Shown piece by piece: positions 1-64,000 of a DNA stretch of 64,000 nucleotides. The stretch lies in the NCBI RefSeq assembly GCF_900188415.1, contig NZ_FZNV01000001.1:833501-897500 (forward strand), in the 5' to 3' direction. How positions within the stretch are numbered: position 1 is the first letter of the stretch; every line of letters begins with the position of its first letter. Made by a program: the position numbers and the translations under genes. The notes beneath the pieces were generated by a model. The model made no database searches, was not told where the DNA came from, and saw nothing but the letters and a program-made list of their open reading frames with translations. The DNA is from Maribacter sedimenticola. GTDB taxonomy: Bacteria; Bacteroidota; Bacteroidia; Flavobacteriales; Flavobacteriaceae.

Positions 1-251
1 TTCATAATATAAACCCGGTTGGCACTTGCATCATTTACTAATATGTAGTTAGAGTCAATTTTAGTTTCATTAAATATTTCAACAGTTCCGATTGGAGTGA
101 AATCTTCATCTATGTTTAAATCCTCCTCAACTTCTGGTAATGTAGGGTTGTTTATGTCAAAAGCTATTTCATCTGCGTTAGTGCAGGAGTACACTCCATA
201 TATTAAGCTTAAGCAAATTAGGAGACAATAGTTTATTTGTTTTCTTCTCAA
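1..251 (-). CDS. Lipoprotein, N-terminal part (runs off window)
   Basis: This is an open frame on the minus strand whose 3' end lies outside the window. Its start shows a hydrophobic signal segment followed by a lipobox (YGVYSC), then an acidic stretch. The last visible residues read DSNYILVNDASANRVYIM. No ATG lies in frame between the upstream stop and the signal peptide, so the start must be TTG at 251 (or TTG at 257). The product should be an outer-membrane or periplasmic lipoprotein. The final visible segment vaguely recalls the first beta-propeller strand of arylsulfotransferase-like or YncE-like proteins, but this is a guess. Function is not assignable from 83 codons. Confidence 0.6.
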   Translation of the reverse strand, partial: MRRKQINYCLLICLSLIYGVYSCTNADEIAFDINNPTLPEVEEDLNIDEDFTPIGTVEIFNETKIDSNYILVNDASANRVYIM

Positions 252-375
252 AATCAAGAATTTTAGTACTTAAGGTAAGATTTATTAATTGTACATAGGA
301 TATTCCTACTTAAATAATTTAAAGCTCTTGTATACTCATTACTTCAAATTTCATTGTAATTTTAAGGTGGGTGAC

Positions 376-413
376 AATCTATTTTAATTGAAAAGTTATT
401 TTGAAAATAGATT
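376..413. repeat. Perfect 10-bp inverted repeat
   Basis: AATCTATTTT at 376-385 is the exact reverse complement of AAAATAGATT at 404-413, with an 18-base spacer. It lies just beyond the 422-449 terminator of the 481-1422 gene and upstream of the lipoprotein starting at 251. It may be a back-up terminator or an operator for that lipoprotein. No T-run follows in the minus direction. Confidence 0.45.
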
Positions 414-421
414 TTAAAAAT

Positions 422-449
422 AAAGCCACCCCAATATAGAGGTGGCTTT
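422..449 (-). terminator. Intrinsic terminator of the susCD-like operon
   Basis: AAAGCCACC (422-430) and GGTGGCTTT (441-449) form a 9-bp stem with a 10-base loop. Read on the minus strand the stem is followed by TATTTTT. It sits 32 bases past the stop codon of the last gene of the minus-strand operon. It also reads as a terminator on the plus strand. Confidence 0.8.
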
Positions 450-480
450 TTATCATAACGGTAATGTCAATTTACCAATA

Positions 481-1422
481 TTAATCCTTACAAAAATCTA
501 TTGTAATAGGACCTGCATCAGCACTTTGATAGCCACCAACTATGTTTCCGTTAGGTGTAACGATTTCAAATCCTATTTCGCCATATTCATCTCCAGGGAA
601 ATACCAATCTGCAGTTAAAGTACCTTCAGGTATTGTAATTGTTCCTACACCTGCTGATCCATCGTTTGGAACACAATCAGTTCCTCCAAGGAACGTTCCG
701 GCCGCTCCTGTATATGGAGAACAAAGTCCTACCTCTAATACTGTTCCGTCGTCTAGGGTTACGGTAATACCATCACCACCATTTCCAGTATTTGTTTGCC
801 ACCCATCACCATAAGAATCTGTCATGTTAATGGTCCATACACCAGGTGTTGGTGCTTTTGGAGGACAAACAACTGTAGCAGAATATAAAAATGGAGAGGA
901 AAAATACGATCCTGTCAACGTACCGGAATTCTGTGCGAATGAAAAGGATCTTCCATCATTTAAAATTAAAGCAAACCTAATTCTAAATTGGTCACTTCCA
1001 TCTATATCACTAGCGGAAATACCGGTAACTCCTAGAAGTTCTCCTAAAGTAGCGGAAAAGCTATATGTAGGTAATCCTCTATCGCCAACTCCAAATTCAG
1101 AAGAAGGAATAGTTGTTAACAAGGATTCTGCTACATCGCCTGGACCATTGCTTGGATCTGCGTCCAAAAAGCTTACATATACTTCCAAAGCATCAACCAA
1201 CGTACCGTCTGCCTCACTTTGAATTTCTAAATCAACAGAAAATTCACCAGTATCTACACCAATAGGCAATTCGTTGGATTTAACTTCTATAGTTCTCAAA
1301 ATTGCTCCTCTAGTGGTGTTGGCTACAACATCATCTACTACAGCATCTCCTTCATCGCAAGATGTGAACATCAGCGAAGTGAGCATACATGCTGCAAAAA
1401 CTTTATAATTTATTTTCATCAT
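481..1422 (-). CDS. SusCD-associated lipoprotein with DSYGDGW domain
   Basis: The last gene of the SusC/SusD-like operon starts 18 bases after the SusD-like gene. It encodes a 313-residue protein with a signal peptide and lipobox (LMFTSC), so it should be lipid-anchored in the cell envelope. The middle region looks like an all-beta adhesion or Ig-like module. The C-terminal third, from about residue 195, holds WTINMTDSYGDGWQTN and GGDGITVTLDDG, the DSYGDGW signature seen in many secreted flavobacterial proteins and likely a beta-sandwich. Four cysteines lie in this region. In such operons a third lipoprotein often serves as a surface glycan- or peptide-binding accessory. That role is inferred; the ligand is unknown. 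Two adjacent ATGs (1422, 1419) could start it. Confidence 0.75.
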   Translation of the reverse strand: MMKINYKVFAACMLTSLMFTSCDEGDAVVDDVVANTTRGAILRTIEVKSNELPIGVDTGEFSVDLEIQSEADGTLVDALEVYVSFLDADPSNGPGDVAESLLTTIPSSEFGVGDRGLPTYSFSATLGELLGVTGISASDIDGSDQFRIRFALILNDGRSFSFAQNSGTLTGSYFSSPFLYSATVVCPPKAPTPGVWTINMTDSYGDGWQTNTGNGGDGITVTLDDGTVLEVGLCSPYTGAAGTFLGGTDCVPNDGSAGVGTITIPEGTLTADWYFPGDEYGEIGFEIVTPNGNIVGGYQSADAGPITIDFCKD

Positions 1423-1440
1423 TTTAAGTTTTTTAATTAA

Positions 1441-3087
1441 TTAATTCGCTGGTGGAAATGCAGGGCTAGCTGGATTTGTATCCCAGAATACCTGAGTAGT
1501 TAGCGACGTTCTTTGTGTTAAATTTGGATTGGTAACTACCTCGTTTTGTGGAAGTAATAATGTTCTTGGGAATGCTCCCGGATCTGGCTCCCAGTTAGGA
1601 AGAACAGTAGTTGGGAATCCTGTTTTTCTATAGTAGTTCCAAGATTCTCCGCCTCCACCATATAAAGCAATCCAGTATTGCTCAGCAAAAACATTTTCTT
1701 TGTCGTCACCTGTAGCTGCGTTGTATTCAGCTACAATACCTTCAATATAATCAGAAACTTCATCTGCTGTAGGCTCAAAAGATTTGTCAGCTGTTCCGTC
1801 CAATGCTCCGAATGTTTGAACTTTAGCAATGGATTTAGTCATACCAGCTTCCATAAATGTTCCTCTTTCGGCATCTGTAGCAGCCATCTCGGCTCTCCAA
1901 AAATCAACCCATGAAGCTAATAGCATCGGTTCGATACCGGCACCACCGCCACCAACTCCTAAACCAACTTCACCAAAGCTATTGTCGTCAAAGCGACCTC
2001 CTGCTGGATATACGCCAGAAGCAGTTCTTGTAAATCCATCTGGAGGAGTACCTTCATCATTACCATGAGAACGTCCCCAATATCCATTGTCAACACTACA
2101 GTACGTATAACCACCATCTATATAATGCTGTGGAGGAACCACTAATGAACAAGCCAAAGTTTCTTCATTTGGATCAACAGGGTCGCCATTTATATCAAGT
2201 GCACCTGGTGTTCCGTCAACTTGTCTGTAAAAATAGTAGCGAATCCTTGGATCATCTTTCATCAACATGGTTTCCATTGTCCAATTTGAACGATATAAAT
2301 TTGCGCCACTTGGTGTATAATCACTGGCATAGTCAGGATGACGTGTGTCTGGCTGTAACTGATTGGTACCATAGGTAAACTGCAAGTCGTCCTCATTACT
2401 GCTGATAAAATTGTTTCCAGTTATAATACTATTAAAAGCAGATACATTACCAGTGGTTTTGTAAGCTTTTAGTTTTATGGTATTAATTACTTTAATCCAT
2501 TGTGAAGAATCCCCATCATAGTAAAAATCCGTAGCACCTTGCGTAGCAGGATTTGTGTTCAATAATGCCTGTGCTTCATCTAACAAACTTAGCGCTACTG
2601 CATAAATTGTTTCTCCATCATCTAATTTTGGAGCAGGAAACTCAACAGGATTCAAAGCTTCTGTATAAGCTGCATTACCAATCATATCAACTAATATGAC
2701 CAAACTATGTGCTTGTGCTATTTTTCCTAGTGCAACGTGAAAATCATAATTGATGTCCGAATCTGCATTTATTCTTTCAATTTCTTGAAGATTTGCAAAA
2801 ATGTTGCTGTAGGTTGTAGACCAAATGCCATTCATGGTTGCACCTTGGTAGTTATTGAAATAATCTCTACCTCCCATGAATTGGATTCTGGTTAATGCAC
2901 CGCCAATAGCGTTAAATGTACTAACGTTGTTTCTATAACCTAACTGTATGGTGTTAAGTAATAGATTAGGATCTCCCTGTGTAAGAATATTAGGGTTTTC
3001 TGTAAGATTCAATTCAGTGGTATCACAGGAGTTTAGAAAACTACCTGATATAAATACCACCAATATGTATTTAATTATTTTTTTCAT
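1441..3087 (-). CDS. SusD/RagB-like (SusD-like_2) lipoprotein
   Basis: The protein is an outer-membrane lipoprotein of the SusD-like_2 group, the surface lid that captures nutrients for the SusC channel encoded just upstream. The chosen start is the ATG at 3087, giving a KKIIKYILVV signal peptide and lipobox SFLNSC; the frame extends seven codons further up without improving the signal. Typical features are the helical N-terminal half with a TPR-like LxxIARIxxAHxLVxLVDxxGNxxYTEAL block and a glycine-rich central loop. The length of 548 residues is normal. No glycoside hydrolase, sulfatase or peptidase gene is linked, so the cargo cannot be deduced. SusD-like_2 members are often tied to non-glycan cargo, which makes peptides possible. 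Confidence 0.92.
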   Translation of the reverse strand: MKKIIKYILVVFISGSFLNSCDTTELNLTENPNILTQGDPNLLLNTIQLGYRNNVSTFNAIGGALTRIQFMGGRDYFNNYQGATMNGIWSTTYSNIFANLQEIERINADSDINYDFHVALGKIAQAHSLVILVDMIGNAAYTEALNPVEFPAPKLDDGETIYAVALSLLDEAQALLNTNPATQGATDFYYDGDSSQWIKVINTIKLKAYKTTGNVSAFNSIITGNNFISSNEDDLQFTYGTNQLQPDTRHPDYASDYTPSGANLYRSNWTMETMLMKDDPRIRYYFYRQVDGTPGALDINGDPVDPNEETLACSLVVPPQHYIDGGYTYCSVDNGYWGRSHGNDEGTPPDGFTRTASGVYPAGGRFDDNSFGEVGLGVGGGGAGIEPMLLASWVDFWRAEMAATDAERGTFMEAGMTKSIAKVQTFGALDGTADKSFEPTADEVSDYIEGIVAEYNAATGDDKENVFAEQYWIALYGGGGESWNYYRKTGFPTTVLPNWEPDPGAFPRTLLLPQNEVVTNPNLTQRTSLTTQVFWDTNPASPAFPPAN

Positions 3088-3111
3088 GATATATCTTGTT
3101 TTTAGCAATTT

Positions 3112-6100
3112 TTAAAAGGTCATCTTTACGCTCATACCATATCTTCTGGTACTTGGACCATTCAAGAAGTCAAATCCTCTACCATTACCTACACCAACAC
3201 CTGCTACGTTAGGGTCAAAATTTGCACCGTCAGGAGTATTATAGGCATCATACCAAAGGTTAAATCCTTGTACGGTAAATGTTAAGCTTCCAAAAGGTGT
3301 TTTTTCCAAAAATCTTTTTGGTAAGGAGTACCCTAAAGAAACTTCTTGCAAACGAATAACGGATGCATCATAAATTTTAGCTTCAGCAGGACCGAACAAC
3401 AAATTACTAAAGTAATACGTGGAGTTGTTGATCTGAACATCATTAGGTTGTCCTGTAGTTTGATTTACTCCAGGTAAGATATAAGTGTTTAACCTATCTT
3501 CTGTTTCAACGATCAAACCTCTACCAAGCAATGTTGCTATAGTACTGGACATGATGTCACCACCTTTAATATGGTTTATTTGAAATCCAAGACTCCAGTT
3601 CTTATAGGATAAGGAATTTATAAAGTTCATTGTGTAATCTGGTACGGCATCACCAATAATTGGAACATTACCATCTAGATCAGATTCCGTAATTACATAG
3701 TTACCAGCTGCATTTGTCAACAAATCCCCATTTTCATTTCTAGCGAACGCAGTACCAACAATACTACCTAAAGACTCACCTTTAATTGCGGCATTACCAC
3801 CAATGAATAAGGCTGAGTTACCAGTATAAATGATGATATCCTGTTCTTGCTCTTCAACAATTTCTTTATTGGCAAAGAAATTCACACTAGATTTCCAGCT
3901 AAATCCATCAGGATTTCTGAAGAAATCAATTCCTAGATCTGCTTCATAACCCTTGTTACTGATTTGTCCAATGTTACTTTGAGTAAACTGGAATCCTGTA
4001 GAAGGTGATAACGGTTCCGTAACTATAAGGTCATCTGTTCTTCTATCATAATATGTAGCGTCCAATGACACACGATTGTTGAAGAATTTACTTTCAAAAC
4101 CTACTTCAAATTCTTTTAACAATTCAGGCTTTAAATTAGGATTGGCTTTAAATGAACTAATACTGTTCAAGGTTACGGGTCCAAATGCTCCACCAGACTG
4201 TTGAGTGTTTTGGTCAACACCACTTACCGTTGGGTAATTTTCTGGGAAGTTTGCAGATGTTCCGTAACTAGCTCTTAATTTAAGATAATTCAATCCTCCT
4301 TCTGATCTTAATCCTGAAAAAGCAGCGGTAGGTAAGAAAGATAAACTAGCACCAGGATAGGTAAGACTTCTGTTCTCCGTAATTAGGTTGGAAACCCAAT
4401 CCGTACGACTACTTAAGTTAAGGAACAACATGTTATCATAATCAATACTAACATCTCCAAAGACACCAACAATATTTCTTTTTCTAGAAAATTGTATCGG
4501 TAATTGATTTTCATAATTGAAATGTCTCCTAACACCAAATACTATTTGTCCTGAACTTGCGACACCTTGTCTGTCGTATTCATCTGAACGAGCATTGGCA
4601 CCAACGTTAAATGTTAATCCTATTTTATCGGATATATCATAATTACCGTTTAAGCTAAATGTATGGTCCCAAATAGTATTATTGTTGTCAAATGTATTTA
4701 AGAATCCAAAAATATCGAAATCAAATTCTACACCTCCTTTGTCAGAAAACTGAGTGTTTCTTTCGTTGTAGAAATCAAGACCGGTTCTAAATGTAGTCCC
4801 AAGATTCTCATTTATTTCATAAGACAATGATGTGTTAAAATAGAATCTATTTGTTAACTGATTGAATTTAATGTGTTCAGTTACCCAACGTGGATTGATT
4901 ATGTCGTTACCGTTTCTATAGTAAACACTACCACCTGTTACAGGGTTTTCATATGGCAGGCCCATTAAATCTACGTTTCTTGGTGTAAATAATACTGCAC
5001 CATAAACCGAGTTGGAACTAATACCACCGTTACCCCTACTTGCAGATACGGGTGGAGTATCATAATCTGTTCTTGAATAGTTCATAGTTCCTGCAATGGT
5101 GAATTTGTTGCTTAATTTTGAACGCCCACCAACAGAAAAGTTTATACGTCTTAATTGGTTGCCTGGTGTAAAACCAACATCGTTTAAATGTCCTAAGTTG
5201 GCATTATACGTTGTATTGCCATCTTGTGAACCGCCAGAAAAGTTAACAGAGGTATTGGTCACATGGCCAGGAGCAAAAAATTCCTCTACGGAATCATAAG
5301 GTCTCCAGTCATAACGTGCACCTTGTAATTCAGGGAATGCTTCTCTTGTACCTGCAATTGCCGTAGTTGAATAAGGATGCTCCAAAGTTCCATTTTCATC
5401 AATGGCAGCTTGAGCTCCCCATCCAGCCGTTCCTTCTCTATCGAAACTTGGTCCCCAGTTACTGAAGAACCATCCAAATGCTTGATCAAAACCACCACCA
5501 TATTTAGTTTGGTATTCTGGTAAGGATGCATATTCGTTAGTAAAGTAAGATGTGTTTACAGAAATCTCATTCTTTTTAACACCACCCGTATTAGCTGCTG
5601 CTTTGGTCGTAACAAGTATTACACCGTTTTTACCAAGTGTACCATATAAAGTAGTTGCCGCCAAACCTTTAAGTACTTCAATGTTGGCAATATTATTAGG
5701 GTCAATATCCAAGAAACGTGATGATCCGGTATTTCCAGAAAGGAAATCTCCGCCACTGTTGGTGTCATTACTGAAAGGAACACCATCTACAATAAATAAA
5801 GCTTGGTTACTTCCACTAAATGAACTTAAACCTCTAATTGTCACACTCGTTGCAGAACCGGACATACCACCACCAGAAGTAATGTTAACACCAGCGGCTT
5901 TACCAGCAAGTACACGCGCAACGTCACCTTCAGCTCTAGATTCCAAAGCTTCTTGACCAACTGAACTTGTTGCGTAACCTAAGGCCTTCTTTTCACGTTT
6001 AATACCTTGTGCAGTTACCACAACCTCTTCAAGAGCTTGAGCATCTTCCTGCATTGCAACATTAACCGTGTCTCCTGCCCCTACAGTTTGACGAACAGCT

Positions 6101-6336
6101 TTTTGTCCAATGTAGGTAAATAGTAAAGTTTGTCCTTGTGAGGCACTGATGGAATAATTTCCATCGAAATCGGTCTGGGTACCGTTAGTGGTGCCCTCGA
6201 CTACAATGTTTACCCCAGGCAAAGGAAGCCCTTCTTGATCAGTAACCGTACCGGAAACTGTTTTTTGCTGTGCGAACGAAAGATGCACAACTAACGCCAA
6301 AAGTAGCGTTAACAATCCTTTTAGTTTTGTTCTCAT
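3112..6336 (-). CDS. SusC/RagA-family TonB-dependent receptor
   Basis: This is an outer-membrane TonB-dependent transporter of 1074 residues, the channel partner of the SusD-like lipoprotein that follows 24 bases downstream. From the ATG at 6336 there is a signal peptide ending near AQQ. A carboxypeptidase-regulatory-like beta domain follows (about 27-105, VSGTVTDQEGLPLPGVN). Next come the SusC linker EEVVVTAQGIKREKKALGYA and a plug domain with SVTIRGLSSFSG and LFIVDGVP. The 22-strand barrel ends in the aromatic C-terminus MSVKMTF expected for BamA-dependent insertion. An upstream in-frame ATG at 6366 would spoil the signal peptide. Substrate unknown. Energy would come from TonB/ExbBD, encoded elsewhere. 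Confidence 0.95.
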   Translation of the reverse strand: MRTKLKGLLTLLLALVVHLSFAQQKTVSGTVTDQEGLPLPGVNIVVEGTTNGTQTDFDGNYSISASQGQTLLFTYIGQKAVRQTVGAGDTVNVAMQEDAQALEEVVVTAQGIKREKKALGYATSSVGQEALESRAEGDVARVLAGKAAGVNITSGGGMSGSATSVTIRGLSSFSGSNQALFIVDGVPFSNDTNSGGDFLSGNTGSSRFLDIDPNNIANIEVLKGLAATTLYGTLGKNGVILVTTKAAANTGGVKKNEISVNTSYFTNEYASLPEYQTKYGGGFDQAFGWFFSNWGPSFDREGTAGWGAQAAIDENGTLEHPYSTTAIAGTREAFPELQGARYDWRPYDSVEEFFAPGHVTNTSVNFSGGSQDGNTTYNANLGHLNDVGFTPGNQLRRINFSVGGRSKLSNKFTIAGTMNYSRTDYDTPPVSASRGNGGISSNSVYGAVLFTPRNVDLMGLPYENPVTGGSVYYRNGNDIINPRWVTEHIKFNQLTNRFYFNTSLSYEINENLGTTFRTGLDFYNERNTQFSDKGGVEFDFDIFGFLNTFDNNNTIWDHTFSLNGNYDISDKIGLTFNVGANARSDEYDRQGVASSGQIVFGVRRHFNYENQLPIQFSRKRNIVGVFGDVSIDYDNMLFLNLSSRTDWVSNLITENRSLTYPGASLSFLPTAAFSGLRSEGGLNYLKLRASYGTSANFPENYPTVSGVDQNTQQSGGAFGPVTLNSISSFKANPNLKPELLKEFEVGFESKFFNNRVSLDATYYDRRTDDLIVTEPLSPSTGFQFTQSNIGQISNKGYEADLGIDFFRNPDGFSWKSSVNFFANKEIVEEQEQDIIIYTGNSALFIGGNAAIKGESLGSIVGTAFARNENGDLLTNAAGNYVITESDLDGNVPIIGDAVPDYTMNFINSLSYKNWSLGFQINHIKGGDIMSSTIATLLGRGLIVETEDRLNTYILPGVNQTTGQPNDVQINNSTYYFSNLLFGPAEAKIYDASVIRLQEVSLGYSLPKRFLEKTPFGSLTFTVQGFNLWYDAYNTPDGANFDPNVAGVGVGNGRGFDFLNGPSTRRYGMSVKMTF

Positions 6337-6738
6337 TTTTAAATTATTTGAATTAGCTAGCGGCAAACTTCACAATAAACTGTTAATAATGCAAGTGAAT
6401 TTTAATAAAACTTTAAGGAAACTCATAAAATTATTAGTTACAGATAAAACACCGCGCATATTTTAAGTTATATAATTTTACCCCTTAAATTTTGAGAATA
6501 TGCTAATTTCATAGAGAATGCGACGTTAAAATATGTTGGAATTTGATTACGCGATAAAGAAATTTTCATCTAAAAATTTAACGAACTGAGCAGATAAATT
6601 TTAACACTAATAAAGGGTTGAAAATCAAATAGTAAAAAAAATATAAAAATAATTTGATCAGGGTTTGAATTATTCTGAAATATCACTACATTTGCCGACC
6701 CTTAAAGTAGGGGTAATTTTTATACATTATATTATAGT
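6337..6738. other. Divergent intergenic region (susC-like / rpsL)
   Basis: This is 402 bases of very AT-rich DNA between the minus-strand SusC gene and rpsL. On the plus strand it carries the rpsL promoter (6665-6694) and a short leader with a weak ACCC/GGGT hairpin (6698-6714). On the minus strand I found no clean TAnnTTTG for the SusC gene, which may use another sigma factor. No ORF or RNA gene was recognised in it. Confidence 0.6.
6665..6694 (+). promoter_or_regulatory. Flavobacterial housekeeping promoter of rpsL superoperon
   Basis: TTG at 6665-6667 (within TTTG) and TACATTTG at 6687-6694 are separated by 19 bases. This matches the Bacteroidota primary-sigma consensus TTG-N19-TAnnTTTG. 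Transcription should begin about 6700, giving a leader of roughly 39 bases before rpsL. Confidence 0.75.
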
Positions 6739-7113
6739 ATGCCAACAATATCACAATTAGTACGAATAGGAAGAGAGACGATTACTAAGAAGAGTAAATC
6801 GGCTGCTTTGGATTCGTGTCCTCAGAGAAGAGGTGTTTGTACACGTGTTTATACTACAACACCAAAGAAACCAAATTCAGCTATGCGTAAAGTAGCAAGG
6901 GTAAGGTTAACCAATGGTAAAGAAGTGAACGCTTACATTCCCGGTGAAGGACATAATCTACAAGAGCACTCGATAGTATTAGTAAGAGGCGGAAGAGTTA
7001 AAGATTTACCAGGGGTAAGGTATCATATTGTACGTGGTGCATTGGACACAGCAGGTGTGGCCGGTAGAACACAACGTAGATCAAAATATGGCGCTAAGAG
7101 ACCTAAGAAGTAA
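6739..7113 (+). CDS. rpsL: 30S ribosomal protein S12
   Basis: S12 sits at the decoding-centre interface of the 30S subunit and takes part in proofreading. The 124 residues equal the usual length. Conserved loops are present: [11 protein letters not shown] (about 41-51) and [14 protein letters not shown] (about 83-96), the latter with the aspartate that RimO methylthiolates in other bacteria. Lysines stand at the positions where streptomycin resistance substitutions are known, so the sequence is of the sensitive type. It is the first gene of the superoperon, 23 bases before rpsG. Confidence 0.98.
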
Positions 7114-7136
7114 TTAAACTTGTTTAAAAGGAAGTA

Positions 7137-7613
7137 ATGAGAAAAAGACAGGCAAAGAAAAGACCACTTTTACCGGATCCAAGGTTTAACGACCAATTGG
7201 TTACGCGTTTCGTCAATATGATGATGTGGGATGGTAAGAAATCAGTCGCTTTTAGTGTTTTTTACGATGCAATAGACATCGTTGATGCTAAAAAGACAGA
7301 TGATGAGAAAACAGCTTTGGAGTTATGGAAAGATGCATTGAGCAATGTTATGCCGCATGTTGAGGTTCGTAGTAGAAGAGTTGGTGGGGCAACGTTCCAG
7401 ATTCCAATGCAGATTAGACCGGATAGAAAAATATCTACCGCTATGAAGTGGTTGATCAGTTATGCAAGAAAGCGTAATGAAAAAGGAATGTCTCAAAAAT
7501 TGGCAGGTGAAATTTTAGCTGCGGCCAAAGAAGAAGGTGCTGCCGTTAAGAAAAGGGTCGATACGCACAAAATGGCAGAGGCAAACAAAGCATTCTCTCA
7601 CTTTAGATTCTAA
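7137..7613 (+). CDS. rpsG: 30S ribosomal protein S7
   Basis: S7 nucleates assembly of the 30S head on the 3' domain of 16S rRNA and contacts E-site tRNA. It has 158 residues, the usual size, with the basic N-terminus [17 protein letters not shown] and the conserved [16 protein letters not shown] beta-hairpin region. It lies between rpsL and fusA, six bases from the fusA start. In E. coli S7 is the str-operon repressor; no obvious S7-binding structure is visible in the 23-base rpsL-rpsG gap here. Confidence 0.98.
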
Positions 7614-7619
7614 TATATA

Positions 7620-9752
7620 ATGGCAAGAGATTTAAAATACACTAGAAATATTGGAATTGCCGCGCATATTGATGCCGGTAAGACTACGACTACTGAACGT
7701 ATACTTTTTTATACAGGGGTAAGTCATAAAATTGGAGAGGTTCATGATGGTGCTGCCACTATGGACTGGATGGAGCAAGAACAGGAAAGAGGTATTACCA
7801 TTACTTCTGCGGCTACAACTTGTACATGGAAATTTCCTTTGGAGAATGCAAAGGAATTGGAAGAAACAAAAGATTATCATTTTAATATTATCGATACACC
7901 GGGACACGTTGATTTTACCGTTGAGGTAAACCGTTCCTTGCGTGTTTTGGATGGTTTGGTGTTTTTGTTCAGTGCGGTTGATGGTGTTGAGCCTCAATCG
8001 GAAACAAACTGGAGATTGGCGGATAATTACAAGGTGCCAAGAATTGGTTTTGTAAACAAAATGGACCGTCAGGGATCTAATTTCCTAATGGTGTGCAAGC
8101 AAGTTAAGGAGATGTTGGGTTCTAATGCAGTTCCTATTGTTTTGCCTATTGGTGATGAAGCTGATTTCAAAGGTATAGTTGATTTGGCCAAGAATAGAGC
8201 TATTGTTTGGCATGATGACAACTTTGGTTCTACTTTCGATGTCATCGATATACCTGAAGATATGAAAGCTGAGGTTAAGGAGTATAGAGCTGCCTTGATT
8301 GAAGCTGTTGCAGAATATGATGAGGAGTTGATGGAGAAGTTCTTTGAGGACGAAGATTCCATTACCGAAGAAGAAGTACATGCCGCATTAAGAGCTGCTG
8401 TTATGGATCGTGCGATCATTCCTATGATCTGTGGTTCTTCTTTTAAGAATAAAGGTGTTCAGTTTTTATTGGATGCTGTATGTAGATATTTACCTTCTCC
8501 TATAGATAAGGATGCAATTGAAGGAACAAATCCTGAAACTGGTCAAGTAGAGAAGCGTAAACCAAATGTTAAGGAGCCATTTGCGGCCTTGGCGTTTAAA
8601 ATTGCCACCGATCCATTTGTTGGAAGATTGGCATTCTTTAGAACATATTCTGGTCGTTTGGATGCTGGTTCATACATTTTGAACAATCGTTCAGGTAAGA
8701 AAGAGCGTATTTCTCGAATATATCAGATGCACTCTAATAAGCAAAATGCGATCGATTTTATTGAAGCAGGTGATATTGGTGCAGCGGTAGGTTTTAAGGA
8801 TATCAAGACAGGGGATACTATGTCTGATGAGAAACACCCAATCGTTTTGGAAAGTATGAACTTCCCAGAGCCGGTTATTGGTATTGCTGTAGAGCCTAAG
8901 ACCAAGGCAGATGTAGATAAGTTGGGTATGGCTTTGGCTAAATTGGCTGAAGAAGATCCTACATTCCAAGTTAAGACAGATGAGGCTTCGGGACAGACTA
9001 TTATTTCCGGGATGGGCGAGCTTCACTTAGATATTATCGTTGACCGTCTAAGAAGGGAATTTAAGGTTGAGGTTAGCCAAGGTGAGCCTCAGGTGGAATA
9101 TAAGGAAGCGTTGACTAAAACAGCGTCTCACAGAGAGGTTTACAAGAAACAATCTGGTGGTCGTGGTAAGTTTGGTGATATTGTTTTCGAAATGGGTCCT
9201 GCGGATGAGGATTTTGAAGGAGAAGGTCTTCAGTTTGTCGATGAGATTAAAGGTGGACGTATTCCTAAGGAATTTATACCTGCTGTTGAAAAAGGATTTG
9301 TTGCTGCTATGCAGAACGGACCTTTGGCAGGTTATGAGATGGATACCATGAAAGTTGTTCTTAAGGATGGTTCTTTCCACCCTGTGGATTCGGATGCACT
9401 TTCTTTCGAGCTTGCTGCAAAAATGGGTTACAAGGCCGCTGGTAAAGCTGCTGGTGCTGTAATCATGGAGCCTATTATGAAACTGGAAGTTATTACTCCG
9501 GAAGAAAATATGGGTGATATCGTGGGTGACTTGAATAGAAGAAGAGGTACTATTGGCGATATGAGCGATAGGGCAGGTGCTAAAGTTGTTAAAGGTACTG
9601 TTCCTTTATCTGAAATGTTCGGTTATGTTACTTCATTGAGAACATTGTCTTCAGGTCGTGCAACTTCAACTATGGAATTTTCACACTATGCAGAAACTCC
9701 TTCCAATATATCGGAAGAAGTGATAAAAGCAGCAAAAGGAATAACAGCATAA
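7620..9752 (+). CDS. fusA: Elongation factor G
   Basis: EF-G is the translational GTPase that drives tRNA-mRNA translocation and helps ribosome recycling. The G motifs are intact: AHIDAGKTT (about 15-23), DTPGHVDF (92-99) and NKMDR (146-150). Domains II-V follow at normal length (710 residues). The next gene is rpsJ, 9 bases on. The tuf gene that follows fusA in Proteobacteria is missing here, so EF-Tu must be encoded elsewhere. Confidence 0.98.
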
Positions 9753-9761
9753 ATTTAGGAC

Positions 9762-10067
9762 ATGAGTCAAAAAATTAGAATAAAACTAAAATCCTACGAT
9801 CACAATTTAGTGGATAAATCCGCTGAAAAGATTGTAAAGACGGTAAAGACAACCGGTGCTGTTGTTACAGGGCCAATTCCTTTGCCAACACATAAAAAGA
9901 TATTTACGGTATTGCGTTCACCGCACGTAAATAAAAAATCAAGAGAGCAGTTTCAGTTAAGTTCTTATAAAAGATTACTTGATATCTATAGCTCTTCTTC
10001 TAAAACTATTGATGCACTTATGAAGCTTGAGCTTCCTAGTGGTGTAGAAGTAGAGATCAAGGTGTAA
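9762..10067 (+). CDS. rpsJ: 30S ribosomal protein S10
   Basis: S10 is part of the 30S head and, as NusE, of transcription antitermination complexes. It has 101 residues with the expected [28 protein letters not shown] core loop region. It is joined to fusA (9-base gap) and separated from rplC by a 142-base structured spacer. That spacer is unusual, since in most bacteria rpsJ and rplC are nearly contiguous and the regulatory leader precedes rpsJ. Confidence 0.98.
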
Positions 10068-10075
10068 GTAATTAA

Positions 10076-10172
10076 CCTGTCTTGTTAAGATAGGTGACAT
10101 GTCCTAAGCTGCGGGCGAGGGAAAAACGGAAAAAAATAATTTAGGGTTAAATTATTTTGACCCTATTTTTTT
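10076..10172 (+). promoter_or_regulatory. Candidate attenuator leader before rplC
   Basis: Three structures are visible. Hairpin 1 is CCTGTCTT (10076-10083)/AAGATAGG (10087-10094), 8 bp including one G-U pair, with a 3-base loop. A purine-rich GC patch follows. Then two overlapping alternatives occur: ATAATTTA (10136-10143)/TAAATTAT (10148-10155), a perfect 8-bp stem, and TAGGGT (10142-10147)/ACCCTA (10060+100 = 10160-10165) followed by seven T. The two share bases and cannot form together, as in an antiterminator/terminator switch. By analogy with L4 control of the E. coli S10 operon, an r-protein such as L4 might select the form; that is inference. Confidence 0.55.
10142..10172 (+). terminator. 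Terminator-like hairpin inside the superoperon
   Basis: TAGGGT/ACCCTA forms a 6-bp stem extended by one wobble pair, with an approximately 10-base loop, followed directly by TTTTTTT (10166-10172). It would end transcription after rpsJ unless disrupted by the competing 10136-10155 stem. Confidence 0.55.
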
Positions 10173-10209
10173 GAATAGTATTTAATAGTAATAATTAATA
10201 TAAATAAGT

Positions 10210-10827
10210 ATGTCTGGGTTAATAGGAAAGAAAGTAGGCATGACCAGTATTTTTGACGAGAATGGAAAGAATATTCCATGTACCGTTATACAAGCTGGAC
10301 CATGTGTAGTTACCCAAGTCAGAACCGAAGAGGTTGACGGGTATAGTGCCCTTCAGCTTGGTTTCGATGACAAGGCAGAAAGTCGTGCTAATAAGGCTCA
10401 ATCGGGTCATTTTAAAAAGGCAGGTGCTTCTCCTAAGAAAAAAGTCGTTGAATTCCGAGATTTTGAAGGTGAGTTTAAATTAGGGGACACTGTTGGTGTG
10501 GATGTTTTCGTTGAAGGCGAATTTGTCGATGTTGTAGGTACTTCTAAAGGTAAAGGATTTCAAGGTGTAGTTAAGCGTCATGGTTTTGGTGGTGTGGGTC
10601 AAGCAACCCATGGTCAGCATAATAGACTTAGAGCTCCTGGTTCAATTGGTGCCGCTTCATATCCGGCAAGAGTATTTAAGGGTATGAAAATGGCCGGTAG
10701 AATGGGGTCTGACCGTGTTACGGTTCAAAACCTTAGGGTTTTAAAAGTAGTTCCAGAAAAGAATCTTTTAGTAGTAAAAGGTTGTGTTCCTGGCCATAAG
10801 AATGCTTATGTAACGATACAAAGGTAG
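10210..10827 (+). CDS. rplC: 50S ribosomal protein L3
   Basis: L3 starts 50S assembly and reaches into the peptidyl-transferase centre. The 205 residues include the central loop [20 protein letters not shown], with the glutamine next to the HGQ-type modification region (PrmB methylates it in enterics), and the C-terminal [11 protein letters not shown] strand. It is the first gene after the attenuator-like leader, with rplD 5 bases downstream. Confidence 0.98.
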
Positions 10828-10832
10828 AGGTA

Positions 10833-11465
10833 ATGAAAATAGCAGTTTTAGATATTAAAGGAAAAGACACAGGCAGAAAGGCAAACCTTTCTGATGATGT
10901 TTTCGCTATAGAGCCTAATGAGCATGCGGTCTATTTGGATGTTAAACAATATTTGGCACATCAAAGACAAGGTACGCATAAAGCAAAGGAAAGAGCTGAA
11001 ATAGCAGGTAGTACTAGAAAGATAAAGAAGCAAAAAGGTACAGGTACGGCAAGAGCCGGTAGTATTAAGTCGCCTATCTTTAGAGGTGGTGGTAGAATAT
11101 TTGGCCCTAGACCTAAGGATTATACCCAAAAATTGAACAAAAACCTTAAGCGTTTGGCAAGAAAATCTGCCTTGACATTAAAGTCAAAGGACAATGCCAT
11201 AATCGTGGTCGAGGATTTCGATTTTGATACACCTAGAACTAAGGATTTTGTCGAGGTTTTAAAGACTTTAGGTATTGAAAACAAAAAGTCTTTGATTGTG
11301 TTGGGTGATTCAAATAAAGGTGTATATTTGTCTTCGCGTAATTTCAAAGGGTCTGAAGTTATAACTAACTCAGAATTAAGCACTTACAAAATACTTAATG
11401 CAAATAGTGTAGTGTTGTTGGAGAGCTCTCTAGAAGGAATCGAATCGAATTTAAATAAACAATAA
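10833..11465 (+). CDS. rplD: 50S ribosomal protein L4
   Basis: L4 binds 23S rRNA domain I and lines the exit-tunnel constriction. It is 210 residues long, slightly longer than the E. coli protein. The tunnel loop is recognisable as [22 protein letters not shown], where macrolide-resistance changes occur in other species. In enterics L4 also represses its own operon, which makes it the first candidate ligand for the leader at 10076-10172. Confidence 0.97.
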
Positions 11466-11469
11466 TATC

Positions 11470-11760
11470 ATGAGTGTGTTGATAAAACCAATTATAACGG
11501 AGAAAATGACTGCTGATAGCGAGTTGAACAATCGTTATGGTTTCGTAGTTAACCCTAAGGCAAATAAATTGCAGATAAAGGATGCAATTGAAGCTACTTA
11601 TGGTGTTTCGGTTAAAAAGGTGCGTACTATGAATTACGGACCCACCAGAAAATCCAGATATACAAAAACTGGGGTGCAGCATGGTAAAACAAATGCCGTT
11701 AAGAAGGCAATAGTTGATGTTGTAGAAGGTGATATTATTGATTTTTACAGTAATCTATAA
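11470..11760 (+). CDS. rplW: 50S ribosomal protein L23
   Basis: L23 lies at the tunnel exit and docks trigger factor and SRP. It has 96 residues, beginning SVLIKPIITEKMT and ending with DVVEGDIIDFYSNL. The basic loop YGPTRKSRYTKTG contacts 23S rRNA. It follows rplD by 4 bases and precedes rplB by 9. Confidence 0.97.
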   Translation: MSVLIKPIITEKMTADSELNNRYGFVVNPKANKLQIKDAIEATYGVSVKKVRTMNYGPTRKSRYTKTGVQHGKTNAVKKAIVDVVEGDIIDFYSNL

Positions 11761-11769
11761 AGACAAGAA

Positions 11770-12594
11770 ATGTCAGTTAGAAAATTAAAACCAATCACTC
11801 CTGGACAGCGTTTTAGAGTAGTAAACGGATTTGACGCCATTACTGCTGATAAGCCGGAGAAAAGCTTGCTTGCTCCGTTAAAAAAGTCCGGAGGTAGAAA
11901 CAGTCAAGGAAAGATGACCATGCGCCAAAAAGGTGGAGGTCATAAGAGAAGGTATCGTGTAATTGATTTTAAAAGGGATAAGCAAGAAGTGCTTGCGACC
12001 GTAAAATCTATTGAGTACGATCCAAACAGAACGGCATTTATTGCTCTTTTAGAGTATGCTGATGGTGAAAAACGATATGTGATCGCGCAGAACGGTTTAC
12101 AGGTTGATCAGAAAGTTTCTTCGGGTGCTTCTGTGGCGCCAGAAATAGGAAATGCAATGCCTTTGAGTGAAGTTCCTTTAGGAACGATTATTTCGTGTAT
12201 TGAATTAAGACCTGGACAAGGAGCTGTAATGGCTAGGAGTGCTGGAACCTTTGCTCAGTTAATGGCGAAGGACGGTAAGTTTGTAACGGTTAAAATGCCT
12301 TCCGGTGAAACTAGATTGGTTCTTTCTGGTTGTTTTGCGACAATTGGGGCGGTATCAAACTCTGATCATCAATTGCTTGTTTCCGGTAAGGCCGGTAGAA
12401 GTAGATGGTTGGGTAGAAGACCAAGGACTAGACCAGTAGCTATGAACCCTGTAGATCATCCAATGGGTGGTGGTGAAGGTAGAGCTTCAGGTGGACATCC
12501 AAGATCTAGAAACGGTATTCCTGCAAAAGGATTTAGAACCCGTTCTAAGACTAAGAGCACCAATAAGTATATAATAGAACGTAGAAAGAAATAA
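11770..12594 (+). CDS. rplB: 50S ribosomal protein L2
   Basis: L2 is the most conserved large-subunit protein and is needed for subunit joining and peptidyl transfer. The 274 residues carry [23 protein letters not shown] in the N-terminal half. The C-terminal loop reads [19 protein letters not shown], with the histidine equivalent to E. coli His229. The second histidine of the common VDHPHGGG motif is methionine here. Its neighbours are rplW and rpsS. Confidence 0.98.
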
Positions 12595-12608
12595 AAAAGT
12601 AGAAAGAA

Positions 12609-12887
12609 ATGGCACGTTCACTAAAAAAAGGACCATACGTTCACTATAGTTTGGAGAAAAAAATCCAACAAAGTGCAGCATCCGGTAAAAAATCGGTAAT
12701 CAAAACTTGGTCAAGGGCATCTATGATCACTCCAGATTTTGTTGGAATGACAATAGCTGTGCACAACGGAAAACAATTTGTACCTGTTTTTGTAACTGAA
12801 AACATGGTTGGACATAAACTTGGGGAATTTTCACCTACTAGATCTTTTAGAGGTCACGTTGGTGCAAAAAACAAAGGAAAAAAGTAA
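12609..12887 (+). CDS. rpsS: 30S ribosomal protein S19
   Basis: S19 pairs with S13 in the 30S head and contributes to the bridge with the 50S subunit. It is 92 residues, the usual size, starting [17 protein letters not shown] and containing [23 protein letters not shown]. It lies 14 bases after rplB and 3 before rplV. Confidence 0.98.
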
Positions 12888-12890
12888 GCT

Positions 12891-13298
12891 ATGGGAGTTC
12901 GTAAAAAACAAATGGCCGAAAGAATCAAGGCTGAAAAAAAGAAGGTAGCTTTCGCGAAGTTGAACAATTGTCCAACTTCACCTAGAAAGATGCGTTTAGT
13001 TGCTGATTTAATTAGAGGTGCTAAAGTTGAAAATGCCTTAGCTATATTAAGATTTAACCCAAAAGAGGCTTCTAGAAAACTAGAAAAATTGTTGTTGTCC
13101 GCTTTGGCCAACTGGCAGGCTAAAAATGAAGATGCTAATCTTGAGGATGCTGATTTGGTCGTTGCCGAGATAAGAGTTGATAGCGGTGCAATGTTAAAGA
13201 GATTGCGTCCAGCTCCACAGGGTAGGGCACATAGAATTAGAAAACGTTCAAACCATGTTACTTTGGTTTTAGGGTCTAAAAATATAACAGAAAACTAG
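12891..13298 (+). CDS. rplV: 50S ribosomal protein L22
   Basis: L22 interacts with all 23S domains and forms part of the exit tunnel through a long beta-hairpin ([20 protein letters not shown] here). At 135 residues it is about 25 longer than in E. coli. The extra residues form a lysine-rich N-terminus before the conserved [18 protein letters not shown]. One base separates it from rpsC. Confidence 0.97.
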
Positions 13299-13299
13299 A

Positions 13300-14019
13300 A
13301 TGGGACAGAAAACAAATCCAATAGGAAATCGTCTAGGAATCATCAGGGGTTGGGAATCTAACTGGTATGGTGGAAACGATTATGGGGATAAATTGGCGGA
13401 AGATGATAAAATACGTAAGTATATCCATGCCAGGCTTTCTAAAGCTAGTGTTTCTAGAGTAATTATAGAGCGTACCCTTAAATTGATTACTGTAACGGTG
13501 ACCACGGCACGTCCTGGAATAATCATCGGTAAAGGAGGTCAGGAAGTTGATAAGCTGAAAGAAGAGTTGAAAAAAATCACCAATAAGGAGGTTCAGATCA
13601 ACATCTTTGAAATTAAGAGACCAGAATTGGATGCTAATTTGGTTGCGGCAAGTGTTGCCCGTCAAATAGAAAGTAGAATTTCCTTTAGAAGAGCTATCAA
13701 GATGGCTATTGCAGCTGCAATGAGAATGAATGCCGAAGGTATCAAAATTCAAATCTCAGGTAGGTTGAACGGAGCGGAAATGGCACGTTCGGAATCTTAT
13801 AAGGATGGTAGAATTCCATTATCCACATTTAGAGCAGATATTGATTATGCTTTACAAGAAGCCCAGACCACATATGGTAAACTTGGAATTAAAGTTTGGA
13901 TCATGAAGGGCGAGGTTTACGGTAAAAGAGAGTTGTCACCTTTAGTGGGAATGCAAAAAGGAGATTCCTCTAAAGGAGGTAAACAAGAAGGTGGTAGAAA
14001 ACAACGTCGTAGAAAGTAA
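13300..14019 (+). CDS. rpsC: 30S ribosomal protein S3
   Basis: S3 lines the mRNA entry channel. The 239 residues start [21 protein letters not shown]. The KH-domain loop [14 protein letters not shown] is present, and the C-terminal domain holds [20 protein letters not shown]. The protein ends in a basic tail (GGRKQRRRK). It lies between rplV and rplP. Confidence 0.98.
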
Positions 14020-14039
14020 TTTTTTAAAGAACTAAAGTA

Positions 14040-14468
14040 ATGTTACAACCGAAAAGAACGAAGTTCCGTAAAATGCAGAAAGGCCGTATGAAAGGCTTAG
14101 CTGGTAGAGGACACCAACTTTCAAATGGTATGTTCGGTATAAAGAATGTTGATGATGCAGCATTCTTGACTTCACGCCAAATTGAGGCTGCCCGTATTGC
14201 TGCAACAAGATATATGAAAAGGGAAGGTCAGTTATGGATTAAAATATTTCCAGACAAGCCTATAACCAAGAAGCCTCTAGAGGTACGTATGGGTAAAGGT
14301 AAAGGTGCTCCTGAGTATTTTGTAGCCGTAGTAAAACCGGGTAGAATTATGTTCGAAGTAGCTGGAGTTCCTATGGAAGTAGCAAAAGAAGCTTTAAGAT
14401 TAGCGGCACAGAAGCTTCCTGTTAAAACAAAATTTATTGTAGCTCGAGATTACGAGGGCGGAAATTAA
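14040..14468 (+). CDS. rplP: 50S ribosomal protein L16
   Basis: L16 organises the A-site side of the peptidyl-transferase region. It has 142 residues with an N-terminus [18 protein letters not shown] and the loop [20 protein letters not shown]. The arginine next to MGKGKG corresponds to the residue hydroxylated by YcfD in E. coli. It is followed by rpmC after 12 bases. Confidence 0.98.
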
Positions 14469-14480
14469 ACGTAAGGAACA

Positions 14481-14672
14481 ATGAAAAAACAAGAGATCAA
14501 AGAATTGTCTGTCGAAGGACTTACGGAGAAATTGGCCGAGTATAGAAAGCAGCATGAAGAATTGAAAATGGCACATTTTGTAACTCCGTTGGAAAATCCA
14601 TTACAGATTAGAAAAGTAAGGAGAACGGTAGCAAGATTAGCCACTGAATTAACTAATAGGGAAAACCAATAA
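14481..14672 (+). CDS. rpmC: 50S ribosomal protein L29
   Basis: L29 is a small helical hairpin near the tunnel exit, next to L23. It has 63 residues, the normal length. The signature [22 protein letters not shown] is largely typical. It lies between rplP and rpsQ. Confidence 0.96.
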
Positions 14673-14685
14673 TTGGTTCGGCTTT

Positions 14686-14943
14686 ATGGAAAAAAGAAAC
14701 TTAAGAAAAGAGAGAGTAGGAGTTGTCACTAGTAATAAGATGGAAAAGTCCATTGTTATTTCAGAGGTGAAAAGAGTAAAGCATCCTATGTACGGTAAAT
14801 TCGTTTTGAAGACAAAGAAATATGTTGCACATGACGAAAAGAACGATTGCAATATTGGTGATACTGTAAAGATCATGGAAACTCGTCCTATGAGTAAAAC
14901 CAAATGTTGGAGATTAGTAGAAATCTTAGAAAGAGCTAAATAA
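14686..14943 (+). CDS. rpsQ: 30S ribosomal protein S17
   Basis: S17 is an OB-fold primary binder of the 16S 5' domain. It has 85 residues with [19 protein letters not shown] and a C-terminal [17 protein letters not shown] motif typical of the family. Its stop lies 3 bases before rplN. Confidence 0.97.
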
Positions 14944-14946
14944 GTT

Positions 14947-15315
14947 ATGTTACAGCAAGAATCTAGATTAAAGGTAGCGGATAACACCGGAGCGAAGGAA
15001 GTATTGACTATTCGTGTTCTTGGTGGTACCAAAAGAAGATATGCATCCATTGGTGATAAAATTGTTGTTACCGTTAAGGAGGCCACACCAAATGGAGGTA
15101 TCAAGAAAGGAGCGGTATCAACTGCTGTTGTCGTGCGTACCAAGAAAGAGGTGAGAAGACCAGATGGGTCGTATATCAGATTTGACGATAACGCTTGTGT
15201 TTTATTGAATCCTGCCGGAGAGATGAGGGGAACCCGTGTTTTCGGACCCGTTGCAAGGGAGCTTAGGGACAAGCAATTTATGAAGATTGTATCATTGGCC
15301 CCAGAGGTATTATAA
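14947..15315 (+). CDS. rplN: 50S ribosomal protein L14
   Basis: L14 lies at the subunit interface and is also the docking site for the silencing factor RsfS. The 122 residues contain [18 protein letters not shown] and the [25 protein letters not shown] block. A long reading frame on the opposite strand (14649-15272) is only a shadow of this gene and rpsQ. Confidence 0.98.
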
Positions 15316-15328
15316 TATAACGGACAAG

Positions 15329-15643
15329 ATGAAAAAGTTGAAAATAAAAACAGGAGACACCGTAAGAATTATCGCTGGTGACCATAAAGGTACCGAAGGT
15401 AAGGTTATGCGTGTAAATCTTGAAAAAAATAAGGCCATCGTAGAAGGTGCAAATATGGTTTCCAAACATGAGAAACCTAGTGCAAAGAACCCTCAGGGTG
15501 GTATTGTAAAAAAAGAAGCTTTAATCCATATTTCAAACCTTGCTTTGATCGACGGTAAATCTGGAGATACTACAAGGGTAGGTTATGAAATGAGGGATGG
15601 TAAAAAAGTTAGGGTTTCCAAAAAATCCAAAGAAGTAATTTAG
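15329..15643 (+). CDS. rplX: 50S ribosomal protein L24
   Basis: L24 is one of the two proteins that initiate 50S assembly. The start is the ATG at 15329, giving 104 residues beginning [20 protein letters not shown], the KOW motif. The frame runs further upstream, but that part overlaps the end of rplN and is not conserved. It lies 2 bases before rplE. Confidence 0.97.
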
Positions 15644-15645
15644 TT

Positions 15646-16197
15646 ATGGCATACGTTACAAGATTAAAGAAAGAGTATAAGGAGCGAATTATAGCTGCCC
15701 TTACCGAAGAATTTGGTTACAGTAATGTAATGCAGGTTCCTAAGTTGGAAAAAATAGTAATGAGCAGAGGAATAGGTGCTGCCGTTGCTGATAAAAAGCT
15801 TATTGATCATGCAATTGATGAAATGACGATGATCACTGGTCAAAAAGCTGTTGCTACATTATCTAAAAAAGATGTTGCTGCCTTTAAATTAAGAAAAGGT
15901 ATGCCTATTGGTGCAAAGGTTACCCTTAGAGGTGAGCGTATGTACGAATTCTTAGATCGTTTAGTAACGTCTGCATTACCAAGGGTACGTGATTTTCAAG
16001 GAATCAAGGCTACTGGTTTTGATGGTCGTGGAAATTATAACTTGGGTATAACCGAACAGATTATTTTCCCGGAAATCAATATTGATAAAATCAATAGAAT
16101 TAACGGAATGGATATTACTTTTGTGACCTCTGCAAATACTGACAAGGAAGCAAAATCATTATTAACAGAATTAGGTTTACCTTTTAAAAAGAATTAG
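15646..16197 (+). CDS. rplE: 50S ribosomal protein L5
   Basis: L5 binds 5S rRNA with L18 and forms the central protuberance. It has 183 residues. The conserved elements are [39 protein letters not shown] and the C-terminal [16 protein letters not shown]. One base separates it from rpsN. Confidence 0.98.
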
Positions 16198-16198
16198 T

Positions 16199-16468
16199 AT
16201 GGCTAAGGAATCAATGAAAGCCCGTGAAAGAAAAAGGGAAAGAACTGTAGCAATTTACGCTGAAAAAAGAAAGGCTCTAAAGGAAGCTGGAGACTATGAA
16301 GGTTTGCAAAGACTTCCTAAAAATGCTTCTCCAGTACGTTTGCACAATAGATGTAAGCTTACCGGAAGACCTAAGGGTTATATGAGAACTTTTGGAATTT
16401 CTAGGGTAATGTTCAGGGAAATGGCAAATGCCGGTTTAATTCCAGGTGTTAAAAAAGCCAGCTGGTAA
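16199..16468 (+). CDS. rpsN: 30S ribosomal protein S14, zinc-free type
   Basis: S14 is a late-assembling protein of the 30S head. At 89 residues it belongs to the longer, zinc-independent class. The pair of CxxC motifs of the short zinc form is absent and only one cysteine ([13 protein letters not shown]) remains. The end KKASW is canonical. A 65-base spacer holding a hairpin follows before rpsH. Confidence 0.97.
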
Positions 16469-16483
16469 AAAAGAATTATTAAT

Positions 16484-16514
16484 GGTTTCAGGTTTAACGT
16501 AAAAGTTAAAAACC
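16484..16514 (+). promoter_or_regulatory. Bulged hairpin upstream of rpsH
   Basis: GGTT (16484-16487) pairs with AACC (16511-16514), and TTTAAC (16493-16498) pairs with GTTAAA (16505-16510), with a 5-base bulge on the left side only. The hairpin ends 20 bases before the rpsH start. S8 is the spc-operon regulator in E. coli, so an S8-binding element is possible but unproven. Confidence 0.35.
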
Positions 16515-16533
16515 GTCACCGAATTATATATAC

Positions 16534-16932
16534 ATGGTAACAGATACTATAGCAGATTACCTAACGAGAGTTAGAAACGCAAGTAGAGCAGGTCATAGAA
16601 TTGTTGAAATTCCTGCTTCTAATTTAAAAAAGGAGATAACAAAAATATTGTTCGATCAAGGATATATTTTAAGTTATAAGTTTGAAGAGAACAAGGTTCA
16701 GGGCACTATTAAAATTGCTTTGAAATATGACAAGTTTACAAAAGAGCCTGTTATCAAGAAAATACAGCGTATAAGTAAGCCGGGTCTTAGAAAATATGCG
16801 GGTAGTGACGATTTGCCACGTGTATTGAACGGTTTGGGTATCGCTATTGTTTCTACATCCCATGGTGTAATGACAAGTAAGCAAGCAAAGGCGGAAAAAG
16901 TTGGTGGTGAAGTTTTATGCTACGTTTATTAA
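16534..16932 (+). CDS. rpsH: 30S ribosomal protein S8
   Basis: S8 binds the central domain of 16S rRNA early in 30S assembly and represses the spc operon in E. coli. It is 132 residues long, with TDTIADYLTRVRNASRAGH at the start and STSHGVMTSKQAKAEKVGGEVLCYVY at the end. It is preceded by one of the few longer spacers in the operon. Confidence 0.98.
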   Translation: MVTDTIADYLTRVRNASRAGHRIVEIPASNLKKEITKILFDQGYILSYKFEENKVQGTIKIALKYDKFTKEPVIKKIQRISKPGLRKYAGSDDLPRVLNGLGIAIVSTSHGVMTSKQAKAEKVGGEVLCYVY

Positions 16933-16951
16933 TTGATAAAAGAATTAGAAA

Positions 16952-17494
16952 ATGTCTAGAATAGGTAATAATCCAATCGCGATTCCAGAAGGAGTTACAA
17001 TTGAAATCAATGAAAATATCATTTCCGTAAAAGGAAAGTTAGGAGAGTTGACTCAAGAGTTCTCTGGTGTATCGGTTAAAGTGGAAGATGGTCAGGCTTG
17101 GGTAACAAGACCTTCAGATTCTAAGGAGCATAAAGCAAAACACGGTTTATATAGGTCACTTATACTCAACATGGTTGAGGGCGTTTCAAAAGGTTGGACC
17201 AAAGAATTGGAGTTAGTAGGTGTAGGTTACAGGGCTAGTAACCAAGGTCAAAAATTAGATTTGGCTCTAGGGTTTTCCCATAATATAGTATTTGACTTGG
17301 CCCCAGAGGTTAAGGTTGAAACTGTTTCTGAAAAAGGAAAGAACCCAATAGTTAAATTGACCTCTCATGACAAACAATTGGTTGGTCATATAGCAGCTAA
17401 GATAAGATCATTCCGTAGACCTGAACCGTACAAAGGAAAAGGTATTAAGTTTGTTGGTGAAATATTAAGAAGAAAAGCTGGTAAGTCAGCTTAA
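16952..17494 (+). CDS. rplF: 50S ribosomal protein L6
   Basis: L6 lies near the GTPase-associated centre by the sarcin-ricin loop. It has 180 residues in two duplicated alpha/beta domains. The C-terminal signature RRPEPYKGKGIKFVGEILRRKAGK is intact. It lies between rpsH and rplR. Confidence 0.98.
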   Translation: MSRIGNNPIAIPEGVTIEINENIISVKGKLGELTQEFSGVSVKVEDGQAWVTRPSDSKEHKAKHGLYRSLILNMVEGVSKGWTKELELVGVGYRASNQGQKLDLALGFSHNIVFDLAPEVKVETVSEKGKNPIVKLTSHDKQLVGHIAAKIRSFRRPEPYKGKGIKFVGEILRRKAGKSA

Positions 17495-17506
17495 TATAAG
17501 TGTATT

Positions 17507-17863
17507 ATGGGATTATCAAAAACACAAAGAAAAAATAGAATCCGCCGTAGAATCCGTAAGGTTTCCACCGGAACTGCAGCTAGACCTAGGTTATCTGTTT
17601 TCCGTAGTAATAGCGAGATTTACGCACAAGTTATAGACGACGTTAAAGGAGTTACTTTAGTATCTGCTTCTTCAAGAGATAAGGATATTGCAAAAGTAAA
17701 AGGTAACAAAACAGAGATTGCCGCACTAGTTGGTAAAACAATTGCCGAGAAATCTGTAAAGGCGGGTCTTGATAAGGTAGCCTTTGATAGAGGTGGAAAT
17801 TTGTATCATGGTAGAGTTAAGTCTTTGGCCGAAGGTGCAAGAGAAGCAGGATTAAAATTCTAA
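17507..17863 (+). CDS. rplR: 50S ribosomal protein L18
   Basis: L18 helps bring 5S rRNA to the large subunit. It has 118 residues with the basic N-terminus ([15 protein letters not shown]), [10 protein letters not shown], and the end [26 protein letters not shown]. It is 9 bases from rpsE. Confidence 0.97.
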
Positions 17864-17872
17864 TAAACTAGT

Positions 17873-18397
17873 ATGTTCCAAAAATATAAAAACGTAGAAA
17901 CGGTTAAACCTGGCGGTTTAGATTTAAAAGATAAATTAGTTGGCATCCAACGTGTTACCAAGGTAACTAAAGGTGGTAGGGCATTTGGTTTTTCTGCTAT
18001 TGTTGTCGTAGGTGACGAAAATGGTGTTGTAGGTCACGGTTTAGGTAAGTCTAAAGAAGTTGCAACTGCAATAGCAAAAGCAATTGAGGACGGTAAAAAG
18101 AACTTGATTAGAATTCCTTTGAACAATGGTACATTGCCACATGAGCAAAAAGGTAAATTTGGTGGAGCAAGGGTTTATATCCAGCCAGCTTCTCATGGTA
18201 CGGGTGTTATTGCCGGTGGTGCAGTGAGATCAGTTTTAGAAGCTGTTGGTGTACATGATGTTTTGTCCAAATCACAAGGTTCTTCAAATCCACACAATGT
18301 TGTAAAAGCAACTTTTGACGCTTTATTGCAACTTAGGGATGCAAAGACCATTGCAAGTCAAAGAGGTGTTTCTTTAGAAAAAGTATTTAAAGGCTAA
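17873..18397 (+). CDS. rpsE: 30S ribosomal protein S5
   Basis: S5 lies at the mRNA entry side and influences decoding accuracy. The 174 residues hold the double-stranded-RNA-binding-like domain ([21 protein letters not shown]) and the [25 protein letters not shown] block. The canonical loop where spectinomycin-resistance changes arise (VTKGGR) is present. Confidence 0.98.
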
Positions 18398-18407
18398 GAG
18401 TAGAATT

Positions 18408-18587
18408 ATGGCAAAGATTAAAGTTACACAGGTAAAAAGTGGAATCAAGAAACCTCAAAATCAGAAAAGAACTCTTGAGGCTCTTGGTTTAAAAAGAATT
18501 GGTCAAGTTGTAGAACATGATGATACGGCCAACATTCTTGGAATGATAAATAAAGTTAAACATTTAGTTTCCGTTGAGGGAGCTTAA
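18408..18587 (+). CDS. rpmD: 50S ribosomal protein L30
   Basis: This short gene encodes 59 residues, MAKIKVTQVKSGIKKPQNQK..., ending KHLVSVEGA. It contains the typical TLEALGLKRIGQVVEHDDT motif and lies in the normal L30 place between rpsE and rplO. L30 binds 23S and 5S rRNA regions of the large subunit. The spacers are 10 and 12 bases. Confidence 0.96.
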   Translation: MAKIKVTQVKSGIKKPQNQKRTLEALGLKRIGQVVEHDDTANILGMINKVKHLVSVEGA

Positions 18588-18599
18588 AGATAGAATATA

Positions 18600-19052
18600 A
18601 TGGGTTTACATAATCTACAGCCTGCAGAAGGTTCAGTTAATAGGGACGGTAAACGTCTTGGAAGAGGACAAGGGTCAGGAAAAGGTGGAACTGCTGCAAG
18701 AGGACATAAAGGAGCAAAATCAAGATCTGGTTATTCTAAGAAAATTGGTTTTGAAGGTGGTCAAATGCCATTGCAACGTCGTGTTCCTAAATTTGGATTT
18801 ACAAATATCAACCGTAAGAACTATAAAGGTATCAATATTGAGAAGTTACAGGAACTTGTTGATAATAAAGTAATTTCAAAAGAGGTTTCTTTGGATATTT
18901 TGGTTGAAAACGGAGTAGTAGGTAAAAACGACTTAGTTAAAATTTTAGGTAACGGTGAACTTAAATCCCCCCTAAAAATTACGGTACATAAATTTACCGC
19001 TTCTGCTAAGGCAGCTATTGAAGCAGCTGGTGGTGAAGCAATAAGTTTGTAA
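18600..19052 (+). CDS. rplO: 50S ribosomal protein L15
   Basis: L15 is a late-assembly protein whose extended N-terminus threads through 23S rRNA. It has 150 residues with the glycine/arginine-rich GRGQGSGKGGTAARGHKG region and GFEGGQMPLQRRVPKFGF. secY follows after 14 bases. Confidence 0.98.
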   Translation: MGLHNLQPAEGSVNRDGKRLGRGQGSGKGGTAARGHKGAKSRSGYSKKIGFEGGQMPLQRRVPKFGFTNINRKNYKGINIEKLQELVDNKVISKEVSLDILVENGVVGKNDLVKILGNGELKSPLKITVHKFTASAKAAIEAAGGEAISL

Positions 19053-19066
19053 GCATAAACGAGAGC

Positions 19067-20410
19067 ATGAAGAATTTTATTGATACAATATCCAATATTT
19101 GGAAGATAGAAGAGCTAAGAAATAGAATACTTATTACCTTGGGTCTTTTATTGGTGTACCGTTTTGGTTGCCAAATTGTTCTTCCAGGTATAGATTCTAC
19201 GCAGTTGGGTGGTTTGACCGATGGAACCGATCAAGGTATCTTTGGTCTATTAAACGCATTTACAGGAGGGGCTTTTGCCAATGCTTCTGTTTTTGCATTA
19301 GGTATTATGCCTTACATCTCTGCTTCAATTGTGGTGCAATTAATGGGTATTGCTATACCATATCTTCAAAAACTTCAAAAAGAGGGTGAAAGCGGTCGTA
19401 AAACTATTAACCAAATTACTAGATGGTTGACCATTGGTATTTGTATAGTTCAAGCTCCTGCCTATCTCTACGGTTTGGAAGCCTTTGGTGTTAGGGACAG
19501 TGCTTTTATTTTAGGAAAAGGGCTGGATTTTATGATACCTGCAGTAATCATTTTGGTTACAGGTACCGTTTTTGCTATGTGGTTAGGAGAAAAAATTACA
19601 GATAAAGGTATTGGTAATGGTATTTCATTGTTGATCATGATCGGTATTATTGCAACCATGCCACAATCCTTTGTACAGGAATTTATTTCAAGGACCGTTG
19701 ATAATAATGGCGGTCTAATGTTTATTCTGATTGAAGTTATTATTTGGTTCCTTGTTATTTTGGCATGTATATTATTGGTAATGGCTACTCGTCAAATACC
19801 GGTTCAGTATGCCAGGAGAACGGCTTCCGGTGGTTATGAGAAAAACATCATGGGATCAAGACAGTATATTCCATTAAAATTAAATGCATCTGGAGTAATG
19901 CCTATAATCTTTGCACAGGCTATTATGTTTGTTCCCGGAATGATAGGTGGCGCATTTGATGATACTTCATTTGGGCAGTGGATGCAAGTTCAGTTTAGTG
20001 ATATATTTGGTTTGGCATATAATATTTTATTTGCCTTGTTGATCATCATCTTTACATATTTCTACACGGCAATTACGGTTCCTACCAATAAAATGGCAGA
20101 TGACCTTAAAAGAAGTGGTGGTTTTATACCAGGAATACGTCCTGGGAAAGAAACAGGAGATTTTTTAGATAAGATTATGTCATTAATAACGTTACCTGGA
20201 TCAATTTTCTTAGCTTTGCTCGCAATTTTGCCGGCCGTTGTCGTAAAGTTGATGGATGTTCAGGCTGGATGGGCCTTATTTTATGGAGGTACATCTTTAT
20301 TGATTATGGTTGGTGTGGCTATTGATACTGTGCAACAGGTGAATTCATATCTGTTGAATAGACATTATGATGGCCTAATGAAAACCGGTAAAAATAGAAA
20401 AGTAGCATAA
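19067..20410 (+). CDS. secY: Preprotein translocase subunit SecY
   Basis: SecY is the protein-conducting channel of the Sec translocon in the inner membrane. The 447 residues show ten hydrophobic segments. The start is NFIDTISNIWKIEELRNRI, and TM2 holds GIMPYISASIVVQL. The cytosolic C5 loop, where SecA and the ribosome bind, is about residues 345-370 (KRSGGFIPGIRPGKET). The usual downstream adk and map genes are absent; infA follows 3 bases later. Confidence 0.98.
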   Translation: MKNFIDTISNIWKIEELRNRILITLGLLLVYRFGCQIVLPGIDSTQLGGLTDGTDQGIFGLLNAFTGGAFANASVFALGIMPYISASIVVQLMGIAIPYLQKLQKEGESGRKTINQITRWLTIGICIVQAPAYLYGLEAFGVRDSAFILGKGLDFMIPAVIILVTGTVFAMWLGEKITDKGIGNGISLLIMIGIIATMPQSFVQEFISRTVDNNGGLMFILIEVIIWFLVILACILLVMATRQIPVQYARRTASGGYEKNIMGSRQYIPLKLNASGVMPIIFAQAIMFVPGMIGGAFDDTSFGQWMQVQFSDIFGLAYNILFALLIIIFTYFYTAITVPTNKMADDLKRSGGFIPGIRPGKETGDFLDKIMSLITLPGSIFLALLAILPAVVVKLMDVQAGWALFYGGTSLLIMVGVAIDTVQQVNSYLLNRHYDGLMKTGKNRKVA

Positions 20411-20413
20411 TTT

Positions 20414-20629
20414 ATGGCTAAACAGGCAGCAATAGAACAAGATGGATCTATCATTGAAGCATTGTCAAATGCAATGTTTAGGGTAGAGTTGGAGAATGGA
20501 CATGTAGTAACAGCGCATATTTCAGGTAAGATGCGTATGCATTATATAAAATTATTACCTGGCGATAAGGTTAAATTGGAAATGAGTCCATACGATCTTA
20601 CTAAAGCAAGAATTACATATAGATACTAA
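20414..20629 (+). CDS. infA: Translation initiation factor IF-1
   Basis: IF-1 occupies the A site during initiation. It has 71 residues in a single OB (S1-like) domain: [20 protein letters not shown] and [22 protein letters not shown]. It is tightly coupled to secY (3-base gap) and rpmJ (8 bases). Confidence 0.98.
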
Positions 20630-20637
20630 GATACAAG

Positions 20638-20754
20638 ATGAAAGTAAGAGCATCAGTTAAAAAGAGAAGTGCCGACTGCAAGATTGTTCGCAGAAAAGGC
20701 AGGTTGTACGTAATCAACAAAAAGAATCCTAGATTTAAACAAAGACAAGGGTAA
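20638..20754 (+). CDS. rpmJ: 50S ribosomal protein L36, zinc-ligand-less form
   Basis: This 38-residue gene starts [20 protein letters not shown] and ends NPRFKQRQG. It lies in the canonical position between infA and rpsM. Of the four zinc ligands (C-C-C-H) of standard L36 only one cysteine (residue 14) remains. The positions of the first and third cysteines hold non-ligands and the histidine is Phe, so it should not bind zinc. Confidence 0.95.
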
Positions 20755-20756
20755 TT

Positions 20757-21131
20757 ATGGCAAGAATCGCAGGTATTGATATACCAAAACAGAAGAGAGG
20801 CGTTATCGCCTTAACCTACATTTTTGGAATTGGAAGAAGTAGAGCTCAAGAAATTTTGAGTAAAGCCCAGGTTAGTGAAGATACAAAGGTTTCTGATTGG
20901 AACGATGATGAAATAGGACGTATTAGGGAAGCTGTATCTGGTTACGTAATCGAAGGAGAGTTGCGTTCCGAAACCCAATTGAACATTAAGAGATTAATGG
21001 ATATTGGTTGTTATAGAGGAATTCGTCACAGGTCTGGTTTACCTTTAAGAGGTCAACGTACCAAGAATAATTCTAGGACTAGAAAAGGAAAGCGTAAAAC
21101 AGTTGCTAACAAGAAAAAAGCAACTAAATAA
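20757..21131 (+). CDS. rpsM: 30S ribosomal protein S13
   Basis: S13 contacts the P-site tRNA and forms intersubunit bridges. It has 124 residues with [25 protein letters not shown] (helix-two-turn-helix) and a C-terminal [21 protein letters not shown] tail. It lies 2 bases after rpmJ. In E. coli the alpha-operon S4 pseudoknot precedes rpsM; the gap here is too small for one. Confidence 0.98.
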
Positions 21132-21140
21132 TAAGTAGGT

Positions 21141-21533
21141 ATGGCAAAGGCAAATACTAAAGTTACCAAGAAACGTAAAGTAATAGTTGATTCTGTAGGG
21201 GAAGCGCATATAAGTGCATCTTTTAACAACATCATCATTTCTTTAACAAATAAAAAAGGAGATGTAATTTCTTGGTCATCTGCTGGTAAATTAGGGTTTA
21301 GAGGTTCTAAGAAGAATACACCTTATGCTGCTCAGGTTGCAGCTGAAGACTGTTCAAAAGTTGCTCATGAAGCAGGTTTGAGAAAAGTTAAGGTTTATGT
21401 AAAAGGACCTGGTAATGGTAGGGAGTCTGCCATTAGATCATTGCACAATGCTGGAATTGAAGTAACCGAGATTATCGATGTTACTCCAATGCCGCACAAT
21501 GGTTGTAGACCTCCAAAAAGAAGAAGAGTTTAA
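21141..21533 (+). CDS. rpsK: 30S ribosomal protein S11
   Basis: S11 is part of the platform near the Shine-Dalgarno/anti-Shine-Dalgarno cleft. It has 130 residues, with [20 protein letters not shown] and the end [17 protein letters not shown]. An 85-base spacer with a layered stem-loop separates it from rpsD. Confidence 0.98.
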
Positions 21534-21551
21534 TCAATTATATATTTCACC

Positions 21552-21605
21552 GAAAGTGTAGTTACGATTATCGAAGGATAAGCCTTAATTCATAATCTCA
21601 CTTTC
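21552..21605 (+). promoter_or_regulatory. Three-tier stem-loop upstream of rpsD
   Basis: Three nested helices fill the spacer. GAAAGTG (21552-21558) pairs with CACTTTC (21599-21605), GATTAT (21566-21571) with ATAATC (21592-21597), and AAGG (21574-21577) with CCTT (21583-21586) around a 5-base loop. The structure ends 13 bases before the rpsD ATG. S4 represses its own synthesis in E. coli and Bacillus through leader RNAs, so this is a candidate S4-binding autoregulatory element. The function is inferred. Confidence 0.5.
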
Positions 21606-21618
21606 AAATTAAAGGAAA

Positions 21619-22224
21619 ATGGCAAGATATACAGGACCAAAGTCAAAGATCGCACGTAAATTCGGCGAAGCAATTTTTGGAGACGATAAGTCTTTCGAAA
21701 AGAAAAATTACCCTCCGGGACAACACGGGAATAACAGACGTAGAGGAAAAAAATCTGAGTACTCTATTCAGTTAATGGAAAAGCAAAAAGCTAAATATAC
21801 CTATGGTATTTTAGAAAAGCAATTTAGAAACCTGTTTCAAACTGCAAAGAGAAAAGAAGGTGTTGCCGGTGAAATATTATTACAATTGTGTGAATCACGT
21901 TTAGATAATGTGGTTTATAGAATGGGAATATCACCTACAAGAAGTGGAGCTAGACAGTTAGTATCGCACAGACATATCACGGTAAACGGAGAAGTAGTGA
22001 ATATTCCTTCATATTCCCTTAAAGCCGGAGATGTTGTTGGGGTAAGGGAGAAATCAAAATCATTACAAAGCATACAGGATTCATTGACTGCGAATAGCGC
22101 TGTTTATGAGTGGATTTCTTGGAACAGCGAAAAGAAGGAAGGTACTTATGTATCTATACCTGAAAGAATGCAGATTCCGGAAAACATCAAAGAACAATTA
22201 ATCGTGGAGTTATACTCTAAATAA
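21619..22224 (+). CDS. rpsD: 30S ribosomal protein S4
   Basis: S4 nucleates assembly of the 16S 5' domain. It has 201 residues, with [20 protein letters not shown] at the start and an S4 RNA-binding domain ([25 protein letters not shown]). The stretch [19 protein letters not shown] follows the usual pattern. It has the longest spacer in the alpha part of the operon, holding a stem-loop. Confidence 0.98.
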
Positions 22225-22241
22225 ACAATACCGATCCAATT

Positions 22242-23234
22242 ATGGCATTATTTAATTTTCAGAAACCCGATAAAGTAATAATGATCGATTCCTCAGATTT
22301 CGAAGGGAAGTTCGAATTTCGCCCTTTGGAACCTGGTTATGGATTAACTGTTGGGAATGCGTTAAGACGTGTGTTGCTTTCTTCTTTGGAAGGTTACGCC
22401 ATTACGTCTGTAAGGATAGATAAGGTAGAGCATGAGTTCTCGGTTATCTCTGGCGTTGTAGAAGATGTTACTGAAATTATATTGAACTTGAAACAAGTGC
22501 GTTTCAAGAAACAAATAGAGGATTCTGAAGCAGAAGTGGTTTCTATTTCCGTTAGTGGAAAAAATCAATTGACTGCAGGGGATTTCCAGAAGTTTATTTC
22601 AGGATATCAAGTTTTAAATCCAGATTTAGTAATATGTAATATGGATGCCAAAGTTAGCATCAATATGGAAATTACTATTGAAAAAGGTAGGGGATATGTA
22701 CCTGCAGAAGAGAATAAGAAATCTGGCGCACCATTAGGGACAATAGCTGTAGATTCTATTTTTACACCGATCAAGAATGTAAAGTATAGTATTGAAAACT
22801 TTCGTGTAGAGCAAAAAACAGATTACGAAAAATTAGTTTTTGAAATCTCTTCTGATGGTTCTATTCACCCAAAGGATGCTTTGACCGAAGCTGCAAAAGT
22901 TCTTATTCATCATTTCATGTTGTTCTCTGATGAGCGTATTACGCTTGAGGCAGATGAAATTGCCCAAACTGAGACATATGATGAAGAATCATTGCATATG
23001 CGTCAGTTGCTTAAAACAAAATTGGTAGATATGGACCTTTCCGTACGTGCCCTAAATTGTTTAAAGGCGGCAGAAGTAGATACTTTAGGTGATTTAGTAT
23101 CATTTAATAAGAACGACCTGATGAAGTTTAGGAACTTCGGTAAAAAATCCCTTACGGAACTTGAGGAGCTTGTAATCAACAAGGGACTTAGTTTTGGAAT
23201 GGATCTTTCAAAATATAAATTAGATAAAGATTAA
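22242..23234 (+). CDS. rpoA: DNA-directed RNA polymerase subunit alpha
   Basis: The alpha subunit dimerises to start RNA polymerase assembly. It has 330 residues. The N-terminal assembly domain includes [30 protein letters not shown]. The C-terminal domain has [20 protein letters not shown] and [12 protein letters not shown], keeping the arginine, asparagine and lysine that contact UP elements in E. coli. rplQ follows after a 59-base spacer. Confidence 0.98.
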
Positions 23235-23245
23235 TTAATCATATT

Positions 23246-23276
23246 TTGCTCCTCGTTCTATCGAGTTTGGTAGCAA
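23246..23276 (+). promoter_or_regulatory. Nested hairpin between rpoA and rplQ
   Basis: TTGCT (23246-23250) pairs with AGCAA (23272-23276). Inside it CTCG (23252-23255) pairs with CGAG (23262-23265) around TTCTAT. It lies 17 bases upstream of the rplQ ATG. No T-run follows, so it is not a terminator; it may affect mRNA processing or rplQ translation. Confidence 0.35.
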
Positions 23277-23293
23277 GATGATAAAACAATAAC

Positions 23294-23848
23294 ATGAGAC
23301 ACGGTAAAAAAGTTAATCACTTAGGCAGAAAAACTGCACACAGAAAGGCAATGTTGGCCAATATGGCTTGTTCTTTAATTGAGCACAAAAGAATCAATAC
23401 TACGGTTGCCAAGGCAAAAGCCTTAAAACAATTTGTAGAACCTTTGATTACGAAGTCTAAGGCCGAGAACAATGTAAGTGCTGAGAAGGGTACTCACAAC
23501 AGACGTATCGTCTTTAAAAACTTACGTGATAAAAATGCTGTTACGGAATTGTTCAGTGTAGTTTCTGAAAAAGTAGCTGACAGACCAGGTGGTTATACTA
23601 GAATTATTAAATTGGGTAACCGTTTAGGTGATAACGCTGATATGGCTATGATAGAATTGGTTGATTTCAACGAATTGTATAATGCCGGTAAGCCTAAGAA
23701 AAAATCTACAAGAAGAAGTAGAAGGTCTGGTGGTAACAATGCAGAGGCCGCTACCGAAGTGAAAGAAACGAAAGTAGTGGAAGAAGCACAACCGGAAACA
23801 GAATCTCAAACGGATAACGAGGTAAAGGCAGATGATTCTAAGGAATAA
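23294..23848 (+). CDS. rplQ: 50S ribosomal protein L17 with acidic C-terminal tail
   Basis: L17 lies at the outer side of the exit tunnel. The first about 125 residues are standard ([45 protein letters not shown]). A basic RRSRRSGG linker and about 40 residues rich in Glu/Asp/Thr follow, giving 184 residues in total compared with 127 in E. coli. Such extensions are known in Bacteroidota. It is the last gene before the operon terminator. Confidence 0.97.
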
Positions 23849-23871
23849 ATTGTCAATAAATATTTATAATG

Positions 23872-23905
23872 AAAAGGATAAGCTTTCTAGCTTATCCTTT
23901 TTTTT
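23872..23905 (+). terminator. Terminator of the ribosomal superoperon
   Basis: GGATAAGCT (23876-23884) and AGCTTATCC (23889-23897) form a perfect 9-bp stem, flanked by AAAA/TTTT, with a TTCT loop and a run of eight T. This strong intrinsic terminator separates rplQ from carA. Confidence 0.9.
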
Positions 23906-23940
23906 ATGTTTTTTTGTAAATGAATAAATAATAGCACAAA

Positions 23941-25068
23941 ATGAAATATCAAGCAAAAAGAAAAGCTTTAATATTACTTTCGGATGGTACCATATTCCAT
24001 GGAAAGTCTGTAGGGGATAAAGAGGGTACAGCTTTTGGTGAAGTTTGTTTTAATACTGGTATGACCGGGTACCAGGAAATTTTTACGGACCCGTCCTATT
24101 TTGGTCAGATCATGGTGACCACAAATGCCCATATTGGTAATTATGGGGTTAATAAAGATGAAATAGAATCAGACTCCATCAAAATAGCGGGTTTAGTATG
24201 TAGGAATTTCAGCTATGATTATTCTAGGGCTCTAGCAGATGATAGTTTGCAAGGATTTTTGGACGCCAACGGATTATTTGCAATTTCTGATGTGGATACC
24301 AGGGCTTTAGTGAGCTATATACGAGACAATGGCGCCATGAATGCTGTAATATCCACCGAAGTGGATAATATAGAGGACCTTAAAAAACGTTTGGCAGAAG
24401 TACCTAGTATGGAAGGATTGGAGCTGGCTTCTAAAGTATCTACCAAAGAACCATATTTTGTAGGTAATGATAATGCTTCCATAAAGATTGCCGCTTTGGA
24501 TATTGGAATTAAAAAGAATATTCTTAGAAATTTGGTTAAGCGTGACGCTTACGTAAAGGTGTTTCCGTACAATGCCACCTTTGAAGAAATGGAGGCCTGG
24601 AACCCAGATGCTTATTTTATATCTAACGGTCCTGGTGATCCAGAACCTTTGACCGATGCCATTGCGGCTGCCAAAAAAATGATACAAACGGATAAACCTG
24701 TTTTTGGAATCTGTTTGGGGCACCAAATTTTGGCATTGGCAAATGGAGTATCAACCTACAAGATGCACAATGGCCACAGGGGAATAAATCATCCGGTTTT
24801 AAACCTATTAAACGGCAAGGGTGAAATTACTTCGCAGAACCACGGTTTTGCAATTAACCGTGAGGAAACTGAAGCAAATGACAGTTTGGAAATTACACAT
24901 GTACACCTTAACGACAAGACGGTTGCAGGTATAAGAATGAAGAATAAAGATGTTTTTTCTGTTCAATATCACCCAGAGGCGAGTCCAGGTCCACATGATG
25001 CGGACTATCTTTTTGATGATTTTTTCGGTTTAATTGGGAAAAGTATAAAACATAACGAAATTGTTTAA
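23941..25068 (+). CDS. carA: Carbamoyl-phosphate synthase small subunit
   Basis: CarA is the glutaminase subunit that supplies ammonia for carbamoyl phosphate in arginine and pyrimidine synthesis. The 375 residues have the CPSase small-chain N-domain (GEVCFNTGMTGYQEIFTDPSYFGQ) and a class I amidotransferase domain. That domain holds the nucleophile C258 in VFGICLGHQ and the His-Glu pair in QYHPEASPGPHD. carB is not adjacent, so the large subunit must be elsewhere. carA between rplQ and eno is a common flavobacterial order. Confidence 0.97.
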   Translation: MKYQAKRKALILLSDGTIFHGKSVGDKEGTAFGEVCFNTGMTGYQEIFTDPSYFGQIMVTTNAHIGNYGVNKDEIESDSIKIAGLVCRNFSYDYSRALADDSLQGFLDANGLFAISDVDTRALVSYIRDNGAMNAVISTEVDNIEDLKKRLAEVPSMEGLELASKVSTKEPYFVGNDNASIKIAALDIGIKKNILRNLVKRDAYVKVFPYNATFEEMEAWNPDAYFISNGPGDPEPLTDAIAAAKKMIQTDKPVFGICLGHQILALANGVSTYKMHNGHRGINHPVLNLLNGKGEITSQNHGFAINREETEANDSLEITHVHLNDKTVAGIRMKNKDVFSVQYHPEASPGPHDADYLFDDFFGLIGKSIKHNEIV

Positions 25069-25129
25069 ATAATTGTTATTTAATGGACAAATGTAGAGTG
25101 CAAATAAACTCGGGAGTACCTTGGTTTTG

Positions 25130-25137
25130 TATCTTTG
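25130..25137 (+). promoter_or_regulatory. TAnnTTTG promoter element of eno
   Basis: TATCTTTG matches the flavobacterial -7 box and lies 36 bases before the eno ATG. A clear TTG about 19 bases upstream is not present, so only the -7 half is supported. Confidence 0.5.
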
Positions 25138-25172
25138 TCCTTTAAATGATCAACTAATAAAAAATAAATTAA

Positions 25173-26465
<1,293 letters not shown>

Positions 26466-26485
26466 ATTTTGTGCCATAATTTATA

Positions 26486-26521
26486 TAAAAAGCCTCTCCT
26501 ATTTTGGAAAGGCTTTTTTTT
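26486..26521 (+). terminator. Terminator of eno
   Basis: AAAAAGCCT and AGGCTTTTT flank a second short pairing (TCC/GGA), followed by a run of T ending at about 26521. It lies about 20 bases past the eno stop. Confidence 0.8.
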
Positions 26522-26584
26522 GTCTTACTCCTAAACTTTAACTACCTTTTGTAAAAAATACATTTAAAACCTTGTAAGTAACGT

Positions 26585-28120
26585 ATGAACAACTTTCTTT
26601 TCGTTTCAGCAGAAAATGATGCCATTCCAGATTGCAAAGCCGGCGGTATGGGTGATGTAGTTAGAGATGTGCCAAGGGAAATTTCGAAACGGGATGATAG
26701 AGTCCATGTCGTTGTACCTTCCTATTCCAGATTGCATAAGAACGGAATCTTTAAAACCAATCTTCATTTTCAACTTAGGGGCGTACCTTATACAGCGGAG
26801 CTATATGAGGTGATACCAAAGAAGGTTGATAAAAACATTACACATTATGTAATACACCATCCAGAGATTATAGAAGGGGGTATTGCTCATATTTACCATG
26901 ATGACCCAACAGAACCTTTTTATAACGATTTTATAAAGTTCATTATATTCTGTACGGCTACTGCAGAAGCTATAAAAGTAGGGGCCTTTGGAGAGTTGGA
27001 TATTGTACATATGCATGATTGGCATTCGGCCGCTCTGTTGTTCATTAAAAAATACCATCCCCAATATCAAGATTTAAAGAAGATGCGCTATGTATATACC
27101 ATACATAATTTGGCCATACAGGGTATAAGACCATTTTATGATAATTATGCATCGGTTCATAACTGGTTTCCAGAAGTGCAATTAAATCATAAGGAGCTGA
27201 TGGATTTACGTTATCAGGATTGTATAAACCTTATGGCGGTAGGCATTAGGCTGGCAGATGCAGTGCATACCGTATCCCCATCATATAAAGAAGATGTGCT
27301 CTTGCCAAGCAGAAGACCGGAATTTATTGGTGGTGAAAGTTTGGAGAACGACTTGCAGAAAGCGGACAATGAAGGAAGATTGTTCGGGATATTAAACGCT
27401 AGTAACTATAATAATATTAGGAAGGCGGAAAAAGGGTTTCTTTATAGAAATACGGTGAAAGCTCTTTTTAGATGGTTGCAGGATACGTCCAAGAAATATA
27501 AAGCGGATTTTTTAGCGCATACAGGTGAGAAAATAATGCAATATGTTGGCAATAGGCCTAAATTCATAGTTTCAAGTGTTGCTCGGTTAACGGAACAAAA
27601 GTTTTATTTTCTTATGCGCTCTCCAGAAGCCTTTGAAAAAATGCTGGCACGCTTAGGGGAAGTTGACGGTATCTTTATGCTGTTAGGTACCGGAGATCCG
27701 GATTATGAAGAGTTTTTTCGCGACATGAGTTATAAACATCAGAATTTTATATTCACCAATGGTCAATCAGAAGATTTGATTGACTCTATGTATCTGGAAA
27801 CTGATCTTTACTTTATGCCAAGTCTATTTGAGCCTTGTGGAATTAGTCAAATGTTGGCCATGCGCAATGGAAATCCTTGCTTGGTTCACCATACAGGAGG
27901 GTTAAAGGACACTGTGGAGCATATGAAGACCGGCTTTGCTTTTGATGGTGCTACGTATGAACAGCAAATTGAAAATATGGTGTTGCGTTTTGATGAGGCT
28001 ATCTCCTTATGGCAACACGATAAACCCAAATGGAAAAAGATACAGGCCAATGCCAAAAAGGCTCGTTTTACTTGGGAAAAGTCTTTGGACGAATATTACA
28101 AATCATTATATATGTTGTGA
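26585..28120 (+). CDS. glgA: GT5 glycogen/starch synthase-like glycosyltransferase
   Basis: This GT-B-fold glycosyltransferase of 511 residues resembles bacterial glycogen synthase, which extends alpha-1,4-glucan from ADP-glucose. The N-domain starts FLFVSAENDAIPDCKAGGMGDVV, the KxGGxGDV donor-binding loop, and holds HMHDWHSAAL. The C-domain has SSVARLTEQK, MLLGTGDPDYEEF and PSLFEPCGISQMLAMRNGNPCLVHHTGGLKDTV, with the catalytic Glu in FEPCG. It deviates at the middle: the common GILNGIDxxxWNP is replaced by GILNASNYNNIRK, and a roughly 40-residue stretch follows before the C-domain. glgB/glgC are not nearby. The exact acceptor is therefore uncertain. Confidence 0.85.
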   Translation: MNNFLFVSAENDAIPDCKAGGMGDVVRDVPREISKRDDRVHVVVPSYSRLHKNGIFKTNLHFQLRGVPYTAELYEVIPKKVDKNITHYVIHHPEIIEGGIAHIYHDDPTEPFYNDFIKFIIFCTATAEAIKVGAFGELDIVHMHDWHSAALLFIKKYHPQYQDLKKMRYVYTIHNLAIQGIRPFYDNYASVHNWFPEVQLNHKELMDLRYQDCINLMAVGIRLADAVHTVSPSYKEDVLLPSRRPEFIGGESLENDLQKADNEGRLFGILNASNYNNIRKAEKGFLYRNTVKALFRWLQDTSKKYKADFLAHTGEKIMQYVGNRPKFIVSSVARLTEQKFYFLMRSPEAFEKMLARLGEVDGIFMLLGTGDPDYEEFFRDMSYKHQNFIFTNGQSEDLIDSMYLETDLYFMPSLFEPCGISQMLAMRNGNPCLVHHTGGLKDTVEHMKTGFAFDGATYEQQIENMVLRFDEAISLWQHDKPKWKKIQANAKKARFTWEKSLDEYYKSLYML

Positions 28121-28235
28121 GTAATGTAGTTAAAAGATCTTATTGTTAATTTTACCCCAAACAGAATATTGAAATTGTTAAAACAATCCTGTTTTGTTAA
28201 CTTTACAGGGAGTATATAAAACGTAAAATTTAAAA

Positions 28236-29522
28236 ATGTCAGATAAAGCTACTTTAGAATATAATGGTGAAAAATATGAGTTTCCAGTAATTAAGGGAAC
28301 CGAAAATGAACTTGCGATTGATATTAAATCTTTGCGTTCAGTTACCAAAGGAATTATAACTATAGATCCAGGTTATAAAAATACAGGATCTTGTGAGAGT
28401 GCCATTACTTTTTTGGACGGTGAAAAAGGAATTTTAAGATATAGAGGGTATTCTATAGAAGAATTGGCAGAAAAAGCCGATTTTTTAGAGGTAGCGTATT
28501 TATTGATTTTTGGAAATTTACCAAACAAAGAAGAGCTGGCTAAATTTCATAAGGATATAAAGGATGAGTCTCATGTAGATGAAGAAATGAAAAAGATTTT
28601 GGACGGTTTTCCAAAGTCTGCACACCCAATGGGAGTGTTGTCTTCTTTGACAAGTGCTTTGATTGCATTTAACCCATCCACTGTTGATGTAAGTTCGGAT
28701 CAAGATATGTACCATGCCATTGTACGTATTTTGGCTAAATTTCCAGTTCTTGTCGCTTGGACATTACGCAAGAAAAAAGGACTTCCTCTAGATTATGGTG
28801 ATGACAGTTTAGGCTATGTAGAAAACATACATAAGATGATGTTCAAACGTCCTAATCAAGAATATAAAAAGAACAAGGTCGTTATAGAAGCTTTGGATAA
28901 GTTGTTGATCTTACATGCCGATCACGAACAAAACTGTTCTACCAGTACCGTGCGTATTGTAGGTTCTTCCCATGCAGGACTGTTCGCATCCTTATCAGCA
29001 GGTATATCTGCACTTTGGGGACCATTGCACGGTGGTGCAAACCAAGCGGTTTTGGAAATGCTTGAAGCAATTGAGGCAGATGGTGGCGATACTAAAAAGT
29101 ATATGGCCAAGGCTAAGGACAAGTCCGATCCATTTAGGTTAATGGGCTTTGGGCATAGGGTTTACAAGAATTTTGATCCCCGCGCAAAAATAATTAAAAA
29201 AGCCGCAGATGAAGTGTTGGCAGATTTGGGTATTGACGATCCTATATTGGATATTGCAAAGGGCTTGGAAAAAGAAGCATTGGAGGATAAATATTTTGTG
29301 GATAGAAAATTGTACCCTAATGTAGATTTCTATTCAGGTATTATATATAGGGCTTTAGGAATACCAACAGAGATGTTTACGGTAATGTTTGCCTTGGGTA
29401 GATTGCCAGGTTGGATTTCCCAATGGAGGGAAATGCGCTTAAAAGGAGAACCTATTGGTAGACCAAGACAAGTGTATATTGGTGAAAATCTAAGGTCTTT
29501 TGTCGAACTGGATAAAAGGTAG
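28236..29522 (+). CDS. gltA: Citrate synthase (type II)
   Basis: Citrate synthase condenses oxaloacetate with acetyl-CoA to open the TCA cycle. It is 428 residues long, typical of the hexameric Gram-negative type. Active-site blocks are present: SSHAGLFASLSAGISALWGPLHGGANQAVL (substrate His), FGHRVYKNFDPRAKII (second His) and NVDFYSGIIYRALGIP (Asp). Terminators flank both sides, so it appears to be transcribed alone. Confidence 0.98.
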   Translation: MSDKATLEYNGEKYEFPVIKGTENELAIDIKSLRSVTKGIITIDPGYKNTGSCESAITFLDGEKGILRYRGYSIEELAEKADFLEVAYLLIFGNLPNKEELAKFHKDIKDESHVDEEMKKILDGFPKSAHPMGVLSSLTSALIAFNPSTVDVSSDQDMYHAIVRILAKFPVLVAWTLRKKKGLPLDYGDDSLGYVENIHKMMFKRPNQEYKKNKVVIEALDKLLILHADHEQNCSTSTVRIVGSSHAGLFASLSAGISALWGPLHGGANQAVLEMLEAIEADGGDTKKYMAKAKDKSDPFRLMGFGHRVYKNFDPRAKIIKKAADEVLADLGIDDPILDIAKGLEKEALEDKYFVDRKLYPNVDFYSGIIYRALGIPTEMFTVMFALGRLPGWISQWREMRLKGEPIGRPRQVYIGENLRSFVELDKR

Positions 29523-29544
29523 ATTGCTACCGTTAATAAAAAAA

Positions 29545-29581
29545 CAAAAAGCTCTTTTAAAGTATAAAGGAGCTTTTTTTT
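29545..29581 (+). terminator. Terminator of gltA
   Basis: AAAAGCTCTTTT and AAAGGAGCTTTT form a 9-10 bp stem with one G-T pair, followed by T-rich sequence up to 29581. It lies about 25 bases after the gltA stop. Confidence 0.85.
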
Positions 29582-29616
29582 GTGCTAATTTTTAATCAGT
29601 ATCTAAAATTGAAAGC

Positions 29617-30531
29617 ATGTTACAATTACAGGTAAAAGATGAAATTTCAAAGTTAAAGGCCGTTGTTTTGGGAACCGCAAAAAGTTCAGGGCCCGTGCCC
29701 AGACCAGAAGATGCATATGACCCTAAATCCTTGGAGCATATATTGGCGGGCACTTATCCCAAAGAGGATGATATGATCTTTGAAATGGAGGCATTTAAAG
29801 CCGTATTTGAAAAATATGGCGTACAAGTATTCCGCCCAGAGGTTTTGGAGGACTGCAATCAAATATTTACCCGTGATATTGCATTTGTTATTGAAGATAA
29901 ATTGATTATAGCAAATATCTTACCTGATAGGGAGAAAGAGGTAGAGGCCATTTTACATGTACTCGATAAAATAGAGGATAGTAATATTTTGCATCCCCCT
30001 GAAGAAGTGCATGTAGAAGGTGGTGATGTAATGCCCTGGAACGAATATATTTTTGTAGGTACCTATACAGCTCCCGATTACCCGGATTATATTACGGCTA
30101 GAACAAATAAGGCAGCGGTAGATTATTTAAAAGCCCAGTTTCCTAAGAAAACCGTCAAATCTTTTGAACTGAGAAAGTCTAACACCAATGCTCAAGAAAA
30201 CGCATTGCATCTAGACTGCTGTTTTCAGCCTTTAGGCAAGGGTAAGGCTATTTTACATAGAAACGGGTTCTTGGTAGAGGAGGAATACCAATGGTTGGTT
30301 GCCTTTTTTGGTAAGGAGAATATATTTGAGATCAATGCTCATGAAATGTACCGTATGTTCAGTAATGTATTTTCAATATCCCCAGATGTAATTGTTTCTG
30401 AAAAAAGTTTTACCAGGCTTAATACTTGGTTACGTCAACAAGGATTTACCGTAGAGGAAATTCCCTATGCTGAAATTTCCAAACAGGAAGGTTTATTGCG
30501 CTGTAGTACGCTGCCGCTCATAAGAGAATAG
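29617..30531 (+). CDS. Arginine-deiminase/DDAH-like pentein hydrolase
   Basis: The 304-residue protein belongs to the guanidino-group-modifying (pentein) superfamily, which includes arginine deiminase, DDAH and amidinotransferases. Visible catalytic elements are NQIFTRDIAF, the VEGGDVM acidic motif, the histidine in ENALHLDCCF and the C-terminal nucleophile in GLLRCSTLPLIRE. Arginine or a methylarginine is the likely substrate, with citrulline as product. The next gene, 38 bases downstream, is a CtlX-type citrulline hydrolase, which fits an arginine to citrulline to ornithine route. DDAH, arginine dihydrolase and amidinotransferase activity cannot be separated by eye. Confidence 0.75.
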   Translation: MLQLQVKDEISKLKAVVLGTAKSSGPVPRPEDAYDPKSLEHILAGTYPKEDDMIFEMEAFKAVFEKYGVQVFRPEVLEDCNQIFTRDIAFVIEDKLIIANILPDREKEVEAILHVLDKIEDSNILHPPEEVHVEGGDVMPWNEYIFVGTYTAPDYPDYITARTNKAAVDYLKAQFPKKTVKSFELRKSNTNAQENALHLDCCFQPLGKGKAILHRNGFLVEEEYQWLVAFFGKENIFEINAHEMYRMFSNVFSISPDVIVSEKSFTRLNTWLRQQGFTVEEIPYAEISKQEGLLRCSTLPLIRE

Positions 30532-30569
30532 TTTTAATATTTAAACGAATAATTATATTTTTCCCCATT

Positions 30570-31505
30570 ATGCAGATTACCAATAATATACTCATGATTC
30601 GTCCAGTATCGTTCAGAATGAACGAACAAACCGCTGTCAATAATTATTTTATGGAAGATATTGACATGAAGAATCAGGCTATTAATATAAAAGCTCAAGA
30701 AGAATTTGATGTTTTTGTTTCCACATTGAAGGGTAAAGGAGTCAATGTAATCGTTGTGAACGATACCTATGAACCTGATACTCCGGACAGCATCTTTCCC
30801 AATAACTGGATTTCATTTCATGCCAACGGTACAGTAGGGGTATACCCAATGTATGCAGAGAATAGGAGAAATGAGCGCAGAGAGGATATTTTGGAAATTC
30901 TGGAGGAAAAAGGATTTATAATCACAGAGGTCATCGATTATACCTCAGCAGAGGAAGAAGGTATATTTTTGGAGGGTACCGGAAGTATATTGTTGGACAG
31001 GGTCAATAAAAAAGCATACTGTGCCCTTTCGGAGCGGGCAGATGAGGAGCTTTTTATAGAGTTTTGCGAGGATTTTGATTGTTTTCCTGTAATTTTTACA
31101 GCCAACCAATCTGTAGACGGTAAGCGTTTACCTATTTACCATACCAACGTTATGATGGCATTGGCAGAAGATTTCGCTATTATATGCTCGGATACGATCG
31201 ATGATAAAAAGGAACGTAAAAATGTTCTTGACCACCTGAAGAAAGACGGTAGGGAGATCATAACTATTACAGAACAACAGATGCACCATTTTGCAGGGAA
31301 TATGTTACAGGTATTGGGAGCTGATGATAAACGGTATATGGTAATGAGTTCCGCCGCTTATACTAGTTTAACTAAGGAGCAGATTACCATGATAGAAAAG
31401 CATTGTAGTATTTTACATAGTTCATTGTCTACAATAGAAACTTGTGGTGGTGGCAGTGCCCGTTGTATGATGGCAGAAGTGTTCTTGCCTAAGGGTACGG
31501 TGTAG
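30570..31505 (+). CDS. ctlX: CtlX-like citrulline hydrolase (pentein fold)
   Basis: The 311-residue protein matches the arginine-deiminase-related family named after Francisella CtlX, which allows citrulline use as an amino-acid source. The start NNILMIRPVSFRMNEQTAVNNYF is characteristic. Further motifs are DSIFPNNWISFH, EGTGSILLDR, the histidine in PIYHTNVMMALA and the nucleophile in TCGGGSARCMMAEVFLP. It follows another pentein gene with no terminator between them, so the two are probably co-transcribed and act in sequence on arginine-derived ureido compounds. It is cytosolic, with no signal peptide. Confidence 0.82.
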   Translation: MQITNNILMIRPVSFRMNEQTAVNNYFMEDIDMKNQAINIKAQEEFDVFVSTLKGKGVNVIVVNDTYEPDTPDSIFPNNWISFHANGTVGVYPMYAENRRNERREDILEILEEKGFIITEVIDYTSAEEEGIFLEGTGSILLDRVNKKAYCALSERADEELFIEFCEDFDCFPVIFTANQSVDGKRLPIYHTNVMMALAEDFAIICSDTIDDKKERKNVLDHLKKDGREIITITEQQMHHFAGNMLQVLGADDKRYMVMSSAAYTSLTKEQITMIEKHCSILHSSLSTIETCGGGSARCMMAEVFLPKGTV

Positions 31506-31600
31506 ATCATAATTTTGTTGAGTCAGTTTATTATTTAATGTCTTTTGCTTTTACTATCTTCATAAGATATCGTTCCTAAAATTGAACGTAACTGCATGTT

Positions 31601-32212
31601 ATGAATGTAAGGTTTTTGTATCCAGTCGTTGTGTTGGCCTTGTTAGGTATATTGTTCTCTTTGGCCAATACTCCAAATATGGTTACTCATACACTGCCTG
31701 TTTCACAACATGATATTGCCCAGATGGAATCTTCCTCATTCACTGTAATGATGGACGTACTTACCCACCAACGCTGTATGAACTGCCATCCCAATGATGA
31801 TATTCCCAAACAAGGAGATGACCGGCACCCTCATTATTTTGGTATGGCAAGAGGAATTAATGATAAAGGTTTTCAAGCTACAAACTGCCATACATGCCAT
31901 CAATCTGTAAATAATAAAAATTCTGGTGTACCTGGAGCGCCGCACTGGGCATTGGCTCCAGCTTCTATGGGTTGGGAGGGACTTACTAGGACCGAAATAG
32001 CTGGGCGATTATTGAATAGGGAAACCAACGGTAATAAAAGTCATGAAGAGCTTATTGAACATATGACGAAAGATGAACTGGTATTATGGGCCTGGGATCC
32101 AGGGGTGAATGCAAATGGTGTGCAACGAACATTGCCACCAGTTTCCAAAGAAGATTTTAAAAAAGCCGTTGTAGATTGGTTTGCAAACGGAGCGGTGATT
32201 CCTACTAAATAG
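31601..32212 (+). CDS. Membrane-anchored diheme cytochrome c
   Basis: The 203-residue protein has an N-terminal hydrophobic segment (about 5-23) and two CxxCH heme c sites, CMNCH at 59-63 and CHTCH at 96-100. It should be periplasmic and held by the N-terminal helix. Only 8 bases separate it from the iron-sulfur subunit of a molybdenum hydroxylase, so it is the likely electron acceptor of that enzyme. Histidine- and methionine-rich stretches (DDRHPHYFGMARG) may provide the sixth heme ligands. No standard cytochrome family could be assigned by eye. Confidence 0.85.
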   Translation: MNVRFLYPVVVLALLGILFSLANTPNMVTHTLPVSQHDIAQMESSSFTVMMDVLTHQRCMNCHPNDDIPKQGDDRHPHYFGMARGINDKGFQATNCHTCHQSVNNKNSGVPGAPHWALAPASMGWEGLTRTEIAGRLLNRETNGNKSHEELIEHMTKDELVLWAWDPGVNANGVQRTLPPVSKEDFKKAVVDWFANGAVIPTK

Positions 32213-32220
32213 TTTATGCT

Positions 32221-32715
32221 ATGAAAATATCCTTTATTATTAACGGCATGTCCAAGATAATAGATGTTGAAGATGAGAATACTCCTCTTTTATATATTAT
32301 TAGGGATGTACTGGATCTAAAAGGTACTAAGTTTGGTTGCGGTAAAGCAGCTTGCGGAGCGTGTACCTTACATGTAAACAATGAGGCCGTACGGTCTTGT
32401 TCCTATCCCGTCAAATTTGCAGAAGGAAAAGAAATCATAACTATAGAAGGGTTAGGCAATAGGGCTAAGCCGCACCCGGTTCAACAGGCTTGGATAGAAG
32501 AAATCGTACCACAGTGCGGCTATTGCCAACCTGGATTCATTATGGCTACTGCCGCATTGTTAAATAAAGTGCCAAGACCTACGGATAAAGATATTGATAA
32601 CAATATCATCAATATTTGTAGATGTGGAACCTATTACCGTATGCGCAAGGCTATACATAGGGCAGCAGAACTTTCAGCGGAAAGCAGCTCCACCTCATTT
32701 AAAATTACAGATTGA
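32221..32715 (+). CDS. Mo-hydroxylase 2Fe-2S subunit (IorA/YagT-like)
   Basis: This is the small subunit of a xanthine-oxidase-family molybdenum enzyme, 164 residues with two [2Fe-2S] clusters. The plant-ferredoxin cluster uses C40, C45, C48 and C60 (KFGCGKAACGACTLHV). The second uses C99, C102, C133 and C135 (QCGYCQPGF, ICRCGTYYR). It passes electrons from the molybdopterin subunit encoded next, whose ATG overlaps this stop by one base. The closest named family is isoquinoline 1-oxidoreductase alpha. There is no signal peptide of its own, so it may be exported by hitch-hiking on the Tat signal of the large subunit. Confidence 0.92.
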   Translation: MKISFIINGMSKIIDVEDENTPLLYIIRDVLDLKGTKFGCGKAACGACTLHVNNEAVRSCSYPVKFAEGKEIITIEGLGNRAKPHPVQQAWIEEIVPQCGYCQPGFIMATAALLNKVPRPTDKDIDNNIINICRCGTYYRMRKAIHRAAELSAESSSTSFKITD

Positions 32716-34889
32716 TGGCAACCAATAAAAATTCGAATAAAGGGGTGTCCAGACGTAAATTCTTGGTTAAGGGTGGGTTGGGAACTTTAGGAGTCCTTGC
32801 TGTAGGTACCTATATATTCAGGAATCCTATTCGCAGAGGAATTTTAGGTAAGGTAAATTCATTGGAAATGCCTTATACGGATAATACCGATAAACCTATG
32901 ATATGGTTTGAAATCACATCGGATAATTTTATACGCTTGCATTCCCCAAAAATGGAAATGGGACAGGGAACATTTACGGGAATAGCCCAAATGGCTGCAG
33001 ATGAACTTTCTATTGCAATGCACAGGATAAAGGTGGTACATGCGGCATCTTCGACAGGAAATGTAGATAGTTTTGCTACAGGTGGCAGTACTTCCATTTC
33101 CGGTTTGTGGCAACCACTCAGGGAACTTTCTGCCATGTTACGTACTATGCTTTTAAAAGAGGCTTCCCATAAGCTGAACTTGGATATAGACCAATTGATT
33201 GTAGAGGATGGGACGATTATAGGGAAAGGTAAACAGCTAACCTTTGCGCAGGTGGCAGATGGGGTTGATGAATGGGTTGTGCCAGATTCACCTGTTCTAA
33301 AAGATATTAAGGATTATAAATATGTGGGTAAGCCCGTACCCAGGATAGATTTGGAAGACAAGGTATTTGGTGACCCTATTTTTGGGATGGATGCGCAAAT
33401 GCCTAACATGTTGTATGGGGCAGTAGTGAGATCTTCAAAAATTGGGTCGGTATTTGTAAGTGCAGATTCCACAACGGCAGAAAAAATGCCTGGCGTGGTA
33501 AAAATTATACATGAAGCGGATTTTGTAGCAGTCGTGGCAAATTCCATGATAGAAGCCGAGAATGCAAAAAATGCCATAGAGGTAATTTGGGAAAGTTATG
33601 ACAATTTAAATACAAAAGATATAGTAGAGATCATGACCGTAGGTAATGGGTCCTCTACCATCATCCAAAAGAAAGGCAAAGCATTAAAAGAGAAAGATAA
33701 TTCTTTAACAATGGAATTTAGAACCCCAATAGGGGCACATGCACAGATAGAACCTAATGGGGTTGTAGCATTTGTTAAAGATGGAAAAGCAATAATAAAA
33801 ATATCAACACAGGTTGTCGGACTCACAAGAAAGGAAGTGGCCCAACGGTTAGATTTAGATGTGGAACAAGTAATTGTGGAGCCAACTTTTTTGGGCGGAG
33901 GTTTTGGTCGTAGGTTGCATACACCTCATGCGGTACAGGCGGCCTTAATGTCAAAAGCAGTTGGTAGACCCGTTAAATATTTCTTTAGTAGAAAGGAAGA
34001 ATTTCAACATGATATGTTTCGCCCACCTACGCATCATGTTATTTCTGGCAATCTTAATGAAGAAGGATTATTGAATGTCCTGGAACATGAATTTGTAAGT
34101 GGGGACGTTGGTAACGATTCGGCTTTAATACCAGGATTTCTTCCTCCTATCATTGGAGCCGACATTGGTGCTATACGTGGTGGTTTTATCCAGTATACGG
34201 GTATTCCCAATTTTAGGTCCGTTTATTGGCATGTAGATTTACCATTTGCTACAAGTTGGTGGCGAAGTTTGGGATTATTGGCCAATACTTTTGCCATGGA
34301 AAGTTTTATGGACGAAATGGCGATAAGGGCGCAAATGAATGCCGTTGAATTCAGGCTTCGTCAAATCGCCGATGATCCCATAGGTATTCGTCTTAAAAAT
34401 GTAATTAATGCGGTAACGGATAAAGCAAAATATTCGGAAAATATTGTTGAAGGCCGTGCTATGGGCCTAGCAGCTTCCATTGATGCCAATACGCCATGCG
34501 CCCAAATAGCTGAGGTTAGTATTGTGAATCATGAAATTGTTGTTCATAAAGTTACGGTAGCCATGGATCCCGGTTTGGCAGTAAACCCAGATCAAATTCG
34601 TGCGCAGTGCGAAGGCTGCGTTATCATGGGTATAAGCGCAGTGCTCTATGAACAAATGTTTGTTGAAAATGGGGAACTTGCCCCTACGATATATGGACCA
34701 TATAAAATGGCATTGATGAAAAATGCGCCAAAGGAAATAGATGTTGTGCTGCTACAGGGAAAAGATACTCCGGGAGCCGTAGGGGAACCCCCATTGGGCC
34801 CTATTGGTGCGGCAATTGCAAATGCTGTAAGAAGATTAACGGGAGAACGGTTAACGCAGTTGCCCTTAAAATTACCTAAGTATATTTAG
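32715..34889 (+). CDS. Mo-hydroxylase catalytic subunit with Tat signal (IorB-like)
   Basis: This is the molybdopterin-binding subunit of the isoquinoline 1-oxidoreductase/membrane aldehyde dehydrogenase group, 724 residues. A twin-arginine signal (SRRKFLVKGGLGTLGVLAVG) sends the folded complex to the periplasm. The body holds two aldehyde-oxidase/xanthine-dehydrogenase modules, with GGGFGRRL for cofactor contact and PGAVGEPPLGPIGAAIANAV carrying the conserved catalytic Glu. The ATG at 32715 overlaps the preceding stop. With the cytochrome c it forms a three-gene operon. The substrate (N-heterocycle or aldehyde) cannot be told from sequence, and no XdhC-type maturation gene is linked. Confidence 0.92.
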   Translation: MATNKNSNKGVSRRKFLVKGGLGTLGVLAVGTYIFRNPIRRGILGKVNSLEMPYTDNTDKPMIWFEITSDNFIRLHSPKMEMGQGTFTGIAQMAADELSIAMHRIKVVHAASSTGNVDSFATGGSTSISGLWQPLRELSAMLRTMLLKEASHKLNLDIDQLIVEDGTIIGKGKQLTFAQVADGVDEWVVPDSPVLKDIKDYKYVGKPVPRIDLEDKVFGDPIFGMDAQMPNMLYGAVVRSSKIGSVFVSADSTTAEKMPGVVKIIHEADFVAVVANSMIEAENAKNAIEVIWESYDNLNTKDIVEIMTVGNGSSTIIQKKGKALKEKDNSLTMEFRTPIGAHAQIEPNGVVAFVKDGKAIIKISTQVVGLTRKEVAQRLDLDVEQVIVEPTFLGGGFGRRLHTPHAVQAALMSKAVGRPVKYFFSRKEEFQHDMFRPPTHHVISGNLNEEGLLNVLEHEFVSGDVGNDSALIPGFLPPIIGADIGAIRGGFIQYTGIPNFRSVYWHVDLPFATSWWRSLGLLANTFAMESFMDEMAIRAQMNAVEFRLRQIADDPIGIRLKNVINAVTDKAKYSENIVEGRAMGLAASIDANTPCAQIAEVSIVNHEIVVHKVTVAMDPGLAVNPDQIRAQCEGCVIMGISAVLYEQMFVENGELAPTIYGPYKMALMKNAPKEIDVVLLQGKDTPGAVGEPPLGPIGAAIANAVRRLTGERLTQLPLKLPKYI

Positions 34890-34908
34890 GTTTTACCTTT
34901 CATAGGTA

Positions 34909-36333
34909 TTATTGTTTGGCAATATTTTTGATCATACCGCCAAATATAAAATAATGAAATGGCACAATACTGTACCAATACAGCCTGCCTCTTAAACCTC
35001 TAGGCCTAAATGTTGCGGTTTGGTGCAAAACATTATCTTCATCAATTTTAAATTCTAGCCACGCTTCCCCAGGCAGTTTCATTTCTGCGAACAGTAATAA
35101 TCTTTTCGATTTTTTTTCAGCGAGCAATACACGCCAAAAATCAAGGGAGTCTCCTGCAAAAATTTTATTTGGATGTGTACGTCCCCGCCGTAACCCTACA
35201 CCACCAAACAATTTGTCCATAAAGCCTCTTATTTTCCAGAGCCAATTTCCATAATACCATCCGGTTTCCCCACCAATGCTCCAAATACGTTCCAATACAA
35301 TATCAGGATTTTTTACCTTAATCTTCTTATGGTCTTTTAGTACACCGTACTTTGGTACTTGAATATGTTTCTCTAAATTTTCTAAAAAACGGCCACTGAT
35401 CATACTATCTTTCCAACTGCTTACCACTAAATTTTGCTCTATTTTTTTAAAGGCCAGATCAATTGCCTCTTTATAGGTGTGGGGCTGTATGTTCAGTAAA
35501 TCTTGAAGCCTAGTATCTTTGGCCACAACTTCTATTTTCATACTATCTACCAGGTTGAGCGCTAATTTATATGACGTGGAAGTCACAAAATACAGCCAAT
35601 AAGATGAAAGTTTTGGAGTCATTACCGGTACGGTCCAAATCCAGTTTTTAAAGCCTCTTACCTCTGCGTATTTATGCAGCATTTCTTTATAAGTCAACAC
35701 ATTGGGTCCTGCAATATCAAATGAATCGTTATAGGTTTTTTCATTGCCTAAAACTTCGGTAAGAAAGGTAATGACATCTCGTATGGCTATTGGTTGGGTT
35801 TTGGTCAATACCCATTTAGGCGTAATCATTACAGGTAATTTCTCACATAAGTCCCTAATAATTTCAAAAGATGAACTTCCGGATCCAACTATGATTCCTG
35901 CTCTTAATACAGTTAAATTATAATTGCCCTGATAAAGAATATCCTCTACATTTTTTCTGGATTGTAAATGCTTGGATAGGTTTTTATCATTGACAATTCC
36001 GCTTAAATACACTACTTGGTTAATATTTGTTTGGGATACAAGTTTGTTGAAATTATTGGCGGTCTTGGCCTCCATATTGTCAAAATCTTGGGTAGAAGAA
36101 CTCATGGAGTGTATTAAGAAGTATGCTGCATCTATATCCTTTGGTATGCTATTTTCTTTGGGTTCTTCTAAAAAATCTATTTCTACGATTTCAATTTGAT
36201 CCTTGATTTCCTTATCTACGGATAACCTGGCCTCATCACGTACGGCACAAACAATTTGGTGCCCCATCTCCAGAAGTTGGGGCAATAATCGCATTCCTAT
36301 ATAACCATTGGCACCGGTGAGCAGTATTTTCAT
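34909..36333 (-). CDS. NAD(P)-dependent SDR with C-terminal DUF2867
   Basis: The 474-residue protein combines an atypical short-chain dehydrogenase with a DUF2867 domain. The N-terminus has the nucleotide-binding TGANGYIGMRLL and the FLIHSM and VVYLSGIV strands of NmrA/complex-I-39-kDa-like epimerases. From about residue 330, RIWSIGGETGWYYGNWLWKI and FRPRGLRGRLYWYSIVPFH are typical of DUF2867. The reaction is unknown. Its start overlaps the stop of the DUF1648 gene by four bases (ATGA), so the three minus-strand genes form an operon. It faces the molybdenum-hydroxylase gene with 19 bases between stops. Confidence 0.85.
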   Translation of the reverse strand: MKILLTGANGYIGMRLLPQLLEMGHQIVCAVRDEARLSVDKEIKDQIEIVEIDFLEEPKENSIPKDIDAAYFLIHSMSSSTQDFDNMEAKTANNFNKLVSQTNINQVVYLSGIVNDKNLSKHLQSRKNVEDILYQGNYNLTVLRAGIIVGSGSSSFEIIRDLCEKLPVMITPKWVLTKTQPIAIRDVITFLTEVLGNEKTYNDSFDIAGPNVLTYKEMLHKYAEVRGFKNWIWTVPVMTPKLSSYWLYFVTSTSYKLALNLVDSMKIEVVAKDTRLQDLLNIQPHTYKEAIDLAFKKIEQNLVVSSWKDSMISGRFLENLEKHIQVPKYGVLKDHKKIKVKNPDIVLERIWSIGGETGWYYGNWLWKIRGFMDKLFGGVGLRRGRTHPNKIFAGDSLDFWRVLLAEKKSKRLLLFAEMKLPGEAWLEFKIDEDNVLHQTATFRPRGLRGRLYWYSIVPFHYFIFGGMIKNIAKQ

Positions 36334-36845
36334 TCTTTTGATATTTTATACATTTTAAATACATAGTAAAATGGCAAAACGGTAATACATGCTACTATAA
36401 ACATGGTAAGGCTAGATAACTTAAAACCTAAGTTTAGGTTATGGTCCAATATGATGGTTTCTAAAATTATAGGTATTAACATTATCGCTATGAGCAAGTT
36501 TAATTGCACCAACATGTGTATGGACAATCTATACAATTGCGGTGCATTTTTTGCAGTTACCTGTATTGGGTAGTTCATGTTCCAAGGTTTAGTCTTTTTT
36601 AAGACCAAGTATAGTATGGTATGGACGATCAAGGTCAATATAGGTAGCGCCCATATTGTTTGTTTATTCCCATAACCATCTGCTTCACCTTTATAGGTAA
36701 AATGGATAGGAACTATATCATTTAAATTATTATAAAATGCGGCAACTAATAAAAAATTCAACACTACAATAATCCATCCCAAGACAATAAGCTTTTGTTG
36801 CTGTTTAGTAAGGGGTATGTTTATTTTAGGGGGCGTTGAGCACAT
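36330..36845 (-). CDS. DUF1648-type integral membrane protein
   Basis: The 171-residue protein has four predicted transmembrane segments, roughly 21-40, 64-82, 108-128 and 144-163. The loop IVPIHFTYKGEADGYGNKQT is the DUF1648 signature (xxIPxHFxxxGxxDxxxxK) also found in SdpI-like proteins. It lies in the inner membrane. The role is not known; SdpI relatives act in toxin immunity, but the SdpI part itself is not evident. Translation is coupled to the SDR gene downstream (ATGA overlap). Confidence 0.75.
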   Translation of the reverse strand: MCSTPPKINIPLTKQQQKLIVLGWIIVVLNFLLVAAFYNNLNDIVPIHFTYKGEADGYGNKQTIWALPILTLIVHTILYLVLKKTKPWNMNYPIQVTAKNAPQLYRLSIHMLVQLNLLIAIMLIPIILETIILDHNLNLGFKLSSLTMFIVACITVLPFYYVFKMYKISKE

Positions 36846-36846
36846 T

Positions 36847-37272
36847 TTACAAATCTTCTATTGAAGTTGGGGCATTATCGGCTTTATAGCCTAATAATTT
36901 TTTAAAGAATTTCTGAACGGCTTTTGTATCTGATTCTACTTTTATAAAGTATTGATCCCTGTATATGGAATAGACAGATGCATCACCTTTGTAAATAGTT
37001 AATTTGTAATAAGGAATAATTAGGGCATACGTTTCCAGTAAGGACCTAAAACCAACTATAATGCCCTTGGGCCTCATTTCTATATTGCAAGTATCCCTAT
37101 TATTGTCTAAAATCAATAAATTTCTAATTTCTAAGCTTGTCTCCGTAATATAAAGTTTTGGAGAGCCAATACCGCCCATTGCCCAACGTTCTTTTAAAGT
37201 AAATGGCTTTCCAAGTTCCGACTCAATTTTTTTGGTTACCGCTTTATTGTTGTAAGATACGTTAAGAAGCAT
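36847..37272 (-). CDS. Hypothetical protein (possible PH-like fold)
   Basis: The 141-residue soluble protein has no signal peptide or recognised catalytic motif. It is mostly predicted beta strand with a final helix (KAVQKFFKKLLGY), a pattern like a bacterial pleckstrin-homology-type domain; this is only a structural impression. It is the first gene of a minus-strand operon, one base before the DUF1648 gene, and divergent from argS. Confidence 0.6.
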   Translation of the reverse strand: MLLNVSYNNKAVTKKIESELGKPFTLKERWAMGGIGSPKLYITETSLEIRNLLILDNNRDTCNIEMRPKGIIVGFRSLLETYALIIPYYKLTIYKGDASVYSIYRDQYFIKVESDTKAVQKFFKKLLGYKADNAPTSIEDL

Positions 37273-37359
37273 AGGGTATATATTGCACTGTTTTTATTAA
37301 AGTTAATCAAATGACTAATGAATGCCATAACTGTTTACCCTAAAAGCCCAAAAAATGAT

Positions 37360-37367
37360 TAGTTTTG
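37360..37367 (+). promoter_or_regulatory. TAnnTTTG promoter element of argS
   Basis: TAGTTTTG matches the -7 consensus and lies 21 bases before the argS ATG, giving a very short leader. The -33 region (GTTTA near 37333) is only a partial match. Confidence 0.5.
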
Positions 37368-37388
37368 CAGCCTTAATTAAACGTTTTG

Positions 37389-39170
37389 ATGAATATTCAA
37401 GAGGTACTGTCACAGAAAGTTAAAGAAGCCGTACAATCTATTTTTGATAAGGAATTGCCAAATGTGGAATTTCAACCTACGCGAAAAGATTTTGAAGGGG
37501 ATATCACTGTTGTGGTTTTTCCAATGCTACGTGTGGTAAAGGGCAATCCTGTACAGATAGGGGAACAGATTGGAACTTATTTAAAGGATCAGGTCAATGA
37601 AGTGGCTAATTTTAACGTGATCAAAGGGTTTTTAAATATTGTTATCAACGATAGTTTTTACTTGGATTTTTTTAATTCCATAAAAAACATTGAACAATAC
37701 GGGTATGTAAAAAAATCCAATGATGCCGTAATGGTAGAATACTCATCTCCCAATACAAATAAACCTTTGCATTTGGGGCATATACGTAACAATTTATTAG
37801 GGTACTCCGTTTCTGAAATATTGAAAGCTTCCGGTAAAAAAGTTTACAAAACCCAAATAATCAATGATCGTGGTATTCATATTTGTAAAAGTATGGTGGC
37901 CTGGAAAAGATTTGGAAATGGTGAAACACCAGAATCTACCGGATTAAAGGGTGATAAACTGGTAGGTAATTATTATGTGGCTTTTGACAAGGCTTATAAA
38001 GATCAAATAGCGCAATTGGTAGCAAATGGTACTGACCAAAAAGTGGCTGAAAAAGATGCTCCTATTATGTTGGAAGCGCAAGAGATGCTGTTGAAATGGG
38101 AAGCTGGGGACCCGGATACCGTTCAATTATGGAAAACCATGAACGGTTGGGTATATAAAGGTTTTGAGGTAACCTACAAGAATCTTGGGGTTGATTTTGA
38201 TACCCTTTACTATGAAAGCGATACCTACCTTTTAGGGAAGGATGTGGTTGCAGACGGACTTAAAAAAGGGGTTTTCTTTAAAAAGGAAGATGGTAGTGTT
38301 TGGATCGATTTGACCGAAGACGGTTTGGATGAGAAAATTGTTTTACGTTCAGATGGTACTGCGGTGTATATGACCCAAGATATTGGTACCGCCATACAAC
38401 GGGTAAAAGACCACCCAGATGTAAACGGTATGGTATATACCGTTGGTAATGAGCAAGACTATCATTTTAAGGTATTGTTCCTAATATTACAGAAGCTTGG
38501 TTTTTCATGGTCCAATAAATTACATCATCTCAGTTATGGAATGGTAGATTTACCTAGCGGTAAAATGAAAAGTAGGGAGGGTACGGTCGTAGATGCGGAT
38601 GATCTTATGGCAGATATGACCCAAACCGCGGCCACTATTTCCGAAGAACTAGGTAAGTTGGAAGATTATAGCAAAGAAGAAAAACAGGCACTTTATAAAA
38701 TGATCGGATTGGGAGCTTTAAAATATTACATTTTAAAGGTAGATCCTAAAAAACGAATTTTGTTTGATCCAGAAGAGTCTGTGGATTTTCAAGGGAATAC
38801 GGGTCCTTTTATTCAATATACATATGCCAGGATCCAATCCATTTTAAGGAAGGCCGCAAGTATGGAAATACAGAGTAATGTTCATGCGACGGTCACTGAA
38901 TTGCATAGTAAGGAAAAAGAGCTTATAAAACAGCTACAGTTATTTCCAGAAACTATACAATTGGCAGCTGAAAATTACAGTCCGGCATTGATTGCCAATT
39001 ATACCTATGATTTGGTAAAGGAATTTAATTCATTTTATCAGCAGGTTTCTATTCTTGGCGAAGAAAATGAAGCTAAGAAGATATTGCGCATACAACTGTC
39101 CAAAAAGGTTGCAGAGGTTATTCAAGATGCATTTAAATTATTGGGGGTTGAGGTCCCGGAGCGCATGTAG
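37389..39170 (+). CDS. argS: Arginyl-tRNA synthetase
   Basis: ArgS charges tRNA-Arg in the cytosol; it is a class I synthetase of 593 residues. It has the N-terminal additional domain, the HIGH-type motif in SSPNTNKPLHLGHIRNN and the KMSKS equivalent KMKSREG (preceded by DLPSG). The C-terminal anticodon-binding domain ends EVIQDAFKLLGVEVPERM. The ATG at 37389 is preferred to a TTG one codon earlier. The stop lies two bases from the stop of the convergent TonB-receptor gene. Confidence 0.97.
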   Translation: MNIQEVLSQKVKEAVQSIFDKELPNVEFQPTRKDFEGDITVVVFPMLRVVKGNPVQIGEQIGTYLKDQVNEVANFNVIKGFLNIVINDSFYLDFFNSIKNIEQYGYVKKSNDAVMVEYSSPNTNKPLHLGHIRNNLLGYSVSEILKASGKKVYKTQIINDRGIHICKSMVAWKRFGNGETPESTGLKGDKLVGNYYVAFDKAYKDQIAQLVANGTDQKVAEKDAPIMLEAQEMLLKWEAGDPDTVQLWKTMNGWVYKGFEVTYKNLGVDFDTLYYESDTYLLGKDVVADGLKKGVFFKKEDGSVWIDLTEDGLDEKIVLRSDGTAVYMTQDIGTAIQRVKDHPDVNGMVYTVGNEQDYHFKVLFLILQKLGFSWSNKLHHLSYGMVDLPSGKMKSREGTVVDADDLMADMTQTAATISEELGKLEDYSKEEKQALYKMIGLGALKYYILKVDPKKRILFDPEESVDFQGNTGPFIQYTYARIQSILRKAASMEIQSNVHATVTELHSKEKELIKQLQLFPETIQLAAENYSPALIANYTYDLVKEFNSFYQQVSILGEENEAKKILRIQLSKKVAEVIQDAFKLLGVEVPERM

Positions 39171-39172
39171 GC

Positions 39173-41689
39173 CTAAAACCGTAATCTAAAACTGGCATTG
39201 GGAGTAAGGCCCAAGGATAATCGTTCTATTGTTTCTATAGAATTATCTTCACCTAATCTATAAAACGTATTCAATGTATTTTTTCTATTGGTGATATTCA
39301 ATATAGAGGCACCAAACGTTCCTTTAATGGTTTTGCCTAAAACAAACGTATAATTTGCAGATGCATCTGCCCTAATATATTCCGGTAATCTACTGCTGTT
39401 GGGTTCTTCGTAATTGATTTCACTAGGGAAAACTGTGTTGTCGATAGGGTCATCGGCATCTGGTCGGGTAAATGGTTTTCCGGATTTATAATTTAAACCC
39501 AAACCTAGTTTTAAGTGGCCTATGGTATAATTTCCGGCAAGGGTTATTGCGTGTCTTACATCTAGGTTGTTAGGGAATTTAGATGGTGTAAGGCTATTGA
39601 ATAGATAATCATTTTTATTGAACGTATAACTAAGCCATAGACTATAGTCGTTATTTTTCTTGTTGATTAAAAATTCAGCACCTTTGACCGCATAAGAGCC
39701 AATTTCACCATTAAACTGATTTTGATTTTGAAAACCTTGGGTAAAAACATTTATACCGTTGACCTCTTTGTAAAATCCGTCAATACCTATGTATAATTTA
39801 TCCGTGTCATAATTAACGCCTATAGAACCTTGTTTGCTTTTGGTAATGGGTAAGGTATTACCATCAGAAAGTATCCATCGTCTTTTTTCAATCCCCAAAA
39901 AATTCTGTTCTAAATCTATAATCTGATTGGTTACCTGGCTTTTAAATTCGCCCATTGCTTCGGTCTTGAAATTGGGGAGTAGTTCATAGGTAATATTTAA
40001 CCTGGGCTCCAGAATATATTCCTTAAAGGTGTTCAGGTTTTCAAAATAATTGAGTCGCCCTCCTATGCGCCCATAAAATTTGGAATCTTCAGATGTAAAT
40101 TGAAGCTCGCTGAACAAAGCATGCTTACGTATTACCCCTTTTATATTACTGGCAAAGGGTGGCTGGTTAATATTTGTTCTATTCTCTATACCTGTTTCCG
40201 TAAGTTCGTACCCATTGATCCAATCCAAATTTTTGCGCACTGCGTATTTGGTAATCAATTTTACACTGGATTCCTTGACCAAATTATTCTGTTGTAATCT
40301 TTGACTTTCATTATTTGAAATTGTCAGAGCATCCAGACCATATTGAGTATAATAGAATTGAAGGTCCGTAGTAAAATTACTTAACCAATTGCTTTGTAAT
40401 CTTGTGCCTAATGAAATGTTATCCTGATTTAAGTTACTACCATTAACAGCGTTACTGTCACTGGTTTCAAAATAACTAAGGTTGTTGCTCATATTGATCA
40501 TGCTGAGCTGAACTTTGTGGTCCTGGTCTATCTCATATAATACTTTTGCCGTAAAGTCATAAAAATAGAAATCACTTTCATTATCCACTTGGCTATCTTG
40601 AAATGCTTTTTCTGAAAATACGGTATAGGTGGGGGTGCTCAAAAAATCCGTATAGGACCTGCGTGCGGAAATTTGTATTCCTAAACGTTCATTAATTGGG
40701 ATATTGCCAAAGACATCCCCGGATATTAAATTGAAGCCTGTCCCACCATTGGTATAGATGGGCAATTGGTCAGAGGTACGTAAGTCCATAGTGCCGCTTA
40801 GACCATCTCCATAAATGGAGGACGTGCCGTTCTTTATAATGCTGACCTTATCCGTAACATAAGGGTTAAATGCTGAGATCAATCCAAAAAAATGTCCGGT
40901 CTGGTACATTTTAATATGGTCCCAAAGAACAAGATTTTGATCATTTGTACCTCCCCTAATGTTAATATCCGAAACGGTTTCATCTACACTCTTTATGCCT
41001 GGAAGGGCTTGTACTGTCTGTAATATATCAGGTTCGCTTATACCAGGCAAAATTCCAAATTTGGATAGATTAAGTTCAAAACTTGCATCGCTAAGTTTGT
41101 TCAGACCGGTGGTCAAAAATTGGGAAACTATGACCTCTTCCAATTCTTGATAGCTAAGTGCCATGGCTATTTTATGACACATAGCAGTATTTATAAGTTT
41201 TTCCACTTCTATGAATTGTGGCTTAAAACCTAAATGCTTTACGAGTACGAGCGCAGTTCTTGGAACATTATTCATATAAAACCTTCCTGTAGTATCGGTA
41301 ATACCGGTTAGTGATGTACCCAAAACTTCAACGGTTGCACCTGGTATGGTATTTTGCTCAAAATTATCTAGTACAAAGCCACAAATAGATACCGTGGAAA
41401 CCTTTGTCAAGCTATAATATCTGTCACTTAACTTTGTAATAACGATATCCGTATTTTGCTGAATATGGTCTAACTTGGATGTTAATGATTGTAAATCTAA
41501 CGGCTTAACATAGACATTTTCCAAAGCATTGTCCGCAAAGGAAAACTTTATGTCATGTTCCTGCTCCAAAGTCGTGAGATAATCCGAAAGGAGTATAGAG
41601 TCTTTTGCTACTTGCTGCCCCAAAGCAATTACGCTAAAGCACAGTAGTACAAGGCAAATAAGAATATGTTTATGGTGCTTTTTCTTCAT
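39173..41689 (-). CDS. STN-domain TonB-dependent transducer/receptor (FecA-like)
   Basis: This outer-membrane receptor has 838 residues from the ATG at 41689. A signal peptide ends near ALGQQ. A secretin/TonB N-terminal (STN) signalling domain follows (about 30-97, LSDYLTTLEQEHDIKFSFADN). A carboxypeptidase-regulatory-like domain comes next (about 100-178), then a plug (SDINIRGGTNDQNLVLWDHIKMYQTGH) and a barrel ending in ASFRLRF. STN domains contact FecR in the periplasm, and the fecR-like gene overlaps the start by 20 bases. It should sense and import a ligand and switch on the ECF sigma factor of the same operon. The ligand is not known; a siderophore motif is not evident. Confidence 0.9.
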   Translation of the reverse strand: MKKKHHKHILICLVLLCFSVIALGQQVAKDSILLSDYLTTLEQEHDIKFSFADNALENVYVKPLDLQSLTSKLDHIQQNTDIVITKLSDRYYSLTKVSTVSICGFVLDNFEQNTIPGATVEVLGTSLTGITDTTGRFYMNNVPRTALVLVKHLGFKPQFIEVEKLINTAMCHKIAMALSYQELEEVIVSQFLTTGLNKLSDASFELNLSKFGILPGISEPDILQTVQALPGIKSVDETVSDINIRGGTNDQNLVLWDHIKMYQTGHFFGLISAFNPYVTDKVSIIKNGTSSIYGDGLSGTMDLRTSDQLPIYTNGGTGFNLISGDVFGNIPINERLGIQISARRSYTDFLSTPTYTVFSEKAFQDSQVDNESDFYFYDFTAKVLYEIDQDHKVQLSMINMSNNLSYFETSDSNAVNGSNLNQDNISLGTRLQSNWLSNFTTDLQFYYTQYGLDALTISNNESQRLQQNNLVKESSVKLITKYAVRKNLDWINGYELTETGIENRTNINQPPFASNIKGVIRKHALFSELQFTSEDSKFYGRIGGRLNYFENLNTFKEYILEPRLNITYELLPNFKTEAMGEFKSQVTNQIIDLEQNFLGIEKRRWILSDGNTLPITKSKQGSIGVNYDTDKLYIGIDGFYKEVNGINVFTQGFQNQNQFNGEIGSYAVKGAEFLINKKNNDYSLWLSYTFNKNDYLFNSLTPSKFPNNLDVRHAITLAGNYTIGHLKLGLGLNYKSGKPFTRPDADDPIDNTVFPSEINYEEPNSSRLPEYIRADASANYTFVLGKTIKGTFGASILNITNRKNTLNTFYRLGEDNSIETIERLSLGLTPNASFRLRF

Positions 41690-42581
41690 AGAACAGCACT
41701 TGGTTTCCATCTAATTTAAATTTTATCTGTAATGGAACACTAATGCTTTTAAGGGCGAGCTCAAGATCGTCGTTATTGAAGGAACCGGTAAATAGTTGTT
41801 CTTTATCAATACCGCTATAGGTAACCTTAATGTTATATTGTCGCTGTAACTCATCCATTACATAATGCAAAGGTATGCTTCTGAATGAACTTTCGTTGGA
41901 TAACCAAGACGGTTTGCCGTTTACGGCTACTTTGTAAGTAGAACTTTTGCCATTTATTGCCAACAATGAATTGCCCGCGGGTAATTTTGTTTCTTTTCCG
42001 TTAATGGTTACACTTACCATTCCTTCATAACAGGCCACTTCAAAATAATCTTTTCTGTTTTCAACATTAAACTGGGTTCCAAGAACGGAGACAGTTCCGT
42101 GTGTGGTTGCTACGGTAAATTTTTTGCCTTTTGCTACTTTAAAATATGCCTCTCCCTCAAGTTCAATATTTCTCTTGTCGTCCCATTTCTTTTCATTATA
42201 GGCCAGTTCTGAGTCCGCATTAAGAATAACTTCAGATGTATCCGGTAGGGTTATGGTCTTATTTTCGGCATATGATGTAGTAATCGTTTTGTTTAACGTA
42301 TTCAAGTAGAAAAAAGAAGCTACTAACAATACGGTAATGGCCGCGGCTATGCGCAGGAAGGGTTTATAAGGGGCAAGGGTAAATACTTTGGGTGACTCCT
42401 TAACCTTATTTTGTTCAAGAGAATTATAGGCCGTATCCATATCAAAGGCCGGTGCTTCTAAATTAGAGGCGACATCCTTTATTTTTTTGTATGTGGCATA
42501 GGCTTCAGACTTTTTGAATTCTGCCATTTCCGCTTCGGTCAATTCATTGTTGAGCCATTTAGCCAAGTAATTTTCTTGCAT
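41670..42581 (-). CDS. FecR-family anti-sigma factor
   Basis: This inner-membrane regulator has 303 residues. The N-terminal cytosolic part binds the sigma factor. A single transmembrane helix lies at about 76-93 (FLRIAAAITVLLVASFFYL). The periplasmic FecR domain follows (LPDTSEVILNADSELAY, ELEGEAYFKVAKGKKFTV, VLGTQFNV). A C-terminal DUF4974 domain (IPLHYVMDELQRQYNIKVTY) should meet the STN domain of the receptor. The 3' end overlaps the receptor gene by 20 bases, which suggests coupled translation. Confidence 0.92.
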   Translation of the reverse strand: MQENYLAKWLNNELTEAEMAEFKKSEAYATYKKIKDVASNLEAPAFDMDTAYNSLEQNKVKESPKVFTLAPYKPFLRIAAAITVLLVASFFYLNTLNKTITTSYAENKTITLPDTSEVILNADSELAYNEKKWDDKRNIELEGEAYFKVAKGKKFTVATTHGTVSVLGTQFNVENRKDYFEVACYEGMVSVTINGKETKLPAGNSLLAINGKSSTYKVAVNGKPSWLSNESSFRSIPLHYVMDELQRQYNIKVTYSGIDKEQLFTGSFNNDDLELALKSISVPLQIKFKLDGNQVLFYEEKAP

Positions 42582-42693
42582 GTTTGTAGCTTTGTTTTAG
42601 TATAACAACCAAGTTTTTAAAAACCCTACTTTTTGTTTTTAGTATTTGGTAAAAGGTATCAACCAATAATGTTGCTTAATGGTATGTAATGTA

Positions 42694-42728
42694 TCTAACC
42701 TCTAACCTCTAACCTCTAATTTCTAATT
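42694..42728. repeat. Heptanucleotide tandem repeat (TCTAACC)
   Basis: Three perfect TCTAACC units (42694-42714) are followed by two TCTAATT variants (42715-42728). The last overlaps the stop codon of the sigma-factor gene at 42727-42729. In the direction of transcription the unit reads GGTTAGA and lies in the spacer between the sigma and fecR genes. Confidence 0.8.
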
Positions 42729-43239
42729 ATATTCCATCTATCTGCTCCCTTAAACTTTTCAGTGCCAAATGCATTCTTTTTTCAATCGCTTTTACACTTA
42801 CGTTTTCAATTGCCGCAATCTCCGCATATTTTTTTCCGTCTATCCTGTTAAGTAAAAATGTGGTACGTTGGTTTTCCGGTAATGCGTTTAGGGCATTGTC
42901 CAATTTTTGCTTGAACTCTGTTTCCTCCATGATAAATTCCGGAGATTCATTGGTTGTTCCTAAGGAAGGTGGGGCATACTTTAAACGTACCTTTTCTGCT
43001 TTAATAACATTAAGGTAAAGGTTATTGGCAATGGTATATACATACGATTTTGCTTTGTCCGGTGCTACCTTTGCACAATTCTCCCATAGTTTAACAAAAG
43101 CTTCCTGTACGGCATCATTGGCTTTTTCCTCGTTCCCGAATTTATAATAAATATAATTGAATACGGTTTTTGACGTTTCATTAAAAACGCTTCGGTAAAC
43201 CGCCTCTTCACATACATTTTGTGGTTGTTCTGTTTTCAA
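42727..43239 (-). CDS. ECF-type RNA polymerase sigma factor (FecI-like)
   Basis: The 170-residue sigma-70 factor has region 2 (KTVFNYIYYKFGNEEKANDAVQEAFVKLWENC) and region 4 (LPENQRTTFLLNRIDGKKYAEIAAIENVSVKAIEKRMHLALKSLRE). It is first in an operon with FecR and the STN receptor and should be held inactive by FecR until the receptor binds its ligand. The start codon is TTG at 43239; no ATG is in frame between the upstream stop and region 2. A TAnnTTTG box lies 17 bases upstream on the minus strand. Confidence 0.92.
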   Translation of the reverse strand: MKTEQPQNVCEEAVYRSVFNETSKTVFNYIYYKFGNEEKANDAVQEAFVKLWENCAKVAPDKAKSYVYTIANNLYLNVIKAEKVRLKYAPPSLGTTNESPEFIMEETEFKQKLDNALNALPENQRTTFLLNRIDGKKYAEIAAIENVSVKAIEKRMHLALKSLREQIDGI

Positions 43240-43255
43240 CAGGGTTTCTTTTTGT

Positions 43256-43263
43256 CAAAGATA
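43256..43263 (-). promoter_or_regulatory. TAnnTTTG promoter element of the sigma/fecR/receptor operon
   Basis: On the minus strand the sequence reads TATCTTTG, a full match to the housekeeping -7 box, 16 bases before the TTG start. No TTG is found 19-21 bases upstream. It suggests basal transcription by the primary sigma factor. Confidence 0.5.
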
Positions 43264-43345
43264 TTTTAAAAAAAATAAAAAAGTAGGTAGGGTTTTTATC
43301 AAGTTAATTGTTTTAGGGTTGTAATAACAATAATACCAAATCATT

Positions 43346-45118
43346 ATGAAAAAGTTTTTTAGTTATACCATGTATATTGGTCTTTTGGCCATGGCATTGA
43401 ACCTAACGTCATGTCAAGATGAATTTGAGGAGATCAATAACGGTGAAGAGCCACAGGCTATAGAGGCCAATTCTTCTACTGCAGATTTAATACAACGCAC
43501 AAGTTCCAATGATGGATCTTCAGACAATATAGTGGATGGGACCAGTTGCTTTCAAATAAAATTCCCATATACGGTAGAGGTGAACGGATTAACGCTTACC
43601 ATAGAATCTAAGGATGATCTAGAAACTATTGAGGAAATTTTTGATAGTATAGATGATGACGAAAATATTTTGGATATCATCTTTCCTATTACGGTAACTG
43701 CTGGGGATTTTACGGAAATTACGGTTAATGGCCTACAGGATTTACGGGAATTGGCGGCAGAATGTAAAGAAGGTGGGGAAGATGACGATATTGAGTGTAT
43801 TGACTTTGTATACCCTATGACCTTATACACCTTTAATGTTAATTTGGAGCAGACGAGCACGGTTCAGGTAGAAAGCGATCGTGAACTTAGATTGTTCTTT
43901 AAAGACTTGGGGAGCGACTCTTTAGTAAGTTTTGACTTTCCAATAACGCTAAAATTATATGATGATACCACAATAGAGGTTGCTAACCATAGAGAATTGG
44001 CAAGTGCCATTGAAAATGCCAAGGATGATTGTGACGAAGATGATGATGATGATTACAATGATGATGATTTTAATGATGACGAATTTAAGGAAACATTGGT
44101 TGAGTGTGTATGGTTCATTACTGAATTTAAAAGGGACAATATGGATCAAACACCGCAATTTGTCAATTACATTTTAAACTTTAAGGAAGACGGAACTGTA
44201 GTTACCGGATTCAGGGGAGCTACTACGGTACAAGGAACTTGGAGTACCGCTGTAGGTGAAGATGGAGCTCAACTTACCATGGACTTTGATGCCAGTACGG
44301 ATTTTAATTTGGAATGGAATGTGTATGATATGGGTGATGACAAGATCAAATTGTACAATGGGGAAGGTAATCGTATTGTTATGAAACAATTTTGTGCAGA
44401 GGATTTACCGGTAATTACCATTGATAGTATTCGTGAAACACTGCGGGATTGTACCTGGGCCATTAAAAGGGTCAAGAACAATGGGGAACATGTAAACAGG
44501 CTTCTTGGTAGTGAATTTGAATTTCAGGCAAACGGTGTCATTACCTTATCTAATGAAACCACGGTATCAGAAGGAACATGGGAAATTACTACTAATGCAC
44601 AGGGTAGATTTGTCGTAGCCATTAATATGGGTCAAGAAGGAGCCGTTAGTTTTGAATGGTTGTTGACCGATCTCAAGGATAGGATTATAAAGTTTAATGT
44701 TGAAGAGACTTTCTATGAATTGGTCATTGTTAAAAGCTGTGAGGTAGATGAAGAAGAGGAAGAGGATATTACCTATATAAAGGATGTTTTCAGTGATACC
44801 CAATGGGATATTGCATTGTTCTCGGAAAATGAGGACGAGTCAACGGAACTTTATATGAACGATACCCTATATTTTAACGCAGATGGTAGTTTAGAAGTAC
44901 GTAACCCTAATGAAGTGGTACTTAGTACAGGTAGATGGTTTGCCTATAGAAACGCCTTTAGCGGTAAATTGGAAATGATTATTTCCTTTGTTCCCGGTAG
45001 TAATTACTTGGCTTTGGCCAATGATTATCAGATCATGGAGGTAACCGAGACAAGAATTGAACTCAAGCACGAAAACGAAATTGAAGGTTACGACCATTTG
45101 GTCTTGGAAAGAGAATAA
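43346..45118 (+). CDS. Repeat-built acidic lipoprotein divergent from ECF operon
   Basis: The 590-residue lipoprotein (lipobox LNLTSC, Cys23) has two kinds of internal repeat. Residues about 68-228 contain four units of about 40 residues sharing FPYTVEV/FPITVTA/YPMTLYT/FPITLKL followed by a VxSxxEL-type strand. An aspartate-rich linker (about 228-246) follows. Three units of about 100 residues (about 251-355, 368-475, 490-590) each begin with C/TxWxI and include an FxxDG turn and a GTW or GRW strand, resembling small beta-barrel (lipocalin-like) modules. No enzyme motif is seen. Placed head-to-head with the sigma/FecR/receptor operon, it may be its regulatory target or a surface ligand-binding partner (inference). 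Confidence 0.75.
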   Translation: MKKFFSYTMYIGLLAMALNLTSCQDEFEEINNGEEPQAIEANSSTADLIQRTSSNDGSSDNIVDGTSCFQIKFPYTVEVNGLTLTIESKDDLETIEEIFDSIDDDENILDIIFPITVTAGDFTEITVNGLQDLRELAAECKEGGEDDDIECIDFVYPMTLYTFNVNLEQTSTVQVESDRELRLFFKDLGSDSLVSFDFPITLKLYDDTTIEVANHRELASAIENAKDDCDEDDDDDYNDDDFNDDEFKETLVECVWFITEFKRDNMDQTPQFVNYILNFKEDGTVVTGFRGATTVQGTWSTAVGEDGAQLTMDFDASTDFNLEWNVYDMGDDKIKLYNGEGNRIVMKQFCAEDLPVITIDSIRETLRDCTWAIKRVKNNGEHVNRLLGSEFEFQANGVITLSNETTVSEGTWEITTNAQGRFVVAINMGQEGAVSFEWLLTDLKDRIIKFNVEETFYELVIVKSCEVDEEEEEDITYIKDVFSDTQWDIALFSENEDESTELYMNDTLYFNADGSLEVRNPNEVVLSTGRWFAYRNAFSGKLEMIISFVPGSNYLALANDYQIMEVTETRIELKHENEIEGYDHLVLERE

Positions 45119-45137
45119 AAGTAAAGCATCCAAAAAT

Positions 45138-45192
45138 ATACCGTCAACAGTAAAGAGTTGGGCCTCGTTGACGGTATTGATGGAGGTTTTTT
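45138..45192 (+). terminator. Hairpin downstream of the repeat lipoprotein
   Basis: ATACCGTCAAC (45138-45148) and GTTGACGGTAT (45167-45177) form a perfect 11-bp stem with an 18-base loop. A six-T run begins ten bases further on (45187-45192). It is probably a terminator of the lipoprotein gene, although the T-run is displaced. Confidence 0.6.
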
Positions 45193-45243
45193 GTTAGGGA
45201 ATATATGAAAATGTAATCCCTTTTTTGCCCCACAAGCAATGTT

Positions 45244-45278
45244 AGAGCATCTATTTTATATAGATGCTCTTTTGTTTT
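45244..45278 (+). terminator. Second strong terminator before ffh
   Basis: AGAGCATCTA (45244-45253) and TAGATGCTCT (45261-45270) form a perfect 10-bp stem with a 7-base loop, followed by TTTGTTTT. It lies about 45 bases before the ffh promoter element. Confidence 0.8.
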
Positions 45279-45321
45279 GTAGATTTTGGTACACTTGCTG
45301 CGAAATTAGCAGGGACTTTGT

Positions 45322-45329
45322 TAAATTTG
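45322..45329 (+). promoter_or_regulatory. TAnnTTTG promoter element of ffh
   Basis: TAAATTTG matches the -7 consensus 22 bases before the ffh ATG. The nearest TTG (45295-45297) is 24 bases upstream, longer than ideal. Confidence 0.45.
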
Positions 45330-45351
45330 TAGCCCCTTTAAATAGAAAAGA

Positions 45352-46689
45352 ATGTTCGATAATTTAAGCGATAAGCTAGATAAAGCCTTACATGTACTAA
45401 AAGGACATGGTCAGATTACGGAAATCAATGTTGCGGAGACCACCAAGGAAGTACGCCGTGCCTTATTGGATGCAGATGTCAACTTTAAGATTGCCAAAGA
45501 ATTTACCAACAGGGTAAAGGAAAAGGCTTTAGGGCAGGATGTACTTACCACCTTGCAGCCTGGGCAGTTAATGGTTAAGATCGTTAAGGATGAGCTTACC
45601 CAATTAATGGGGGGCGAATCTGAGGGAATAAATTTATCAGGCAAGCCATCGGTCATCTTAATGTCCGGTCTACAAGGGTCGGGTAAGACCACATTTTCTG
45701 GTAAACTGGCCAATTTTTTAAAGACAAAAAAATCCAAGAACCCGTTATTGGTAGCCTGTGATGTTTATCGTCCTGCGGCAATAGACCAATTACATGTTGT
45801 AGGGGAACAAATAGGTGTGCCCGTTTATTCCGATCGAGACAATACCGATCCGGTCGCTATTGCGCAGGCAGGTATTGCCAAGGCGAAGCAAGATGGCCAC
45901 AATGTAGTCATCATAGATACCGCAGGTCGTCTGGCGGTAGATGATAAGATGATGGAGGAAATATCCAATATCCATAAAGCCATACAGCCCCAGGAAACCT
46001 TGTTCGTCGTAGATTCCATGACAGGGCAAGATGCGGTAAATACAGCAAAAGCTTTTAACGATATCCTTAATTTTGATGGTGTTATCCTAACAAAACTAGA
46101 TGGTGATACCCGTGGCGGTGCCGCAATTTCCATTAAATCCGTAGTGGATAAGCCGATCAAATTTATTGGTACGGGAGAGAAAATGGAAGCCATAGATATA
46201 TTCTACCCATCGCGTATGGCAGACCGTATCTTGGGAATGGGTGATGTAATATCACTTGTTGAAAGGGCACAGGAGCAATTTGATGAGGAAGAGGCCAGAA
46301 AGATTCAAAAGAAAATTGCAAAAAATAAATTCGGTTTTGACGATTTCCTGAGCCAGATTCAGCAAATCAAGAAAATGGGTAACATGAAGGATCTTATGGG
46401 AATGATTCCCGGAGCTGGCAAAGCCTTAAAAGGTTTGGATATCGATGATGATGCCTTTAAGCATATAGAGGCCATTATCTACTCCATGACGCCGGACGAA
46501 CGCTCAAATCCATCAAAACTGAATGCAAGCAGAAAAAAGCGAATTGCCAAAGGTGCCGGTAGAGAAGTTCAGGAAATCAACCAGCTGCTAAAGCAATTTG
46601 ATCAAATGAGCAAGATGATGAAAATGATGCAAGGTGGCGGCGGTAAAAAGATGATGCAGATGATGGGTGCCATGAAAGGAATGAGATAA
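45352..46689 (+). CDS. ffh: Signal recognition particle protein Ffh
   Basis: Ffh is the GTPase of the signal recognition particle that targets membrane proteins to SecYEG. The 445 residues show the N domain, the G domain with GLQGSGKTTFSGKLA, DTAGRLAVDDKMM and TKLDGDTRGGAA, and a methionine-rich M domain near the end (MSKMMKMMQGGGGKKMMQMMGAMKGM). The 4.5S RNA gene is not in view. folD follows 31 bases on, without a terminator. Confidence 0.98.
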   Translation: MFDNLSDKLDKALHVLKGHGQITEINVAETTKEVRRALLDADVNFKIAKEFTNRVKEKALGQDVLTTLQPGQLMVKIVKDELTQLMGGESEGINLSGKPSVILMSGLQGSGKTTFSGKLANFLKTKKSKNPLLVACDVYRPAAIDQLHVVGEQIGVPVYSDRDNTDPVAIAQAGIAKAKQDGHNVVIIDTAGRLAVDDKMMEEISNIHKAIQPQETLFVVDSMTGQDAVNTAKAFNDILNFDGVILTKLDGDTRGGAAISIKSVVDKPIKFIGTGEKMEAIDIFYPSRMADRILGMGDVISLVERAQEQFDEEEARKIQKKIAKNKFGFDDFLSQIQQIKKMGNMKDLMGMIPGAGKALKGLDIDDDAFKHIEAIIYSMTPDERSNPSKLNASRKKRIAKGAGREVQEINQLLKQFDQMSKMMKMMQGGGGKKMMQMMGAMKGMR

Positions 46690-46720
46690 AAAACGAATAG
46701 GACAACTAAAATAAGTGGAT

Positions 46721-47605
46721 ATGGAATTATTGGATGGTAAAAAAGTATCCAATCAAATTAAGGAGGAAATAAAGGCAGAGGTTGCTAAAATGAAGGAAAG
46801 AGGAGAAAAAGTCCCTCATTTGGCAGCAATAATTGTGGGTAGTGATGGTGCCAGTTTAACCTATGTAGGCAGTAAGGTGCGTTCTTGCGAGCGTGTAGGT
46901 TTTGAATCTACCCTAATTCAAATGCCCAGTACAACCTCTGAACAGGAGTTGTTGAGAAAAATCAAGGAGCTGAACGAAGATGATAATATTGACGGATTTA
47001 TCGTACAGTTGCCATTACCGGAACAAATAGATACCCAAAAGGTGATATTGGCCGTACACCCAGATAAGGATGTAGATGGTTTTCACCCCACCAACTTTGG
47101 TAAAATGGCGCTGGATATGAGTACCTTCATACCGGCTACCCCATTTGGAATTTTGGAATTATTGGAGCGTTATAAGGTAGATACCAAAGGTAAACATACC
47201 GTGGTCATTGGACGTAGCCATATTGTAGGTAGGCCAATGAGTATTTTAATGGGTAGAAAGGGCTGGCCGGGCAACTCAACCGTAACGCTAACCCATAGCC
47301 ATACAAAAAACATCACCCAAATTATATCACAGGCAGATATCGTAATTTCTGCATTGGGTGTTCCTAAATTTTTAAAAGCTGAGATGGTAAAGGATGATGC
47401 CGTGGTCATTGACGTAGGTATTACCCGTGTGCCTGATGAAACCAAGGAAAAAGGATATTACATAACAGGCGATGTGGATTTTGAAAATGTAAGTAAAAAG
47501 GCATCGTTTATAACTCCGGTTCCGGGTGGGGTAGGCCCAATGACCATTGCAATGTTGTTAAAGAATACATTATTGGCAAGGGAAAGGCATAGAAGTAGAG
47601 ACTGA
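46721..47605 (+). CDS. folD: Methylene-THF dehydrogenase/cyclohydrolase FolD
   Basis: This bifunctional enzyme converts 5,10-methylene-THF to 10-formyl-THF using NADP. It has 294 residues from the ATG at 46721; a GTG two codons earlier is less likely. Conserved parts are ASLTYVGSKVRSCERVGFE (the catalytic Lys), DGFIVQLPLP, DKDVDGFHPTNFG, VVIGRSHIVGRPMS and PVPGGVGPMTIAMLLKNT. It is probably co-transcribed with ffh and ends at a strong terminator. Confidence 0.97.
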   Translation: MELLDGKKVSNQIKEEIKAEVAKMKERGEKVPHLAAIIVGSDGASLTYVGSKVRSCERVGFESTLIQMPSTTSEQELLRKIKELNEDDNIDGFIVQLPLPEQIDTQKVILAVHPDKDVDGFHPTNFGKMALDMSTFIPATPFGILELLERYKVDTKGKHTVVIGRSHIVGRPMSILMGRKGWPGNSTVTLTHSHTKNITQIISQADIVISALGVPKFLKAEMVKDDAVVIDVGITRVPDETKEKGYYITGDVDFENVSKKASFITPVPGGVGPMTIAMLLKNTLLARERHRSRD

Positions 47606-47621
47606 TCATACTGATCCTGTG

Positions 47622-47652
47622 AAAACCCAACACTTTAAGTTGGGTTTTTTTA
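47622..47652 (+). terminator. Terminator of ffh-folD
   Basis: AAACCCAAC (47623-47631) and GTTGGGTTT (47639-47647) form a perfect 9-bp stem with a 7-base loop and a T-run to 47651. It lies 17 bases after the folD stop. Confidence 0.9.
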
Positions 47653-47693
47653 TACCCCATTTATTCTTAGGTTATTAGAATAATAGAAAGATA

Positions 47694-47840
47694 TTATATA
47701 GCGCTATTTTTTTGTATGCTGTTGGTTGCCGTACTGTCATTGGGAATGATATAATCAATATCATTGCTGTCGTCATAGTCACAACTGCCAATTAAGGAAA
47801 TGATACTTATGACCATAATGGCAAATAAAATTTTTTTCAT
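47694..47840 (-). CDS. Small lipoprotein (48 aa)
   Basis: From the ATG at 47840 the frame encodes MKKILFAIMVISIISLIGSC followed by a short, aspartate- and asparagine-rich tail (DYDDSNDIDYIIPNDST). The lysine pair, hydrophobic stretch and lipobox (LIGSC) make a convincing lipoprotein signal; the mature part is only about 29 residues. The gene stands alone between the folD terminator and a long spacer. No family is recognised, and expression is not certain. Confidence 0.55.
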   Translation of the reverse strand: MKKILFAIMVISIISLIGSCDYDDSNDIDYIIPNDSTATNSIQKNSAI

Positions 47841-48130
47841 AGTAGGGGTTTTTATGGTTATAGCGGTATAATCGCACATAAATACATAACGTTTAATTTA
47901 TGGATATGGTATGGTAATTCGGTATATGGTAAACCGTTATTTAAGAAATTTCTAAGTTGAGAGTAAGAGAGCATTTTTAAATAAACCTTTGGACGGTAAA
48001 TTATTATGAAACTAAAACACTTTTTTAATATGTTTTACCGGTTAAGTTTAAGTAGCACAAAAAATCTTTTTGATATGAACATGATTGGGGTCTAGGTATT
48101 ATCTTTAATAAACCAATCCAGAGAGCCGTC

Positions 48131-49861
48131 ATGAAAAAATTTGTAATTGCTATAATACTGCTAAATATTGTTTTCACTAGTTGTGAAAAGGTGGTAAAGC
48201 CCATTTATAATATCAATGTAACCTTAGATGAAACGGTAAGTGCATCAAAAAAAGACGGTAGGTTACTACTTATGTTATCTACAGACGATAGTGATGAGCC
48301 TCGTTTTCAGATTAATGACGGATTAAATACGCAACTCATATTTGGTGTTAATGTCAATGATTGGGAACCGGGCACACCCATTTCATTTGATGCCAGTGTT
48401 TTTGGCTATCCCTATGAAAGTTTAAAGGATGTACCACCAGGGGAATATAATGTACAAGCACTATTACATGTCTATGAAACTTTTAACCTTTCTAGTGGAC
48501 ATACCGTGAAACTTCCAATGGATAATGGCGAAGGCCAACAATGGCAAAGGTCTCCGGGCAATTTATATAGTAAACCGTTTAAGGTAAGGGTGGCAACCAA
48601 TGGTTTTGAAAACGTATCGGTTACCTTGGATCAAGTTATTCCGCCCATAGAGGAGCCAACAGATACTAAGTGGATAAAACATATAAAGGTTAAATCAGAA
48701 AAACTGTCCGCCTTTTGGGGCCGTGATATTTATCTTGGTGCACATGTTTTGCTTCCCAAAGGTTTTGATGAGCATCCTGAAGCCAAGTATCCGTTAATGG
48801 TCTTCCATGGTCACTTTCCCTCGGATTTTGGAGGTTTCAGGACCACCCCTCCAGACCCCAACCTTACACCTGAATATTCAGAACGGTTTAATTTGGAAGG
48901 ATATAATATAATTCAACAACAAGAGGCTTATGATTTTTACAAGCGATGGAACGCGCCCGATTTCCCTCGTTTCATAATTATAGAAATTCAACATCCAACA
49001 CCGTATTATGACGATTCTTATGCCGTAAATTCTGCCAGTCAAGGTCCTTACGGGGACGCTATTACCTATGAGCTAATTCCTGAAATTGAAAAACAGTTTA
49101 GGGGAATAGGCGAGGGGTGGTCTCGTTTTTTATATGGCGGTTCTACCGGTGGTTGGGAAGCATTGGCGGTACAGGTAAAATACCCGGAAGAATATAACGG
49201 ATGTTTTGCGGCTTGTCCTGACCCCATAGATTTTAGGGCCTATACGTTAACCAATATCTATGAGGATAAAAATGCCTATTATTATCCAAGTAGGCACAAA
49301 CAACTGGAAGTGCCTGCCCATCGTAACTATTTAGGGCAAATACAATCTACCCTGCGCCAAGGAAATCATTTGGAACTGGTATTGGGGGACAAATCTAGGT
49401 CGGGACAACAATGGGATATATGGGAAGCTACATATTCTCCCCAAGGAGATGATGGATACCCGGTAAGGATTTGGGATAAGATGACCGGAGATATAGACCA
49501 TGAAGTAGCGGAATACTGGAAGGAGAATTATGATCTTAGGCATATCTTGCAACGAGATTGGGGTAAACTAGGGGATAATTTAAAAGGTAAGATTCATATC
49601 TACTGTGGGGATATGGATAATTATTATTTGAACAATGCCGTATATCTTATGGAAGACTTTCTGGAAAGTACCACGGATCCATATTATGAAGGAGAAGTGC
49701 TATATGGCGACCGAGCGGAACATTGTTGGAACGGAGACCCGGAACAGCCCAATGCCATTTCCAGACTTCGTTACAATAGTATGTACGTACCAAAGATCAT
49801 GGAGCGTATTGAAAAAAGTGCTCCTAAAGATGCCGATTTAACGAGTTGGAGGTATGAATAA
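48131..49861 (+). CDS. Esterase-like alpha/beta-hydrolase lipoprotein
   Basis: The 576-residue lipoprotein (lipobox IVFTSC, Cys18) has two parts. Residues about 25-170 form a beta-rich domain (YNINVTLDETV, LLLMLSTDD, PPGEYNVQALLHVYETF) of unknown role. From about 185 a PF00756-like esterase fold begins (AHVLLPKGFD, PLMVFHGHFP), with the nucleophile S338 in YGGSTGGWEALA. A likely catalytic histidine lies in DRAEHCWNGD, about residue 537. It should act in the periplasm or on the cell surface. An aldo/keto reductase gene follows 39 bases later. The substrate is unknown; acyl or feruloyl-type esters are possible. Confidence 0.82.
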   Translation: MKKFVIAIILLNIVFTSCEKVVKPIYNINVTLDETVSASKKDGRLLLMLSTDDSDEPRFQINDGLNTQLIFGVNVNDWEPGTPISFDASVFGYPYESLKDVPPGEYNVQALLHVYETFNLSSGHTVKLPMDNGEGQQWQRSPGNLYSKPFKVRVATNGFENVSVTLDQVIPPIEEPTDTKWIKHIKVKSEKLSAFWGRDIYLGAHVLLPKGFDEHPEAKYPLMVFHGHFPSDFGGFRTTPPDPNLTPEYSERFNLEGYNIIQQQEAYDFYKRWNAPDFPRFIIIEIQHPTPYYDDSYAVNSASQGPYGDAITYELIPEIEKQFRGIGEGWSRFLYGGSTGGWEALAVQVKYPEEYNGCFAACPDPIDFRAYTLTNIYEDKNAYYYPSRHKQLEVPAHRNYLGQIQSTLRQGNHLELVLGDKSRSGQQWDIWEATYSPQGDDGYPVRIWDKMTGDIDHEVAEYWKENYDLRHILQRDWGKLGDNLKGKIHIYCGDMDNYYLNNAVYLMEDFLESTTDPYYEGEVLYGDRAEHCWNGDPEQPNAISRLRYNSMYVPKIMERIEKSAPKDADLTSWRYE

Positions 49862-49900
49862 TATAGTTTATTTAAATTTTAACAGTAATAAAAGTGCACA

Positions 49901-50872
49901 ATGAAATATAGAAGATTCGGAAGAACAGATTGGCAAGTAAGTGAAGTAGGATATGGAATGTGGGGCATGGCAGGTTGGACGGCCAGTGATGATGAACAAT
50001 CGGCTAAATCATTGGATTTGGCAGTTGAAAAAGGGGTCAATTTTTTTGATACGGCATGGGGCTATGGTGAAGGACATAGTGAAGAATTACTGGGGGAATT
50101 GGTTAAGAGACATCCCTCAAAAAAAATCTATACGGCCAGTAAAATTCCACCTAAGAACTTTCAATGGCCAGCAAAACCTGAATATGATTTTGACGATTCT
50201 TATCCTACCGAGCATATTATGGAATACACCCATAAAACGTTGAGGAATTTGAACTTGGAGCAAATAGACTTAATGCAGTTTCATACTTGGGACGATGTTT
50301 GGAGCGATAGGGAAGAATGGCAACGCGCTATAGAAGATTTAAAAACTTCTGGTAAAGTAGCGGCAATGGGTGTAAGTATGAACCGTTGGGAGCCGGAAAA
50401 TGGAATTAAAGCTTTAAAAACAGGATTGTTGGATGCCGTTCAGGTTATCTATAATATATTTGACCAAGCACCAGTAGATGTTCTTTTTCCGCTTTGTAAG
50501 GAATTGGATATCGCAACAATAGCCCGTGTGCCTTTTGATGAAGGAACATTGACAGGGAACATTACAAAAGAAACAACTTTTCCGGAAGGTGACTGGCGCG
50601 GTACCTATTTTGTACCAGAGAATTTAATTTCTTCAGTAGAGCATGCCGATGCTTTACGACCATTAATTCCTGAGGGAATGACCATGGCTGAAATGGCGCT
50701 TCGTTTTATATTGATGAATGATAATGTGGGTACTACCATACCCGGTATGCGTAAACAACGTAATGTCTTAGCGAATACTGCGACAAGTGATGGAAAAGGT
50801 TTGCCAAAAGAACTATATCAAGAATTGAAAAAGCATCGTTGGGACAGAGTACCTACTTCTTGGTCTCAGTAG
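49901..50872 (+). CDS. Aldo/keto reductase
   Basis: This cytosolic NAD(P)H-dependent oxidoreductase has 323 residues and a TIM-barrel fold. The catalytic tetrad is visible as D50 and Y55 (FFDTAWGYGEGHSE), K81 (YTASKIPP) and H128 (LMQFHTW). The C-terminal cofactor segment reads TTIPGMRKQRNV. It belongs to the YghZ/PdxI-like broad group. Lying directly after the esterase gene it is probably co-transcribed, but no shared pathway is evident. Confidence 0.93.
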   Translation: MKYRRFGRTDWQVSEVGYGMWGMAGWTASDDEQSAKSLDLAVEKGVNFFDTAWGYGEGHSEELLGELVKRHPSKKIYTASKIPPKNFQWPAKPEYDFDDSYPTEHIMEYTHKTLRNLNLEQIDLMQFHTWDDVWSDREEWQRAIEDLKTSGKVAAMGVSMNRWEPENGIKALKTGLLDAVQVIYNIFDQAPVDVLFPLCKELDIATIARVPFDEGTLTGNITKETTFPEGDWRGTYFVPENLISSVEHADALRPLIPEGMTMAEMALRFILMNDNVGTTIPGMRKQRNVLANTATSDGKGLPKELYQELKKHRWDRVPTSWSQ

Positions 50873-50898
50873 AGACCATAAATAATACATGGCAATTA

Positions 50899-50939
50899 AA
50901 AACACCCCCATTAATTTTAATCAATAGGGGTGTTTCTTA
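50899..50939. terminator. Bidirectional terminator
   Basis: AAAAACACCCCCATT and AATAGGGGTGTTT pair around TTAATCA-type loop sequence. The stem AACACCCC/GGGGTGTT is perfect, and A- and T-runs flank it on both sides. It serves the convergent aldo/keto reductase and VOC genes. Confidence 0.85.
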
Positions 50940-50952
50940 TTCTTGACTCTTG

Positions 50953-51378
50953 TTATTTGGCAAATAATTGCCCCATATCTTTAAAAGCTTTGAACTCTAA
51001 AGCATTTCCGGCAGGGTCATAAAAAAACATGGTAGCCTGTTCGCCTACTTTACCTGCAAAACGCACATAAGGCTCAATGACGAATTGTACACCTTTGGAT
51101 TTTAGCTCTTCCGAAAAGCGCTGAAAAGTATCCCAAGGTAAAACTACTCCGTAATGCGGTACGGGTACATCATGACCGTCAACGGGGTTGTGGTGTACGG
51201 TTTCGGTTTCAGATTTAGGCTTGTAGTGTATCACCAATTGATGTCCGAATAAATTGAAATCTACCCAATGGTCGCTACTACGGCCTTCTTCGCAATTCAA
51301 TATTTCTCGGTAAAAAATTCTGCATTCCGCTAGGTTGTGTACGGGTATCGCAATATGAAATGGTGTAATGTTTTGCAT
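50953..51378 (-). CDS. VOC (glyoxalase/dioxygenase superfamily) protein
   Basis: The 141-residue protein has the paired beta-alpha-beta-beta-beta modules of the vicinal-oxygen-chelate fold. Candidate metal ligands are H8 ([10 protein letters not shown]), the histidine of HYGVVLPW and the glutamate in GNALEFKAF near residue 127. VOC proteins include glyoxalases, dioxygenases and antibiotic-binding proteins; the reaction cannot be specified. It lies two bases after the Rho-N-like gene and is probably its operon partner. Confidence 0.88.
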
Positions 51379-51380
51379 AG

Positions 51381-51632
51381 TTAGTTATTTCTTAATGCTG
51401 AAATTAATTCTTTTTTGTTCATTTTTGAACGTCCTTCAATACCAATTTTTTTGGCTTGTTCGTAAAGCTCGTCTTTTGTTCTGTCTTCATAAGTAGATGC
51501 ACTACCACCCTTTTTGCCCGCATTTTCAGTATTGGCTATTCTAGCTGCTTTTTGTTTGCTATAGCCTTTTTCTACTAATGCCTCGTATTGCTCTTCATTT
51601 TTAATTTGGGGAATATTATTTGATTTTGCCAT
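51381..51632 (-). CDS. Small Rho-N/SAP-like protein
   Basis: The 83-residue lysine-rich protein ends in a Rho N-terminal-like helix-extended-loop-helix ([28 protein letters not shown]). It begins with a helical region containing [18 protein letters not shown]. Stand-alone proteins of this type are common in Bacteroidota and probably bind nucleic acid; the partner is unknown. The VOC gene follows within two bases. Confidence 0.82.
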
Positions 51633-51690
51633 TTTTTATTTTAAAAATAAATAATTAATGGTCTGTGAACGTGCTGTATACAATTAGAAA

Positions 51691-52530
51691 TTACTCTGCT
51701 AAAAAGGATATAATTTTATCGTTGACCTCATCTTGATGCATAGAATGTCCAAAGCCTTCCGTACTATACAGTTCGCTGCCGTTCCAATGTTTATGAACGG
51801 CAACAGAAGCATGGTAGGGCGCTATTTCATCTAGTCTATCATGAAAGACCAATCCTTTTTTGGTATTTCGTTTTACAAATTTTGGACTAGAAAAATCTTC
51901 TGGGGTAAATCCAAAATGGTCATTGATATACACTTCCAAGGTTTTGGTGACCTTTGTGCTTAGCCCTAATAGTTTTTTATAGTGATCGAGAATTTCATGG
52001 AGTTCTGATGGCGAACCAATGGTAACCATTTTTTCAACATGGTCATTTGGGTTGTTGGCCTCATTATATAATATGGTCATGCCACCCATAGAATGGCCTA
52101 TGAGCACTTTAGGGGTATAAACGGACAACATCTCCTTTAAAGTGGCTGCATAAAGGGGTACATGTAAAATGGTGCCTGATGAATACCCGTGCGCAGGGGC
52201 GTCAAATGCAATAATGTTATAATTTTCTGCCTGTAGTTTTTCAATCAATTTATGCCATCGCCAACTATTGCTTTCCCAACCATGTACCAAAAGAACGGTT
52301 TCATTTTTGCCAGACCAATGATATACCTGTATGTTGTGTTCATTGATGGATAGCACATCTAATTTAGCTTTATCCAAAAAAGCTTGCTGTTTGGGAAGTA
52401 CACGGCCTTTTCTTACTGTTGCAAATACGGTAAATGCCTGTTGGGCCACTTTTTTTGGAACAAACCATACCAAGAGATTAAAGTAGAGACCGTAGAGTTT
52501 TGGAATAAGTTTTTTAAATAGAACGGGCAC
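51691..52530 (-). CDS. Alpha/beta hydrolase
   Basis: The 279-residue hydrolase has the nucleophile elbow GHSMGGM (Ser near residue 146), an oxyanion region HGWESNSW and a C-terminal EGFGHSMHQD histidine. Lid residues lie between. A possible membrane-interacting N-terminus (LYFNLLVWFV) is present. The start codon is GTG at 52530, with no in-frame ATG above it before a stop. The substrate is unknown; lipase or esterase activity is likely. Confidence 0.88.
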   Translation of the reverse strand: MPVLFKKLIPKLYGLYFNLLVWFVPKKVAQQAFTVFATVRKGRVLPKQQAFLDKAKLDVLSINEHNIQVYHWSGKNETVLLVHGWESNSWRWHKLIEKLQAENYNIIAFDAPAHGYSSGTILHVPLYAATLKEMLSVYTPKVLIGHSMGGMTILYNEANNPNDHVEKMVTIGSPSELHEILDHYKKLLGLSTKVTKTLEVYINDHFGFTPEDFSSPKFVKRNTKKGLVFHDRLDEIAPYHASVAVHKHWNGSELYSTEGFGHSMHQDEVNDKIISFLAE

Positions 52531-52596
52531 CTGTTGTTATTTTATAAATTGATGGAAATTGGGGAAATGGGTTTTAGGACATGCTGAAAAGGTAAA

Positions 52597-53151
52597 TTAG
52601 TCCCAACCGATCATCATGTATTTTATTTTTGCGTTATCCGGTATTTGTACTTCTTCTATATTGCTATTGGCATTATACCGTAAACTTTCCGGTAGTTCTT
52701 TTTTATCTATCGTAAAATAAAGATCACTGTCCTTTAATAATACCACCACATTATTAAGTGAGGTGATAATTTTCTTAATAGCGTATTCCTCCTTTATATC
52801 CTTAAAGGTGCTTAATTTGGAAATCCCTTTCTCGGTTACGTACCTTTCATCATTAATTTGAACATTTTGTATGGTCGCAATACTATCGGTATTTGGGGTA
52901 AGGGTGAGTAACAGCGGGCCCCCTCTTTCATAAATTTTTATTTTACTGGCCCCGTTGCCAAAATTTAGCTTTACGGTATCCTTAACTACAGAGTCCTTTT
53001 CAAAAATCAATTCTATATCCCTTGCTAAACTTTGTTTGGAGAGCAGGCCTACCTGATCTCCTGAAATTTGAAAATCTTTAGATTGTTCATCCTGACAGTT
53101 AAAGAGCAAAAAACTGCCTGCTAAAAAGAATAAAATATGTAATGATCTCAT
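52597..53151 (-). CDS. Hypothetical lipoprotein
   Basis: The 184-residue lipoprotein (lipobox FLLFNC, Cys19) has a mature part that looks all-beta, with repeated VKDTVKLNF/GPLLLTLTPN-type strands. No domain is recognised. It begins 5 bases after the HerA-like gene, so the two are co-transcribed. A functional link between a cytosolic ATPase and an envelope lipoprotein is not obvious. Confidence 0.72.
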   Translation of the reverse strand: MRSLHILFFLAGSFLLFNCQDEQSKDFQISGDQVGLLSKQSLARDIELIFEKDSVVKDTVKLNFGNGASKIKIYERGGPLLLTLTPNTDSIATIQNVQINDERYVTEKGISKLSTFKDIKEEYAIKKIITSLNNVVVLLKDSDLYFTIDKKELPESLRYNANSNIEEVQIPDNAKIKYMMIGWD

Positions 53152-53156
53152 AATTG

Positions 53157-54662
53157 CTAACGCATCACTTTTTTTAACACCCCAAGTACGCCCCTAATAA
53201 AAGTTGCACTTGTCAATACTTTTATGATAGGATTTTGTCTGGTACTTTGTCTTGTGGATGTTCTTCTTGGTTTAGGTTTGTTTTTTTCTTTTTCGGCCAA
53301 TTTTTCCGCCTCGTCTATTTTTTCGTTCAGGATTTCATAGGCGCTCTCACGGTCAATTATTTCATTGTATTTGTTGACCAAGGACGATTTATCGATAACA
53401 TTGGCCAATTCCTTATCCGTCAACACATCCATGCGGCTCATGGGTGCGCGCAATAGGGTAGCGGCAAGTGGGGTTGGTCTCCCTTTTTCGTCCAGTGCCG
53501 AAATCAAGGCCTCGCCAATTCCTAAGGAAGTAAGCACTTCTTTGGTGTCGTAATATTCGGATTCCGGATAATTTTCCGCCGTCATTTTTATGGCCTTCCT
53601 ATCCCTGGCCGTAAATGCCCTTAGCGCATGCTGAACCTTAAGGCCTAGCTGTGCCAATACATCATTAGGAACATCCGTTGGGTTTTGGGTAACAAAATAT
53701 AGTCCTATTCCTTTTGAACGTATGAGCTTTACTATACTTTCTATTTGGTCCAATAACGCTTTTGAGGCTTCCTTGAATATAAGATGTGCCTCATCTATGA
53801 ACAAAATCAGTTCCGGTTGGTCACTATCGCCCTGCTCTGGAAAGGTGGAATAGATTTCCGCCAATAAGCTTAGCATAAACGTAGAGAACAATTTAGGCCT
53901 ATCCTGTATATCCGTTAGGCGTAAGATGTTTATATAGCCTTGGCCTTTTGCATCTACACGGGTCAAATCCATTACATCAAAGGATTTCTCCCCAAAAAAC
54001 AGTTCTGCTCCCTGTTGTTCCAATTCTATGATCTTTCTTAAAATGGCCCCGGTAGAGCTGGTCGAGATTCTTCCATATTCCTTGGTAAATTCTGCCTTAC
54101 CGGCCCCTGTTGCATATTGTAGGACTTTTTTAAAATCCTTAAGGTCTAGCAAGGGCATTTTTTGATCGTCGCAGTATTTAAATACTACTGCCACAATACC
54201 TTCTTGCGTTTCTGAAAGGTCAAGGATACGCGATAATAGTACTGGTCCAAACTCTGAAACGGTAGCCCTAAGTTTTACACCATCCTGCTCTGATAATGAT
54301 AGGATTTCTACCGGGAAACTATTTGCTTTAAAAGGAATGCCTATTTTGGCATGGCGCTCATCTATTTTGGGATGTCCCGGACTAGGTTGTGCCAATCCAC
54401 TTAAATCTCCTTTTAAATCCATTAACATGACCGGAATTCCTTTTTGTGAAAGGTTTTCTGCAAGTACTTGTAACGTTTTGGTTTTTCCAGTACCGGTGGC
54501 ACCTGCTATAAGGCCATGTCTGTTCAATGTTTTTAACGGAATTTTCACCAAAGCATCCGTAACGGCCTCTCCATTCTGCATAGCGGCTCCCATTACAATA
54601 TAATCGCCTTTGGTGGTATAACCTTTTTTAATATGTTCAAAAAAATCTTCGGTACCGGCCAT
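53157..54662 (-). CDS. HerA-like ATPase (DUF853 family)
   Basis: From the ATG at 54662 the protein is 501 residues (an upstream extension of 15 codons is unlikely). It has an N-terminal beta domain, Walker A GATGTGKT (54-61), Walker B LILFIDEAH (D290-E291) and an arginine-rich conserved tail of the HerA/FtsK-type hexameric motor class (DUF853, YjgR-like). A basic segment (KPKPRRTSTRQSTRQN) precedes the C-terminus. Unlike archaeal HerA it is not next to nurA. DNA translocation or packaging is possible but unproven for this family. Confidence 0.9.
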   Translation of the reverse strand: MAGTEDFFEHIKKGYTTKGDYIVMGAAMQNGEAVTDALVKIPLKTLNRHGLIAGATGTGKTKTLQVLAENLSQKGIPVMLMDLKGDLSGLAQPSPGHPKIDERHAKIGIPFKANSFPVEILSLSEQDGVKLRATVSEFGPVLLSRILDLSETQEGIVAVVFKYCDDQKMPLLDLKDFKKVLQYATGAGKAEFTKEYGRISTSSTGAILRKIIELEQQGAELFFGEKSFDVMDLTRVDAKGQGYINILRLTDIQDRPKLFSTFMLSLLAEIYSTFPEQGDSDQPELILFIDEAHLIFKEASKALLDQIESIVKLIRSKGIGLYFVTQNPTDVPNDVLAQLGLKVQHALRAFTARDRKAIKMTAENYPESEYYDTKEVLTSLGIGEALISALDEKGRPTPLAATLLRAPMSRMDVLTDKELANVIDKSSLVNKYNEIIDRESAYEILNEKIDEAEKLAEKEKNKPKPRRTSTRQSTRQNPIIKVLTSATFIRGVLGVLKKVMR

Positions 54663-54797
54663 TTTATTTAATTTTCGATAAAAATAGTGGATTTTTAAGC
54701 AATCCAAAAGATAAGGACTGCCTTAATACTACTTAGTTTTCAACAGAAAGCGGTTGGTTTCTAGTTAGAATGCAATGCATTTGTACGGTATAAACCG

Positions 54798-54829
54798 TTG
54801 AGAATTTTAGTAACTATACCGTATCTTTG
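54798..54829 (+). promoter_or_regulatory. Promoter of queE, almost touching the ATG
   Basis: TTG (54798-54800) and TATCTTTG (54822-54829) are spaced 21 bases apart, a good match to the flavobacterial promoter. The box ends only four bases before the ATG at 54834. Transcription should start at or within a few bases of the start codon. Confidence 0.65.
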
Positions 54830-54833
54830 CCAG

Positions 54834-55466
54834 ATGAAAAATGTGGAGGTACTTGAGAAAGTGAACAAAGGCGTGTATTTACCCTTAATGGAAGAATTTT
54901 ATACCATACAGGGAGAAGGTTTTTACAAGGGAACGGCCGCCTATTTCATTAGGGTCGGAGGATGTGATGTTGGATGCCATTGGTGCGATGTAAAGGAAAG
55001 TTGGAACGCAGAAACGCATCCACCTACGGATATTGAGCATATTGTTGCCAATGCAGCCACATATTCAGATACTATTGTGGTTACCGGTGGTGAACCGTTG
55101 ATGTGGAATATGGAACCGTTGACCACGGCGCTCAAAAATAAAGGACTTAAAACCCATATTGAAACATCTGGAGCCTATACCTTGACCGGTAATTGGGACT
55201 GGATCTGTCTTTCACCTAAAAAGAACAAACTTCCGGAAGGTGTTATATATGACAAGGCCCATGAACTAAAAGTCATTGTCTATAACAAACATGACTTAAT
55301 CTTTGCAGAGGAGCAAGCCGCCAAAACCAATGCGGATTGTATTCTATACCTGCAACCAGAATGGAGCGTAAGGGATAAAGTTGTGCCAATGATCGTGGAT
55401 TATGTCATGAAGAACCCAAAATGGAAGGTATCCCTACAAACCCACAAATATTTAAATATTCCATAA
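54834..55466 (+). CDS. queE: 7-carboxy-7-deazaguanine synthase
   Basis: QueE is a radical-SAM enzyme that makes 7-carboxy-7-deazaguanine for queuosine tRNA modification. It has 210 residues. The SAM iron-sulfur cluster motif Cx3Cx2C is C44, C48, C51 (CDVGCHWCDVKESW); MEEFYTIQGEGFYKG precedes it and VVTGGEPLMW follows. The ATG at 54834 gives the normal family N-terminus, while the longer frame would run through the promoter. queC, queD and queF are not in this window. Confidence 0.95.
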   Translation: MKNVEVLEKVNKGVYLPLMEEFYTIQGEGFYKGTAAYFIRVGGCDVGCHWCDVKESWNAETHPPTDIEHIVANAATYSDTIVVTGGEPLMWNMEPLTTALKNKGLKTHIETSGAYTLTGNWDWICLSPKKNKLPEGVIYDKAHELKVIVYNKHDLIFAEEQAAKTNADCILYLQPEWSVRDKVVPMIVDYVMKNPKWKVSLQTHKYLNIP

Positions 55467-55509
55467 CATACTCCGGTTTAATCTAATTTTTTGAATGTAA
55501 TTGGTGGTA

Positions 55510-56424
55510 TCAACGACCACCATTGGCCCTAATATCCAAAATACATTCAGGATCAAGGGCTACACTTGCAACACCTTTTGCAGTTTGTTTTTCCAACATG
55601 CGCAGAACGCTTTCGCCAGACAATATGCAGCCAGATGTTACACCATCCTCATAAGCTGTTTTAGCCGACATTTTTTGGGATTTCCCTAAAACCGAATTAC
55701 TGCCAAATTGTAATTCTGCTCGCATTAAACATCCATCTTGATTGCAATGTTTATCGCCCACTAATTCTCCATCCTCATTCTCGGATTCGGACTCATGATC
55801 ATTGACCATATCCGTACCTAAATTTACCAAACCGAAAAGATGCCCAAATTCATGGTTCAACGTAGCGGTCTCTACATCCTCATTATTTATGGAAGAGCTT
55901 CTGGCAGCTAATTTTCTTACCGTAATTTCATGAATGATCATGGAAGTGTTCCGGTACACCGCTCCCAACGTTACAAGTCCGCCCTCCAAGTCATCACCTT
56001 CCGCAGGGGAATCGGCAAAATAAATATAAATTGCCAAGGTACTGCCCGTATTAAAAGCGGTTCTGTTCTTGGTTTCCAACTCTACTATTTCCTGCAAGGT
56101 CAGCTCATCTTCAACAGGACTTGGTAATTCGTTATAAATAATCTCAATATCTTCCTTAAAGGTATATTGGCGCAAATAATCTGTGAACTGGGTCATAGCC
56201 GTAGCAGTTGGTCTAAAACCTTCTACATAGCCAATTTCTATTAATAATTTATCATAAGTGCTGTTAGAGAGTATGTCGTTGGCAGAGTCTCCCGTAGCCA
56301 AAAGATTGGCCTCTTTGTTCACTGAAGGGGTCGGTGTTTCCTCCTCTGTTGTCGTACTACTTTTTGAGCATGATACCGCAATGGCTAAAACAAAAAGCAG
56401 GATTAAATTCTTGAATGTGCTCAT
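55510..56424 (-). CDS. Metzincin-like metalloprotease lipoprotein
   Basis: From the ATG at 56424 this is a 304-residue lipoprotein (lipobox IAVSC, Cys19). The zinc site HEFGHLFGLVN (191-201) gives the HExxHxxG part, but the third ligand position is Asn. About 25 residues later comes HCNQDGCLM (226-234), matching the HCx4CxM tail of archaemetzincins. An acidic insert (HESESENEDGE) separates the two halves. Two more cysteines (266, 294) could form a disulfide. It should be a periplasmic or surface peptidase. No neighbour suggests a substrate. Confidence 0.8.
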   Translation of the reverse strand: MSTFKNLILLFVLAIAVSCSKSSTTTEEETPTPSVNKEANLLATGDSANDILSNSTYDKLLIEIGYVEGFRPTATAMTQFTDYLRQYTFKEDIEIIYNELPSPVEDELTLQEIVELETKNRTAFNTGSTLAIYIYFADSPAEGDDLEGGLVTLGAVYRNTSMIIHEITVRKLAARSSSINNEDVETATLNHEFGHLFGLVNLGTDMVNDHESESENEDGELVGDKHCNQDGCLMRAELQFGSNSVLGKSQKMSAKTAYEDGVTSGCILSGESVLRMLEKQTAKGVASVALDPECILDIRANGGR

Positions 56425-56466
56425 AATATGAATATCTAGTAGCATAACGAAAAAATAAGGCGCCTA

Positions 56467-57180
56467 TTATTGCATTGGTGTCAATCTTGCCAAATAGTCG
56501 TAATGTTCGCCCTCCATTACGAGTTCACAATGTAAATTATTGAAATTTGCCGCACGTTGCAGGGTGTTATAATCTACGTATAACCACGGAAAAGGTTCAC
56601 TTTTTTCCTTTTTGTAGCGCATGATAAAATTTACCTCGCCATAATAATCCGTAGTATCCGGAATCCAATAGCCACCATCTTCATCATTCTCGAACATATA
56701 GATGATATCGCTGGAATCCAATAGAATTTGTCCGCCATCATTTAAGAGGGTAGTCAGTTTATGAAAAAATGGCGATAAGCCTTTTAATGTTCCTGCGATA
56801 CCTACACCGTTCATTAAAATTAAAATAGTATCAAACTTGTGTCCTTCATAGGATAGTAAATCAGTATGAACCGTATTTTTAAGCCCTCTGGATGCACAGA
56901 CTTTTATAGCGCCTTCTGAAGCGTCCAGGCCTATAACGTTTAGTTTTTTTTCTTGTAGATGCAAACTATGGCTACCCGCACCGCAACCAACATCCAAAAC
57001 CTTGCCTTTGCATAAGTTTAAAGCCTTTTGCTCAATGTTAGGCATTTCTTTAAAACTTCTGAACATATAAGGTAGAGGCAGAACATCTTCTTCTTCAAGG
57101 GAGGAATATGTAATAATATCTTCAATGTAATTGCCGTGTTGGTAATCTAAGAGCGCCGTACCTAAAATATCCTTGTTCAA
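56467..57180 (-). CDS. Class I SAM-dependent methyltransferase
   Basis: The 237-residue Rossmann-fold methyltransferase has motif I VLDVGCGAGSHSL (about 62-74), motif II GLDASEGAIKVC and an acidic motif (ILLDSSDIIYMF). The start codon is TTG at 57180, the only in-frame option before the family-typical NKDILGTALLDYQHGNY. It is divergent from the cysteine-cluster gene 75 bases away. The acceptor molecule is unknown. Confidence 0.88.
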   Translation of the reverse strand: MNKDILGTALLDYQHGNYIEDIITYSSLEEEDVLPLPYMFRSFKEMPNIEQKALNLCKGKVLDVGCGAGSHSLHLQEKKLNVIGLDASEGAIKVCASRGLKNTVHTDLLSYEGHKFDTILILMNGVGIAGTLKGLSPFFHKLTTLLNDGGQILLDSSDIIYMFENDEDGGYWIPDTTDYYGEVNFIMRYKKEKSEPFPWLYVDYNTLQRAANFNNLHCELVMEGEHYDYLARLTPMQ

Positions 57181-57230
57181 AATTATAGTATTTCTAGATG
57201 CAAAAGTCTCGCTTTTTGGCGCTACTTTCC

Positions 57231-57238
57231 TAGTTTTG
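57231..57238 (+). promoter_or_regulatory. TAnnTTTG promoter element of the cysteine-cluster gene
   Basis: TAGTTTTG matches the -7 consensus and lies 17 bases before the ATG at 57256. The -33 TTG is not at the usual distance. Confidence 0.4.
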
Positions 57239-57255
57239 AAGAATTAATTTTAGAC

Positions 57256-57747
57256 ATGGAGGAGGTTTTACGACAATTACCAAAAAAGGCCAAGGAAAAA
57301 CAAAATGAGAATAAAAAGTTCTTTGCCAAACTGCGGAAAAAAGCACCAAAGGATTTGGACTATACCATGCAAGAACTTCATGAAAAAGAGTTTGAGCGAA
57401 CAGATTGTTTAACCTGCGCCAATTGTTGCAAAACTACAGGTCCACTTTTTACCAACGCAGATGTGGAGCGCATTTCCAAATCGTTTAGGATGAAACCCCA
57501 AAAATTCATAGATGCCTATTTACGGATCGATGAGGAAAACGATTATGTTTTGCAACAAGTACCCTGTACGTTTTTAGGCCAAGATAATCTATGTTCCATA
57601 TATGATGTGCGGCCAAAGGCATGTCGTGAGTTTCCGCATACGGACCGCAAGAAATTTCAGCAAATAAGCCATCTTACCCTAAAGAATGTGGCTATTTGCC
57701 CTGCCGCGTTCAATATAGTAGAGGAGATGAAAAAACGGATTAAGTAA
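57256..57747 (+). CDS. YkgJ-family cysteine cluster protein
   Basis: The 163-residue protein has a cysteine pattern typical of YkgJ/UPF0153 proteins, which are thought to bind an Fe or Zn cluster: CLTCANCCKTTG near residue 54, CTFLGQDNLCSIYDVRPKACREFP further on and one cysteine near the C-terminus. The N-terminal third is a charged helix. The function is not established. It is divergent from the methyltransferase gene. Confidence 0.88.
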   Translation: MEEVLRQLPKKAKEKQNENKKFFAKLRKKAPKDLDYTMQELHEKEFERTDCLTCANCCKTTGPLFTNADVERISKSFRMKPQKFIDAYLRIDEENDYVLQQVPCTFLGQDNLCSIYDVRPKACREFPHTDRKKFQQISHLTLKNVAICPAAFNIVEEMKKRIK

Positions 57748-57908
57748 TATGCATCAATTTACAGCAATCAATGATAAATCAAGTGGGTTAATGTACTATT
57801 AACGATAAATTTTAAGGTGGCTTCAATTAAAAAGTTTCTAGGTTAATCCTAAAACCATCAACCATTGATGAAAGAACATCCCACCCAACTTTTTATTATA
57901 TTTAGGAC

Positions 57909-58781
57909 ATGGAACAACTCATTTCTTATTTTGAAACCATACCTGCCGTTCATAGGTCATTGATTTTAGTTGGTGGTATTACGTTCTTTTGGATCCTAGA
58001 AGGTATTGTGCCGTTATTCAACGGCAGTTATAATAAATGGAAACATTCCCTGCCCAATTTCTTCTTTACCTTGACGACTATAGTGGTGAATTTTCCATTG
58101 GCATTTTTACTTTTAAAAACATCGGATTGGGCGGTAGCCAATGACTTTGGTATCATTAACTGGTTGCCAGATATGCCTTTATGGGCCTATGTTTTTTTTG
58201 GGGTTGCTCTGTTAGACTTGATAGGTGCCTACACGGCACATTTGGTGGAGCACAGGGTTAAACCGCTGTGGATGGTTCATTTGGTACATCATACCGATCA
58301 CAATGTAGATACGACTACGGCCAATAGGCATCATCCTTTAGAAAGCTTAATACGGTATATGTTTACCTTGATCGGAGTTTTTATTGTGGGTGCGCCCATT
58401 GGTATCATCATGTTATACCAAAGTCTATCTGTAGTATTGTCACAATTTAATCATGCCAATATTAAATTACCAAAAGGTGTTGACAAAGCAATTAGTTGGG
58501 TATTGATCTCACCGGATATGCATAAAGTACATCACCATTATGTACTACCTTACACGGATAGTAACTACGGTAATATATTTTCTTGGTGGGACCGACTGTT
58601 CGGTACATACATGCATTTAGATCGCGAAAAAATTATTTACGGTGTAGATACTTTCCCAGATGAGGTTGCTAACGGTGAAATAAGTTCGTTGTTGAAATAT
58701 CCTTTTGTTGGCTATAGAAAACCAACAACTAATGGTAGTAGCCTAGAGGAAATAGCAAATGAACAGCCTTTAATAAAGTAA
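57909..58781 (+). CDS. Membrane fatty-acid hydroxylase/sterol-desaturase family
   Basis: The 290-residue integral membrane di-iron enzyme has about four hydrophobic helices. The eight-histidine pattern is present: HLVEH (HxxxH), HLVHHTDH (HxxHH), NRHHPLE and HKVHHHY (HxxHH). Family members hydroxylate or desaturate lipids, sterols or carotenoids. The substrate here is not known. Its 3' end overlaps the convergent DUF1343 gene by 12 bases. Confidence 0.92.
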   Translation: MEQLISYFETIPAVHRSLILVGGITFFWILEGIVPLFNGSYNKWKHSLPNFFFTLTTIVVNFPLAFLLLKTSDWAVANDFGIINWLPDMPLWAYVFFGVALLDLIGAYTAHLVEHRVKPLWMVHLVHHTDHNVDTTTANRHHPLESLIRYMFTLIGVFIVGAPIGIIMLYQSLSVVLSQFNHANIKLPKGVDKAISWVLISPDMHKVHHHYVLPYTDSNYGNIFSWWDRLFGTYMHLDREKIIYGVDTFPDEVANGEISSLLKYPFVGYRKPTTNGSSLEEIANEQPLIK

Positions 58782-60008
58782 GTATTTCGCCCTAATTTTT
58801 TTAAACTTTTCAATATCCGCTTTCCATGTCGCTTTTATTTCGGCATTGGTAGCCCCTGCTTCAATCTGCTTTTGCAGTCTATCATTGCCGGCGTGTTTAG
58901 TGAATCCGTCGGTAAGGAAGAATTTACTTTTGTCCACGGTATTGGTATAGGCATCTATAATATATTCCATAGTCACCTCATTCATGCGTTCGGTTTTGGA
59001 TAGGTCCTTGCCATAACATAGTTTGCCCTCTTCTTTTGGATACTTAGATCCAAAATTTGGTTTTGGGGTATAGGTGAAATCATACACGTTCTTATCCAGA
59101 AAAGATGCGCCGTATCGTTGAAATTGAAATTCGGTACCACGACCGGCATTTATATTTGTGCCTTCTAACATTCCTAAACTTGGGTATAGGGTAATAGATG
59201 TGTCATTTGGTAAATTTGGAGAAGGTCTAATGGGCAAACTGTAAAAACGGTCATGTGTCCAATTTTCTAATGGGATTACGGTAAGGTCTACCTTTTTGTC
59301 TCCCTCTAGCCACATTTCCTCATTGATCATATTGGCGTATTCCCCAATGGTCATTCCGTACACTAAGGGTATTTGGGTCATGCCCAGAAAAGAGGTGTGT
59401 TCCGCTTCCATGGTTGGTCCGTCTACATAATGTCCGTTAGGGTTTGGGCGGTCCAATACCAATACGGGAATTCCTTTTTCAGCGCAGGCTTCCATAACCA
59501 GTTGCAGGGTAGCTATATAGGTGTAAAAACGCACACCTACATCTTGTATATCGAACAATACTAGATCTAAACCATCTAATTGCTCTTGGCTTGGCTTTCT
59601 ATTTTTTCCATGCAAGGATATTAATTCTAGTCCAGTTTTGGTGTCCTTGCTATTGTTTACATGTTCCCCTGCATCAAAATTGCCTCTAAAACCATGTTCA
59701 GGAGAAAAAACGTGCTTGATCGCTACATCTAACGAAAGTAGACTGTCTACCAAATGGGTATACCCACCTGGCTTAAAAATAACACTGGTCAGGTTAGCGA
59801 CAACGGCAATTTTCTTTCCCTTTAAAAGTGGTACATAGGCTTCCGTACGGTTAGCGGCTACGACTATTTCTTTTTCTTCCTGTTTTATTTGTGGCTTAGA
59901 TGCGCGTTGTGTGTTTTCGGTTACTGTATGGGCATTGTTTCCGCATGTGCCCAATACCAAAAACCATAATAAAACTGTACTTTTGAAATTGGATAAAAAT
60001 AACATCAT
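58770..60008 (-). CDS. NamZ-type exo-beta-N-acetylmuramidase (DUF1343)
   Basis: The 412-residue DUF1343 protein is related to NamZ, which removes terminal N-acetylmuramic acid from peptidoglycan fragments. A signal peptide with possible lipobox (LVLGTC) places it in the envelope. Characteristic blocks are VFSPEHGFRGNFDAGEHV, DLVLFDIQDVGVRFYTYIATLQLVMEAC, VLDRPNPNGHYVDGP and EGTNINAGRGTEFQFQRYGASF. ATGs at 60008 and 60005 directly abut the TTG start of the divergent permease, and the stop lies inside the hydroxylase gene. The role is presumably cell-wall recycling. Confidence 0.88.
   Translation of the reverse strand: MMLFLSNFKSTVLLWFLVLGTCGNNAHTVTENTQRASKPQIKQEEKEIVVAANRTEAYVPLLKGKKIAVVANLTSVIFKPGGYTHLVDSLLSLDVAIKHVFSPEHGFRGNFDAGEHVNNSKDTKTGLELISLHGKNRKPSQEQLDGLDLVLFDIQDVGVRFYTYIATLQLVMEACAEKGIPVLVLDRPNPNGHYVDGPTMEAEHTSFLGMTQIPLVYGMTIGEYANMINEEMWLEGDKKVDLTVIPLENWTHDRFYSLPIRPSPNLPNDTSITLYPSLGMLEGTNINAGRGTEFQFQRYGASFLDKNVYDFTYTPKPNFGSKYPKEEGKLCYGKDLSKTERMNEVTMEYIIDAYTNTVDKSKFFLTDGFTKHAGNDRLQKQIEAGATNAEIKATWKADIEKFKKIRAKYLLY
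59978..59985 (+). promoter_or_regulatory. TAnnTTTG promoter element of the permease, inside DUF1343 gene
   Basis: TACTTTTG matches the -7 consensus and lies 23 bases before the TTG start of the permease, within codons 8-11 of the opposite gene. No TTG lies at the ideal -33 distance. Confidence 0.4.
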
Positions 60009-61250
60009 TTGAATCTAGAATATTTTATTGCCAAACGGCTTATAAAGGGTAAGGAGCATAAAATTAGTATATCTGCGCCGATAATAAAAATAGCTATTGC
60101 CGCAATTGCTATTGGCGTTATCATGATGTTGATCGCCATAGCTACAGGGTTGGGGCTTAAAGAAAAGATCAGGGAAAAGGTAACGGCGTTCAACGGCCAT
60201 GTACAGATCTATAATTACGATAATAATAACTCTGAGGTTTCCGTAGTTCCCGTTAGCATAGAACAGGATTTTTATCCCGAGTTTAAAACGGTAGACGGTA
60301 TTGTGCACATACAGGCGGTGGCTACCAAAGCCGGGATAATCAGGACCGAAGAAACTTTTGAGGGTATAATTGCCAAAGGTGTTGGCAACGATTATAATTG
60401 GGCTCCGTTCAATGAATTTTTAATTGAGGGAACGCTTCCAGATTATTCCGGGGAATTAAATGCTGATGTTTTAATATCCAAAATAATGGCCAATCGCCTT
60501 AATTTAAAAGTAGGCGATTCTTTTTTTACTTTTTTTTTAAGGGATGATACTACGGATAAAATTCCTAACCAGCGCAAGTTTACCATAACGGGAATTTATG
60601 ATAGTGGTTTTGAGGAAATAGACGGACTCTACATCTTTACGGATATACGGCATATTCAACGCATGAACAAATGGACCGATACGGAAGTAGGTAACTTTGA
60701 AGTCTTTCTGAACAGTTTTGACGATATTGACCAGAAAAGCAATGATATTTACGGACAAACACTTTCTAATCTAGATACCAGGACAATCAAGGACAAATAC
60801 CATAAGATTTTTGAATGGATCGGACTGTTCGATTTTAATATTGCACTTATCATAGGAATAATGATAATAGTAGGGGGCATTAACATGATTACTGCCCTGT
60901 TGGTGCTTATTCTGGAAAGAACACCAATGATAGGTGTCTTAAAGGCTTTGGGCATGCCCAATTGGGATATACGAAAAGTCTTTTTGTACAATGCCGCCTA
61001 TTTAATAGGAATAGGGTTATTCTACGGAAACCTTATTGGCCTTGGGGTAATTTTTATCCAGGAACAATTTAAGGTATTCAAGTTTCCAAACCCTAAAGAG
61101 TATTATGTGGAATATATTCCTGTAAGTATAGATCTGCCTATTATAGTGTTATTGAATATAGGTGTGTTGTTGTTATGTTTATTAATGTTGCTCATACCTT
61201 CTTATATCATTACGAAGATTACCCCCGTTAAAGCTATTAGGTTCGAATAG
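60009..61250 (+). CDS. LolC/LolE/FtsX-type ABC transporter permease
   Basis: The 413-residue inner-membrane protein has one N-terminal helix (IIKIAIAAIAIGVIMMLIAIA), a large MacB-like periplasmic domain and three C-terminal helices, the LolCE layout. It begins NLEYFIAKRLIKGKE with a TTG start at 60009; no ATG precedes it. It ends ITPVKAIRFE. It probably works with an ABC ATPase (LolD-like) encoded elsewhere, in lipoprotein release to the outer membrane, which suits the many lipoproteins here. The exact substrate is inferred. Confidence 0.9.
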   Translation: MNLEYFIAKRLIKGKEHKISISAPIIKIAIAAIAIGVIMMLIAIATGLGLKEKIREKVTAFNGHVQIYNYDNNNSEVSVVPVSIEQDFYPEFKTVDGIVHIQAVATKAGIIRTEETFEGIIAKGVGNDYNWAPFNEFLIEGTLPDYSGELNADVLISKIMANRLNLKVGDSFFTFFLRDDTTDKIPNQRKFTITGIYDSGFEEIDGLYIFTDIRHIQRMNKWTDTEVGNFEVFLNSFDDIDQKSNDIYGQTLSNLDTRTIKDKYHKIFEWIGLFDFNIALIIGIMIIVGGINMITALLVLILERTPMIGVLKALGMPNWDIRKVFLYNAAYLIGIGLFYGNLIGLGVIFIQEQFKVFKFPNPKEYYVEYIPVSIDLPIIVLLNIGVLLLCLLMLLIPSYIITKITPVKAIRFE

Positions 61251-61301
61251 TTTTTGCTTTATAACACAAGATAATTGTATGCATATTCTACCTCTTTTTG
61301 G

Positions 61302-61309
61302 TACATTTG
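61302..61309 (+). promoter_or_regulatory. TAnnTTTG promoter element of the M20 peptidase gene
   Basis: TACATTTG lies 16 bases before the ATG at 61326. The closest upstream TTG (61275-61277) is 24 bases away. Confidence 0.5.
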
Positions 61310-61325
61310 AAATAAAACGGACCAT

Positions 61326-62624
61326 ATGTGCAAAAAGATTTTCCTTAGCCTTGTTTCTTCATTTTTCCTATTGGGACTACAAGCCCAAAAATTAACAAAG
61401 AATGAAAAAAGGATTGTAAAATCCGTTGAGCGCCATAATGTCGAGGCAATTTCATTTCTAGAGAAGGTCGTAAATATCAATAGCGGCACTTTAAACCTTA
61501 AAGGTGTTGAAACGGTAGGTAAAGAGTTTGCCACTGCCTTTACTGAAATAGGATTTGAAAGTACTTGGATTCCCATGCCGGAAGAGATGAACAGGGCAGG
61601 GCATTTATTTACTGAAATAAAGGGAACAAAAGGTAAAAAATTACTGTTGATAGGTCATTTGGATACGGTGTTTGAAGAAGATAGTCCATTTCAACGGTTT
61701 AAGATGGTAAACGATTCCATTGCCCATGCACCGGGAGGTAATGATATGAAAGGTGGTAATGTAATTGTATTATATGCCTTAAAGGCATTGCAGGAAAACG
61801 GATTGTTGGACAATGCTCAGATTATTGTTGCATTCACTGGTGATGAAGAGAGTACAGGTAGCCCATTGGAAAAAAGCAGGCACGATATAATTGAAGCGGC
61901 AAAAAGAAGTGATATTGCGTTAGGGTTTGAGACATCTACTGGGTTTAACTATGCTACCGTAGCGCGTAGAGGTTCCTCAGGTTGGAAAGTTGAGGTAGAA
62001 GGTAAAAGAGCACATTCTTCAGGTATTTTCAGCGAGGATACCGGTGCGGGCGCTATTTTTGAAATGTCTCGCATATTGAACGGTTTTTATACTGAAGTAA
62101 AGGGCGAAGATTTATTGACTTTTAATCCGGGAACCTTGCTAGGAGGTACTTTTGTTGAGTTCGATGAAATGACCAGTAAGGGAACGGTTTTTGGAAAGAC
62201 CAACGTGGTAGCACAAAGAGCAGAGGTTAGGGGTGGACTTCGTTTTATTTCCGAAGAGCAAAAACAACGTGCACGTGATAAGATGAAAGCAGTGGTTGCC
62301 AACAATTTACCCCATACCACTGCAAAAATCTCCTTTAAGGACAGCTATCCGGCCATGCAGCCTACTGAGGGCAATACTGATTTGTTGAAAAAGTTGAATG
62401 CCGTTAGTTTGGATTTGGGACAAGGTGAAGTTCTGGCCTATGATCCAGGAAAACGTGGTGCGGCAGATACATCTTTTGTGGCAGAATATGTAGATTGCCT
62501 GGATGGTTTGGGTACCATGGGAAATGGTGCACATACCCCACAGGAAACCGTAAACCTAAACACGATCGAAGCACTTACAAAAAGAACCGCACTTTTAATT
62601 TATAGATTGGTACATGAGCAATAA
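61326..62624 (+). CDS. Exported M20 metallopeptidase (carboxypeptidase G2-like)
   Basis: The 432-residue peptidase has a cleavable signal peptide (FLLGLQAQ). Metal-site motifs are GHLDTVF (His and catalytic Asp), PGGNDMKGG (bridging Asp), FTGDEESTGS (catalytic Glu and ligand) and NGAHTPQET near the end. It resembles glutamate carboxypeptidase/CPG2 and should trim C-terminal residues in the periplasm. It overlaps the epimerase-like gene by 11 bases. Confidence 0.93.
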   Translation: MCKKIFLSLVSSFFLLGLQAQKLTKNEKRIVKSVERHNVEAISFLEKVVNINSGTLNLKGVETVGKEFATAFTEIGFESTWIPMPEEMNRAGHLFTEIKGTKGKKLLLIGHLDTVFEEDSPFQRFKMVNDSIAHAPGGNDMKGGNVIVLYALKALQENGLLDNAQIIVAFTGDEESTGSPLEKSRHDIIEAAKRSDIALGFETSTGFNYATVARRGSSGWKVEVEGKRAHSSGIFSEDTGAGAIFEMSRILNGFYTEVKGEDLLTFNPGTLLGGTFVEFDEMTSKGTVFGKTNVVAQRAEVRGGLRFISEEQKQRARDKMKAVVANNLPHTTAKISFKDSYPAMQPTEGNTDLLKKLNAVSLDLGQGEVLAYDPGKRGAADTSFVAEYVDCLDGLGTMGNGAHTPQETVNLNTIEALTKRTALLIYRLVHEQ

Positions 62625-63399
62625 GATCACACTTAAGTCCGCAGGGCAAAGCGTAAGAATAGAAGAAGGGGAGTTGGTAGGGTTCCAGGTTTCCGGACAT
62701 GAATTTATGCACCAAAAAGGTAACCCCGGTTGGCGTAACGTAGATACGGAAATGTTTCCGATCATTGGACCTACTGCCGAGGCGGATTTTAGGGTTCATA
62801 CCCCAAAAAGTACTGCGGTACAGGACCAACATGGCCTGTTGCGCGAAATGACATATACGTTGTTGGAACATAACATTACCCAGGCCGTTTATCATAAAAC
62901 ATATAGGGCAAACACTCAAGTGGTCAATTCTAAATATCCAAAAAAATCGACGGAGGAAATCTTGAGCTGGCCTTATGATTTTGAATTTAAAAAATCTTTT
63001 GAGCTAACTGAAAATGGTTTGGAAATTGTGTTCACCATCTCTGGGGAAGAAGGCATGCCTTTTATGTTAGGGTATCATCCTGCATTTATGTTGCATACCC
63101 AAACCGCCCTTATCACCACGGAGAACAATGAATATTCCATAGAGGAAGTATTGCAGGTGGGCAGTAGGGCCTTACATGTACCCAACGTTAATAGTATTAC
63201 CTTACATGATGACCGTAGTTTGCAAGTGCTTACAGAGGGTTTTAGCCATTTTATGTTATGGACAGAGGTGCCCAACATGGTTTGTATTGAACCCATAACT
63301 TTTTACCCCTATGCCGTGGCACAACAAAATCTAGATGAAGGTTTTATGGTGCTTAATCAAGATATGGCTCAATTTAAGGTATTGTTAAAGCCCTTATAG
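62614..63399 (+). CDS. Aldose-1-epimerase-like protein
   Basis: The 261-residue beta-sandwich protein is of the galactose-mutarotase superfamily, with DTEMFPIIGP, a QDQHGLLREM histidine, GYHPAFML and the glutamate in MVCIEPITFYP. These fit the LacX/YeaD-like branch. It is presumably cytosolic and acts on sugar anomers. Its start overlaps the M20 gene by 11 bases, so the two are translationally coupled. Confidence 0.88.
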   Translation: MSNKITLKSAGQSVRIEEGELVGFQVSGHEFMHQKGNPGWRNVDTEMFPIIGPTAEADFRVHTPKSTAVQDQHGLLREMTYTLLEHNITQAVYHKTYRANTQVVNSKYPKKSTEEILSWPYDFEFKKSFELTENGLEIVFTISGEEGMPFMLGYHPAFMLHTQTALITTENNEYSIEEVLQVGSRALHVPNVNSITLHDDRSLQVLTEGFSHFMLWTEVPNMVCIEPITFYPYAVAQQNLDEGFMVLNQDMAQFKVLLKPL

Positions 63400-63427
63400 A
63401 TTGCTTTAGGAAATTAATTGACCAGTT

Positions 63428-64000
63428 ATGTGCTATGACATTAAAACAAGTTTAGAAGCGCAGTTAAAACGCGCAATGCGAAATAGTGATCTAAAGGCCA
63501 TTGAGGAAATCGTGGAGAAGTTGGCTCCCTTAACGGATCTTCCCGTTTACCATGCATCTGGTTTTTCCCATCCAGAAGTATTGATATATACCAATGAAGA
63601 CCCATTTTATCCAATTATAGCAACTTGGGGGCTTATTCCGCATTGGGTATCAAGTGAGGAACAAAAGCAAAAGCTTTGGAACAGTACCCTGAACGCTAGG
63701 GTAGAAACTATTTTTGAAAAACCTGCCTTTAGGGATGCTGCAGTTGAGAAAAGAGGAATACTTTATATAGACGGGTTTTATGAACATCATCATTTTGGAA
63801 AACAAACCTATCCTTACTTTATTCAACAAAAAAACGGAGAACCTTTGGCACTTGCCACGCTATGGTCGGTATGGAAAAATCCAACCACGGGAGGAACCAT
63901 TACCTCATTTTCCATTGTCACGACCTCAGGTAATGAACTTTTGGCAAAAATCCATAATAATCCAAAATTGGAAGAACCCCGCATGCCATTGCTGTTAACA
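63428..64000 (+). CDS. SRAP peptidase (YedK/HMCES-like), 3' truncated by window
   Basis: The frame starts ATG-TGC at 63428 and stays open to the edge (191 codons). C2 is the residue that forms the thiazolidine link to abasic DNA in YedK/HMCES. Further signature parts are WGLIPHWV, LNARVETIFEKPAF, the glutamate in GFYEHH, and HNNPKLEEPRMP holding the conserved HxRMP-like site. It protects abasic sites in single-stranded DNA. A long insert (about 20-45) separates the N-terminus from the core. It lies 28 bases after the epimerase gene. Confidence 0.92.
   Translation, partial: MCYDIKTSLEAQLKRAMRNSDLKAIEEIVEKLAPLTDLPVYHASGFSHPEVLIYTNEDPFYPIIATWGLIPHWVSSEEQKQKLWNSTLNARVETIFEKPAFRDAAVEKRGILYIDGFYEHHHFGKQTYPYFIQQKNGEPLALATLWSVWKNPTTGGTITSFSIVTTSGNELLAKIHNNPKLEEPRMPLLLT

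Follow-up and report, generated by a model that had tools for sequence, protein, structure and literature searches.

What does a gene set of the FecI-FecR-FecA kind sense, and what does it switch on, when it stands head-to-head with the gene of a repeat-built lipoprotein? The question is raised by a locus in a 64,000-nucleotide stretch of the Maribacter sedimenticola genome (contig NZ_FZNV01000001.1, positions 833,501 to 897,500; hereafter the window). In FecI-FecR-FecA signalling a ligand sets off signal transfer, FecR undergoes regulated proteolysis and the inducer is transported, and an earlier note on this DNA had proposed that the lipoprotein is the target of the sigma factor or the surface co-receptor of the receptor. 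Our analysis suggests that the locus is probably a self-contained cell-surface signalling unit, in which the sigma factor drives the promoters of both the FecR-receptor pair and the lipoprotein, and the lipoprotein partners the receptor.

A conserved four-gene arrangement

All four genes named in the earlier note are present. The reverse strand encodes an STN-type TonB-dependent transducer receptor (39173..41710, 845 aa; open reading frame, Pfam and fold), a FecR-type anti-sigma factor (41670..42581, 303 aa) and an ECF sigma factor (42727..43239, 170 aa), and the forward strand encodes, divergently, the putative surface lipoprotein (43346..45118, 590 aa). The sigma gene lacks an ATG at its start and most likely begins with TTG. 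The description of the first three genes as one operon with overlaps holds for FecR and the receptor, which overlap by 41 bp, but not for sigma and FecR, which are 145 bp apart; this gap contains a second promoter-like motif, for FecR, and a heptamer tandem array (TCTAACC, 3.7 copies, 42694..42719). A terminator-like hairpin lies 3' of the lipoprotein gene (45244..45270, forward strand), in a region where terminator-like matches occur at chance number.

The sigma factor matches Pfam Sigma70_r2 and r4_2 and lacks r3, as in the ECF type, and scores 113.6 bits against TIGR02985, under the cutoff of 126.4. The anti-sigma factor matches Pfam FecR and FecR_C (PF04773, 1.2e-20; PF16344, 4e-12), and in its sequence a single hydrophobic segment follows the first ~73 residues. 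The receptor consists of a signal peptide, an STN-like domain (residues ~38-104), a CarboxypepD_reg-like domain (109-195), a plug and a barrel; Pfam recognises CarbopepD_reg_2 and Plug, the STN domain falls below threshold, and a PDB sequence search returned no match. Its assignment to the STN type is borne out by the receptors of 44 relatives, 23 of which match the FecR_C profile and 3 the STN profile, and by the predicted fold, whose top matches are full-length FpvA and FoxA with their signalling domains; FecA is matched too.

The earlier note would have abandoned its proposal had the lipoprotein not been kept beside the sigma/FecR/receptor set in relatives. The same divergent four-gene order occurs in 71 of 72 fetched loci, paralogous sites included, and paralogous copies elsewhere also retain it. 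In a second search, 70 of 80 named loci were intact and nearly all others were cut by contig ends or frameshifted. The lipoprotein family is present in 274 of 399 Flavobacteriaceae genomes (182 of 237 genera), and the unit extends to other families (loci L308-L323), with distant versions at L318 and L319. Sigma factor, FecR, receptor and lipoprotein are a fixed unit.

A promoter motif shared by the lipoprotein and FecR

Motif search across the loci identified an ECF-type promoter-like motif, GTAGGGT-N14-TTGTTWTA, which takes the form GTAGGGT-N14-TTGTTTTA before the lipoprotein gene (43287..43315, forward strand) and GTAGGGT-N14-TTGTTATA before fecR, at the head of the FecR-receptor unit (42601..42629, reverse strand). 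These are the only two matches in the window, for a shuffle expectation of 0.00. With the loose class counted, 68 of 72 loci carry the motif ahead of the lipoprotein and FecR genes, and none of the 72 carries it ahead of sigma. This common ECF-type promoter before the lipoprotein and FecR, and not before sigma, is new here.

The motif class agrees between the two promoters of a unit in 57 of 58 pairs (shuffled mean 29.4, maximum 40), a concordance that carries some shared ancestry. Paralogous units in one genome differ in their -35 boxes, which are matched within each unit (L066/L108 in G289; L076/L102 in G183). Because both promoters change together in paralogous units, the lipoprotein is, judged by sequence, very probably a direct target of its own sigma factor, which would read this motif; the first of the two roles proposed in the earlier note is thereby strengthened.

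Architecture of the lipoprotein

The lipoprotein begins with a signal peptide, a lipobox (Cys23) and an acidic sequence, CQDEFEE (43346..43435, forward strand, as are all its parts), that resembles the surface export signal SDDFE of F. johnsoniae (PMC5080379). Acidic residues follow the lipobox Cys in 50 of the 51 relatives with a recognised lipobox, and we infer that the protein is displayed at the cell surface. Once the distances of two housekeeping neighbours are taken into account, lipoprotein distances still track those of the receptor, with a partial r of 0.53 in the N-terminal and 0.45 in the C-terminal module, shared ancestry not being fully removed. FecR and sigma give partial correlations of similar size, so that the measure does not point to physical contact with the receptor in particular. 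Export signal and correlated evolution together make a co-receptor or partner role plausible.

Sequence repeats, conservation and the AF2 model define a core module (43541..44035) of four repeats of about 40 residues, delimited by the conserved cysteines 68/140 and 151/229, which likely form two disulfide-closed pairs. Self-comparison gives z of 5.6 for R2-R4, 5.5 for R3-R4 and 3.2 for R2-R3, and only 1.6-2.1 for R1 against the other three; the model gives all four, R1 included, a similar strand-strand-(strand)-helix plan. The core is followed by an Asp-rich linker (44021..44089, residues ~230-241) that is nearly invariant in relatives and modelled with low confidence; it may be disordered or metal-binding. 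Beyond it, repeats, model and Foldseek delimit three lipocalin-like domains (44075..45115; residues ~244-351, 359-466 and 473-590), with z of 10.9 for D1-D2, 5.5 for D2-D3 and 3.5 for D1-D3. The four short and three repeats of about 100 residues reported in the earlier note thus exceed chance, R1 being backed by the model rather than by sequence, and predicting the structure of the lipoprotein alone, a check that it had proposed, recovers them all (mean pLDDT 83.8; pTM 0.50, with an unreliable inter-domain arrangement).

The lipocalin-like domains share the fold of Bacteroides lipocalin-like proteins (PDB 4qrl, 5byp, 4zgf; for 4qrl, TM(target) 0.66 and rmsd 3.2 over 118 columns), from which they differ in their tandem arrangement on a repeat-built lipoprotein and in an identity of only 14-16%. 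Their number differs among relatives, some of which are shorter, and we propose that they form a variable outer extension. Neither the lipoprotein nor any of 56 relatives matches SusD in Pfam or NCBIfam; Lipocalin_4, DUF4923 and GH43_C profiles have no match in the window protein and weak matches in a few relatives. A PDB sequence search retrieved only designed armadillo repeats, weakly, a composition effect, and a TbpB/LbpB fold was rejected (TM ~0.13, rmsd 19-25).

Candidate regulon in Maribacter

Across 36 Maribacter genomes there are 83 strict motif matches, compared with 1 for the reversed motif. A one-mismatch search of the M. sedimenticola genome gave 41 matches against 18 in the control, many inside genes, and only strict matches were therefore used. 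Matches within the dapD coding sequence (confirmed as coding in G012, four others assigned by near-identical sequence) were counted as chance or codon conservation. The motif also marks DUF4382 and PepSY-like lipoproteins, a glycine-rich exported protein (L229 in the genome studied here; L295) and a membrane protein of 55 aa whose gene follows one of the OmpA family (L218, L227, L291).

In 24 of the 36 genomes the motif stands at a conserved, terminator-ended small-RNA-like element whose terminator stem covaries. The candidate RNA beside guaA would measure about 100 nt. Rfam gave nothing at gathering threshold for these loci. The element contains a tiny ORF (MKKKI or similar) with neither start nor stop conserved, and a leader peptide is therefore unlikely. 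A family-wide search for RNA, promoter and strict terminator core found one further convincing genus (G210, G391) and one uncertain match (G108). Regulon members are thin outside three main sites and differ by species. Since the element, envelope lipoproteins and a small membrane protein all stand under the motif, the set reads more like an envelope regulon than a dedicated nutrient locus.

Proposed signal flow and comparison with known systems

In the proposed signal flow, the outer-membrane receptor would read a ligand or surface state, its periplasmic STN domain would signal to FecR in the inner membrane, and FecR would then free the sigma factor. The freed sigma factor would drive the FecR-receptor promoter, as feedback, and the lipoprotein promoter, its own gene being without the motif; computationally both steps are well supported. 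In Maribacter the same promoter may also serve the small-RNA-like element and a handful of genes for envelope lipoproteins and small membrane proteins. Displayed outside the cell, the core of the lipoprotein, with its four repeats and Asp-rich linker, would most likely partner the receptor as capture module, lid or sensor.

The unit is a variant of FecI-FecR-FecA cell-surface signalling. As in E. coli Fec and P. aeruginosa FpvA/FoxA, the genes for an ECF sigma factor, FecR and an STN receptor are adjacent, and target promoters adjoin the gene set (here by sequence motif). It differs in having an obligatory fourth gene, that of the divergent lipoprotein, in lacking a siderophore link, in the presence of its motif at a candidate small RNA, and in the CarboxypepD_reg-like domain between STN and plug.

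As for the signal, the transducer may read the state of the outer membrane, such as lipoprotein load or damage, with the sigma factor switching on protective lipoproteins, small membrane proteins and the small RNA. Such envelope homeostasis, functionally comparable to enterobacterial sigma-E or Bacteroides Das/Dma, is a strong contender that falls somewhat short of being probable. The Maribacter motif genes and the RNA-like element fit it, and in Das/Dma, too, an ECF sigma factor is controlled from an outer-membrane barrel, Dma1 acting via the NigD1 protein (PMC13088901); envelope outputs are proposed here, and one envelope-spanning anti-sigma of Bacteroides controls vesiculation (PMC13088901) and a similar one confers toxin protection (PMC9308784). 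However, the regulon is thin and species-variable beyond its main sites, and Dma is a single fusion of anti-sigma, TM, tether and barrel (PMC13088901), whereas FecR and receptor are separate genes in all complete loci.

Alternatively, the receptor could be a true transporter, the lipoprotein its SusD- or BtuG-like capture lid, and sigma/FecR a means of substrate-dependent induction. The complete plug and barrel, the export signal and the constant gene partnership are consistent with such an uptake pair, and BtuB-BtuG shows that a transporter and a lipoprotein can pair stably (PMC10404256). Like SusC/SusD and BtuB/BtuG/BtuH of Bacteroidota, the unit joins a TonB-dependent barrel to a lipoprotein with a surface export signal; unlike them, it has a lipoprotein that is neither SusD nor of any other curated family, built of repeats and lipocalin-like domains, and degradation or vitamin genes are absent. 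The ortholog locus has no enzyme or siderophore genes attached, the earlier note having observed none for siderophores, glycans or peptides, and no metabolic genes pointing to a ligand were found there. The motif at an RNA element and at unrelated envelope lipoproteins fits envelope control better; uptake is a serious alternative, though somewhat less likely than not. A plain iron or siderophore system, although its domain architecture and fold would be the same in kind as those of FpvA, FoxA and FecA, is very unlikely, since siderophore genes are absent and the lipoprotein, kept in every complete locus and paralog under the same promoter, is not an incidental neighbour.

Implications

The proposed signalling unit, with the lipoprotein as probable sigma target and receptor partner, occurs in most genomes of the Flavobacteriaceae, a major marine family, yet neither Pfam nor NCBIfam has a name for the lipoprotein that marks it, and our search of the open-licence literature found no description of the unit or of this protein. 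To our knowledge, ECF regulons are largely unmapped in the genomes of these bacteria, and the motif offers a direct handle for predicting a regulon, to which a small RNA that may depend on sigma would belong. The paralogous units, whose -35 boxes differ from unit to unit but agree within each, resemble naturally insulated sigma-promoter pairs.

Maribacter and most of its relatives possess this four-gene outside-to-inside signalling unit. A bolder idea, which we rate as rather unlikely, is that the transducer and its own surface lipoprotein are the sensor of a Bacteroidota-wide envelope surveillance system, in which the sigma factor would control lipoproteins of the envelope, small membrane proteins and a small RNA acting in trans. 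If true, the sigma-E/small-RNA response would have a counterpart that senses at the cell surface and is recognisable by a new lipoprotein family.

Conservation of the four-gene unit

The receptor (39173-41710, minus strand), FecR (41670-42581, minus), sigma factor (42727-43239, minus) and lipoprotein (43346-45118, plus) genes lie where the earlier note had placed them by reading the sequence. The overlaps it saw in the operon hold for FecR and the receptor, which share 41 bp, but not for sigma and FecR, which are separated by 145 bp. Pfam matches include sigma r2/r4 in the sigma factor, FecR and FecR_C in FecR, and CarbopepD_reg_2 and Plug in the receptor; Pfam and NCBIfam profile searches assigned no family to the lipoprotein. 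The sigma gene contains no ATG start and probably begins with TTG.

The lipoprotein family is found in 274 of 399 Flavobacteriaceae genomes (245 of the 332 good ones) and in 182 of 237 genera. Its place beside the sigma, FecR and receptor genes, on which the note's proposal of a module depended, is kept in relatives: 71 of 72 fetched loci show the full order receptor < FecR < sigma / lipoprotein >, both at the ancestral site, which lies between argS and ffh-folD, and at paralogous ones elsewhere. A second collection comprises 80 named loci, from Maribacter, Eudoraea, Zeaxanthinibacter, Flagellimonas, Algibacter and others; the unit is intact in 70 of them, and nearly all the remaining 10 are truncated at contig ends or frameshifted. 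The one exception among the 72, locus L061 of genome G261, keeps sigma and lipoprotein and has lost FecR and receptor there, other genes now occupying their place; it offers a natural test of whether its sigma factor has turned constitutive. Outside the family, distant versions have a repeat lipoprotein either divergent from sigma (L318) or encoded in the same direction as sigma, FecR and receptor (L319).

Some relatives (L066, L074, L122, L124, L126) have an additional gene between lipoprotein and ffh, for either another full-length lipoprotein or a single lipocalin-like protein of 158-165 residues. Also, downstream of folD many relatives conserve an esterase-like lipoprotein (48131-49861 in the window; PF00756 just above cutoff), with identities of 74-88%.

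Lipoprotein and receptor

The lipobox cysteine (Cys23) is followed by QDEFEE, and in 50 of the 51 relatives whose lipobox was recognised acidic residues follow it too, resembling SDDFE, a surface-export signal reported in F. johnsoniae (PMC5080379). Pairwise shuffling tests bear out the internal repeats noticed earlier, both the three C-terminal ones (z 3.5-10.9) and N-terminal repeats 2-4 (z 3.2-5.6); repeat 1 scores weakly on sequence, and the AlphaFold model shows it with a similar strand-strand-(strand)-helix plan. With a mean pLDDT of 83.8 and a pTM of 0.50, the domains of this model are credible and their arrangement is not. The C-terminal domains have a fold like that of lipocalin-like proteins from Bacteroides (4qrl, with a TM of 0.66 by target and an rmsd of 3.2 across 118 columns). 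Cysteines 68/140, 151/229 and 254/350 are invariant or near-invariant among relatives, and these conserved pairs suggest one disulfide per unit. The N-terminal module and Asp-rich stretch are kept in relatives, while the count of lipocalin-like domains varies (open frames of about 227-700 residues).

The receptor model (pLDDT 82.8, pTM 0.71) matches FpvA, FoxA and FecA and has an N-terminal STN-like domain, in line with the earlier description of an STN receptor; at model level, therefore, the receptor is of the transducer type. Lipoprotein and receptor distances correlate more than Ffh/FolD would account for (for the N-terminal module, partial r is 0.53). Since lipoprotein distances correlate similarly with FecR and sigma, this supports a unit rather than a specific lipoprotein-receptor contact.

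All testable features of FecI-FecR-FecA signalling are found in the unit, and by Fec/Fpv precedent the receptor STN domain would act on FecR and FecR on sigma. The unit differs from this known signalling by its obligatory lipoprotein partner and by extra motif sites; it has no SusD, as SusCD would require, and no fusion of the Dma kind.

Promoter motif and tandem arrays

The motif GTAGGGT-N14-TTGTTWTA has two matches in the 64-kb window (shuffle expectation 0.00), one before the lipoprotein (43287-43315, plus) and one before FecR (42601-42629, minus). Across the 72 loci, loose class included, such a motif precedes the lipoprotein in 69, FecR in 70 and both in 68, and sigma in none. The -35 box falls into classes (GTAGGGT, GTAGGA, TCAGGA), and the class is the same at both promoters of a unit in 57 of the 58 strict pairs, where shuffling gives 29.4 on average and 40 at most. 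Part of this agreement is shared ancestry. Genomes G289 (L066, L108) and G183 (L076, L102), however, each hold different -35 boxes, matched inside each unit. The simplest reading of these sequences is that each sigma factor would drive, from the two promoters, the lipoprotein and the FecR-receptor genes of its own unit.

The sigma-fecR gap also contains tandem arrays, built of 7- or 8-base units that vary in sequence by species (42694-42719 in the window; relatives include L064, L089, L094, L123 and L126). Exact three-copy arrays with a period of 5-10 number 29 in the 1.15 Mb of loci, and 23 of these fall within the 10.6 kb of sigma-fecR gap. A looser scan (period 6-9) finds arrays in 52 of 155 sigma-fecR gaps, the ffh-folD gap also being raised (24 of 121). 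The arrays could serve to adjust read-through and the ratio of sigma to anti-sigma.

Motif sites elsewhere in Maribacter

A search of 36 Maribacter genomes with the strict motif gives 83 matches, against 1 for the reversed pattern. Assigned by coordinates and the loci read, they comprise 29 lipoprotein, 15 FecR, 24 guaA-side, 5 dapD coding-sequence (one verified, L296; four assigned by near-identical sequence) and 10 other sites. Genes behind a strict or slightly looser motif encode DUF4382 lipoproteins (L219, L224, L225, and L228 of the window's own genome, with TTAGGGT; Pfam confirms L228, L219 and L225), PepSY_like lipoproteins (L219, L223), a glycine-rich exported protein (L295, and L229 of the own genome), a 55-residue membrane protein behind an OmpA-family gene (L218, L227, L291, L292) and a 542-residue lipoprotein (L290). 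A DUF4382-like lipoprotein gene also lies directly behind the unit's lipoprotein at a locus from another family (L313:6315-7025, minus), matching the DUF4382 genes under the motif in Maribacter.

The 24 guaA-side matches all mark a single intergenic site, which lies upstream of guaA and next to a pdxH-like gene. About 100 nt follow the motif, ending in a terminator. In the terminator stem 98.5% of cells pair and three pairs have changed on both sides, exceeding shuffles and slides. We read this element as a candidate sigma-dependent small RNA (L230-L247, L293, L297-L301, L305-L306). It is also present in the window's own genome, outside the window (G000, contig C20, 59283-59410), and another genus (G210, G391) has it under the same promoter. 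An Rfam search with the candidate gave no match. A second similar terminator-ended element often stands in tandem behind it (GGTTGGTT...AAGCCCGG..CCGGGCTT).

The other genes and the RNA element behind the motif make control of the envelope at least as likely a role for the system as nutrient uptake.
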